38,042 nt of DNA from a virus, in IMG/VR virus record IMGVR_UViG_3300030108_004320, positions 1 through 38,042 of that record, one strand, 5' to 3'. This document shows positions 1-38,042 of the stretch, piece by piece. A program made the position numbers and the translations under genes. The first letter of the stretch is position 1, and every line of letters starts with the position of its first letter. The notes under the pieces were generated by a model. It was given only the letters and a program-made list of their open reading frames with translations. It did no database searches and had not been told where the DNA came from.

Positions 1-152
1 ACTTGGGTCCAAACGACGAAGATTTAGGGACAACAACAAAAGGTGTCAAGTATTCAGTGCTCTATATGAAAGCTATAAAAGCATTACAAGAGGCTATGAC
101 TAGAATAGAAACTTTAGAAGCAGAGGTATCTGCACTTAAATCAGGAGGCTAG
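1..152 (+). CDS. Tail fibre C-terminus (partial), S74-like chaperone end
   Basis: Only the last 49 codons are in the window, reading in from the left edge to TAG at 150-152. The peptide has a KYSVLYMKAIKALQEAM segment followed by a short coiled coil (RIETLEAEVSALK). This is the usual ending of phage tail-fibre or spike proteins carrying an intramolecular chaperone (peptidase S74) domain, where the last helices trimerise and release the mature fibre. The catalytic part of such a domain lies outside the window, so the family call rests on the C-terminal pattern alone. The next gene starts 3 nt after the stop, with the GGAGG of this 3' end as its ribosome-binding site. Confidence 0.6.
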   Translation, partial: LGPNDEDLGTTTKGVKYSVLYMKAIKALQEAMTRIETLEAEVSALKSGG

Positions 153-155
153 AAA

Positions 156-413
156 ATGGCAGAAGCTAGAACAGACGAAGAGAAAGCACAAGCTTTCGCA
201 GCTATGACCGGAAGTATTTCCGTGATTGATAATTGTCTTGATGACGATAATGATTTTTGCAATGACATGACCAAGGCAGGAAAGAAAGAGCGGGTCATGC
301 GAAGCGCATCGTACATGAAGTATCAAAAAGAATTAGGCGATTGGGGTTCAGAAGACTTCACTGCGATTGACGCTGCTATCAAGAAAGCAGAAGACTACGA
401 TCCAAGTGCCTGA
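156..413 (+). CDS. Small hypothetical protein downstream of tail fibre
   Basis: 85 aa, acidic and mostly helical by composition, with no membrane segment or motif I recognise. The ATG is preceded by AGGAGGC overlapping the end of the fibre gene, so the start is well supported and the two genes are probably translationally coupled. Its place directly after the tail-fibre gene allows an accessory role in the fibre or adsorption apparatus, but nothing in the sequence shows this. Confidence 0.75.
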   Translation: MAEARTDEEKAQAFAAMTGSISVIDNCLDDDNDFCNDMTKAGKKERVMRSASYMKYQKELGDWGSEDFTAIDAAIKKAEDYDPSA

Positions 414-1116
414 AGTCAGACAAGAATATAAAATGCATCCGTTACCATCTGTTTTTTTGATGGAAGCGATGCTGTCAGATAGGATGGTAAACGACCTTAA
501 TGACTATCTTGATGATCTTCTGAATCAAGATGACCGAGTATCCCATGCTGGTACGTTAGTAGGCCAGATTGGTAACGGCGAACAGCTTACAATGGATCAC
601 AACCACCCGAAGCTTGCTAAGTTCAACGAGCTTATACAAATCATGGGTGCGGATTATATTAAGAACTTTGCCGGCACTACGGTCAACCCCTTCAAAGAAA
701 ATCGTATTGTAGAGACAGACGAGCTATGGTCAGTCCATAGCTTTGCGGGTGATTACAACCCGATACACGACCATGGCACCAAGACCCTTATGGGTATCAG
801 TTGCACTACTTGGACAAAAGTGCCAGACCAAATACTAAACCTCCCAACCTCTGGTACACCAGAGTATGGGTTGTATAATTCTAGTGGCCACTCTGATGGG
901 TGTATTACTTTCAACTACGGTACAACGTCTTTGTTGGATAGTGAAAGATTGAGACCCCCACAAATGGTAGTTATGAAACCAGAAGTCGGAAAGTTTTTTA
1001 TGTTCCCTTCTTGGTTACAACATAGTGTGTATCCCTTCAAGGGGGATGGAGAGCGAAGAACGGTAGCAGCCAATTTGAATGTTTGGAGAATAGCAGATGA
1101 CGGAACAAAGCACTGA
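406..1116 (+). CDS. 2-oxoglutarate/Fe(II)-dependent oxygenase
   Basis: About 236 aa. The jelly-roll iron site is visible: an HDH segment after SFAGDYNPI supplies the HxD pair, QHSVYPF supplies the distal histidine, and the Arg of GERRTVAANLNVW is the likely 2-oxoglutarate ligand. Family members hydroxylate or demethylate protein or nucleic-acid substrates and are frequent in marine phages; the substrate here is unknown. The frame is open from a TTG at 367, but that would overlap the previous gene by 47 nt. I prefer GTG at 406, just before the upstream TGA; ATG at 433 is also possible. The product is unrelated in sequence layout to the second oxygenase at 32083. Confidence 0.8.
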   Translation: MPEVRQEYKMHPLPSVFLMEAMLSDRMVNDLNDYLDDLLNQDDRVSHAGTLVGQIGNGEQLTMDHNHPKLAKFNELIQIMGADYIKNFAGTTVNPFKENRIVETDELWSVHSFAGDYNPIHDHGTKTLMGISCTTWTKVPDQILNLPTSGTPEYGLYNSSGHSDGCITFNYGTTSLLDSERLRPPQMVVMKPEVGKFFMFPSWLQHSVYPFKGDGERRTVAANLNVWRIADDGTKH

Positions 1117-1357
1117 GGAAACACCCGTAGTAACCATCTTTGGCGAAGAGTACAAGATAGAAGATTTAAAGCCCGAAGAGCACCGTCAGATTGCTAGGCT
1201 ACAAAATCTCAAAGCAAGATTTGAAAACACAATGAATCAGATTGTTGGTTTGCAGGAGGATGCACATGATCTTCAGCTTGCAATCGCCAAAAGAGAAATG
1301 GATCTTAAGAACTCTGTCAAAGCAGTAGAAGAGTCAGAAAAAGAAGTCGTTCAGTAA
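1097..1357 (+). CDS. Small coiled-coil protein, DUF6447-like
   Basis: 86 aa. The N-terminus has a short beta-type VVTIFGEEYKIEDLKPEE segment followed by a long helix (about residues 30-80) with heptad-like spacing. This order resembles the phage DUF6447 family of small proteins of unknown function; the assignment is from memory of the pattern. The ATG overlaps the 3' end of the oxygenase gene by 20 nt, so the two are probably co-translated. Confidence 0.7.
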   Translation: MTEQSTEETPVVTIFGEEYKIEDLKPEEHRQIARLQNLKARFENTMNQIVGLQEDAHDLQLAIAKREMDLKNSVKAVEESEKEVVQ

Positions 1358-1361
1358 AATA

Positions 1362-1553
1362 GTGGACGAGGGACAGAAAGCTTTGCATGAGATACACACT
1401 CATGAACGAGAATGTGCCTTACGATATAAACGAATCGAAGAGCGCTTAGAACAAGGTTCAAAGCGATTCGATCGGCTTGAACGGCTTTCTTGGAGTGTTA
1501 TAGTTCTACTTATAGGTAGCTTGCTAATACCAATTTATCTCGGAGTAAAATAG
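1362..1553 (+). CDS. Small membrane protein, XhlA-like layout
   Basis: 63 aa starting at GTG. The first 40 residues form a charged helix (HERECALRYKRIEERLEQ) and the last 20 are a single transmembrane segment (WSVIVLLIGSLLIPIYLGV). A coiled coil followed by a C-terminal membrane anchor is the arrangement of XhlA/haemolysin-type lysis accessory proteins. It lies upstream of the holin and endolysin, which fits a lysis or membrane role, but the family is not certain. Confidence 0.65.
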   Translation: MDEGQKALHEIHTHERECALRYKRIEERLEQGSKRFDRLERLSWSVIVLLIGSLLIPIYLGVK

Positions 1554-1555
1554 AC

Positions 1556-1855
1556 ATGAGTGAATCGATTAAAGTGCCGACGTGGGCGCTCCCAGCTTTA
1601 GGAGCTGCCATCGCCGTCGCAGTATCTTGGGGGGTTCTTCAGGCCAACACCGCTAATGCATCTGAAGAGAGAGCGAGGATTGAGCAGATTGCAGAGGAGG
1701 CAGTAAAAAAGGCTCAAAAGAACGGCCAGGCGATCGCCGTGACGGACCAGAAAGTTCAAGCAATAGTGGATTCGTTGAGCCGTCAGGAGAAAATTCAGGA
1801 GCAGACGAATACACAAATCCAAGCTCTGGTGCAGGCACTCCTGAACAAAAGCTAG
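1556..1855 (+). CDS. Membrane-anchored coiled-coil protein
   Basis: 99 aa. A hydrophobic stretch at about residues 10-30 (WALPALGAAIAVAVSWGVL) is followed by an Ala/Glu/Gln-rich helix to the C-terminus, so the likely topology is one N-terminal anchor with a periplasmic or cytoplasmic coiled coil. It starts 2 nt after the preceding stop. Codon 50-52 reads V-K-K across the heptamer A AAA AAG at 1705-1711, a classical bacterial -1 slip sequence, and a long open frame in the -1 phase continues beyond its stop (see next entry). Confidence 0.7.
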   Translation: MSESIKVPTWALPALGAAIAVAVSWGVLQANTANASEERARIEQIAEEAVKKAQKNGQAIAVTDQKVQAIVDSLSRQEKIQEQTNTQIQALVQALLNKS

Positions 1856-2130
1856 AGTACGATCCAGAAGCACCTAATCTTTTTTGCGATCTACGAGAGT
1901 GGAACAAGTTACGGTTAGTCAATCCTCCCTCGAAACGCCACCAAGTCGCAAAATCTTGGTTACGTTTTAATTATCGACAGTGTGGCTACGGAGCGATGAT
2001 TTATGTGCGAAACACCATGCCAAGAGTTTTGGGCACAGCTCATCAAGTTGACGTGGATGTCCTTACATGGGAGCTTGTCGCACCACAAGCTGAAAAAACT
2101 CAAGCCCTCAAGAGGAAAAGGCGTTTATGA
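1711..2130 (+). CDS. Open frame without a start codon, candidate -1 frameshift extension
   Basis: This frame is open from 1684 to TGA 2128-2130, but has no ATG, GTG, TTG or CTG codon before ATG 1996. From about 1846 it reads like real protein (QKLEYDPEAPNLFCDLREW, then a basic middle and VDVDVLTWELVAPQ, ending KRKRRL). Its stop overlaps the next ATG as ATGA, which suggests it is translated. The simplest source of translation is a -1 slip at A AAA AAG (1705-1711), where an AGAGGAGG lies a few bases upstream; the fusion would be about 191 aa. Alternatives are a missing A in the AAAA run near 1848, which would also join the frames, or a short 44-aa product from ATG 1996. Confidence 0.4.
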   Translation, partial: GSKERPGDRRDGPESSSNSGFVEPSGENSGADEYTNPSSGAGTPEQKLEYDPEAPNLFCDLREWNKLRLVNPPSKRHQVAKSWLRFNYRQCGYGAMIYVRNTMPRVLGTAHQVDVDVLTWELVAPQAEKTQALKRKRRL

Positions 2131-2390
2131 CCTTGATGGTTTTCATGTTAATTATGTTAGATGCTGCTGGTAATCGCACAGGATTAGAATTGGCATTTCG
2201 GGAATTAACCAGCTGCTTGGATTACCGCGATGCCCTGGTCACCCAGTCTGTTCATCCCCACAACTTCGTTGTCGGCAAAGGCACTAATAAATTCGACGCC
2301 TTTTGTGAAGTTAGATTGATTCAGTCCAGTGAAGCCGGTAAAGGTAACTATATTTTTAGAGATCCGGTAATTAAGAAAGAAGATGGCTGA
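2127..2390 (+). CDS. Hypothetical protein with hydrophobic N-terminus
   Basis: 87 aa. The N-terminus MTLMVFMLIMLDAAG is strongly hydrophobic and could be a signal or anchor, followed by a soluble domain. The ATG overlaps the TGA of the upstream frame (ATGA) with AGAGGAAAAGG as ribosome-binding site. I do not recognise the family. It sits in the run of small genes before the holin. Confidence 0.65.
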   Translation: MTLMVFMLIMLDAAGNRTGLELAFRELTSCLDYRDALVTQSVHPHNFVVGKGTNKFDAFCEVRLIQSSEAGKGNYIFRDPVIKKEDG

Positions 2391-2607
2391 TATACCCCCC
2401 TTTCCTAATAGCGTTAATGCTGTTCAAATAGCACCGAAGCACCAAGTGCAAAAAATAGATACGGAGCGGATGCAAGGTCGAGAGATCAACGCAAAGCAAG
2501 AAGTGATTACAACGATATACGATGCAAAGGTTCTTACATATAAGAATGGACAGCTCAGCTATACAACCCCGAAAGTCACGGGTCAACACATTTTGGTGAC
2601 AGTATGA
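2383..2607 (+). CDS. Small hypothetical protein
   Basis: 74 aa, soluble by composition. Its start overlaps the previous gene by 8 nt and its end overlaps the following ATG, so it is part of a tightly coupled operon. There is no recognisable motif. The C-terminal half alternates beta-like stretches (EVITTIYDAKVLTYKNGQLSY), suggesting a small beta-rich domain. Confidence 0.65.
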   Translation: MADIPPFPNSVNAVQIAPKHQVQKIDTERMQGREINAKQEVITTIYDAKVLTYKNGQLSYTTPKVTGQHILVTV

Positions 2608-2924
2608 ATGCTAAAAAACTAGAACCGAAATCACGATACGCAGAGTATGATGTTGACGGTGACGGTACTGTTACTGACGATGAGTTAGCCAAACATCAGG
2701 AGATGCTTCGACTTGAACTCCAAGAAAACAAGGCGCAGTCGCAACGACAGATGGCCTGGGTTGCTGTTGGGAGTATGTGTGTTTTCGCTATTTTGCCTCT
2801 TGCTCCTTTTGTCCCAAGTGACCGCCTTGACACTTTAGCTTCAATTAGCGACATGCTATTTTTATCACAAGCCTCGATTGTCGGTTTGTACTTTGGAGCG
2901 ACTGCTTACATGGCGAAACGATGA
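2604..2924 (+). CDS. EF-hand membrane protein of the lysis region
   Basis: 106 aa. Residues about 15-27 (YDVDGDGTVTDDEL) form a complete 12-residue EF-hand loop, with acidic residues at positions 1, 3, 5 and 12 and glycine at 6, so it should bind calcium. Two hydrophobic segments follow (about 50-68 and 83-103), giving a two-helix membrane protein with a cytoplasmic or periplasmic EF-hand. It overlaps the holin gene by 4 nt. The context suggests a holin partner or antiholin; calcium control of lysis is only an inference. Confidence 0.75.
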   Translation: MNAKKLEPKSRYAEYDVDGDGTVTDDELAKHQEMLRLELQENKAQSQRQMAWVAVGSMCVFAILPLAPFVPSDRLDTLASISDMLFLSQASIVGLYFGATAYMAKR

Positions 2925-3304
2925 GCATACTCGGATCTCTGTTAGAGCCAGCTACAAAGCTCCTCGATAAAGTTATCGAGGACAAAGATCAGAAGAACGC
3001 ATTAGCCCACGAGATTGCGACCATGGCCGAGCGTCATGCCCAACAACTCGCTCAAGGCCAGTTAGACGTCAACAAAGTGGAGGCTGCACACAAGTCCTTA
3101 TTCGTCGCCGGGTGGCGCCCGGCAGTAGGATGGGTATGTGCGATCGGTCTTTTCTACAACGTAATACTCGCAAACATAATTGGCATCTGGGTAGATTTGC
3201 CGGAAATCGATACAACTTTATTAGTGCCGGTAATGATGGGAATGTTAGGTTTGGGCGCTATGAGGTCTTATGAAAAGGTGCAGGGGGTAAGCCGAGAGAA
3301 GTGA
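2921..3304 (+). CDS. Holin, GTA 3TM family
   Basis: 127 aa. A charged helical N-terminal half leads into the signature SLFVAGWRPAVGWVCAIGLFYN and two or three membrane segments, ending with a charged tail. This matches the three-TM holin family first named for gene-transfer-agent release. Holins oligomerise in the inner membrane and release the endolysin at the set time. The neighbouring M15 endolysin gene begins at the holin stop, forming a holin-endolysin pair. Confidence 0.85.
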   Translation: MSILGSLLEPATKLLDKVIEDKDQKNALAHEIATMAERHAQQLAQGQLDVNKVEAAHKSLFVAGWRPAVGWVCAIGLFYNVILANIIGIWVDLPEIDTTLLVPVMMGMLGLGAMRSYEKVQGVSREK

Positions 3305-3744
3305 CGATGTGGAGCGCATACCGTAAACTCAAAAGCATTTCTTTACCGCAACTCAACATATTCACGGCTAAGCCAGAAATCAAAGAATACAAAATGAGCG
3401 ATTTTAAATACTTCAAAATAGAGGATTTCGATTGCCAAGAAACCGGCGAAAACGAGATGTCTACAGAATTCATAGAGCGTTTGGATGGATTAAGAAGCGT
3501 ATGCGGATTCCCATTCATTGTTACCTCCGGTTACAGATCCCCCAGCCATAGCATAGAAGCGAGAAAAGAAACGCCGGGACAACATGCCCAAGGGATAGCT
3601 GCTGATATAAAAGTCGTGGGGGGCGCACAAAGACGGCTTCTAGTCGAGAAGGCTCTGGACATGGGCTTTACCGGTGTAGGCGTGGATAAGAACTTCGTTC
3701 ATGTCGATATCAGGACTACGACTCCGGTTCTTTGGGTGTACTAA
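3301..3744 (+). CDS. Endolysin, M15-type D-Ala peptidase
   Basis: 147 aa as drawn from GTG 3301. The zinc-peptidase M15 core is clear: FIVTSGYRSP, then HAQGIAADIKV (His and Asp ligands), then NFVHVDIR (third ligand). Enzymes of this family cleave D-Ala-containing cross-links or stem peptides in peptidoglycan. Known relatives usually begin near MSDFKYFKIEDFDCQETG, which here is ATG 3394; the extra 31 residues may be untranslated or a real extension. No signal peptide is seen, consistent with release through the upstream holin. Confidence 0.85.
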   Translation: MTMWSAYRKLKSISLPQLNIFTAKPEIKEYKMSDFKYFKIEDFDCQETGENEMSTEFIERLDGLRSVCGFPFIVTSGYRSPSHSIEARKETPGQHAQGIAADIKVVGGAQRRLLVEKALDMGFTGVGVDKNFVHVDIRTTTPVLWVY

Positions 3745-3750
3745 TTCATT

Positions 3751-5229
3751 GTGGAGCTGTCCTTAAAAGATTTCGATATTCTGTCCCAGCAGGATCAAGC
3801 TGAGGCAATAGCGTTACTCAACCGGTACGACCAACTAAAAAAACAAGAAAGCTGTCGCTCTGATTTTATGGCTTACGTCAAACATCTTTGGCCAGATTTT
3901 ATCGAAGGACGCCACCACAAGATCATTGCAGAAAAATTCAATCGTATTGCTCAAGGCAAGCTGAAGAGATTAATAGTTTGCCTGCCTCCAAGACATTCTA
4001 AATCTGAGTTTGCGAGCACGTACTTTCCAAGTTGGATGATGGGCCTGCGCGGAAACTTAAAAATTATTCAAACTACGCACACGGCGGAGCTTGCAACCTC
4101 GTTTGGACGGAAGGTTAGGAACTTGATCGATAGCTCAGAGTACAGCTCAATATTTCCCGACCTTAAATTGCAGGCGGATAATAAATCTGCTGGCCGTTGG
4201 ACTAGCAACCAGCAAGGCGAGTTCTTTGCTGCTGGTGTTGGAGGCGCTATTACCGGACGAGGCGCGGACCTGCTGATTATCGATGACCCTCACTCTGAGC
4301 AGGATGCATTGTCTCCGACTGCCATGGAGAGCGCTTACGAGTGGTACACGTCAGGACCACGTCAGCGTTTACAGCCCGGCGGAATCATAGTGTTGGTTAT
4401 GACGAGATGGTCAACCAAGGATCTGGTCGGCAAGGTTTTGAAAAAGCAGGGCGAAGAAAATGCGGATCAGTGGGAGGTTGTTGAGTTCCCCGCAATCATG
4501 CCTGAAACCGACACTCCGCTTTGGCCTGAGTTCTGGAAGAAAGATGAGTTGCTGTCTGTCAAAGCATCTTTGCCGGTCAGCAAATGGAACTCTCAGTGGT
4601 TACAAAATCCCACTGCTGAAGAGGGTTCGATTGTTAAAAGAGAATGGTGGAATCTATGGGAGGGTGATGTACCCGCTTACTCTTATGTTATCCAAAGTTA
4701 TGATACCGCTTTCAGCAAAAAAGAAACGGCGGACTACTCGGCGATTACTACATGGGCTATCTTTAGTCCGGCGGACGGAGAGCCGGATCAAATACTACTG
4801 CTAGACGCAAAAAGAGTGCGGGTGGATTTTCCTGAACTAAAAAAACTAGCTTGGGAAGAATGGAAATACTGGGAACCAGACTGTGTTTTGATAGAGGCGA
4901 AAGCGTCCGGCACGCCTCTCACACAAGAGTTGAGAAGGATGGGTATACCAGTAACAGCTTATACTCCGAGCCGCGGCCAAGACAAAATAGCACGTATGAA
5001 CTCTGTCGCTCCGATATTTGAGTCAGGCATGGTTTGGGCCACAGAAGATTTGTTCGCGGACGAGGTAATTCAAGAGATGGCTTCTTTTCCTTTTGGTGAC
5101 CATGACGATTATTGTGACAGCGCCACCATGGCTTTGATGCGTTTCCGACAGGGGGGCTTTGTGTCTTTAGCTGAGGATTATGACCAAGAAGCAGATCTCC
5201 TACCGAGGAAACGAACAGTATATTATTAA
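3751..5229 (+). CDS. Terminase large subunit
   Basis: 492 aa from GTG; no clear Shine-Dalgarno, and no other start before residue 40. The ATPase domain has a Walker A-like PPRHSKSE (79-86), Walker B LLIIDDP (174-180) and the coupling segment VMTRWS (216-221). The nuclease domain shows the acidic residues in SYDTAFS (D318), VLIEAKASG (E382) and GDHDDYCDS (450-456). This is the motor that drives DNA into the prohead and cuts the concatemer. No small terminase subunit is recognisable in the window; it may be one of the unknown genes or lie outside. Confidence 0.95.
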   Translation: MELSLKDFDILSQQDQAEAIALLNRYDQLKKQESCRSDFMAYVKHLWPDFIEGRHHKIIAEKFNRIAQGKLKRLIVCLPPRHSKSEFASTYFPSWMMGLRGNLKIIQTTHTAELATSFGRKVRNLIDSSEYSSIFPDLKLQADNKSAGRWTSNQQGEFFAAGVGGAITGRGADLLIIDDPHSEQDALSPTAMESAYEWYTSGPRQRLQPGGIIVLVMTRWSTKDLVGKVLKKQGEENADQWEVVEFPAIMPETDTPLWPEFWKKDELLSVKASLPVSKWNSQWLQNPTAEEGSIVKREWWNLWEGDVPAYSYVIQSYDTAFSKKETADYSAITTWAIFSPADGEPDQILLLDAKRVRVDFPELKKLAWEEWKYWEPDCVLIEAKASGTPLTQELRRMGIPVTAYTPSRGQDKIARMNSVAPIFESGMVWATEDLFADEVIQEMASFPFGDHDDYCDSATMALMRFRQGGFVSLAEDYDQEADLLPRKRTVYY

Positions 5230-5255
5230 CCTACCCTAGAGTAGACTGAGGCGCT

Positions 5256-7745
5256 ATGGCTATTGAACGAAGAGAGTTAGGGATAGAAAACAATCCTGAT
5301 ATTTCAGTCAGCGATAAGTCTATCGAAGTGATCCCAGAACCCAGTCGTCAGGATCTCATACGAGATGCGGCACAAATTCTCGTGCGCGACGAGGAGATAC
5401 TCATCGATGATGAGATCGATGCACCTGAAGCGCCATCTGCTATTCCCTTCGATGCAAACTTGGTTGACTTGATTGATGAGAGTGAGCTACGAAGCTTGTC
5501 TAGCGATTTGCTCTCTAGCATCCGTAGTGACAAAGAGTCGCGAGCCGAATGGCAAAAAACTTATGTAGAAGGACTTAAGTATTTAGGCATGGCTGCTGAT
5601 GAGGGGCGTTCTGAGCCTTTTGAGGGTTCGAGTGGGGTGATACATCCTATTCTCGCAGAGGCCGTCACGCAGTTTCAGGCGCAAGCGTATAAGGAAATGT
5701 TGCCAGCCAAAGGTCCGGTCAAAACACAATTGATCGGGCAAAGAACAGCAGAAACCGAGGCACAGGCCGATCGTGTTCAAGAGTTTATGAATTTTTACAT
5801 CATGAACGTGATGAATGATTACGATCCAGAGTTAGATATGTTGCTCTTCTATCTTCCACTGGCTGGCAGTGCGTTCAAAAAAATCTACTACGATACGGTG
5901 CTCAATCGAGCCATATCCAAATTTATAGCTCCCGAGGATCTCATAGTCCCTTACGAGGCTAGTGATTTGTCGAGCGCTGAAAGAGTCACGCACTCGATAT
6001 CGATGTCGCGTAACGAGATTAAGAAGCAGCAATTGTCTGGTTTCTATGCTGATGTCGAAATCAAAGAGACGTCTTATAATCCAGACGACGACTCCGACAT
6101 TCAGAAAGAGATCGATGAGATAGAAGGCATGAGTCCCTCTTACGCGGAGTCGAGAGACCATACTGTTTACGAGGTTCACACTATATTGGACCTCAAGGGC
6201 TTCGAGGATCTTGATGGAGCGGGTAACCCGACCGGCTTGAAGCTACCTTATATCGTAACGGTAGATGAAAGCTCACAAACCGTTTTGTCAATCAGGCGCA
6301 ACTACTTAGAAAGCGATCCTTACAAAAACAAAATCAATTTTTTTGTTCAGTATAAGTTCCTGCCCGGCTTGGGATTTTATGGGTTAGGACTTAGCCACAT
6401 GATCGGAGGGTTATCCAAAGCATCTACTTCTATCCTGAGACAGCTGATTGATGCAGGCACGCTGGCCAACCTTCCGGCAGGTTTCAAAGCTAGAGGAATG
6501 AGAATCCGAGATGAGGATGAACCGCTCCAACCGGGTGAGTTTAGAGATATAGACACCACTGGTGGTTCCCTCAGAGAAAACTTGATACCGCTACCCATAA
6601 AAGAGCCTAGCAACGTGTTGATGAGTCTGTTGGGAATATTGGTTGATTCTGGCAAGCGGTTCGCAGCGATCGCAGACATGAACGTAGGCGACATGAATCA
6701 AGCCATGCCCGTCGGCACAACAGTAGCATTATTAGAGCGCGGCACAAAAGTGATGAGCGCCATACATAAACGGCTCCATTACGCTCAGCGTTTAGAGTTC
6801 GGACTGCTGTCGAAGTTGTTTGCGGAATATCTACCTCCGACTTACTTTTACGAAACTGGCACTGGGCCGCGAGATATCAAACAAACAGACTTCGATGATC
6901 GAATCGATGTCATACCAGTAAGCGACCCAAACATATTTAGCCAGAGCCAGCGTATAACGCTCGCTCAAGAGCTTTTGCAGATGGTGCAATCAAACCCACA
7001 AGTGCATGGTCCCAACGGTATTTATGAGGCTTACAGGCGCATGTACGGAGCGTTGGGGGTAGACAACGTAGAAAGCTTGTTGCAGCCGCCACCCGACATG
7101 ACGCCTAAGCCTATAGACGCAGGATTAGAAAATAGTGGTTTTTTGATGGGCCAACCGGCGCAAGCCTTCGAGGGTCAAAACCATACGGCTCACGTGGAGA
7201 CGCACCGTGCGTTATTCTTGACACAAGTGGTCAGAGAGAATCCACAAATCCAAGCTATGATCATCAGCCACATCATGCAGCATTTACAGTTTCTTGCTGC
7301 TGAGATATCTAGGCAGCAAATGCCGCCGGAGTTGATGGAGCGTATATCGCAAGTACAACAGCAGCTTGGTCAAATGCCGTTGGATCAACAAGCGATGGTA
7401 GCTCAACAAATCCAGATGATGCTAGATCAGTTTGCGTCTCCCATTATGGCGCAGCTTAGCGCAGAGTTTTTACAATCAATCGGACAAGGATCAGACGATC
7501 CGCTGGTTGATATTAGAAAAGCCGAAGTCGCTTTGCGGGACAAAGAGCTAAACCAAGAACAGGAACAATTTGACGCTAAGCGGGAAGAAAGGGCGCAAGA
7601 GAAACTTTTAGAGAACGAGATTCAGCGGCAGCGCATTAATGTACAAAAAGAGGTTGCCGATGATAAACTCGATGTAGCGCTCCAGCGGTTGCAGCAACAA
7701 GCTGAACTGAAACTGTTAGAGCTTGAACAAAAAATGCGGGGGTAG
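5256..7745 (+). CDS. Portal protein, P22-like
   Basis: 829 aa, directly after TerL, with a GAGG ribosome-binding site. The large size and the central sequence (for example EPFEGSSGVIHPILAEAV and the long Gln-rich C-terminal helices from about residue 670) match P22-type portals of marine podoviruses. Twelve copies form the ring at the unique vertex through which DNA enters and leaves; the C-terminal coiled region probably forms the barrel inside the head. The first 75 residues are acidic and probably flexible. Confidence 0.88.
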   Translation: MAIERRELGIENNPDISVSDKSIEVIPEPSRQDLIRDAAQILVRDEEILIDDEIDAPEAPSAIPFDANLVDLIDESELRSLSSDLLSSIRSDKESRAEWQKTYVEGLKYLGMAADEGRSEPFEGSSGVIHPILAEAVTQFQAQAYKEMLPAKGPVKTQLIGQRTAETEAQADRVQEFMNFYIMNVMNDYDPELDMLLFYLPLAGSAFKKIYYDTVLNRAISKFIAPEDLIVPYEASDLSSAERVTHSISMSRNEIKKQQLSGFYADVEIKETSYNPDDDSDIQKEIDEIEGMSPSYAESRDHTVYEVHTILDLKGFEDLDGAGNPTGLKLPYIVTVDESSQTVLSIRRNYLESDPYKNKINFFVQYKFLPGLGFYGLGLSHMIGGLSKASTSILRQLIDAGTLANLPAGFKARGMRIRDEDEPLQPGEFRDIDTTGGSLRENLIPLPIKEPSNVLMSLLGILVDSGKRFAAIADMNVGDMNQAMPVGTTVALLERGTKVMSAIHKRLHYAQRLEFGLLSKLFAEYLPPTYFYETGTGPRDIKQTDFDDRIDVIPVSDPNIFSQSQRITLAQELLQMVQSNPQVHGPNGIYEAYRRMYGALGVDNVESLLQPPPDMTPKPIDAGLENSGFLMGQPAQAFEGQNHTAHVETHRALFLTQVVRENPQIQAMIISHIMQHLQFLAAEISRQQMPPELMERISQVQQQLGQMPLDQQAMVAQQIQMMLDQFASPIMAQLSAEFLQSIGQGSDDPLVDIRKAEVALRDKELNQEQEQFDAKREERAQEKLLENEIQRQRINVQKEVADDKLDVALQRLQQQAELKLLELEQKMRG

Positions 7746-7748
7746 TCC

Positions 7749-8039
7749 ATGACAACGAGTTATAAACTAGCTGCGATCGCTGAAAAACGAGCACAGAAGA
7801 AACTTGATAGAGAAGCAGAGGAGCAGGCTCTATCTGCTGCACGCAAGGCAGCTGGAGAAAAACAAGCTGCAAGTGAGGCTCGACTAGCTGCGAAACTGGA
7901 AAGGATCGCGAGCGGAGTGGTTGCAGAGCCAGAGCCAGAGCCGGAGCCAGAGCCGGAGGTCGTAGAGGAGCCAGTGGCTGAAAAAGCCCCTCCGAAGAAA
8001 GCGCCAGCTAAGAAAAGAGGCAGACCAAAGAAAGCATAG
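7749..8039 (+). CDS. Low-complexity basic/acidic protein with AT-hook-like tail
   Basis: 96 aa. A Lys/Ala/Glu helix (1-58) is followed by alternating EP repeats (about 61-70) and a basic tail with KKRGRPKKA, which contains the RGRP core of an AT hook. It lies between the portal and capsid genes. The tail suggests DNA contact inside the head, but AT-hook matches in such short basic stretches are easily fortuitous. Confidence 0.7.
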   Translation: MTTSYKLAAIAEKRAQKKLDREAEEQALSAARKAAGEKQAASEARLAAKLERIASGVVAEPEPEPEPEPEVVEEPVAEKAPPKKAPAKKRGRPKKA

Positions 8040-8047
8040 GAGCTGAC

Positions 8048-8197
8048 ATGGAAGGTTACGAAAAACTAAAACTCACCAAGAAGACGATAGAAAAAACTGT
8101 CGATGGAGAGAGGAAGAACGCAGGCGTTGAAAAGATAGTAAACGCACGTGGCGGAGGCGCGGCTACTAAAGGACTAGAGTTCAAAGTCAGAAACTAA
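8048..8197 (+). CDS. Small hypothetical protein (49 aa)
   Basis: This short frame starts at ATG 8048 with AGGAG seven bases upstream and ends at TAA 8195-8197, which overlaps the next ATG as TAATG. It encodes a basic peptide beginning MEGYEKLKLTKKT and ending ATKGLEFKVRN. The good ribosome-binding site and tight coupling on both sides support a real gene in the head operon. Function is unknown. Confidence 0.65.
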   Translation: MEGYEKLKLTKKTIEKTVDGERKNAGVEKIVNARGGGAATKGLEFKVRN

Positions 8198-8379
8198 TGA
8201 ATGACTTTGCCCTGCTCGACAGGGTCAAAAAGGCAATATCTGATAGGAGATCGCAAATTAGTGAGACGCTAATGAGCGGCGGATTGAAAGATATAGAACA
8301 TTATAAATTTTTGCAAGGTGAACTGTCTGCGCTATACTTTGTCGAATCGGAGATAAAGGAATATAACAAGGACATATAA
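8197..8379 (+). CDS. Small helical protein, head operon
   Basis: 60 aa, entirely helical by composition, with the pattern RVKKAISDRR...HYKFLQGELSALYFVESEI. Proteins of this size and pattern are common between portal and capsid genes of podoviruses, but I know of no assigned role. It begins within the upstream stop codon. Confidence 0.7.
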   Translation: MNDFALLDRVKKAISDRRSQISETLMSGGLKDIEHYKFLQGELSALYFVESEIKEYNKDI

Positions 8380-8382
8380 TTC

Positions 8383-8805
8383 ATGGTTGATGCAGTCAAG
8401 AAAGCGACGGACGCATACGTGGATTCTGAAGACCGCGTACTAGACCCGACGTTGCTCGACAAAACAATCCTAGAAAGAATGCCTCAGCCTTCGGGCTACC
8501 GTATGTTGGTTCTACCTTACGGGGGGAAGAAACACTCAAAGGGCGGAATCCTGCTCACTAACGAAACCGTCGAGCGTGAAGCTCTTGCCACTTTGGTTGC
8601 TTATGTAGTCAAGATGGGTCCATTGTGTTACCAAGACGAAAGCAGGTTTGGTGGAACCGCTTGGTGCGAAGAAGGACAGTGGGTGTTAATCGGACGTTAC
8701 GCAGGCTCTAGATTCAAATTAGAGGATGGCGCTGAGGTTCGTATCATTAACGACGACGAAGTAATAGCAACCATCTTAAATCCCGATGATATTGTGAGTG
8801 TATGA
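8383..8805 (+). CDS. groES-like: GroES-like co-chaperonin
   Basis: 140 aa. The Cpn10 fold is recognisable: PSGYRMLVLPYG at the start of the barrel, the mobile-loop region around KKHSKGGILLTNETVEREA, then GQWVLIGRYAGSRFKLEDGAEVRIINDDEVIATI for the C-terminal strands. Phage GroES homologues cap host GroEL and help it fold the large capsid protein (as T4 gp31 does). Its place between portal and scaffold genes fits such a role in head assembly. Confidence 0.88.
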   Translation: MVDAVKKATDAYVDSEDRVLDPTLLDKTILERMPQPSGYRMLVLPYGGKKHSKGGILLTNETVEREALATLVAYVVKMGPLCYQDESRFGGTAWCEEGQWVLIGRYAGSRFKLEDGAEVRIINDDEVIATILNPDDIVSV

Positions 8806-8806
8806 C

Positions 8807-9745
8807 ATGATAGAAAACCAACAAGAAGCCCAAGAGCAGCCGCAAGAAGAAATCGAAGTCCAGATACAGGACGACGTCCAAGCCGAATCTGGAGAGCAAG
8901 TCAGCCCCGAGCAGGAGCTTGATAATTACACCAAGACGGTTAGCAAGCGGATCAACAAAAAAAATCAGCAGATTAAAGCTGCTGAGGATAGAGCCGCTCA
9001 GCTGGAGCAAATGGTTCGGCAGCAACAAGCACAAATCAGTGCTTTGGCTCAGTCTCAGCAAGCGCAGCAAGCGACAGTGCTTCAGAAAGAAGAGGAGGCT
9101 CTTCAGGCGAAAGAGTTACAGGCAGACGAGCTGTATAAGAAAGCAGTCGAGTCTGGAGACGCTGGCTTGATGAGCAAGGCAGATTCTTTGAAGTCTGACA
9201 TCAGCATCCAGAAAGAAAAGATACGATTAGCTAAGAACAGGCAGCAACAAGCGCCTCAAGAGCAAGTCGTTGATCAATCCTATTACCAACAACCAGCAAT
9301 GCCGCAACAGCAGGCTCCTCAGCAAGAGCCTACCCCAGAGGCTTTGGACTGGTACGAGAAAAATCAGTGGTACGGTAAAGACGAGGAAGCTACTCAGTTT
9401 GCCTTCTTCCAACACAATATGTTGGTGGCGGAGGGATATGAAGCAGACTCGGATGAGTATTATGACGCTCTGAACCAACGTATCAAAAGAGTTTACCCAA
9501 ACTTGTCTAGTACAGGTGGGGGTGACGGTCAAAATGAGACGCAACCCTCCGTGCAAAGAGTTGCCTCAGCTTCCGTTGGAAGTCGTCAGCAAACACGTAG
9601 TAACAGCAAAAACGGCGTAACTTTCTCGGCTTCCGAGGTCGAGCGCCTTCGCGGACTGAAACCACACAACATGTCTGAACAAGATTGGTTGAAAAGGGTT
9701 GCAGCAGAAAAGCAAAAGATTGCTCAACGGGAGGCATCAGCATGA
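8807..9745 (+). CDS. Scaffolding protein (probable)
   Basis: About 312 aa from ATG 8807; the frame extends to a GTG at 8798. The sequence is very rich in Gln, Glu and Ala, with a long coiled coil at about residues 40-150, a Gln/Pro linker and a basic C-terminal end (EQDWLKRVAAEKQKIAQRE). Composition, helix content and location just before the capsid genes are typical of scaffolding proteins, whose basic C-terminus docks to the capsid protein. No protease gene is seen nearby, so it may leave the head intact, as in P22. Confidence 0.75.
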   Translation: MIENQQEAQEQPQEEIEVQIQDDVQAESGEQVSPEQELDNYTKTVSKRINKKNQQIKAAEDRAAQLEQMVRQQQAQISALAQSQQAQQATVLQKEEEALQAKELQADELYKKAVESGDAGLMSKADSLKSDISIQKEKIRLAKNRQQQAPQEQVVDQSYYQQPAMPQQQAPQQEPTPEALDWYEKNQWYGKDEEATQFAFFQHNMLVAEGYEADSDEYYDALNQRIKRVYPNLSSTGGGDGQNETQPSVQRVASASVGSRQQTRSNSKNGVTFSASEVERLRGLKPHNMSEQDWLKRVAAEKQKIAQREASA

Positions 9746-10218
9746 CAGAAGAAAAGAAGGTTACGAATCGAAACTCACGTGCATCCGAGGACCACGATAA
9801 AAGCACTCGTAGAAAACCATGGAGGCTGGTGCGAAAGCTCGAAGCTCCCCCTCCACCACCCGGTTACGAATATCGGTGGATAAGGAGCGATATGCTTGGA
9901 CAAGAGGACCGTGCAAATGTTTCTCGACGCATCCGTGAGGGTTGGGAACTCGTCAGACATGAAGAGTTACCGCCTGAGTGGCAGCATATGTCCAGTCTAG
10001 AAGTGGGCCGAAACACTGGCGTTATTAATAACGAAGGTTTGCTTTTGGCTAAAATGCCGATCGAGACGATTGCAGAACGTAACGCTTATTACGAACAGAA
10101 AAACGTAGATGCCGTTGAGGCTCTTGATAATACGGTTTTCAACGATGCTGGACGTGATAGTCGGTACGTTAAATACAATCCTCGTCGGGATACCAAGGTT
10201 ACCTTCGGTAAACAATAG
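9742..10218 (+). CDS. Head-region hypothetical protein
   Basis: 158 aa from ATG 9742, which overlaps the scaffold stop as ATGA; a longer upstream reading to 9685 lies inside the scaffold gene and is unlikely. The N-terminal 30 residues are polar, followed by WRLVRKLEAPPPPPGYEYRWIR. This Pro-rich motif followed by a small domain occurs in marine podovirus head operons just before decoration and capsid genes. Function is unknown. Confidence 0.75.
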   Translation: MTEEKKVTNRNSRASEDHDKSTRRKPWRLVRKLEAPPPPPGYEYRWIRSDMLGQEDRANVSRRIREGWELVRHEELPPEWQHMSSLEVGRNTGVINNEGLLLAKMPIETIAERNAYYEQKNVDAVEALDNTVFNDAGRDSRYVKYNPRRDTKVTFGKQ

Positions 10219-10229
10219 AGGAAAAACTC

Positions 10230-10814
10230 ATGGCGAATAAAGACGCTGCCTTTGGCATGAAGCCAGTCAAGATGATTGGTGGAGCGCCTTATAGCGGGGG
10301 CCAGAGTCGATATCGTATTGCTGCGAACTATGGAACTGCAATATTTCAAGGCGATATGGTAGCTCAGGTCACCGGTGGAACCGTCGAGGTTCATGCTGAC
10401 GGGGGTACTGTACCCATCGTTGGCGTTTTTAACGGTTGCCAATTCACTGACCCCAGCACGGGTGAGCAGAAATTCAGCAACTTCTATCCAGCTAGTACAA
10501 ATGCGGACGACATTATAGCGTTTATCATTGACGACCCCAGTGTCATATTTGAGATACAATGTAACAGTAGTTTCCCGGTCGCAGACCTCTTCGGGAACTT
10601 CGATATTGTATATACCACGGCTGGTAGTACCGTAACTGGCATATCCGGCGCTGAGCTAAACGTCTCTGACGGGGGAACTGGAACGACTTTGTCTGTTAAG
10701 GCAATCGACATTTCAGAAGACCCTGAAAACAACGACGTGGCTTCAGACGCAACCAACGTGTATGTCGTAATTCAAAACCACATATTTGGCGTTAAAGGCG
10801 CTGGATTAGCTTAA
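10230..10814 (+). CDS. Capsid decoration/head structural protein
   Basis: 194 aa, beta-rich, Gly/Thr/Asp-rich, with the N-terminus MANKDAAFGMKPVKMIGG. The N-terminal pattern and position immediately before the major capsid gene match a family of head structural proteins in marine podoviruses, probably a decoration or minor capsid protein. The ribosome-binding site is GAGGAAAAACTC. It is transcribed with the capsid gene. Confidence 0.75.
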   Translation: MANKDAAFGMKPVKMIGGAPYSGGQSRYRIAANYGTAIFQGDMVAQVTGGTVEVHADGGTVPIVGVFNGCQFTDPSTGEQKFSNFYPASTNADDIIAFIIDDPSVIFEIQCNSSFPVADLFGNFDIVYTTAGSTVTGISGAELNVSDGGTGTTLSVKAIDISEDPENNDVASDATNVYVVIQNHIFGVKGAGLA

Positions 10815-10826
10815 GGAGAATGATTT

Positions 10827-11095
10827 ATGGCTATTTCTAGAGCACAGTTGGCCAAGGAACTTGAACCCGGACTTAATAGTTTGTTTGGAATGTCATATGA
10901 CAGCTACGGGGGTCAAGAATATGCTGATATATTTACAGTAGAGGACTCTCAAAGGGCGTTTGAAGAAGAAGTGCTTCTGACGGGCTTTGGGGCAGCGCCG
11001 ACTAAGGTCGAAGGCGCTGGTGTCGCTTTTGATAATGCAAACGAGGGGTTTACGGCGAGATATACGCATGAAACTGTCGCGTTAGCATTTGCGCT
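10827..11095 (+). CDS. Major capsid protein, exon 1
   Basis: Exon 1 encodes the first 89 codons plus two bases of codon 90, beginning MAISRAQLAKELEPGLNSLF behind AAGGAGAATG. Unspliced reading continues into the intron and stops at TAG 11121-11123. Splicing after T11095 to A11382 restores codon 90 as CTA (Leu) and reads FAL-TEEAIEDNLYDS without a gap. The joined protein is 306 aa, a normal size for an HK97-fold capsid protein of this phage type, and the sequence through the junction resembles uninterrupted homologues as I know them. Confidence 0.88.
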
Positions 11096-11381
11096 TGAAG
11101 AAATCGGTGGGCGTGCTGCGTAGGAATACGCAGCTAATAAACGTGGTGAATTCAGGGAACCTCTCCATGGAGACAATCCTGAGCCAAGCCTCGAAAGAGG
11201 AAGGTGCAACGACTATCCTGAAAAGGAGTACGGCCAAGCGGTCGGAAGCGCCACGCACCCAGAACGGGTGAAGATATAGTCTGGTCTGCATGGTGACATG
11301 CAGCGGTTCTGGAAACAGAACGGGGTCGAGAGTAGCGAATCGATCTGAACAAAAAAAGTTGTTATAAATCAACAACTTGCG
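11096..11381 (+). ncRNA. Group I self-splicing intron (subgroup IA-like)
   Basis: 286 nt with the conserved core visible. P1: exon UGCGCU pairs with the guide GGCGUG (11110-11115), giving a U-G pair at the 5' splice site. P10: UCGGU (11104-11108) pairs with ACCGA (11383-11387) of exon 2. Other helices: P2 (CTGCGTA/TACGCAG, 11116-11133); P4 CAGG/CCTG; P6a CCTC-GAAA-GAGG; P7 GACTA (11211-11215) with TAGTC (11277-11281); P7.1 TCCT-GAAA-AGGA; P8 CTGCATG-GTGA-CATGCAG; P9 GTTCTG-GAAA-CAGAAC; and a last stem AAGTTGTT/AACAACTT before the terminal G11381. AAGATATAGTC and CAATCCTGAGCCAAG are classical signatures. The P4-P5 strand resembles the T4 td intron. There is no open frame for a homing endonuclease. 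Confidence 0.93.
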
Positions 11382-12033
11382 AACCGAAGAAGCGATAGAG
11401 GATAACCTTTATGACTCTCTAGGTAAGAGATATGTGAAAGCGCTCGCGCAATCCATGGCTCATACCAAAGAGGTGAAAGGTGCGGATGTACTGAACAATG
11501 CGTTCAGCTCGTCTTTTACTTTAGGTGACGGTGTTTCTCTGATTAACACGGCGCACCCGCTGGCTGGCGGTGGCACTGCTGCGAACAGAGCGACAACGAT
11601 GGCCGACCTCAATGAAACCTCACTAGAGGATGCATTGATTGACATCTCTACCTTTACCGACGATCGAGGTCTTACGATCAGCGTACAGGCAACTAAGCTT
11701 GTGGTTCCACCACAGTTAGTATTCGTTGCTGACCGTATACTGAACTCGCCCGGTCGAGTAGGGACCGCGGACAACGACTTGAACTCAATCAGGAATACAG
11801 GGGTTATTCCGGGTGGTTACACAGTGAACCATTACTTAAATGACCCTGATGCGTATTTCTTGTTGACTACGGTCACCGAGTCTGGCGAAGGTCTCAAAAT
11901 GTTCCAAAGAACTGCCATGGAAACTTCCATGGAACCTGACTTCACTACTGGCAATTTGTTGTACAAAGCCAGGGAGCGTTTCAGTTTTGGGGCGAGTGAT
12001 TGGAGGGGTGTATACGGTTCACAAGGAGCCTAA
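11382..12033 (+). CDS. Major capsid protein, exon 2
   Basis: Exon 2 provides the last base of codon 90 and the remaining 216 codons, starting TEEAIEDNLYDSLGKRY and ending SDWRGVYGSQGA. The frame is open upstream only to a TTG inside the intron's terminal stem, so independent translation is unlikely. It contains the capsid body (for example HPLAGGGTAANRATT and PPQLVFVADRILNSPGR). A strong terminator follows 35 nt after the stop, closing the head operon. Confidence 0.88.
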
Positions 12034-12068
12034 CTCCCTGAAGTTACTAAGAAAAAAATATTTTTCGA

Positions 12069-12093
12069 GGGGCTGCGAAGCCCCTTTTTTTTT
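12069..12093 (+). terminator. Rho-independent terminator after capsid gene
   Basis: Stem GGGGCT / AGCCCC with a GCGA tetraloop, followed by nine T (12085-12093). It ends the packaging/head transcription unit and separates it from the SNF2 cassette. Confidence 0.92.
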
Positions 12094-12143
12094 GACCGCA
12101 GAAAAGTGAATATCGCTCCCGTGCTTTATAGCTTATAATTTTC

Positions 12144-12185
12144 TTTGTATAAAAAGTTGCACAACGACACGGGATGTCATACAAT
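12144..12185 (+). promoter_or_regulatory. Promoter with phage motif, copy 1
   Basis: TTTGTATA at 12144 is followed by TTGCAC (12157-12162), then 17 nt containing CGACACGG, then TACAAT (12180-12185): a good sigma70-type -35/-10 pair. The TTTGTATA...CGACACGG block of 29 bp (12144-12172) recurs at 32802 and 33514 with the same spacing. It drives the SNF2 gene at 12217. Confidence 0.75.
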
Positions 12186-12216
12186 TATCTCGTAACTTGA
12201 AAGACCGGAGATACAA

Positions 12217-14052
12217 ATGGAATTGAAACTAGACTGGACAGAAGAGCAGCTCGGACCTGACGGACGATTCGTCAGCACTGCGAAGCCTGACTCAGACTTC
12301 TGGACTGTTTGGCGTGAAAAGAAAGCTCAAGTCAAACAGGCTGGTTACTCAGTGCGTAAGATAGATGGAGCGTGGGTTGTAAGCCGACACCGTGACAACA
12401 ACCAAGCGATTGCAGAATCTCAAGCAGTCGATGCGGACATCGAGATCCCAGCGCCCGAGGGTTTGTCTTATCTTCCTTACCAGAAAGCAGGTATCGCTTA
12501 CGCGGTTCAACGTCAAGCCACCTTGATCGGTGACGAGATGGGGCTTGGTAAAACCATTCAAGCGATCGGCGTCATCAATGCTACCGCACCAAAAACTGTT
12601 TTGGTTGTTTGCCCAGCGTCCCTCAAGATCAACTGGAAAAACGAGATGACCAAGTGGTTGGTAGCTGACCGTGACATCCAGATTGTCAACGGTGGTGGTG
12701 AGCAGATTCCCGAAAACCCTGACGTTGTCATCATAAATTACGACGTGTTGTCAAAGCATCAAACTGCGATTAACTCTCGTACTTGGGATCTGGTTGTGAT
12801 GGACGAGGCACACTACATCAAAAACCCCAAGGCAAAGAGAACCGCTGTCGCTGTCGGTATCAAGGCTGATCGTAAGGTTGTCCTTACTGGCACGCCGATT
12901 ACTAACCGTCCGATTGAGCTGCAACCGATTGCTGGTTACTTAGACCCAGTCAACTTTGGCAACTTCTTCAAGTTTGGGTTGCGTTATGCAGGAGCTTACA
13001 AGGATCGATTTGGTTGGAACTTCAGTGGAGCTTCAAACCTTAACGAGCTTCAACGCAACCTCAGACAGTCTTTCATGATTCGCAGAAAGAAGGACGAGGT
13101 GCTCAAAGAGTTACCTTCTAAGGTCCGACAGATTATTGTTCTACCTAACACCGAGTACGGTGACGAGATGCAGAGAGAGTTCGACTCTATGGCTGACGCG
13201 GTTGCTGAGACCAGCACTGCCGAGATCGAGTTCGAGCGTATGTCAGGCGTAAGACACGATACTGCGTTAGCTAAGGTTGGTGACGTTGTAGAGCACGTCT
13301 CTGCGATTGACCATCAGGTTGTGGTTATGGCGCATCACAAAGATGTAGTCGAAGGCATCAAGAGAGGCCTAGAGTCAGTAGGTAAGCGTGTCGTTACTCT
13401 TACCGGTGACTGCAACCCAGCGCACAGACAAAAGTCTGTAGAGACTTTTCAAGCTGGCGAAGCAGATGTTTTCATTGGCACTATCGGTGCAGCTGGCGTA
13501 GGCATTACTCTTACTTCGGCAAGCCACGTAGTTTTTGCAGAGCTAGACTGGGTTCCTGGCAATGTCTCGCAAGCTGAAGACAGATGCCACCGGATCGGAC
13601 AAAAGAACTCTGTTCTGGTTCAGCACCTTGTCGTTGATGGATCGATCGATGCTAGGCTGGCTCAAACATTGGTTAATAAGCAGAGGGTTCTAGACAAGTC
13701 ACTCGACAATGTCGTAGTGGATGAGCCTGTAGCATTGGAGGATATTGCCCTTGACGTTCAAGCAGCAGAGAAGACGTTTACTAGAAAAAACAAGCAGCCT
13801 AAAGCACTACCTAAAGCTGACGTGGTTAGAATTCAGGATTTTGTTGTTACGGTGGCAAACAACTGTGACGGTGCGGTGGAGGAAGATGGTTCGGGTTTTA
13901 ACCAAGTAGACACTGATTTCGGTAAGGCGATCGCTTACCTAGACTCGTGGAGTCCTGCTATACAGCACGCAGCAAAGAAAATGGTCAGAAAGTATAAAAG
14001 ACAGATCATTGCCGCGGGTTATGCTAAAGAATACGAGGAGGTGTACGGATAA
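12217..14052 (+). CDS. SNF2-family DEAH helicase
   Basis: 611 aa. After an N-terminal region of about 80 residues comes a complete SNF2 ATPase: Q-like LPYQKAGI, Walker A DEMGLGKT (106-113), VCPASLK, the DEAH box (196-199), LTGTPITNR (223-231), and in the C-terminal RecA lobe IGAAGVGITLT and QAEDRCHRIGQ. Such SMARCAL1/HepA-like enzymes translocate on duplex DNA, anneal strands or remodel bound proteins. A C-terminal extension of about 100 residues is unassigned. The gene has its own promoter and terminators on both sides, so it can be expressed independently of the late head and tail genes. A role in replication, recombination or counter-defence is inference. Confidence 0.92.
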   Translation: MELKLDWTEEQLGPDGRFVSTAKPDSDFWTVWREKKAQVKQAGYSVRKIDGAWVVSRHRDNNQAIAESQAVDADIEIPAPEGLSYLPYQKAGIAYAVQRQATLIGDEMGLGKTIQAIGVINATAPKTVLVVCPASLKINWKNEMTKWLVADRDIQIVNGGGEQIPENPDVVIINYDVLSKHQTAINSRTWDLVVMDEAHYIKNPKAKRTAVAVGIKADRKVVLTGTPITNRPIELQPIAGYLDPVNFGNFFKFGLRYAGAYKDRFGWNFSGASNLNELQRNLRQSFMIRRKKDEVLKELPSKVRQIIVLPNTEYGDEMQREFDSMADAVAETSTAEIEFERMSGVRHDTALAKVGDVVEHVSAIDHQVVVMAHHKDVVEGIKRGLESVGKRVVTLTGDCNPAHRQKSVETFQAGEADVFIGTIGAAGVGITLTSASHVVFAELDWVPGNVSQAEDRCHRIGQKNSVLVQHLVVDGSIDARLAQTLVNKQRVLDKSLDNVVVDEPVALEDIALDVQAAEKTFTRKNKQPKALPKADVVRIQDFVVTVANNCDGAVEEDGSGFNQVDTDFGKAIAYLDSWSPAIQHAAKKMVRKYKRQIIAAGYAKEYEEVYG

Positions 14053-14056
14053 GAAG

Positions 14057-14091
14057 AAAGGGCTTCGGCCCTTTCCTTTCTCTCTTTTTTT
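14057..14091 (+). terminator. Rho-independent terminator after SNF2 gene
   Basis: Stem AAAGGGC / GCCCTTT closed by a TTCG tetraloop (14064-14067), followed by a pyrimidine-rich run ending in seven T. It insulates the helicase cassette from the next late genes. Confidence 0.9.
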
Positions 14092-14118
14092 GGTGCTATA
14101 CTCCAGAGGTCAACTATG

Positions 14119-14139
14119 GTAACCGAGTGGTTCGGTTAC
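14119..14139 (+). promoter_or_regulatory. 5' leader hairpin before decoration gene
   Basis: Perfect 8-bp inverted repeat GTAACCGA / TCGGTTAC with loop GTGGT, lying between a -10-like TATACT (14097-14102) and the AGGAGG ribosome-binding site. It would sit at the 5' end of a transcript starting near 14108 and could protect the mRNA. The TATACT has no convincing -35, so the promoter part is weak. Confidence 0.5.
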
Positions 14140-14162
14140 TGGTTCAAAGGAGGACTATAGCA

Positions 14163-14873
14163 ATGACAACACATTTTACTTCTGGTGTAACCAACGTCTC
14201 GGCAGATGGAACACTGGGCAAACTCAAAGCTCCCGCACCTCACAAGTATCACAGTTACTTCAATGACTTCGATACCTATCTAGCGTCCGACTGGACTATC
14301 ACCACAACAGAAGGCGGATCTGGCAATGCTAGTGAAGCGCTTACTGACGGTGATGGCGGTTTGTTGTTGATAACCAACGACGACGCAGATGACGATCACG
14401 ATTTTTTGCAGTTAGTGAAGGAAGGTTTTAAGTATGAAGCTGGCAAGCAACTGGCGTTTAACATACGGTTCAAAACTAGCGATGCTACACAGAGTGATAT
14501 CGTTGCTGGCTTACAACTCACTGACACAACACCCTTAGATGTCACTGACGGTGTTTTCTTTTTAAAGTCTGATGGAGCTACTACGGTTACTTTTGTGGTC
14601 GAAAAAGACAGCACACAATCAACTTTGGATTTGCCTAACGCATTAGCTGACGACACGTTTATGACGGTCGGCTTTGTTTACGATCCAAAGGATCAGAAGT
14701 TTCATGTTTTCCAAAACAATGTTTTGGCTGGAACGGTCGTGAACACAAATGCTCCCGACGATGAAGAACTAGCTTTGTCATTCGGCATTCAGAACGGAGC
14801 TGCCGCGGCTAAAACTTTGACGGTCGATTACATAGGCGCTCAAAAAGAACGCACTGCTGTAACTGAACTTTAA
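14163..14873 (+). CDS. Beta-rich structural protein, lectin-like
   Basis: 236 aa from ATG 14163 with AAAGGAGG upstream; an earlier in-frame start at 14127 falls within the leader hairpin and is rejected. After 35 residues the protein shows a jelly-roll-like pattern (YFNDFDTYLASDWTIT, then LAFNIRFKTSD, TFMTVGFVYDPKDQKFHVF, LTVDYIGAQKE) as in concanavalin A/laminin-G-like sandwiches. Position after the capsid gene suggests a head decoration or surface-binding protein. Confidence 0.65.
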   Translation: MTTHFTSGVTNVSADGTLGKLKAPAPHKYHSYFNDFDTYLASDWTITTTEGGSGNASEALTDGDGGLLLITNDDADDDHDFLQLVKEGFKYEAGKQLAFNIRFKTSDATQSDIVAGLQLTDTTPLDVTDGVFFLKSDGATTVTFVVEKDSTQSTLDLPNALADDTFMTVGFVYDPKDQKFHVFQNNVLAGTVVNTNAPDDEELALSFGIQNGAAAAKTLTVDYIGAQKERTAVTEL

Positions 14874-14886
14874 CAGGAGGTGAAAC

Positions 14887-15291
14887 ATGGCTGATGCCGT
14901 AGCTTCACAAACTATCCAAGACGGTGAGCGAACCGCTATCATGCGGTTTACCAACGTGTCGGATGGCACAGGTGAGTCAGCAGTGAAGAAGGTAGATGTT
15001 TCTGCGTTAGCCGCGAACTCAGCTGGCCAAGCTTGTACCGAAGTCCATATCCAACGGATCTATTGGATGACTGTCGGTATGAGCGTCAAGTTAGAGTTTG
15101 ACGCGACATCGAGTGTCCTGCTTACACATATCCCAGCAGATGCGACGGGCGATGAGTACTACGATAACTTCACTGCCATCCCAAACAATGCTGGGTCAGG
15201 CAAAACTGGCGATATAGATTTCACCACCGTGGGTCACTCTAGTGGTGACAGTTATATGATTATTCTCGAAATGATCAAAAAATATGACTAG
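14887..15291 (+). CDS. Structural protein, probable decoration
   Basis: 134 aa, beta-rich, beginning MADAVASQTIQDGERTAIMR, with a strong AGGAGG ribosome-binding site. Similar small beta proteins sit in head/decoration positions of marine podoviruses. No catalytic motif is seen. The name is by context. Confidence 0.65.
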   Translation: MADAVASQTIQDGERTAIMRFTNVSDGTGESAVKKVDVSALAANSAGQACTEVHIQRIYWMTVGMSVKLEFDATSSVLLTHIPADATGDEYYDNFTAIPNNAGSGKTGDIDFTTVGHSSGDSYMIILEMIKKYD

Positions 15292-15300
15292 GAGTAACTC

Positions 15301-16164
15301 ATGAGCCAGCTGCCAACATTTGGAGATGTCGATCCGCGGTTCTTCCGCAGACCTCCGTTTCTTCCCATGGGAGATATGGAGTTCGGGCAAAGGCCAGGCG
15401 GAATAGGTCGTTTGTTCGGTGGTATGCCTATGCAACGAATGCCAATGAGATTCAGTCCATTTGGCGGTGGTGGATTTTTCGGAGGCTTCGGAGGCTTCAG
15501 ACCTAGATTCCGACGTCGCCCTCGTCCGCAGATGCCGGATTTTGCGGGACAGATCACTACTCTGGAAGATAAGATCCGGCAGCTGCAAGAACAGTTAGCA
15601 GCGCGACAAACTGCTACGCCAATGGCACCAGCGGTTCCTGACGTCATGCCAGATAATGTGCCTTTGCCTTTTGTTCCTCCTCCTGAAGTGACAGGTATGG
15701 AAGGAGCAGGCGGCTTTGCCGGAACCATGGGCGGTATGGGGCGTGTTACCATTCCGAGAATAGATGTTGAGGAGATACGCAAGAATATCGAAGCGATGCA
15801 GATGGAGCCTGCTGTTGGAATGATTTCCGACGGGCAGTTAGATAACTTTGTTCCGCCGCCACCCCCGCCTCCTCCTGTCATGCCAATCGTAGATGAAACC
15901 CCGACACGAGGTGGATCACTGGCAGCATCTGACATGGGCGGCAGGCGAGGCATGAAACCTCGTCCGGTTAAACCAATAGGAACTGAAAGAGTACCGGTGG
16001 CTCCAGCGGTTACTCCCGCAATAGTACCGCCGCCTCCCGGAACGCCGATGGTCGATCTGAATATGATGTTGCCCAACGTACCAACGCCAGTAATGAACAT
16101 GCCAGCACCAAACTTGAATTTGGGATTAGGTAAAATGCCCATGGGCAGAATAGGAATGAGGTAA
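15301..16164 (+). CDS. Gly/Pro/Met-rich disordered virion protein
   Basis: 287 aa. Gly/Phe/Arg-rich N-terminus (FGGGGFFGGFGGFRPRFRRR, about 49-70), a short coiled coil (ITTLEDKIRQLQEQLAAR), then Pro-rich stretches including an eight-proline run. It is expected to be mostly disordered. An open frame of similar length on the opposite strand is a by-product of the composition. The ribosome-binding site and coupling to the next gene (stop/start overlap at 16164) support this strand. Function is unknown. Confidence 0.7.
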   Translation: MSQLPTFGDVDPRFFRRPPFLPMGDMEFGQRPGGIGRLFGGMPMQRMPMRFSPFGGGGFFGGFGGFRPRFRRRPRPQMPDFAGQITTLEDKIRQLQEQLAARQTATPMAPAVPDVMPDNVPLPFVPPPEVTGMEGAGGFAGTMGGMGRVTIPRIDVEEIRKNIEAMQMEPAVGMISDGQLDNFVPPPPPPPPVMPIVDETPTRGGSLAASDMGGRRGMKPRPVKPIGTERVPVAPAVTPAIVPPPPGTPMVDLNMMLPNVPTPVMNMPAPNLNLGLGKMPMGRIGMR

Positions 16165-16640
16165 TGACGCAGAGAAAAATAAACAAGATAGTTAAGGGCT
16201 TGGAAAAAGCGAGTAAGACGCACGCTAAGCAAGCGAAAACCTTGAAAACCATCAAGATGAACGGGGGCGGTAGCGCCAAAAAAAAGAAAGACAACATCCC
16301 TGATAACGTCGCAAATCCCAGCTTGTATCGCAAAGCAAAGGCGAAAGCAAAAGCGAAATTCCGGGTATACCCTTCAGCGTATGCAAATTCTTGGATGGTC
16401 CGGGAGTACAAGAAAATGGGCGGAAAGTACAAAGCTTCGATGGGCGGAGAGGCTACTTTATCACCCAAATCCGGTTTAAAACCGATACCTAAAGAAAACA
16501 AAGGTCTACCAAAACTGCCTACCAAAGTGCGTAACCGTATGGGCTATATGTCCACGGGAGGTACGGCCATGATTCAGGCAAGAGGTTGTGGAGCCATCGA
16601 TCCGTCTAAACAAAAGATGACGAGAGTCCCACGCAGCTAA
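16164..16640 (+). CDS. Basic virion-region protein
   Basis: 158 aa, highly Lys-rich, with KAKAKAKAKFRVYPSAYAN followed by SWMVREYKKMGGKYK. The YPSAYAN...VREYKK...GG pattern recurs in small basic proteins of cyanophages and other marine viruses. The C-terminus has a possible metal or redox Cys pair (RGCGAI). It is the first of four basic genes in a row and probably binds DNA or the virion interior; that is an inference. Confidence 0.7.
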   Translation: MTQRKINKIVKGLEKASKTHAKQAKTLKTIKMNGGGSAKKKKDNIPDNVANPSLYRKAKAKAKAKFRVYPSAYANSWMVREYKKMGGKYKASMGGEATLSPKSGLKPIPKENKGLPKLPTKVRNRMGYMSTGGTAMIQARGCGAIDPSKQKMTRVPRS

Positions 16641-16930
16641 TGAAGAAAAAACGAGATCCAAAAGTTGGCACTGGTAAAAAGCCAAAAGGATCTGGTAGAC
16701 GGCTATACACCGACGAGAATCCTAAAGACACAGTAAGCATAAAGTTTGCTACGATGAAAGACGCGGACGCTACAGTCAGAAAAGTAAAACGTATCGACAA
16801 ACCGTTTGCTCGTAAGATACAGATTCTAACCGTTGGTGAGCAGCGTGCTAAAGTAATGGGAAAAACTGGTATAGCTAACGTGTTTAAGCGAGGCAAAGAA
16901 GCGATTAGGAAGGCCCATGGCAAAGCCTAA
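16640..16930 (+). CDS. Basic virion-region protein
   Basis: 96 aa. A Lys/Gly-rich N-terminus (PKVGTGKKPKGSGRRLYTDE) is followed by a compact alpha/beta domain (KDTVSIKFATMKDADATVRK, RKIQILTVGEQRAKVMGK). The same order occurs in marine phage hypothetical proteins next to DUF5872-like genes. It overlaps both neighbours by a few bases. Function is unknown. Confidence 0.7.
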   Translation: MKKKRDPKVGTGKKPKGSGRRLYTDENPKDTVSIKFATMKDADATVRKVKRIDKPFARKIQILTVGEQRAKVMGKTGIANVFKRGKEAIRKAHGKA

Positions 16931-17243
16931 AGGCGGACTGAAGGAATGGTTCGGCAAAGGCCCAAAAGGTGATTGGGTTGATATCGGTGCGCCAAAGAAA
17001 GACGGTAAGTTTCAGAAGTGTGGGCGGTCTAGCGCTAAAGATAGCAAGCGAAAATATCCTAAGTGCGTGCCAAGGTCGCAAGCTAAACGTATGACCAAAG
17101 GTCAGATAGCGTCAGCTGTAAGAAGAAAAAGATCTAAACCACAAGGTGTTGGTGGGAAACCAACTAATGTAAAAACCATGGTGGCTAAATCTGGAGGTGC
17201 GGTTCGTAAGACCGGTAACATGGGCTTGTTTGGTAGGGTATAG
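16917..17243 (+). CDS. DUF5872-like basic protein
   Basis: 108 aa. The KGGLKEWF, GDWVDIGAPK, KYPKCVPRSQAKRMTKGQ and AVRRKRSKPQGVGGKP segments match, as I remember it, the DUF5872 pattern found in marine phages and giant viruses. Two cysteines (FQKCGR and PKCVP) could form a metal or redox site. The protein is very basic. Its role is unknown; neighbours suggest a virion or nucleic-acid-binding function. Confidence 0.7.
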   Translation: MAKPKGGLKEWFGKGPKGDWVDIGAPKKDGKFQKCGRSSAKDSKRKYPKCVPRSQAKRMTKGQIASAVRRKRSKPQGVGGKPTNVKTMVAKSGGAVRKTGNMGLFGRV

Positions 17244-17251
17244 GAGGCAGT

Positions 17252-17578
17252 ATGTATCGAAAAACGTCTAAGAATGCGTCAATGGCTAAAAAGTCCAAGG
17301 GCAGCAGGATGATGAAAAAGTCGAAAGGCGGAGCGTTAATGAAGAAGTCGAAAGGCGGAGCGTTAATGAAGAAGTCGAAAGGTGGCGCTCTTATGAAGAA
17401 ATCTAAGGGTGGTGCTTTGATGAAGAAATCTAAGGGTGGAGCCTTGATGAAGAAATCGAAAGGCGGTGCTCTAATGAAGAAGTCGAAGGGCGGGGCGCTT
17501 ATGAAAAAATCGAAGGGTGGCGCTCTTATGAAGAAATCGAAAGGCGGATCTCTTAATAAAAGGTTCCGAAAGAAGTAA
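17252..17578 (+). CDS. Lysine-rich tandem-repeat protein
   Basis: 108 aa. A 20-residue lead is followed by nine consecutive units of MKKSKGGAL (the last has GSL) and the tail NKRFRKK. The product is extremely basic and resembles histone H1 tails or protamine-like peptides. Repeat copies use different synonymous codons, so the amino-acid sequence is probably what is maintained. AGGAGG precedes the ATG. It closes a block of four basic genes and is a candidate for DNA condensation or charge neutralisation in the head. Confidence 0.75.
   Translation: MYRKTSKNASMAKKSKGSRMMKKSKGGALMKKSKGGALMKKSKGGALMKKSKGGALMKKSKGGALMKKSKGGALMKKSKGGALMKKSKGGALMKKSKGGSLNKRFRKK
17312..17554 (+). repeat. Nine tandem 27-bp repeats
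   Basis: Nine units of 27 bp, each coding MKKSKGGAL or its GSL variant. Units differ mainly at third codon positions (AAG/AAA, GGC/GGT, GCG/GCT/GCC, TTA/CTT/TTG/CTA). Confidence 0.95.
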
Positions 17579-17581
17579 ACC

Positions 17582-18256
17582 GTGTCTTATCTGATTAGCA
17601 ACATTCCTCACTTCAAATGTTGGGTGAGGAGAGAGTTCACGCACAACCACGAAAAGTATCAAGACGAATATTTGCACGCCTTGGCTATTGCGGTGAATAC
17701 GATACCAGACAGGTCTTTGAGCTTTCAGGTGGTTTTTACCGGTTGCGAATCAGACTGTGAAGACTGGGACGAAGGCAATATTCATGGTGGCGCTATGTGG
17801 GCAAGAATGCCCATACAAGGCTTGGTTTTTGACATGCCATTAGAGGACTTTCCTGTCGCTATGGAAGATCATTTAGCGCAACCATGGGACTGTGAATCTC
17901 GTCACCATGCAGTTACCGTGATGGATAGAGTAAGTTCTTCCCCATGGATTGCAAAAATCGATGGTGATTTTTATCAGGCCAAATATTTGTTTACGGTGGA
18001 TTACACAGACTCGCACATAGCGGATGACCCAGCACAACACAAACAGAGTCACGTATGTTATATAACAGAGGAGTGTGGCTGGAAGGGAAATATCATTGCT
18101 TTACCCAACAACAGAGTAAGAGCGACCAGTCCTGCTCTTTGGGTGACTGGAGACGGAGCGCCTGACTTCAAACCCTCGCAGTGGGCGCATAGCGCCGAGG
18201 GTCATGAAAGCTATTTAGATCCGGCGATTACTTTTGACAACTTGTACGAGGATTGA
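17582..18256 (+). CDS. Hypothetical protein at start of connector module
   Basis: 224 aa from GTG 17582, just after the repeat gene. It is a soluble protein with acidic stretches and several Cys and His residues (CESDCEDWDE, CESRHHAV, CYITEECGW), possibly metal binding. I do not recognise the family. Its end overlaps the leader of the next, connector-type gene. Confidence 0.65.
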   Translation: MSYLISNIPHFKCWVRREFTHNHEKYQDEYLHALAIAVNTIPDRSLSFQVVFTGCESDCEDWDEGNIHGGAMWARMPIQGLVFDMPLEDFPVAMEDHLAQPWDCESRHHAVTVMDRVSSSPWIAKIDGDFYQAKYLFTVDYTDSHIADDPAQHKQSHVCYITEECGWKGNIIALPNNRVRATSPALWVTGDGAPDFKPSQWAHSAEGHESYLDPAITFDNLYED

Positions 18257-18257
18257 T

Positions 18258-18953
18258 ATGGCGCTTTCTGGTAGTAAAAATTTTGAACCGGATGTCTCAG
18301 AGTTTGTAGAGGAGGCGTTTGAAAGATGCGGGTTAGAGCTGCGTACCGGTTATGACTTACGGACCGCCAAGCGCAGCATAAATATTATGTTAGCTGAGTG
18401 GGCAAACCGCGGTTTGAACCAGTGGACGATTAAAGAGGTGGATATCACCATGGTGAAAGACACCGCCACCTATAACATTGACTCTACCAATGCGACCGCT
18501 CCTATTGACGTGTTGGATGCCTACATCAGAGAAACGATAAACAGCGAAACCGTAGACTTCCCTCTAAATAAAATTGGCAGAGCGGAATATGCAAATCTGG
18601 CAAGCAAATCCTCTACCGGCAAACCTAATCAGGTTTTTGTCAACAAACAAACAACGCCGACTATTACGGTATGGCCCGTGCCTGATAAAAACAGCACATA
18701 CACTGTACGATTGAATGTGCTAACTCGGATGGATGATGCAGATGGGGCCACAGATACGATGGACCTGCCATTCCGGTTTTTCCCATGTTTTACGGCTGGC
18801 CTTGCTTATTACATATCGATGAAGAAAGCGCCCGATCGTACACCCATGTTGAAGTCTGTTTACGAAGAAGAGTTTACGAGAGCTTTATCACAGGACGAGC
18901 CTCGTACAAGCTATAGGATAGCGCCGGATCTAGGTCGCTATAACTCCGCGTAA
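18258..18953 (+). CDS. Head-tail adaptor protein, P22 gp4-like
   Basis: 231 aa from ATG 18258 (the frame extends into the previous gene). The helical start (FVEEAFERCGLELRTGYDL, then RSINIMLAEWANRGLNQWTI) followed by a beta-rich middle and C-terminal helices is the usual arrangement of gp4-type adaptor proteins that bind beneath the portal ring and close the head after packaging. The next gene begins at its stop codon. Confidence 0.7.
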   Translation: MALSGSKNFEPDVSEFVEEAFERCGLELRTGYDLRTAKRSINIMLAEWANRGLNQWTIKEVDITMVKDTATYNIDSTNATAPIDVLDAYIRETINSETVDFPLNKIGRAEYANLASKSSTGKPNQVFVNKQTTPTITVWPVPDKNSTYTVRLNVLTRMDDADGATDTMDLPFRFFPCFTAGLAYYISMKKAPDRTPMLKSVYEEEFTRALSQDEPRTSYRIAPDLGRYNSA

Positions 18954-19267
18954 TGGCTTTCGCTAGGGGTAAAGAAGCTTATGGGATCTGCGACATAACA
19001 GGGTTCCGTTATAAGCGCAGAGAGATGAAAAAGACTTGGGATGGTTTGATTGTCGGACCCGATCAATTCTCACCGAAACACCCGCAGCTGGACCCGAAAC
19101 CTAAGCCGAATGATCCCGAAGCGATTCGCAACCCCCGACCTGAGACCTCAGTAGACAACACTTCCTTTGTGTTGTACACAAATGTGGACAAAGGTATACT
19201 CGGCACCAAGCTAGAGACTTATCAAATAGCAGTAAGTCTCGGAGAGGTAACCATAACGACGTCATGA
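18953..19267 (+). CDS. Small tail-region structural protein
   Basis: 104 aa. The pattern MAFARGKEAYGICDITGFRY, then KKTWDGLIVGPDQF and KHPQLDP, is a well-known arrangement in tailed phages with large P22-type portals, where it precedes adaptor and hub genes. No enzyme motif is seen. The start overlaps the upstream stop. Confidence 0.75.
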   Translation: MAFARGKEAYGICDITGFRYKRREMKKTWDGLIVGPDQFSPKHPQLDPKPKPNDPEAIRNPRPETSVDNTSFVLYTNVDKGILGTKLETYQIAVSLGEVTITTS

Positions 19268-19911
19268 GTTTCACACTAGCAACACTGAAAACAGCGATCC
19301 AAGATTACTTAGAATGTACGGAGACGACTTTTGTTACGAATCTTCCCACATTTATAAAAGAGTCGGAATCTCGTATTTTCAAACTGGTCGAGTTGCCAAA
19401 GCAACGTAAGAATGTCCAAGGCACACTGACTACCAATAACAGGTTTTTAGCAACGCCCACAGACTTTTATGCGCCGTTTAGTGTAGCGATCATATCGAGT
19501 AACACCTACACCTATTTGGATTACAAGCATCCGTCGTTTATCAAAGAGTTTGCGCCGTCCACCGCGACTCGCGGACAACCGCGGTACTATTCTTTGTTTG
19601 ACGACACCGCTTTTGAGGTGGGTCCGGTCCCTGACGCAGATTACACCGTAGAAGTTCATTATCTTCATAAGCCGACTTCCTTAACGGCGGGTGCAGAGAG
19701 CGGAACTACTTTCCTCTCGACTGATTACCCTGACGCCCTTTTGTATGGTTCTCTAGCTGAAGCAGCGGTATTTTTGAAAGAAACTCCAGACGTCATTGCG
19801 ACGTTTGAGAACAGATTCAAAGAAGCTATCGCTAGAATCAAAACCATAGCAGAGGGTAGAGAGACTCGTGACGAGTATCGCTACGATATGCTGAGAATAG
19901 GAATGAGGTAA
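19264..19911 (+). CDS. Phage adaptor-type protein
   Basis: 215 aa. It begins with helices (LKTAIQDYLECTETTF, then FIKESESRIFKLVELP), followed by beta stretches such as TNNRFLATPTDFYAPFSV and RYYSLFDDTAFEVGPVP, and helical C-terminal YPDALLYGSLAEAAVFLK. This pattern is typical of phage adaptor proteins of the head-tail interface in marine podoviruses. With the gene at 18258 it makes two adaptor-like proteins in a row. Confidence 0.75.
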   Translation: MSFTLATLKTAIQDYLECTETTFVTNLPTFIKESESRIFKLVELPKQRKNVQGTLTTNNRFLATPTDFYAPFSVAIISSNTYTYLDYKHPSFIKEFAPSTATRGQPRYYSLFDDTAFEVGPVPDADYTVEVHYLHKPTSLTAGAESGTTFLSTDYPDALLYGSLAEAAVFLKETPDVIATFENRFKEAIARIKTIAEGRETRDEYRYDMLRIGMR

Positions 19912-20630
19912 TGTCTCGGATAGAGTCGCTTGAGGGCGCTCATGTTGCGATAGTTGCACTAGGCAACTCACAAGTTGATTACGCTATAGGCAAAGAAAAC
20001 AGCGTTGAATGGGATGAGGTTTGGACCGTCAACTCAGCAGCAGCTGTCTACAAATCTGATCGCATGTTTATGCTAGACCCCGCCAGTCGGTTTCTTGATA
20101 CAGAAGATGCTGGTGGTCAAACAGAAGTCATGCGTAAGTTTCTGCCGCAATGTGACGTGCCTTGTTATACCAGTGAGCTAGACGAGCGTGTTCCTACAGC
20201 CGTTTTGTATCCGATCGAAGAGGTGATACAAGACACTAAATGTGCTTACCTGAATAACACAATACCAATGACAATTGCCTTCGCTTACTGGAACAAAGTG
20301 AGTCGTATAGATCTATTTGGCATCGATTTTAGTTATCAAAACAACATCCACTTCGCGGAAGCTGGCAGGGCTTGCGTGGAGTTCTGGTTAGCGAAATGCA
20401 TGGAAGCAAAAATTGATATCGGCGTTTCTCATCGATCTGGGTTACTAGATCAGAACGTGCCTCTCCATGAACGCATTTATGGCTTTCATCGATTGCAAGA
20501 TCCGGTGGTGGCAGTCAAACATGAAGATGACTGGATAGTTTGTAAAAATTCACAAGTGGAAAAAGCTATGAAAAAAGCGGGAATACAACCGACACAACCG
20601 CCTTCTGCACCGGAGCCATACCGTGGCTGA
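19911..20630 (+). CDS. Rossmann-like protein (MptE/DUF115-like)
   Basis: 239 aa. The N-terminus HVAIVALGNSQVDYAI looks like a Rossmann strand-loop-helix, and RIDLFGIDFSY recalls the MptE/DUF115 and related sugar-transfer families. An Asp-rich region RMFMLDPASRFLD lies between. In marine phages similar proteins occur among tail genes without known function. A glycan- or nucleotide-linked activity is a guess from the fold. Confidence 0.55.
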   Translation: MSRIESLEGAHVAIVALGNSQVDYAIGKENSVEWDEVWTVNSAAAVYKSDRMFMLDPASRFLDTEDAGGQTEVMRKFLPQCDVPCYTSELDERVPTAVLYPIEEVIQDTKCAYLNNTIPMTIAFAYWNKVSRIDLFGIDFSYQNNIHFAEAGRACVEFWLAKCMEAKIDIGVSHRSGLLDQNVPLHERIYGFHRLQDPVVAVKHEDDWIVCKNSQVEKAMKKAGIQPTQPPSAPEPYRG

Positions 20631-20919
20631 GTTAGGCAATGACGGTTTGTTGAAGCTGGGCAGTGTCTCAGTAGAGACGACCGAGAACAAGGGTCATGAT
20701 CCAGAGTTTTGGGCCAGACGCATAACCAATAAGATTTGCTCAGTTTCCGCGGACTCTGCACCGCATATCAGGCAGCAGGCGGAGGCTTTCCAAAACTATA
20801 TATATGCAGTAGTGTTACAAGGAGTGAAAAACGCTATCATTAGTGACCGTACCACGATGGTCAATTTGTTGAATCAACAGGGCCATCGCGACATGGCCAA
20901 AATAATCAAGGAGTTGTAA
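20623..20919 (+). CDS. Small tail-region protein
   Basis: 98 aa from GTG 20623, overlapping the previous gene by 8 nt. Largely helical, with GHDPEFWARRITNKI and RQQAEAFQNYIYAVVLQGVKNAI. This pattern accompanies the adaptor and hub genes in related phages. Function is unknown. Confidence 0.65.
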   Translation: MAELGNDGLLKLGSVSVETTENKGHDPEFWARRITNKICSVSADSAPHIRQQAEAFQNYIYAVVLQGVKNAIISDRTTMVNLLNQQGHRDMAKIIKEL

Positions 20920-20922
20920 GTC

Positions 20923-21351
20923 ATGGCAATATCGAGCGCGATCCCGACCAGTTTCAAGCAAGAGCTGTTGGTAGGAACCCATAATTTTACCGCGACGTCC
21001 GGTAACTCTTTTAAGCTCGCTCTTTACACAAGCTCCGCTACTTTGGGTGCAACCACCACCGCCTTCACTACTACTGGACAAGCGTCTGGAACCAACTACA
21101 CGTCAGGCGGAGCAACGCTGACTTCAGTAACTCCAACAACGTCTGGTACCACGGCCCTATGCGACTTTGCAGACCTGGTTTTCGGTACTGCTACCATTAC
21201 GGCACGTGGGGCAATGATCTATAACGACACACAATCGGATAAAGCGGTTGCGGTCATAGACTTCGGTGGTGACAAAACAAGCACGGCTGGAAACTTTACG
21301 ATCGTTTTTCCAGCGGCCAACGCAACAGCTGCAATAATCAGATTAGCTTGA
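20923..21351 (+). CDS. Beta-rich structural protein
   Basis: 142 aa, Thr/Ala/Ser-rich, with GTHNFTATSGNSFKLALYTS and ARGAMIYNDTQSDKAVAVID. Small beta-sandwich proteins with this pattern are common next to tail hub genes in marine phages and are probably virion components. No catalytic residues are visible. Confidence 0.65.
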   Translation: MAISSAIPTSFKQELLVGTHNFTATSGNSFKLALYTSSATLGATTTAFTTTGQASGTNYTSGGATLTSVTPTTSGTTALCDFADLVFGTATITARGAMIYNDTQSDKAVAVIDFGGDKTSTAGNFTIVFPAANATAAIIRLA

Positions 21352-21380
21352 GCCTAAAATTTTTGTGGTAGACTTTTGCA

Positions 21381-23288
21381 ATGCCACTTACCACGTTTAA
21401 TTTTCGTCCGGGGATTAACAAAGAAGAAACGGACTACGCAAACGAAAATGGTTGGGTAGACGGTAATCTCATTCGTTTCCGAAAAGGCAGGCCAGAAAAG
21501 ATTGGCGGCTGGGAAAGACAATCAGAAGATAACACTTACCTCGGCACTGGCCGAGCGTTACATAGTTGGGTGTCTCTCGGAGCCGCGAAATATTTAGGGA
21601 TAGGCACAACTTTTAAATACTACATAGAGTCCGGTGAGGCTTACAATGACATTACCCCGATAAGGTCAACGACCAGTGCGGGTGATGTTACGTTTAGTGC
21701 GTCTGACGGTTCATCTACAATTACTGTGACCGATACCGCTCATGGAGCAGAAACAAACGACTTTGTAACTTTTTCTGGAGCGTCTAGTTTAGGCGGCAAC
21801 GTCACCGCTGCTGTTTTGAATCAAGAGTACCAGATACTGTTAGTGACCGGCACAAACACGTACACAATTACGGCGAAGGACACGAGCGGGGCTACTGTGA
21901 CGGCGAACAGCTCAGATAGCGGCAACGGGGGCAGCAGTGTCGTTGGCGCATATCAAATAAATGTCGGGTTGGATATTTATGTACCGAGCACAGGATGGGG
22001 AGCAGGAACTTGGGGCGCTGGCACGTGGGGAAGCTCATCCGCGATAACCGCTGCTGGTCAATTGAGGATTTGGACTCACGATAATTTTGGAGAAAACTTA
22101 ATTATAAATCCGCGAGGCGGGGGCATATTTCGCTGGGTTGAAAACAACGGATTAACAACGCGAGCCTTAGAACTACAAGGGATCAGCGGGGCGAGCAAAG
22201 TGCCAACCGTGGGTTTGCAAGTTATTACAAGTGAAGTGGACCGCCACCTGATTGTGTTAGGAGCAGACCCGATCGACAGCTCTTCAGGGAACAGAACCGG
22301 AGTGATAGATCCTATGTTGGTCGCTTTCTCCGACACCGAAAACGAACTCGACTTCAATCCGACAGCGACGAACACCGCTGGATCTGTTCGATTATCCGCT
22401 GGCAGCTTGATTGTCGGAGGCATCAAGGCGAGACAAGAAGTTTTGATTTGGACGGACACAAGTCTCTACTCAATGACTTTTATAGGACCACCGCTAACCT
22501 TCGCTCTCAACTTGTTGAACGAAGGCGCTGGTTTGGTTTCGCCAAAAGGCGCAGTAAACAGTCCGGTCGGCGTATTTTTTATGGCGAAGAACGGTTTTTA
22601 CTTTTATAACGGATCGGTCAAAAAGATGCCGTGCAGCGTGCAAGATTACGTGTTCAGTGATCTTAACCTCACACAAGCGTTCAAGTGTTTTGCCTCGTTA
22701 AGCGCAGAGCACTCTGAGATTTGGTTTTGGTATGTATCGATAGAGGACAATACCGACGAGATTAGTCGATATGTCATTTATAATTACGAGGAGCAGAGCT
22801 GGAGTATAGGATCATTGGTCCGCTATAGTTGGTTGGACGCTGGTATCAACGATAAGCCTGTAGCGGGAGCGAAAGTTTCTGACGCTGGGGTAATTTACAT
22901 ACACGAGCAAGGTTTTAACGACGATGATAGCGCCATGTCAAACGTCTTCATCGAGTCAGCTGATATTGATTTGGGCGATGGCGAAAACTTTATGTTTGTC
23001 AAAAAGATGATACCGGACATTAAGTTCTCGAAGACAAGCGGAATATCTAACACACCGGCTATGAACATCGTGGTGAAGAGAAGAAACTACAACGCGGAAT
23101 CTTTATCAACTGATTCTACTAACCAAGTTACAGAGTCCACAAGCTTCCACAATTTAAGAACCAGAACGCGACAAGTTGTTTTGAGATTCGAGTCGGATGA
23201 CGATAACGACGAAATAGATCGTAAAGATTACAAGTGGCGTATCGGTAACACTCGCCTAGATATACAGCCATCCGGCAGAAGAGGATGA
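21381..23288 (+). CDS. Tail hub/stabilisation protein, P22 gp10-like
   Basis: 635 aa. The N-terminus MPLTTFNFRPGINKEETDYA and the repeated beta-propeller-like blades (for example RHLIVLGADP, EVLIWTDTSLYSM, GVFFMAKNGFYFYNGS, YVIYNYEEQSWSIG) match gp10-type tail stabilisation proteins. An inserted domain at about residues 105-185 (DTAHGAETNDFVTFSGAS) resembles a small beta module common in marine viruses. The protein would form the tail hub that binds fibres and continues the DNA channel. Confidence 0.75.
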   Translation: MPLTTFNFRPGINKEETDYANENGWVDGNLIRFRKGRPEKIGGWERQSEDNTYLGTGRALHSWVSLGAAKYLGIGTTFKYYIESGEAYNDITPIRSTTSAGDVTFSASDGSSTITVTDTAHGAETNDFVTFSGASSLGGNVTAAVLNQEYQILLVTGTNTYTITAKDTSGATVTANSSDSGNGGSSVVGAYQINVGLDIYVPSTGWGAGTWGAGTWGSSSAITAAGQLRIWTHDNFGENLIINPRGGGIFRWVENNGLTTRALELQGISGASKVPTVGLQVITSEVDRHLIVLGADPIDSSSGNRTGVIDPMLVAFSDTENELDFNPTATNTAGSVRLSAGSLIVGGIKARQEVLIWTDTSLYSMTFIGPPLTFALNLLNEGAGLVSPKGAVNSPVGVFFMAKNGFYFYNGSVKKMPCSVQDYVFSDLNLTQAFKCFASLSAEHSEIWFWYVSIEDNTDEISRYVIYNYEEQSWSIGSLVRYSWLDAGINDKPVAGAKVSDAGVIYIHEQGFNDDDSAMSNVFIESADIDLGDGENFMFVKKMIPDIKFSKTSGISNTPAMNIVVKRRNYNAESLSTDSTNQVTESTSFHNLRTRTRQVVLRFESDDDNDEIDRKDYKWRIGNTRLDIQPSGRRG

Positions 23289-23291
23289 TGC

Positions 23292-23603
23292 GTGACGAAG
23301 CTTTTAGAAACTCGTCTACCATTAGCCACAGGCGAAGAAGTCACTGCCGACACGTTTAACAGACTAGTTCGTATTCTCGAAATTAACCTCGGCTCTAAGG
23401 ATATCGATAAAACGCCGGTCTTCAACGCGGATGAAATTAACCAGTTACAATTTGCGACCGGTGCTATAATATTTAATTCGACGGTGCAAGTGCATCAGGC
23501 GTTTGATGGCACAACCTTTCGCAATTTGTACGAGCATCAGACTTATGTTACAGGTTTGGGAGCAACATTCAGTCTAGGGAGCGTAACAGTAACGATAGGT
23601 TGA
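23292..23603 (+). CDS. Small tail protein
   Basis: 103 aa from GTG 23292, directly after the hub gene. It has a helical N-terminal half (DTFNRLVRILEINLG) and beta-rich C-terminal half, and could be a fibre adaptor or tail knob accessory. No family recognised. Confidence 0.6.
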   Translation: MTKLLETRLPLATGEEVTADTFNRLVRILEINLGSKDIDKTPVFNADEINQLQFATGAIIFNSTVQVHQAFDGTTFRNLYEHQTYVTGLGATFSLGSVTVTIG

Positions 23604-23607
23604 TAAG

Positions 23608-25509
23608 ATGCCAGCAAGCAATATTTCATCAGATTTACAAGACCGACTAGACCGTTTTGGGATGCCTATGGAAAGCGCTACTCGGCCTAGATCTACGGCC
23701 AGTGTGCCAGAGCTTTCGGATGCAGAAATGGATTACATGCGAGAATCCGCTGGGGGATTCCGTACTCCTTTCCCGAGACTAATGGGTGCTCCGCAGGCTG
23801 GACCTGAAGCAGCTCAGCCTGCACCTCAGTCGTTAGAACAATCAATACAGTCTTTGATGATGAACGTGGATCAAACCGACGATCCCGATGAAGTAAAACA
23901 AATTGGCAAAACGATAGAGCGTTTACAGCTCGGTGCTCAAGCACCTTTGGGCGAAGCGGCTCTAATGGTACAACAAGCTGGCACTGGCGAAGATACCGTA
24001 CTTGCACACCTGACACCCGGCGAGGTCGTTTTGCCTGCCGAGTTCATGGAGGACTCAGCGCTTGAGTCCATGATCCAGAAGAAGTTTGAAGAGTCAGGAA
24101 TAGATCCAGCACAAGCTGTCGCTGGAGTAGGCATTGCCAGCTTGAACGAAATGACTGGACTAGAAGAGTTCGGTTTCTTCAAAAAGCTAGGTAAGTCCCT
24201 TAAAAAAGTAGCAAAAAAAATCGCACCAATAGCTGGTCCGCTGGCTAACTTCATACCCGGCGTAGGTCCGCTTGTGGCTGGTGCGATCGGCGCTGCTACT
24301 AATGTAGCCGCAGGCAAGGGTCTCAAAGGTGCTATCACGGGTGGCCTAGCTGGTTTTGGAACCGGCAAGCTCTTAGGCGGTATCAGTAGTCTTGGCGGAA
24401 CGACCGCGGAAGTTTTCAAACAACTTGGTCCGCTCGATAAACTCAGAAGCTTGGGTTACGGCGCTAAATCAGGATTAGGTAGCTTAGGAGGTATGCTAGG
24501 TCTCGGCGGAGGACAAGCGCCAAAGATGCCAGCTGGTGGCGGGTTTGCTCCGCAAGTATCTTCCGGTGGATTTCAAGACCCGATGATGCAGTATGCTAAT
24601 TTTGTCCAAACGACATTTCCGCAACAACCGACCTACAGCGATCCTTACACGGCACAATTGTTCCGACAACAAGATGCAAAAAATCAGCAGGCTCAAGGTG
24701 GTAGAGGTCTTGGGGGGCTGCTACGTGGCGTAGGCGGATTATTTTTTGGGGGCGGAAAAGACGACCAAGGTTATTTTGGAAGAGTCGGAGACGTCTTGGG
24801 TGGCGTTGGAGATTTCTTAGGCGTTACAGATTTTGCAGGCGGAAACACTCGCGGCGGACTGGCTCCTATATTAAACCCCGGTGGTGGGGGAGGTGGTGGC
24901 GGTGGCGGCGGCTTAGGCACGTTAGCTAAATTAGGATTAGGCGCAGGAGCGGCATACGGTCTGGGACGACTCGCAATGAGAGAAGCGGAACAAGATAGAG
25001 GCGTCCCTCTCACTCCGCTCACAACCATGGACGCCGGAGGGCGTTATAATCTGGAGGCAGAGCTTGCGAGGAGGATGGGCCGAGCAGCACCAAATCCTGT
25101 TGAGTTTGGCTTACAGCCTAGAATGCCTGCTTTGAGTGGCGGACGCGGCGGAGCTAGGAGACCGGCAGTAACTTCCCAATATGTGCAACAAGCCGCCATG
25201 GGTGGTGCTATGACTCCAATGGCTTACGCTGAGGGCGGCGATGTCACCATGGAAGACTTCGAGCGCAAAAACGGTTACATAGAAGGGCCGGGCACAGAAA
25301 CAAGCGACGACATACCAGCTATGCTATCCGACGGTGAGTTTGTTATGACTGGCAGAGCCGTGCGAGGTGCAGGATCTTTTGAGATGAACGAAGAGCCTAA
25401 CGGCATTCTTCGTTTGGTTCCAACCGCATCAGAAGATCGAGACCGAGGCACGAGGCTCATGTATAACATGATGGACGTGTTCGGGAGGTATGCCGATGCA
25501 ACCAGTTAG
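23608..25509 (+). CDS. Internal virion/ejection-type protein 1
   Basis: 633 aa. Features: an acidic N-terminus, two short motifs AHLTPGEVVLP and DIPAMLSDGEFVM that are frequent in phage internal or tape-measure-like proteins, a Lys-rich amphipathic piece (FKKLGKSLKKVAKKI), a hydrophobic Gly/Ala stretch (ANFIPGVGPLVAGAIGAAT) able to insert in membranes, and a glycine run of about 11 residues near residue 430. Such features fit proteins packed in the head and ejected with the DNA to bridge the cell envelope. Confidence 0.6.
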   Translation: MPASNISSDLQDRLDRFGMPMESATRPRSTASVPELSDAEMDYMRESAGGFRTPFPRLMGAPQAGPEAAQPAPQSLEQSIQSLMMNVDQTDDPDEVKQIGKTIERLQLGAQAPLGEAALMVQQAGTGEDTVLAHLTPGEVVLPAEFMEDSALESMIQKKFEESGIDPAQAVAGVGIASLNEMTGLEEFGFFKKLGKSLKKVAKKIAPIAGPLANFIPGVGPLVAGAIGAATNVAAGKGLKGAITGGLAGFGTGKLLGGISSLGGTTAEVFKQLGPLDKLRSLGYGAKSGLGSLGGMLGLGGGQAPKMPAGGGFAPQVSSGGFQDPMMQYANFVQTTFPQQPTYSDPYTAQLFRQQDAKNQQAQGGRGLGGLLRGVGGLFFGGGKDDQGYFGRVGDVLGGVGDFLGVTDFAGGNTRGGLAPILNPGGGGGGGGGGGLGTLAKLGLGAGAAYGLGRLAMREAEQDRGVPLTPLTTMDAGGRYNLEAELARRMGRAAPNPVEFGLQPRMPALSGGRGGARRPAVTSQYVQQAAMGGAMTPMAYAEGGDVTMEDFERKNGYIEGPGTETSDDIPAMLSDGEFVMTGRAVRGAGSFEMNEEPNGILRLVPTASEDRDRGTRLMYNMMDVFGRYADATS

Positions 25510-27385
25510 AGGATATCAAACCGGCGGGTTGTTGGACGCGGGGTTTTACGGATTTGATCCTGAAGAGTTCGAGCCGCTCACTCAAGAAGAATACGATCAA
25601 CAAGAAGCCGATTACTATGGCATATCGGTTGATGAGCTTAGACAATTTCGTCAGCAACAGGCTGGCATAGGAGCGCTGCCAGAAGCGCAACAAACAGCCG
25701 GTGACGCTCCTTACGTCGCGTCAGCTCAGACTAGCACCACCACAAGAGATCCTGCCTTACAGCAGCTCCTGTTCGGTCTAGATGGCGAAGGTGGTTTTAT
25801 ACCCGGTGCAATGCGAGCAGCCGAGTCCGTATTTTTTGACGAGGAAGGTAGGCCGGTCGTAGTACCGCAAGAAGTAGCAGGGTTAACTGCTGACCAGCTT
25901 GCGGCTCAACAGAGAGCTAGAGATTTAGTAGGAGTCCAAGATCGGTTTCTGACGGACGCAGAGGCCGCTTACAGGTCAGGTATTGGGCAACTACAGACTG
26001 GTCAAGATGCGGCGCGAGCGCTCGGTACACGCGGTTTGGAGGCGGTACAGACTGGAGCCACAGAAGAAGAGAGATTACGACGGTCGGGCTTGGAAGGTTT
26101 GCTCGGCTCAATTGGGGAAGGAAGGAGACTGGCGCGAGGCGCAACTGGAGATTTGTTCACTGATTTAGGTGAGACAGATGTAATTAGGCGTGGAGCGACT
26201 GGTCGTTTTGGTGAGCAGTTAGGTGAAGCAGAAGGCATTCAGCGAGGCGCTACCTCACGTTTTGGTACGACAGCGGGTGATATTGCTGCCGGTCAATTAG
26301 CCGCTACAAGAGGACTGAGTGGCGCTCTCGGCGAATCTGAAGATTTGTTGCGAGGTACAACTGGCGCTTACGACCAAGATCTTACCAGACAGTTCTTTGA
26401 CCCCTTTGAGGATCAAGTTGTAAGACAAACCGTGGAGGACGCAGTCAAGCAAGCAAACATTGCCGACATTGCTCAAACCGCCAGAGATATTAGAACTGGT
26501 GGCGAGTCTGCTTTTGGTTCAAGAGCGCGGCTGTCAGCCGATGAGAGGACCGAGGCATTAGGACGTGGTTTGGCTAAAGAGATCGCGGGGATACGATCTA
26601 GGGGCTTTACAGAAGCTCAGAGAGCCGGTTTGGGTGAATTCGCTCGACAAAGACAAGCAGAGCGCACCGCGGCTTCAGGTTTGGCTGGGTTAGCCGGTCA
26701 GAGACTAGGAGCTGAGCAGGCGCTAGGCGGAACCTTGCGAGGGTTATCTGGAGACGTCTTATCAGCTGAAAGGGGCTTAGCATCTGGATTAGGTTCTTTG
26801 GCGGCTCAGGGTCTTGGCGCACAACAGCAACTGGCTTCTGGTTTAGGACAGACAGCAGGACAGCGATTCAGCGCGGGAACAGGCTTAGGGCGAACATTGG
26901 TAGGTTTAGGCCAGACTGGTCAGCAGGCTCAAGCTCGCGCAGGTCAATCCGCGTTGGGCGCAGGGCAGGCTCTCGCAGGAGCATTTGGCCGACTAGGAGG
27001 ATTAGAAAGCCAAATCGGACAACAACGATTCCAAGCACAACAGGGTCTAGGCGGATTCCTTCAAGGTCTCGGGGGACAAGCTCAACAAGCAGGACAGTTT
27101 GGCGTGAACCTGTTGTCAGGAATAGGCGGTCAGCAGCAGCAACTACAACAGCAGATATTAGATGCACAGAGAGCCAATGCACTACAAGCGCAACAGGCTC
27201 CTCTACAGCAGTTCCAAGCTTTGTTGCCATTCGTAGGAACAGCTGCTCAAACAGCTGGTCAGCAGACAGCACAACAAAACTTTACACCAGCTCCTAGTCC
27301 GTTGATGGCAGGTCTGGGCGTCGGTTTATCTACGCTGGGCGGTATTGGTAGCTACCTTAACCAAGGACAACAAAGAGCGGTTTGA
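25496..27385 (+). CDS. Internal virion protein 2, 18-residue repeat protein
   Basis: About 629 aa; ATG 25496 has better spacing from GGGAGG than ATG 25490. The body is Ala/Gly/Gln-rich and built of two runs of 18-residue units: eight units at 25952-26383 (for example GETDVIRRGATGRFGEQL) and ten at 26636-27175 (for example LAAQGLGAQQQLASGLGQ), separated by an ordinary helical segment. Eighteen residues equal five alpha-helix turns, so a long amphipathic helix or helical array is expected. Position among the large internal proteins suggests a DNA-ejection or membrane role. Confidence 0.65.
   Translation: MQPVRGYQTGGLLDAGFYGFDPEEFEPLTQEEYDQQEADYYGISVDELRQFRQQQAGIGALPEAQQTAGDAPYVASAQTSTTTRDPALQQLLFGLDGEGGFIPGAMRAAESVFFDEEGRPVVVPQEVAGLTADQLAAQQRARDLVGVQDRFLTDAEAAYRSGIGQLQTGQDAARALGTRGLEAVQTGATEEERLRRSGLEGLLGSIGEGRRLARGATGDLFTDLGETDVIRRGATGRFGEQLGEAEGIQRGATSRFGTTAGDIAAGQLAATRGLSGALGESEDLLRGTTGAYDQDLTRQFFDPFEDQVVRQTVEDAVKQANIADIAQTARDIRTGGESAFGSRARLSADERTEALGRGLAKEIAGIRSRGFTEAQRAGLGEFARQRQAERTAASGLAGLAGQRLGAEQALGGTLRGLSGDVLSAERGLASGLGSLAAQGLGAQQQLASGLGQTAGQRFSAGTGLGRTLVGLGQTGQQAQARAGQSALGAGQALAGAFGRLGGLESQIGQQRFQAQQGLGGFLQGLGGQAQQAGQFGVNLLSGIGGQQQQLQQQILDAQRANALQAQQAPLQQFQALLPFVGTAAQTAGQQTAQQNFTPAPSPLMAGLGVGLSTLGGIGSYLNQGQQRAV
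25952..26383 (+). repeat. 18-residue protein repeats, block A (8 units)
   Basis: Eight consecutive 54-bp units in frame. Best conserved are units 4-6: GEGRRLARGATGDLFTDL, GETDVIRRGATGRFGEQL and GEAEGIQRGATSRFGTTA. Outer units keep length and some positions only. Confidence 0.8.
26636..27175 (+). repeat. 18-residue protein repeats, block B (10 units)
   Basis: Ten consecutive 54-bp units, for example LAGQRLGAEQALGGTLRG, LSGDVLSAERGLASGLGS and IGQQRFQAQQGLGGFLQG. Position 8 is Ala in nine of ten units and position 18 is mostly Gly or a small or polar residue. Confidence 0.85.
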
Positions 27386-29001
27386 TGGCGATCGGAAGAC
27401 CGCAAATGGAAGAACAGATAGAGGGCTTCAAAAACGGAGGAGGAGCAGGTCGAGTGGAAGACGATGAGTTCAACCTTTTTCAAGACTATACAGCTGGCAC
27501 AAATTTGCCCAGTTTAGACATGCAGCAGTTTGCCTCCGAAGATACGGACCCTTTTGATGGCGGATTGAACGTAGGTGGGATAGATCTGAGCGGCATGACT
27601 AATCTGCTGGCTTTTCAAAGAGCGCAGCAGAGAGCTAATCAGCCTTTTGGAGAAAGACTGCAAGACTACACGCAAAGATTGTTGTCTCCTCAGTCTTACA
27701 CTGACGCTGAGGGTAATACCGTTAACTTGCCTCCAATAGCCGGTTCTACTACATCGCGAGACATCTTCGACTTAGCCAGCGATTTAGGAGCTGGGATTCT
27801 TTCTGCACAACAAAAAGGCGTGCGTAATCCATTTGTAGGATTAGGCGTAGGTTTTACCAACTACATAGAAAACAATCGCAAAGAGCTGAAAGCTGCTGAA
27901 AATCAATACAGGCAGGTCGCGTTACAAGCAGCAAACTTAGCTATACAAGATGAACAAAGAGCAAAAAAGTTTTTAGATGATCTCAGCATTAAATTTATTG
28001 ACTCTGCCAACAAAGAAGCTGAGTACATAACGATCGAGCATGACGAAGTTGGCGAGGACGGAAAGATGACTCGCACCACCAGTACATTTCCAAACACTGC
28101 GAAGTACAAACCACAAATAGATCAATTGGTGCTCGAAAAAAATGGTAAGCCAACTAAGCTGGCTGAAACCGTAATCAATATGCCAGATCCGAATGCACAA
28201 TACGCAGACAAAAAAGCTTATGACACGATAGATGCCCAGACTAAAGATTACCTAGCTAAAGCCAAAGCAGCTCAAGCGGTGTTGGATCAAGTGGGCGAGG
28301 CTTTTATTTTGGCTAAAAGAATTGTAGACGCCGGAGGTGAGTTTGGTCCTTTTGCTGACTCTACTTTAAAAGCTAGAGAGCTTATATCGAGCCTCGGGTA
28401 CGGCAACTTGCTGGATGCAGAAGGCGCTATCGGTCCTCAAAAAGCATTACGCCAATTGTCCATGGGTTTTACCATGGCGATTGTTTCGCAAACGAAAGGC
28501 GCTATTTCAAACAGAGAGATGGAGCTTTTTATTAATGCTTCGCCAACTTTAGGATCAACTTACGAGGGTTACATGACGCAGCTGGCTTTACTCGAAAAGC
28601 TGGCCGGTCGAGACAAACAGTTTGCAAATGATTACCTAAATGAAATGGAAAGGCTCCGAAACGAAGAAGGAAAAAAAGGAGAAGATTTACGAATTGCGTT
28701 AGATTTATTTACTGCTAATTACGGCGATAACAATCCTTTGCTTACTTCAGAGGAAGAGGCGTTGTTACGAAGAGAGGCTCGCAAGTCCGCAGAAAAATTT
28801 CAAGACGTAAACCCAGAGACTGGCCAGACATACGAGGATACTTTTATCCCAGCACAATTCAAAAAATTGTTTGATGACGAGAAGCGCAGGATGCAACGCG
28901 ACAAGGCTTCCTTGCCGATTATCACAAACCAAGCGCAATACGATCTTTTAGAATCTGGAGACAGATATATAGAAGATGGCGAAATATACGTTAAAAACTA
29001 A
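27385..29001 (+). CDS. Internal virion/ejection-type protein 3
   Basis: 538 aa from ATG 27385, overlapping the upstream stop. Mostly helical; after a disordered Gly-rich start, residues 150-300 contain long helices rich in Lys, Ala and Gln (KAAENQYRQVALQAANLAIQ). The C-terminal end (LPIITNQAQYDLLESGDRYI) resembles a small conserved tail seen at the ends of marine phage internal proteins. No lytic motif seen. Assigned by position and composition. Confidence 0.6.
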   Translation: MAIGRPQMEEQIEGFKNGGGAGRVEDDEFNLFQDYTAGTNLPSLDMQQFASEDTDPFDGGLNVGGIDLSGMTNLLAFQRAQQRANQPFGERLQDYTQRLLSPQSYTDAEGNTVNLPPIAGSTTSRDIFDLASDLGAGILSAQQKGVRNPFVGLGVGFTNYIENNRKELKAAENQYRQVALQAANLAIQDEQRAKKFLDDLSIKFIDSANKEAEYITIEHDEVGEDGKMTRTTSTFPNTAKYKPQIDQLVLEKNGKPTKLAETVINMPDPNAQYADKKAYDTIDAQTKDYLAKAKAAQAVLDQVGEAFILAKRIVDAGGEFGPFADSTLKARELISSLGYGNLLDAEGAIGPQKALRQLSMGFTMAIVSQTKGAISNREMELFINASPTLGSTYEGYMTQLALLEKLAGRDKQFANDYLNEMERLRNEEGKKGEDLRIALDLFTANYGDNNPLLTSEEEALLRREARKSAEKFQDVNPETGQTYEDTFIPAQFKKLFDDEKRRMQRDKASLPIITNQAQYDLLESGDRYIEDGEIYVKN

Positions 29002-31586
29002 TGGCTGAAAAAGAAAGCACATTCGGCGACAAACAGGTTCCTCGCAGCAGATTTGGAGGAACAAGGCTGGAGGATATCGAGTTACTCGATGATACACGCG
29101 AGCCGCGAAAGATCATCGAGGAGGATACCGCGGTTGCTAGTGGCGTGACCGAAGCTTTGATATCAGGCTTAACGAATGACGAGAACGCTAAGGTTTTTTA
29201 TTTGGCGTCGAAACGATTTCCTGAGTTAGTCGAGCAGGGTAAAGATCCATCTCTGTATTACGCTTTTGACGAAGACGGAGAGTTGTTTTATAGAGATCCT
29301 TATACTGGTGATTACAAAAGAGAGTTCGGCCAAGATTTATTTGGCTTTGAAGTGGACTATTTAGATAACGTCGGACCAGCCGGTCAGTTTTTAGCAGAGG
29401 TCATACCGGGCAGCATGGGGTTGACTGGAGGTTTCATTGCCGGAGGTTTCCCCGGAGCGGTGGCAGGCGGAGGTGCAGGCACGGCAGTAGGAGGAGGCAC
29501 TTTTTACGGTTTGAGAGCGGGGCTATCGGCGTTGTTAGAAGGTCCACCTTTAGACGTTGAAAAGGCAGCGACAGATTTGTCTTTGTCCAGTTTGATGGGC
29601 GCTTTGCCGATTGGTGTCCCTGCGAAGTCTGCTCCCGAGGGCATCGCTAAATTTTTGAGAATTTTTCCTGGCTCTGATGGTAGAACGGCCCTTGCCGACA
29701 TTGTTCAGAATGGTGGGCGAACTGTTGATGAAAAGCTTGCTTACATGGCGGAGAGATACCCTGATGTCAAAATATCCCGAGCAGAAGCAAACGACTTAAT
29801 CGGCAACCGCGGTTATAAGATAGAAGCTTTTCTTGCCAAAACAGCTCGAACAGACGAGCTGGCAGAGCATTACGCAGATCGTAACCAAAGAGTTTTGTAT
29901 CACGCCGAGAGATTTTTTGACGATATTGCGAGTGGTGCTTTACTACCGAGAGCTAGAGGGAAAAGTCCCGCCGGACAAAAGAGTTTAGACCCTGAGTTTG
30001 ATGTTGCTGAGGCAGCAGCAGCTTATCTCGAAAAAGAAAAGAAAAGACTACAAGAAATAACCGCCCCGATGTATCGAGAGGCTTATGACTTGGAGGGCGT
30101 GGTTGTTGATTTGAGCGACCTGCTCAAGCAAGTCGATGACGTCATAGCAGACCCGAATGTATCTAAAGAGAGGCTAAAAGCCTATCAGGATATGCGGAAA
30201 GCTTTGATAGACGCGAGGTTTGGAGATAACACACCTCGGTCTCAAACTGAATTGATTCATAATGGGTTGAAAGATAATTTCAATCGATTGATATCTAGAT
30301 TGACAAAAGATTTAGACGGGCCTCTTAAAAGAGAAGTCTCTCTAATAAGAGATCAGATATCTCAAAGACTGAAAGCAGCAAACCCATTATACGAAAAGGT
30401 CACAAAGATTTACGATGAGGGAATCGGTTCTAGTCAATCTCTTGACCGGTCGATTGTCGGTCAGCTTGCAGACGCTTTAGAAAAAGGCGGGTCTAGAATA
30501 GCGCCGAAATTAAAAAAGTTTTTTAGTGGCGACATAAAACCAGCTGAAATAGAAACTTTGAAAAACGCTCTGCAATCCACTGAAGAAGGCGCGAGGGCTT
30601 GGCAAAATCTGAAAGGCACGTGGCTCTCTACGAGAATGAACGATGTTATCCAGTCTAATACGAATCCCTTATCGCAACCCAACGCATTCCTAAGAGCGGT
30701 TGGAATACGTCAACCCAAGGCAGCTTTTCCGCAAGAGAAAGTTATTTATGATCCCTTTGGTTTGCCGATTCAAAATGTTCCAATGGCAACGGACGAACTT
30801 GCAAGACTGGCGAAGGAAGTGGATGTCTACAAAGCCAAAGGCAAGATGGCTGAAATGTGGAAAGCTATTCTCGAACCTGATGAACTTCAGGCGTTTATAG
30901 ATTTGACCGGCATGATGCAGATGGTTGGCAAGATACAAACTCTGGGCGGCTCTGATACTTTCGGTAACATTAGTATGAACATACTTTTAGCTAATGAGGC
31001 CAAGCAGGTTTTGCCAAGCACGCAAGTGGGAAGGCAGGCCGCTAAAAGAGCTGGCGGAATACTAGCATCTATTGCCTCAATACCATCCAGAATTACCGCA
31101 CAAGGCTTTAGGGATCTGATGACTAGAGCTAACGCGACTCAGCTAGACGCATATAAAGATTTATTGATCAGTCACATCATTGACCCTAAAAAGACAGCAG
31201 AGTTACAAATGGTTTTGGATTCGGTGAAACCCATTTCATACATAATGGGTCAGGCTGCTTTGAGAGGTGGGCCAGAAGCATTGACCGCTTTGTTTGAAGA
31301 TATAGAAGAAAAAAACCAAAGCTTAGAGGAGAGCCAACAAGAAAGGCTAGAACAAAGACAAGAAGATCTTCGATCGATGCAAACTCCTGTTCCCGACGTC
31401 GGAGCGCAAATGGAGATGGTACAACCGCCCAGTTTGGATTTACCTTTGTTTGAGGACATCGATACCGGAACCAGCACGGCTCCGATTGATCCTGCTGTTT
31501 CTGCTATTGTTTTACCGAGAGACGAGGATAGAGAACTGGCGATGAGATTGCGCCAAAGACAAGGTGGTATCGGGAGTCTTTCCTAA
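29001..31586 (+). CDS. Internal virion/ejection-type protein 4
   Basis: 861 aa, the largest protein of the window. Residues about 125-180 are Gly/Ala-rich and hydrophobic (GGFIAGGFPGAVAGGGAGTA), likely membrane-active; the rest is mainly helical with many charged residues, and the C-terminus is acidic and disordered. Together with the three preceding genes it forms a block of about 2,650 residues like the ejection-protein sets of P22 and T7 relatives. No clear transglycosylase or protease motif is visible. Confidence 0.6.
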   Translation: MAEKESTFGDKQVPRSRFGGTRLEDIELLDDTREPRKIIEEDTAVASGVTEALISGLTNDENAKVFYLASKRFPELVEQGKDPSLYYAFDEDGELFYRDPYTGDYKREFGQDLFGFEVDYLDNVGPAGQFLAEVIPGSMGLTGGFIAGGFPGAVAGGGAGTAVGGGTFYGLRAGLSALLEGPPLDVEKAATDLSLSSLMGALPIGVPAKSAPEGIAKFLRIFPGSDGRTALADIVQNGGRTVDEKLAYMAERYPDVKISRAEANDLIGNRGYKIEAFLAKTARTDELAEHYADRNQRVLYHAERFFDDIASGALLPRARGKSPAGQKSLDPEFDVAEAAAAYLEKEKKRLQEITAPMYREAYDLEGVVVDLSDLLKQVDDVIADPNVSKERLKAYQDMRKALIDARFGDNTPRSQTELIHNGLKDNFNRLISRLTKDLDGPLKREVSLIRDQISQRLKAANPLYEKVTKIYDEGIGSSQSLDRSIVGQLADALEKGGSRIAPKLKKFFSGDIKPAEIETLKNALQSTEEGARAWQNLKGTWLSTRMNDVIQSNTNPLSQPNAFLRAVGIRQPKAAFPQEKVIYDPFGLPIQNVPMATDELARLAKEVDVYKAKGKMAEMWKAILEPDELQAFIDLTGMMQMVGKIQTLGGSDTFGNISMNILLANEAKQVLPSTQVGRQAAKRAGGILASIASIPSRITAQGFRDLMTRANATQLDAYKDLLISHIIDPKKTAELQMVLDSVKPISYIMGQAALRGGPEALTALFEDIEEKNQSLEESQQERLEQRQEDLRSMQTPVPDVGAQMEMVQPPSLDLPLFEDIDTGTSTAPIDPAVSAIVLPRDEDRELAMRLRQRQGGIGSLS

Positions 31587-31840
31587 GCTTCTAGTTGTAA
31601 CTCGCCTTGCGGCTCTGTCTCTCTCATAACTATCACTGCCCCCTCGACACCGTAATCAAACTCAAAACCCATGTGGGTTTCGCCTGCGATCTCGATGGCA
31701 ATGTTACGAGATATCAACCGCATCAAAGCTGCCTGCTGATGCATGGTGGTTCTCGAAAATAAATCGATTACTTCTTTTGATTCGAGCACAGGCTGATACG
31801 ACTGTGGAATCGCTTTTGTTTTTTTGCTGAACAAATTCAA
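31583..31840 (-). CDS. Hypothetical protein of minus-strand island
   Basis: 85 aa. The most likely start is TTG at 31838-31840, which overlaps the stop of the upstream gene (TTGA), so the two are coupled. Mostly helical N-terminus and short beta C-terminus (FDYGVEGAVIVMRETE). Its stop overlaps that of the convergent gene ending at 31586; I see no terminator between them. Function unknown. Confidence 0.6.
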   Translation of the reverse strand: MNLFSKKTKAIPQSYQPVLESKEVIDLFSRTTMHQQAALMRLISRNIAIEIAGETHMGFEFDYGVEGAVIVMRETEPQGELQLEA

Positions 31841-32016
31841 CTGACTGCCTGTTCTGGAAAAATGATTTTGTGTTCTCTTTCTATCAAAACCTTCAACTGG
31901 TCAATCTTGGTCCGACGCTCAGAATTACAGATCTCCTGTAACATGTTGTAAGTTTGAACGTCGAGAGCCAAAGACTTCCTAGTCTTCGGATTTACTTCTT
32001 CAACTTCTGTGTCCAT
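31837..32016 (-). CDS. Ribbon-helix-helix-like regulator (59 aa)
   Basis: This short frame begins at ATG 32016 and ends at TGA 31839-31837. The product has a beta-like KSLALDVQTYNMLQEICNSE followed by RRTKIDQLKVLIEREH, the strand-helix-helix order of small Arc/MetJ-type DNA-binding proteins. It lies divergent to the early-type operon starting at 32083, a usual position for a repressor. An A+T-rich region (32017-32082) separates them. The fold assignment is by pattern only. Confidence 0.55.
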   Translation of the reverse strand: MDTEVEEVNPKTRKSLALDVQTYNMLQEICNSERRTKIDQLKVLIEREHKIIFPEQAVS

Positions 32017-32082
32017 GGTGGAGCTTCTCGCACTTACAATTAGTGGATCATATTATAAAAATTTGTGATAATTTGCAACTAT
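32017..32082. promoter_or_regulatory. Divergent A+T-rich intergenic region
   Basis: Contains TATAAT-like sequences on both strands. On the minus strand TTGCAA and TATAAT are separated by 15 nt, shorter than ideal, ahead of ATG 32016. It may hold promoters for the regulator and the oxygenase gene. Confidence 0.4.
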
Positions 32083-32796
32083 ATGTACCAGCCCAAAAAC
32101 TACATGCTCTCGATGCAAAGCCATTGGGGGATTAACCAGAACACCTATCAGGCGGTGCAGGACTCCCTGCCGATCATTACCAAGTATGCCTCGCAACAAG
32201 GCGTAGGCAAGATGAAAAAGACGCCGATTCATAAGATGCTGAAGAACCCGTTTCCCGAGGTGTACACGGTTCCGATCTTTCGCCGCTCGTGGTGCAAGAT
32301 GATGGTTAAAGAGATTGACTACATGCAGAAGGAGATTGGTTTCGAGGCAAACGAGGATGAGGATGCCTTGCGCCGGATACCGGAGATCGTGTTACGAGAG
32401 AAGTGTCCCGAGCTTTACCAGAACATGTGGTTCGTAGTTCGCACTGTTCTCAATCCGATCATCATGGCTATATGGCAGCGTAGTTGTCCTGACCCAGCCA
32501 GCATTCAGATTGCTAACTACAATGTTAAAGAGACGGACAAGGGTCATTGGCATCATGATGAAAGCGCTGACATATCGATCGTGGTTCCGCTCAACACTGG
32601 TTCTTATACTGGTGGTGGGACCGAGTTCCATAACCACGGCAAACTAAAGCCGCTGCCCAACGGCCATGGTTTGATCTTCCCATCCTTCACTCACTCTCAT
32701 CGAGGCTTGCCAGTCGGCGAGGGCGACCGATACCTGCTTGTCTTTTGGCTCTGCAATAAATCGAGAATGATAAACATCCTGCAAAATTCTTCTTAA
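32083..32796 (+). CDS. 2-oxoglutarate/Fe(II) oxygenase, P4H-like
   Basis: 237 aa from ATG 32083; a GTG at 32065 is also in frame and neither has a clear Shine-Dalgarno. The catalytic half is clear: GHWHHDESADISIVVPL gives the HxD motif, GGGTEFH the next strand, THSHRGLPV the distal histidine and GDRYLLVFWL the 2-oxoglutarate-binding arginine. This is the prolyl-4-hydroxylase-like branch. Substrate is unknown; in phages such enzymes have been proposed to modify proteins or DNA. It is the first gene of the early-type operon. Confidence 0.85.
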   Translation: MYQPKNYMLSMQSHWGINQNTYQAVQDSLPIITKYASQQGVGKMKKTPIHKMLKNPFPEVYTVPIFRRSWCKMMVKEIDYMQKEIGFEANEDEDALRRIPEIVLREKCPELYQNMWFVVRTVLNPIIMAIWQRSCPDPASIQIANYNVKETDKGHWHHDESADISIVVPLNTGSYTGGGTEFHNHGKLKPLPNGHGLIFPSFTHSHRGLPVGEGDRYLLVFWLCNKSRMINILQNSS

Positions 32797-32801
32797 ATAT
32801 A

Positions 32802-32844
32802 TTTGTATAAAAGTGTAGACATCGACACGGTAATTTGAGATACT
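32802..32844 (+). promoter_or_regulatory. Promoter with phage motif, copy 2
   Basis: TTTGTATA at 32802, TAGACA (32816-32821), 17 nt including CGACACGG, then GATACT (32839-32844). The motif 32802-32830 matches the copy at 33514 at all but one base. Confidence 0.65.
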
Positions 32845-32853
32845 TCTTTTGTC

Positions 32854-32870
32854 GGGAGGATGGTCCTCCC
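32854..32870 (+). promoter_or_regulatory. 5' leader hairpin
   Basis: GGGAGGA / TCCTCCC with a TGG loop, followed by ACTAACGGAG and ATG. The ACTAAC(C)GGAG ribosome-binding leader recurs before the genes at 34137 and 34403. Confidence 0.6.
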
Positions 32871-32884
32871 CACTAACGGAGAAG

Positions 32885-33178
32885 ATGATGGAAAACGAAT
32901 TCGACGTCTACCTAGAAATCATTCACAACATCGTGCGTGTTGAGGCTCGAAGAATCAGCAAGGGCTACAAGTTTGTTGCCATAGAGGCTAATGGCACGGA
33001 ACACATTGTCAGAAAAAAAAGCGGCAAGCTGCGATGCACTGCTCATTTTCACACGGTGCATATAAACGACAATGTTAAAGAAGATAATTTGGCGGCTCGC
33101 ACCCAGTGTGCAAAAACAGCCACATACGCAGGATCAGAAATTTATGTCAGATCCTTACCAATAACGGTGGCCGCGTAA
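32885..33178 (+). CDS. Small early protein, unknown
   Basis: 97 aa from ATG 32885 behind CGGAG; reading further upstream would run through the leader hairpin. Predicted alpha/beta, basic. The gene ends AA followed by TAA within a perfect hairpin (33169-33184). No family recognised. Confidence 0.65.
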   Translation: MMENEFDVYLEIIHNIVRVEARRISKGYKFVAIEANGTEHIVRKKSGKLRCTAHFHTVHINDNVKEDNLAARTQCAKTATYAGSEIYVRSLPITVAA

Positions 33179-33184
33179 GCGGCC
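33169..33184 (+). other. Stop-codon hairpin 1
   Basis: GGCCGC-GTAA-GCGGCC: perfect 6-bp stem whose GTAA tetraloop contains the TAA stop (33176-33178). Identical to the element at 33433. Confidence 0.85.
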
Positions 33185-33202
33185 CAAGGAGAAGGTGAAG
33201 CA

Positions 33203-33442
33203 ATGAAAATCTGGAACGACATCGAAGTAACTTGGAATCGCCAGTACAGATATTGGGAAATCACGGGCGACAACATTGAGCGAGATTCTTGGGAATGGTT
33301 AGGCCATAGCGACTTGAAGAAACACGCCGTCGAAGACGCAATGATTTACGCATTCGATACTGCGTGTGGGCCAGCGAGAGGTAAGCGCGTTTTAATTTAT
33401 ACCCAGAAGGGCAATCTCGCCAAAACAATCGAGGCCGCGTAA
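33203..33442 (+). CDS. Small early protein, unknown
   Basis: 79 aa, Trp-rich (IWNDIEVTWNRQYRYWEITG, SWEWLGHSD). It starts behind AAGGAGAAGG. Like the previous gene it ends with two alanines and a TAA lying in an identical hairpin, though the proteins are otherwise different. A rho-independent terminator follows. Function unknown. Confidence 0.65.
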   Translation: MKIWNDIEVTWNRQYRYWEITGDNIERDSWEWLGHSDLKKHAVEDAMIYAFDTACGPARGKRVLIYTQKGNLAKTIEAA

Positions 33443-33448
33443 GCGGCC
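33433..33448 (+). other. Stop-codon hairpin 2
   Basis: GGCCGC-GTAA-GCGGCC, identical to 33169-33184. Its 3' arm (33443-33449) is also complementary to the 5' arm of the following terminator (33468-33474), so two alternative folds exist. Confidence 0.85.
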
Positions 33449-33467
33449 CGACTGCAACTGATGAGCT

Positions 33468-33492
33468 GGGCCGCTTTGCGGCCCTTTTTTTT
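33468..33492 (+). terminator. Rho-independent terminator with hammerhead-like lead
   Basis: GGGCCGC-TTT-GCGGCCC stem followed by eight T. It is immediately preceded by CAACTGATGAG (33455-33465), the same string found in the hammerhead at 34066. No GAAA or stem III follows, so it cannot be a complete ribozyme. Confidence 0.9.
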
Positions 33493-33513
33493 GCCTAAAA
33501 TAATTAATATTTA

Positions 33514-33559
33514 TTTGTATACAAGTGTAGACATCGACACGGTAATCTGGCATTATAAT
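33514..33559 (+). promoter_or_regulatory. Promoter with phage motif, copy 3
   Basis: TTTGTATA at 33514, TAGACA (33528-33533) and CGACACGG, followed by CATTAT at 17-nt spacing or a perfect TATAAT at 20 nt (33554-33559). It re-starts transcription after the terminator for the genes from 33592. Confidence 0.65.
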
Positions 33560-33591
33560 GTCTGTTATTAAGACAAACCGGAGTAATCGAA

Positions 33592-34056
33592 ATGGCAAAG
33601 ATCCTAGAAACCAAAAGCCTAGTTAACGGTGGGTATATTCAGCTCATCAGAATCCGCAAGACTTTCAGAACTGAGTTGGTTGAAGAAGACGGTTGGAAAA
33701 TTGTTCGGAATCACAGATTCTCAGACAGCGCTCTAAAGAGATTCTCTAAGTTTGCTCATCACCCGCGACCGGTTACAAAGGAGCAAGCAGCAGCGTCTAA
33801 TTTGATCCGAATCCCCAAGCATTTCTACGACGATTGCGTATATTGTAAGTTCCAAGTTGTCCCGATTGAAAGGGAAACCGAAGCGCATTATTGGATTGAT
33901 GTAAGTAAGGACTCGGACGGGCTAAAAGAACTAATCTCTAGAGCCGACTCTTACGCAGATCTAGAAGTGTCACCTGTATATAAGGAGTATGCAAAAGTCG
34001 TGACAAGCGCCAAGGAGCTGCTCAAGGCGCTAGAAGGTGTTTCTTTGCAGGGGTAA
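33592..34056 (+). CDS. Early protein, unknown
   Basis: 154 aa behind ACCGGAG. The N-terminal half is basic and beta-like, the C-terminal half acidic and helical. Two Cys in DDCVYCKF could bind metal. No family recognised. It is followed by the first hammerhead ribozyme, so its mRNA 3' end would be produced by cleavage at 34111. Confidence 0.7.
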   Translation: MAKILETKSLVNGGYIQLIRIRKTFRTELVEEDGWKIVRNHRFSDSALKRFSKFAHHPRPVTKEQAAASNLIRIPKHFYDDCVYCKFQVVPIERETEAHYWIDVSKDSDGLKELISRADSYADLEVSPVYKEYAKVVTSAKELLKALEGVSLQG

Positions 34057-34061
34057 CAATA

Positions 34062-34117
34062 TTCCAACTGATGAGATGGGCGGGTAGTTCCCGCCCCGAA
34101 ACCGAAAGGTCTTGGGA
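34062..34117 (+). ncRNA. Type I hammerhead ribozyme 1
   Basis: Stem I: UUCCAA (34062-34067) with UUGGGA (34112-34117), one G-U pair. Core CUGAUGA (34068-34074). Stem II: G34075-C34097, then a two-base AU bulge and GGGCGGG/CCCGCCC with loop UAGUU. Core GAAA (34098-34101). Stem III: ACC / GGU with a GAAA loop (34104-34107). Cleavage site GUC at 34109-34111. The bulge in stem II is unusual. The 3' product would begin UUGGGAAACUAACCGGAG, placing the next ribosome-binding site close to the new 5' end. Confidence 0.8.
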
Positions 34118-34136
34118 AACTAACCGGAGAAAAAAA

Positions 34137-34328
34137 ATGGATCGAATAGCACACGAGATTGAAGTTTTAGAGTATACGATCGAAGGTTACATCAACGATT
34201 GCCGATCGATTATGGGAGTCCAGTTTTTTGGTGACGATTATGATTGGGAGTCTGACAAGCAAGTTCAGGGATTAAGAGAAAAGATCAGTGAACTCAGACA
34301 GATTCAACAAGGAATACTAACTGACTAA
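34137..34328 (+). CDS. Small helical early protein
   Basis: 63 aa from ATG 34137; reading upstream in this frame merely translates the ribozyme. Acidic helical protein (IAHEIEVLEYTIEGYIND, then LREKISELRQIQQG), possibly a small coiled coil. It stands between two hammerhead ribozymes, so a short monocistronic mRNA would result. Confidence 0.65.
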   Translation: MDRIAHEIEVLEYTIEGYINDCRSIMGVQFFGDDYDWESDKQVQGLREKISELRQIQQGILTD

Positions 34329-34383
34329 TCCAACTGACGAGGCTGGATGGTAACCAGCCGAAACCCCCGCTGGGGGTCTTGGA
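34329..34383 (+). ncRNA. Type I hammerhead ribozyme 2
   Basis: Begins directly after the upstream stop. Stem I: UCCAA (34329-34333) with UUGGA (34379-34383). Core CUGACGA (34334-34340). Stem II: GGCUGG/CCAGCC with loop AUGGUAA. Core GAAA (34360-34363). Stem III: A-U plus five C-G pairs (34363-34377), loop GCU. Cleavage after GUC (34376-34378). All conserved bases are present and all helices are regular. The ribosome-binding site ACCGGAG follows 7 nt downstream. Confidence 0.88.
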
Positions 34384-34402
34384 AAACTAACCGGAGAAAA
34401 AG

Positions 34403-34582
34403 ATGGAAATAAATTTAACAGTCTCAGAGAAAGACTTCCTTTGTAGATTGCTAAAAGAGGAAGCAAACAATTTGTTGGATGATCTAGACGGAGAAAAGGA
34501 AATTTCAGAAACAGCGATTAGGCTTTTGAATGATGCTCATGATTTTGTGAGCCGACTGAAACGTAAGATCGAAGAAACTTAA
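34403..34582 (+). CDS. Small early protein (59 aa)
   Basis: Starts at ATG 34403 behind ACCGGAGAAAAAG and ends at TAA 34580-34582. Acidic helical peptide beginning MEINLTVSEKDFLCRLLKEE. It is the last gene of the early-type operon and converges on the GNAT gene. Function unknown. Confidence 0.65.
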   Translation: MEINLTVSEKDFLCRLLKEEANNLLDDLDGEKEISETAIRLLNDAHDFVSRLKRKIEET

Positions 34583-35217
34583 TCTCCGGTGGGGGGAGCT
34601 TCGGCTCCCCCTTCTTCTGCCTCCTCTAAAATCTGCTTGCGATACTGAAGCAGTGCCTTACCCCGCAGCATACTATTCTGACTCTTATCTTTGTTGCGCT
34701 TAGCCCAGAAGCTTGCGTCTTTCTTTTTAGTGCTAGGTTCTAGCACGATGCTCGGCTGGTCTCCGAATAGATCGGCTTTGGTTTGCTTAAACCATACATT
34801 TATATCTCTCATACGGCGCACGCCTCCGGCCTGGATATCTACACACTTAAACCCCATAAGATCCCAGAATCTGTTTGCGGCGATGTCTGATCCGCACCGC
34901 AAAGATATGCCGCTGATGTAACTCATTTGCCCCAGCCCCTCTAACATATTCACTAAGCCAGCACCGTACCAGTTACCGCGCAGGTCATACTCGATACAAG
35001 CCTGATGAATCTTTAGTGGCCGATCGACAGACATGCTGCCATGGTAGAGATAGCCAGCGTGTTGATTGTTGACGAGCGCCAGCAGGATTCTCTCTTTGTC
35101 TATCTCTCTCTCGAAAACTTGTGTTGGATAGAACGCCAGCTCCTCAGCGTTTTTCTTTTGCAGGTAGTCGATGAAGACTAAGTCATCGACAGATGCATAG
35201 CGGATCTCAAGCTCCAC
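34579..35217 (-). CDS. GNAT-family acetyltransferase
   Basis: 212 aa from GTG 35217. The GNAT core is at residues 10-130: ACIEYDLRGNWYGAGLVNML holds the acetyl-CoA-binding R-G-x-x-x-G/A-type loop, and NRFWDLMGFKCVD the C-terminal strand-helix. About 80 residues of basic and low-complexity tail follow. Phage GNAT proteins may modify host proteins or nucleotides; substrate unknown. Its start overlaps the upstream gene's stop in a tightly coupled minus-strand operon. Confidence 0.75.
   Translation of the reverse strand: MELEIRYASVDDLVFIDYLQKKNAEELAFYPTQVFEREIDKERILLALVNNQHAGYLYHGSMSVDRPLKIHQACIEYDLRGNWYGAGLVNMLEGLGQMSYISGISLRCGSDIAANRFWDLMGFKCVDIQAGGVRRMRDINVWFKQTKADLFGDQPSIVLEPSTKKKDASFWAKRNKDKSQNSMLRGKALLQYRKQILEEAEEGGAEAPPTGD
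34592..34611. terminator. Convergent hairpin terminator
   Basis: GGGGGAGC-TTCG-GCTCCCCC, an 8-bp stem with a TTCG loop, then a pyrimidine-rich stretch. It serves the plus-strand operon, while on the minus strand it lies in the last codons of the GNAT gene. Confidence 0.7.
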
Positions 35218-35401
35218 TTCTCTTCTTTGCCATCATGTCGGCGGTGTACCGATCGTAGTTGTCATTGAACATTTTTTCCCACCATTGCTCATAAGTGATC
35301 TTAGCTATCGGTGTTCTGTCGTAACGTCTGGACCAAACATATCGAGCGGCACAAAGCTTCTTCTGCTCTGCCCAGACTTCCTCCTGCTCTTCAGACGTCA
35401 T
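35207..35401 (-). CDS. Small hypothetical protein
   Basis: 64 aa, helical and charged, Trp/Tyr-rich (YVWSRRYDRTPIAKITYEQW). Start overlaps the end of the SET gene by 11 nt, and end overlaps the GNAT gene, so it is part of the same operon. Family unknown; it may be partner to either. Confidence 0.65.
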   Translation of the reverse strand: MTSEEQEEVWAEQKKLCAARYVWSRRYDRTPIAKITYEQWWEKMFNDNYDRYTADMMAKKRSGA

Positions 35402-35702
35402 AATTTAGTGTAAGCTCTTCGCCCTCTTCGATATCTCGTTTAGCAAACAGATGGTAGACGCGGTAATCGTCCCAGTCGTAAATGTCATTCAGTTCGCAGT
35501 TTGCATCCTCAGAATGATTTAGGAAACCACCAAGCGGAGTCCGCACGTAGCCTTGATACAGTGGCATCTTAATATGTGTCGGACCTAAGTTAGTCATACT
35601 CTCAATCGGTTCCGCGGCAAAGATGCCGTGACCCTCTATCTCACTCTCCCCTAATCGCAGGTAAGGCTCTAAAGGACGATAGTAAAACTTATCCATAATC
35701 AT
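35391..35702 (-). CDS. SET-domain protein
   Basis: 103 aa. All the SET landmarks are present in order: GHGIFA (SAM-binding GxG) after residue 23, FLNHSEDANCEL (the NHS-x-x-x-N motif) at about 60, and GEELTLNYDV at the end. SET proteins methylate lysines using SAM. This is a minimal SET domain lacking pre- and post-SET regions, as in other viral and bacterial forms. Placement among nucleic-acid genes and next to a GNAT gene suggests modification of a phage or host protein. Confidence 0.85.
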   Translation of the reverse strand: MIMDKFYYRPLEPYLRLGESEIEGHGIFAAEPIESMTNLGPTHIKMPLYQGYVRTPLGGFLNHSEDANCELNDIYDWDDYRVYHLFAKRDIEEGEELTLNYDV

Positions 35703-36475
35703 CAGTACATATCTCCGAGCACAATCTCTTGCACACCACTTAGATTGTAGGGTGGGTATTCATCTTTGTCCTTACAATCCAGTATGAGTTGCAGCGCCTG
35801 CTCGTTACGAGCTTGGCCATAAGCAATGACCTCGCTTGTGCATTCGTAAACAACAAACGGATACGGGTGATTTTTTTCTTGCGCTAGGAACTTGAACCCA
35901 TCAGCTCTCATGTTCAGAGCACGACAGGCATCAAGATACAGAGCAGCCTGCATGTAATAGTTGAAGTTATTCACCGCACTTTTAAATCCGCGAGGAGATG
36001 CATCCCTAGCAGTTTTAAGATCCCAGACATACTGACCATCATGCCAGTCGATGCGAGCTTTGAACGGATGGTTGTGCCAATAGAAGCACATAGTCAGCTC
36101 CACCTTATCGGTTTCACGTGGAACATAGTCGAGCACTACGCCGCGTCTCTCCATACAGACATCGAACATGTCCTGCTTGATCGGAGTGCGATCACCGATA
36201 CTTGCCTTGAAGTCCTCGTATTCTTCTTTGCCTGCCTTAGTGCGACGATCTACATTCGGCTCAATAACAAACTCTTGATCAAACTTATCCAGCTCAAGAA
36301 AAACTGTGTGTTGTACACGGCCCTCGATTAGCGCTGGCGTTTCTTTTACTGGACCTTCGTTCTTCCATGTAAACGCACACTTGGATGCAGCTGTAAGATC
36401 ATGCGATCGATATGCCTCGATAGCGGCGTACTCTTCATACGGTACCTTTTCGTAAATGCCTACTTCAAACTCCAT
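35702..36475 (-). CDS. RecE-like PD-(D/E)XK exonuclease
   Basis: 257 aa from ATG 36475 with GGAAGGAG upstream; the frame is open further but that part lies inside the preceding gene. It carries the RecE/DUF3799 pattern: HDLTAASKCAFTWK near the N-terminus, the nuclease core KARIDWHDGQYVWDLKTARD (Asp and DLK), and FNYYMQAALYLDACRAL. The enzyme would resect dsDNA ends for recombination or concatemer formation. No annealing protein of the Redβ/RecT type is recognisable, although the SSB-like gene is close. Confidence 0.85.
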   Translation of the reverse strand: MEFEVGIYEKVPYEEYAAIEAYRSHDLTAASKCAFTWKNEGPVKETPALIEGRVQHTVFLELDKFDQEFVIEPNVDRRTKAGKEEYEDFKASIGDRTPIKQDMFDVCMERRGVVLDYVPRETDKVELTMCFYWHNHPFKARIDWHDGQYVWDLKTARDASPRGFKSAVNNFNYYMQAALYLDACRALNMRADGFKFLAQEKNHPYPFVVYECTSEVIAYGQARNEQALQLILDCKDKDEYPPYNLSGVQEIVLGDMY

Positions 36476-36477
36476 GC

Positions 36478-36735
36478 TTACTCCTTCCGCGGATCTGTGC
36501 CAGCTGCTCGCTTCAAATACCAAACACCTTTTTCTAAATCGGTTGTCTCAGCTCCAGCTTTCTTGCCTGCTCGCCACGTGTACTTGAACGCATTAATCTT
36601 GCAATAGATTCTGACTTCTTCTTCACCAAACGCACTGACCATTGCGTCAATGCACTCGATGTCGCCAGACTTATAGTGACTCGGTTGGTTTACGACTTGA
36701 TCGAGTTTTTTTGGTCGGCCTCGTTTCTTCTTCAT
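36478..36735 (-). CDS. DUF3310 protein with basic N-terminus
   Basis: 85 aa. NQPSHYKSGDIECIDAMVSA, FKYTWRAGKKA and DLEKGVWYLKRA are the DUF3310 signature, a small phage family of unknown function often near nucleotide-metabolism genes. The N-terminal KKKRGRPKK has an AT-hook-like RGRP and is not part of the usual domain. AGAGGAG precedes the ATG. Confidence 0.85.
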   Translation of the reverse strand: MKKKRGRPKKLDQVVNQPSHYKSGDIECIDAMVSAFGEEEVRIYCKINAFKYTWRAGKKAGAETTDLEKGVWYLKRAAGTDPRKE

Positions 36736-36841
36736 CAGGTTGCTCCTCTTCTCTCAGAGTGTTTTTGATGGACTCTATAAAGTCGTCCGATTCATCCTCG
36801 TCAAACTCTACAGTAATTGTTAATGTTACTTTTTTACCCAT
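36671..36841 (-). CDS. Small acidic protein (56 aa)
   Basis: Reads from ATG 36841 to TAA 36673-36671, overlapping the DUF3310 gene by 65 nt in another frame. It begins MGKKVTLTITVEFDEDESDD and ends with a basic segment. The beta-then-helix start looks genuine, but no Shine-Dalgarno is seen and the overlap is long, so it may not be translated. Confidence 0.45.
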   Translation of the reverse strand: MGKKVTLTITVEFDEDESDDFIESIKNTLREEEQPDEEETRPTKKTRSSRKPTESL

Positions 36842-36855
36842 AGATAGAAGGAGAT

Positions 36856-36907
36856 CCGCACCCCCGTCGCTTAGCCCGGAGATGGTAACATGCTATGGCA
36901 GGTGCGG
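36856..36907 (-). promoter_or_regulatory. Structured intercistronic element
   Basis: The only non-coding stretch of the minus-strand operon has a 7-bp outer stem (CCGCACC / GGTGCGG) enclosing 38 nt with further short pairings. I do not recognise a riboswitch or ribozyme class. Confidence 0.45.
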
Positions 36908-36920
36908 TTCCTTATTCTAA

Positions 36921-37643
36921 CTAAAACGGTACTTCGTCTTCGTCGGGTTGATCTTTCTGGAAGTCAGACAGCCCCCCAGCTGCCGGACGGTAGTCATCCT
37001 TTTTTCCGCCCTTCTCCCGAGCTGCTTTGATCTCGAAAGATTCTTCTATCATCTCTTTCAACCAGTCAGGTAAGTCGTCCCAGACATCGCACATACGCTT
37101 AGACTCTTCGTCGGACTCGCCGGTAAATTCTTTTGCGTACACGTCTAAGTCGAAAACGGTTTGCTCGTTCTCTGTCTCTTCTGCTTTGACGCCACCTTCT
37201 GGCTTATAGATACCCTCGACAGCTGTCCCGCTGGACCCATCAGTTTTTTGATACGTGACCACGTCGAACTCGCAGGTTTTACCTAACAGTTTTGTTATGT
37301 CGAATCCTGCTATCTCTTCGTCTGTAAACTTACGGCCCCTCCAAGACTTCAGCTCTTGGAACAAGGTTGCTCCTTCGTTCATGGACGCCGTGTACTTCTT
37401 CGACATACTGAAGCGACGACCGTCCTCCATTCTTATTTCGTCCCAGAACTCATCGCCATCATCGCCCATTTGCACGTGGGTGACTTCCCAATATAAGTAA
37501 ACCAGCGTGCGGGGTTTTGGCTTTCCGCCTTTGTAACTCTCGGCCCTAGTGCCTGCGTCAACTATCTTATAGCAGATAGCTTTATACCTTCCGGCGTCGA
37601 GACTTTCGTAGTCGCCACCCTTATTAGTAATAGTTAATCCCAT
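36921..37643 (-). CDS. SSB-like phage protein
   Basis: 240 aa. Begins with a beta-rich domain (LDAGRYKAICYKIVDAGT, TLVYLYWEVTHV, CEFDVVTYQK) consistent with an OB fold, then an acidic linker, ending DEDEVPF. The acidic end with terminal hydrophobic residues resembles the DDDIPF tail by which bacterial SSB recruits partner proteins. Position beside the RecE-like nuclease and primase gene fits single-strand DNA binding. AGGAGG precedes the ATG. Confidence 0.65.
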   Translation of the reverse strand: MGLTITNKGGDYESLDAGRYKAICYKIVDAGTRAESYKGGKPKPRTLVYLYWEVTHVQMGDDGDEFWDEIRMEDGRRFSMSKKYTASMNEGATLFQELKSWRGRKFTDEEIAGFDITKLLGKTCEFDVVTYQKTDGSSGTAVEGIYKPEGGVKAEETENEQTVFDLDVYAKEFTGESDEESKRMCDVWDDLPDWLKEMIEESFEIKAAREKGGKKDDYRPAAGGLSDFQKDQPDEDEVPF

Positions 37644-37717
37644 ATTTATGTCCTCCGGTCATTGTGTTGATTTGCAAAATTATGTAGCATTTTACACCTT
37701 TGCACACTGGAAACAAG
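37644..37717. promoter_or_regulatory. Divergent intergenic region
   Basis: Separates the minus-strand recombination module from the plus-strand primase gene and must hold promoters for both. I see A+T-rich sequence with no clear -35/-10 pair, and not the TTTGTATA...CGACACGG motif. Confidence 0.4.
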
Positions 37718-38042
37718 ATGTCACTGAAGATTAAGACACCGGTCACCAAGAATTTTGATAGACCCTTCAGTGGTAACGTGCGAGATGAGTTCTCATCTTT
37801 TCTAGCAGCTAACAACTTAGAGCCGGACCCGAAGAAAGGGTTGGTGACTGATGGAAGTATCGGTCGAGCTTATATTAACGTAGGCAACCAGCGCAAGTTA
37901 GTTGGCTGGTATCAGCTATGGACGGACCAAGCGGTTCCCTTTGGTCGGATAGGCGACTATCGGATATCAGCAACCGAGCCTACGGCTATCTTCAAACCCG
38001 AGCACCAGCAGCGTTACAAGCTCACTGCCGAGCAGAAAGCAG
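37718..38042 (+). CDS. Primase/helicase-like protein, N-terminus (partial)
   Basis: 108 codons from ATG 37718 to the window edge. The pattern FLAANNLEPDPKKG, VTDGSIGRAYI, LVGWYQLW, GRIGDYR is the usual N-terminal module of phage Toprim primase-helicases lacking a zinc finger. The catalytic domains are outside the window. Confidence 0.6.
   Translation, partial: MSLKIKTPVTKNFDRPFSGNVRDEFSSFLAANNLEPDPKKGLVTDGSIGRAYINVGNQRKLVGWYQLWTDQAVPFGRIGDYRISATEPTAIFKPEHQQRYKLTAEQKA

Follow-up and report, generated by a model that had tools for sequence, protein, structure and literature searches.

Type I hammerhead ribozymes between co-directional small genes in a phage of aquatic bacteria: anatomy, relatives and probable role in mRNA processing

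The two gaps around a small phage gene almost certainly hold real, functional-looking type I hammerhead ribozymes, judged by their letters and pairing, and elements of the same build are found between genes in many phage contigs. Self-cleavage probably yields single-gene mRNAs with promoter-like leaders, a reading based on sequence, structure, covariation, placement and interchange with promoters. The stretch of DNA analysed, called the window below, comprises positions 1 to 38,042 of IMG/VR record IMGVR_UViG_3300030108_004320. The source virus record has 55,555 bases in total (window together with L125), and the host context of the phage is aquatic bacteria.

The three-gene unit and its two hammerheads

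The two hammerheads, HHR1 and HHR2, belong to a unit of three small genes. The features of this unit are listed by window position.

33528-33559, + strand: predicted promoter of the unit, a consensus match only; -35 TAGACA at 33528-33533, extended -10 TGgCATTATAAT
33592-34056, + strand: 154-aa gene, first of the unit; no significant family, homologues in contigs L135, L136 and L137
34062-34117, + strand: HHR1, type I hammerhead; stem I UUCCAA/UUGGGA, core CUGAUGA and GAAA, predicted cut after C34111
34064-34067 and 34068-34074, + strand: HHR1 stem I 5' strand CCAA, and CUGAUGA
34075-34097, + strand: HHR1 stem II; closing G-C pair, 2-nt AU bulge, then 7 bp; loop UAGUU
34085-34089, + strand: HHR1 loop II UAGUU, pseudoknot 5' strand
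34098-34101 and 34101-34110, + strand: HHR1 GAAA, and stem III (3 bp, GAAA loop)
34111 and 34112-34115, + strand: HHR1 C17, and stem I 3' strand UUGG
34118-34122, + strand: HHR1 pseudoknot 3' strand AACUA, in the leader of the 63-aa gene and abutting ACCGGAG
34123-34129, + strand: ACCGGAG, ribosome-binding site of the 63-aa gene
34137-34328, + strand: 63-aa gene, second of the unit; homologues in L121 (100%) and L122 (89%)
34329-34383, + strand: HHR2, type I hammerhead; stem I UCCAA/UUGGA, core CUGACGA and GAAA, predicted cut after C34378
34330-34333 and 34334-34340, + strand: HHR2 stem I 5' strand CCAA, and CUGACGA
34341-34359, + strand: HHR2 stem II (6 bp, loop AUGGUAA)
34348-34351, + strand: HHR2 loop II UGGU, pseudoknot 5' strand
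34360-34363 and 34363-34377, + strand: HHR2 GAAA, and stem III (6 bp)
34378 and 34379-34382, + strand: HHR2 C17, and stem I 3' strand UUGG
34386-34389, + strand: HHR2 pseudoknot 3' strand ACUA, in the leader; one G-U pair with UGGU
34390-34396, + strand: ACCGGAG, ribosome-binding site of the 59-aa gene
34403-34582, + strand: 59-aa gene, third of the unit, adjoining the HHR2 leader
34591-34610, + strand: terminator-like hairpin closing the unit, GGGGGGAGCUUCGGCUCCCC, with a weak U tail

In both elements three helices surround the core, stem I being the open-ended one, and the conserved core C3UGANGA9, the G12AAA and the NUH cleavage site (GUC) are exact in each. The 10.1-11.1 G-C pair is G34075-C34097 in HHR1 and G34341-C34359 in HHR2, and the A15.1-U16.1 pair is A34101-U34110 and A34363-U34377, respectively; both pairs are invariant in the 29-sequence alignment described below. 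With further pairing, stem I can reach 6 bp in HHR1 and 5 bp in HHR2. A preliminary description of this DNA had reported type I hammerheads with a full core, GUC and CCAA/UUGG in both gaps around the 63-aa gene, each cutting about 10-15 nt before an identical ACCGGAG. All of this was found as described: the predicted cuts, at 34111/34112 and 34378/34379, both lie 11 nt upstream of ACCGGAG and leave leaders of 25 nt (HHR1) and 24 nt (HHR2).

The core pattern with the UUGG arm has 2 matches in the window, compared with 0.03 per shuffle. When stems I, II and III were included in the descriptor, HHR1 and HHR2 were the only matches across the 55,555-base record, and 30 first-order Markov shuffles of the record gave none. 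A third copy of CAACUGAUGA, at 33455, was rejected as a ribozyme, as it leads into a terminator and lacks the GAAA half. The segment CAACTGATGAGCTGGGC at 33455-33484 (+ strand) has the same letters as the 5' half of hammerheads of this family, e.g. that of L033, and is fused to a terminator (GGGCCGCTTTGCGGCCC, then T8) downstream of the preceding gene. It looks like a hammerhead relic turned terminator.

The three small proteins (154, 63 and 59 aa) have no significant match in Pfam or PHROGs, and no similarity was found between the locus DNA and annotated phages. Promoter-consensus matches number 4 against 3.1 expected from shuffling. The unit promoter sits within a repeat, TGTAGACATCGACACGG, which is also present upstream of the gene at 32888 and recurs ahead of the first genes of units in related phages.

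Some further features of the window were recorded. The promoter-like repeat TGTANACAWCGACACGG is found at 32816-32844 and 33528-33559, and many related contigs have copies before the first genes of units; the copies in relatives include an TGTATACA-like palindrome that could be an operator. At 32850-32880, as well as in L121 and L033, promoter-led leaders carry a hairpin, GGGAGGAUGGUCCUCCC, followed by CACUAACGGAG. These leaders resemble stem II and the pseudoknot partner of the hammerheads without the catalytic core, and may form a 5'-end structure of a related kind. At 11087-11303 (+ strand) there is a group I intron (RF00028, 93.6 bits), just 5' of a reading frame at 11377-12033 which matches the Mu gpT head protein; the intron probably interrupts a head gene.

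Relatives, covariation and detection by Rfam

The preliminary description had suggested looking for the same arrangement in related phages, and in viral contigs it turned out to be common. The pattern CCAACUGANGAG..CGAAAC..GUCUUGG, which demands only the closing pairs of stems II and III, is present in at least 119 stretches of viral contigs, and a second stem I pattern, CCCA/UGGG, in at least 120. Two control patterns, one core-dead (one base altered per core block) and one with a non-pairing stem I, had 0 matches in viral contigs. Bacterial and archaeal genomes gave 2 matches, one of which is a real hammerhead in a Clostridia MAG; the other was discarded as a coincidence within coding sequence, without stems. 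Among the matches listed, stem II is 4 bp or longer in 109 of 113 unique CCAA elements (small 5' bulge allowed), and uninterrupted stems of that length are found in 65% of the listed CCAA elements versus 8% of shuffled inserts. The terminase-based relatives Pelagibacter phage HTVC027P, 023Pt_psg01 and DSL-LC04 have no hammerhead by descriptor in the first 50 kb; the elements are therefore not a constant feature of that phage group.

Other forms were also seen. Besides a CCAA hammerhead, L031 and L056 each carry five that have other stem I sequences; they precede successive genes, each with a different paired stem I. A second hammerhead class, with loop II UGARAUU and without the leader pseudoknot, is found in L049, L065, L070 and L106. 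Directly after the cut it has a hairpin, and the loop of this hairpin can pair with loop II (AGAUU/AAUCU in L070, for example); this may be a kissing-loop variant.

Where stem II is long, loop II contains four bases that are complementary to positions +8 to +11 after the cut. The pairs found are UGGU/ACCA, UAGU/ACUA, UGGC/GCCA, UAGC/GCUA, UGAU/AUCA and UUGC/GCAA. Four Watson-Crick pairs in register are present in 67 of 90 elements among the matches listed, as opposed to 0 of 90 at shifts of 1-3. Shuffling of partners among the distinct pseudoknot types did not reach the observed pairing in any of 10,000 trials. Since the stems were partly selected by the descriptor and the pseudoknot was required by no search descriptor, only the pseudoknot count is free of selection.

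A 29-sequence alignment, in which stem III was trimmed to its first and last four bases for equal length, has 97.6% of cells paired. Fifteen of its 20 pairs are changed on both sides, and every helix has such two-sided changes. The covariation score is 0.516, three times the shuffled mean of 0.174, and at most 0.113 when the alignment is slid. We counted pairs instead of using a covariance model because such models cannot hold a pseudoknot, which here is the most informative helix. Orthologous copies behave in the same way: the orthologue of HHR1 after the 154-aa gene in L136 has its pseudoknot switched on both sides (UAGU/ACUA to UGGC/GCCA), and the orthologue of HHR2 in L121, which lies next to genes for an identical 63-aa product and for a 59-aa product at 92% identity, differs in stem III and loop II but retains the pairing. 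Covariation of orthologous and unrelated copies, including the pseudoknot, thus strongly supports selection for structure. The differing stems with pairing kept had already been taken to point this way; the covariation is extensive and includes the pseudoknot, which was not part of that earlier account.

Folding energies are less favourable. The minimum free energy fold of HHR1 alone under a nearest-neighbour model is another fold, the hammerhead ensemble being 5.7 kcal/mol less stable; for HHR2 the gap to the preferred fold is 1.6 kcal/mol. The model leaves out the pseudoknot, tertiary contacts and co-transcriptional folding, but its preference for other folds is a real point against easy folding. 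The architecture of HHR1 (2-nt bulge, 7-bp stem II, 5-nt loop) occurs in about 20 unique phage elements among the matches listed.

An Rfam covariance match had been proposed as a check, and none was obtained at gathering score. A search of the whole window gave no hammerhead model at even E = 1. On short regions, HHR1 scored 19.5 bits with Hammerhead_HH9 (RF02275), and HHR2 scored 23.1 bits with RAGATH-1-hammerhead (RF03152) and 19.2 bits with Hammerhead_1 (RF00163). These scores of 19-23 bits compare with cutoffs of 34-56 (34 for Hammerhead_1). The best sub-threshold alignments are all to hammerhead models, and they place the hammerhead core correctly. At the cutoffs, eight loci with about twenty clear relatives likewise gave no match, and an element of Pseudomonas phage PaP3 reached 17.1 bits, under the gathering score. 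The absence of an Rfam match is uninformative here because well-formed relatives and the PaP3 element fail the cutoffs too, which makes the proposed check a poor one; the gathering score is a detection threshold, not a defining feature of a ribozyme. The three models do not describe the short stem I and leader pseudoknot of these elements. The hammerhead cutoffs of Rfam release 15 are a blind spot by which standard annotation hides a common phage mRNA-processing feature.

Placement, promoter interchange and proposed role

Placement was scored as an upstream same-strand gene end together with a start codon with ribosome site at most 60 nt from the cut, and only elements with enough flank were counted. 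Among the matches listed, 106 of 115 elements of the CCAA set lie in this way between a gene end and the downstream start codon, compared with 336 of 2300 random positions for this first set; the CCCA/UGGG set repeats the placement (109 of 115 among the matches listed). HHR1 and HHR2 themselves adjoin co-directional adjacent phage genes. In the matches listed, the ribozyme typically starts 0-5 nt past the upstream stop codon (median distance 0-2 nt). In about 20 of the 115 elements of the first set and 18 of the 115 of the second, the longest upstream reading frame apparently stops at the UGA of CUGANGA, so that in about a sixth of the listed elements the end of translation would fall within the ribozyme core. 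A type I hammerhead is cut close to its 3' end, which leaves almost the entire structure on the upstream message and a short leader on the downstream one; this would suit a processing site.

The same genes may be led by a hammerhead in one phage and by a promoter in another. The 63-aa gene has a hammerhead before it in the window, a promoter in L122 and no more than a ribosome site in L121. For the 154-aa gene, the repeat promoter lies upstream both in the window and in L136; in these two another gene comes next, and a hammerhead stands between the two genes. In L135 what comes after the 154-aa gene is a plain gap, and in L137, where this gene is the last of its unit, a terminator. Further genes, about 86-93% identical between phages, likewise have a hammerhead in front in one phage and a promoter in another, among them the 130-aa gene (L085 versus L108 and L136) and the 135-aa gene (L010 versus L121). 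Leader sequences are shared as well: GCCAACAAAGAUAAGGA is promoter-led in L122 and hammerhead-led in L085, and AACUAACCGGAGAUAAA is both promoter-led and hammerhead-led within L010. Predicted promoter leaders have a median of 25 nt, similar to the 25 and 24 nt of the hammerhead leaders in the window, a match that is suggestive, with promoter start sites predicted from consensus; over the CCAA set the median hammerhead leader is 30 nt among the matches listed. Some homologues lack both kinds of lead, namely the 63-aa gene in L121 and, in L135, the gene that comes after the 154-aa gene; these genes therefore do not depend on processing.

Cutting in the cell is very likely. A phage transcript starting at about 33564-33566 would span the three small genes to the terminator at 34591-34610. 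During transcription of each gap, stem II would form and loop II would pair with four or five leader bases, after which the RNA would cut itself co-transcriptionally after C34111 and C34378. The upstream message would keep the catalytic body as a 3' untranslated tail with two hairpins and a 2',3'-cyclic phosphate end. The downstream message would begin with a 5'-hydroxyl and a leader of 25 or 24 nt, its ribosome site released from the pseudoknot and stem I. The product would be three single-gene mRNAs with leaders like those from the phage's own promoters, and the cut may affect ribosome access and the protection of the new RNA ends. The preliminary description had proposed that a polycistronic RNA is split into mRNAs with defined ends. 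This is still the best explanation, backed by the placement and by the hammerhead-led and promoter-led orthologues, and it is not a new one, as it is found in Perreault et al. 2011 (PMC3088659).

A more far-reaching form of this reading, which we put forward tentatively, is that the hammerhead might be an interchangeable substitute for a promoter, i.e. a mobile 5'-end module giving the same short leader to any small accessory gene whether inside a unit or first in it, with the pseudoknot closing the ribosome site until the cut. If this is true, ribozyme cutting is a standard and widespread step in the expression of phage genes which goes unnoticed in present annotation. What hammerheads do in bacterial viruses has been debated ever since their first description there. 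Genes that are ribozyme-led in one phage and promoter-led in another are ready natural experiments on this role, which is now open to testing.

A switch coupled to translation appears unlikely, although the anatomy offers something for it. Uncut RNA would hide the downstream ribosome site, terminating upstream ribosomes would sit on the 5' half of the ribozyme, and cleavage and translation would compete; the output would be relative protein levels and not the separate mRNAs in themselves. The pseudoknot and stem I lie within the initiation footprint. The 3' strand of the pseudoknot does end right at ACCGGAG, and among the matches listed the upstream stops are close to the ribozyme or are the core UGA. 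However, compact phage genomes would yield the same spacing without coupling, and a hiding role is not required of a pseudoknot that is known as a general aid to hammerhead speed (PMC3088659).

It is still less probable that the elements are passive passengers or footholds for recombination, where repeated intergenic sequence lets small accessory genes swap and cleavage brings no benefit. The same small genes are indeed seen beside different neighbours across phages, with or without hammerheads. Passengers would decay, yet the stems and pseudoknot covary around an intact core, and the two-sided helix changes in orthologues destroy sequence repeats and keep the structure.

We regard as highly improbable a regulated ribozyme, in which an RNA, a protein factor or an ionic condition controls cleavage and downstream expression. 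Such control is a general suggestion for slow phage variants and for the halovirus hammerhead (PMC3088659), but the cores here are canonical rather than those of slow variants, loops II and III are small (3-7 nt), and no conserved extra domain was seen. Chance resemblance of ordinary or terminator-like hairpins to a hammerhead core, for which the missing Rfam match at gathering score and the alternative fold of HHR1 might be cited, is effectively refuted by 0 matches in shuffles and in the two control scans of the same collection, and by the covariation.

Comparison with known systems

Hammerheads of all types have been described in the genomes of phages and prophages, frequently several of them around small genes, and long phage transcripts were proposed to be processed into operon- or gene-length mRNAs (PMC3088659). 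In that study a loop pseudoknot stabilises the fold in all three types and speeds cleavage. Both the mechanism and the processing idea are therefore prior art. The elements described here are like those of PMC3088659 in being several close together, in flanking small phage genes and in having a loop pseudoknot. Those examples are mainly prophage clusters of varied types, whereas a uniform type I is found here in many phage contigs. The present form has a 4-bp pseudoknot between loop II and the leader and fills the gap from stop codon to leader; individual metagenomic sequences may overlap those of PMC3088659.

The Rfam-negative element of PaP3 and one in LUZ24 (Bruynoghevirus) have stem I CCAA/UUGG, the same core and a UGAUU/AAUCA pseudoknot, and in LUZ24 the predicted cut, at 2480/2481, lies 28 nt ahead of the gp6 start. 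Compared with those of the window, these elements have a longer stem III, were found as one copy per genome instead of two, and belong to unrelated phages and genes. An active PaP3 hammerhead has been reported (PMC3088659), with PaP3 placed among variants with core changes. We found no other hammerhead candidate in PaP3 with up to one mismatch in CUGANGA. The element tested in 2011 is likely the CCAA/UUGG element described here, whose core is canonical though the paper lists core-changed variants.

In haloviruses HF1 and HF2 a transcript 5' end is within 3 nt of the hammerhead cut (cited in PMC3088659). This HHphage hammerhead is similar in lying a few nt before the start codon of a phage gene, and different in its variant core, the high salt need of its analogue and its archaeal virus. 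Theta ribozymes of gut phages are also self-cleaving, with a proposed role in phage RNA processing; they differ in having an HDV-like fold at tRNA 3' trailers, not mRNA leaders (PMC10879173).

Judged against the open-access literature, what is added here is a uniform anatomy seen across many elements, a leader pseudoknot that covaries, the exchange of hammerhead and promoter, and the blind spot of Rfam. With elements of the same type, the Pseudomonas phages LUZ24 and PaP3 offer a tractable model.
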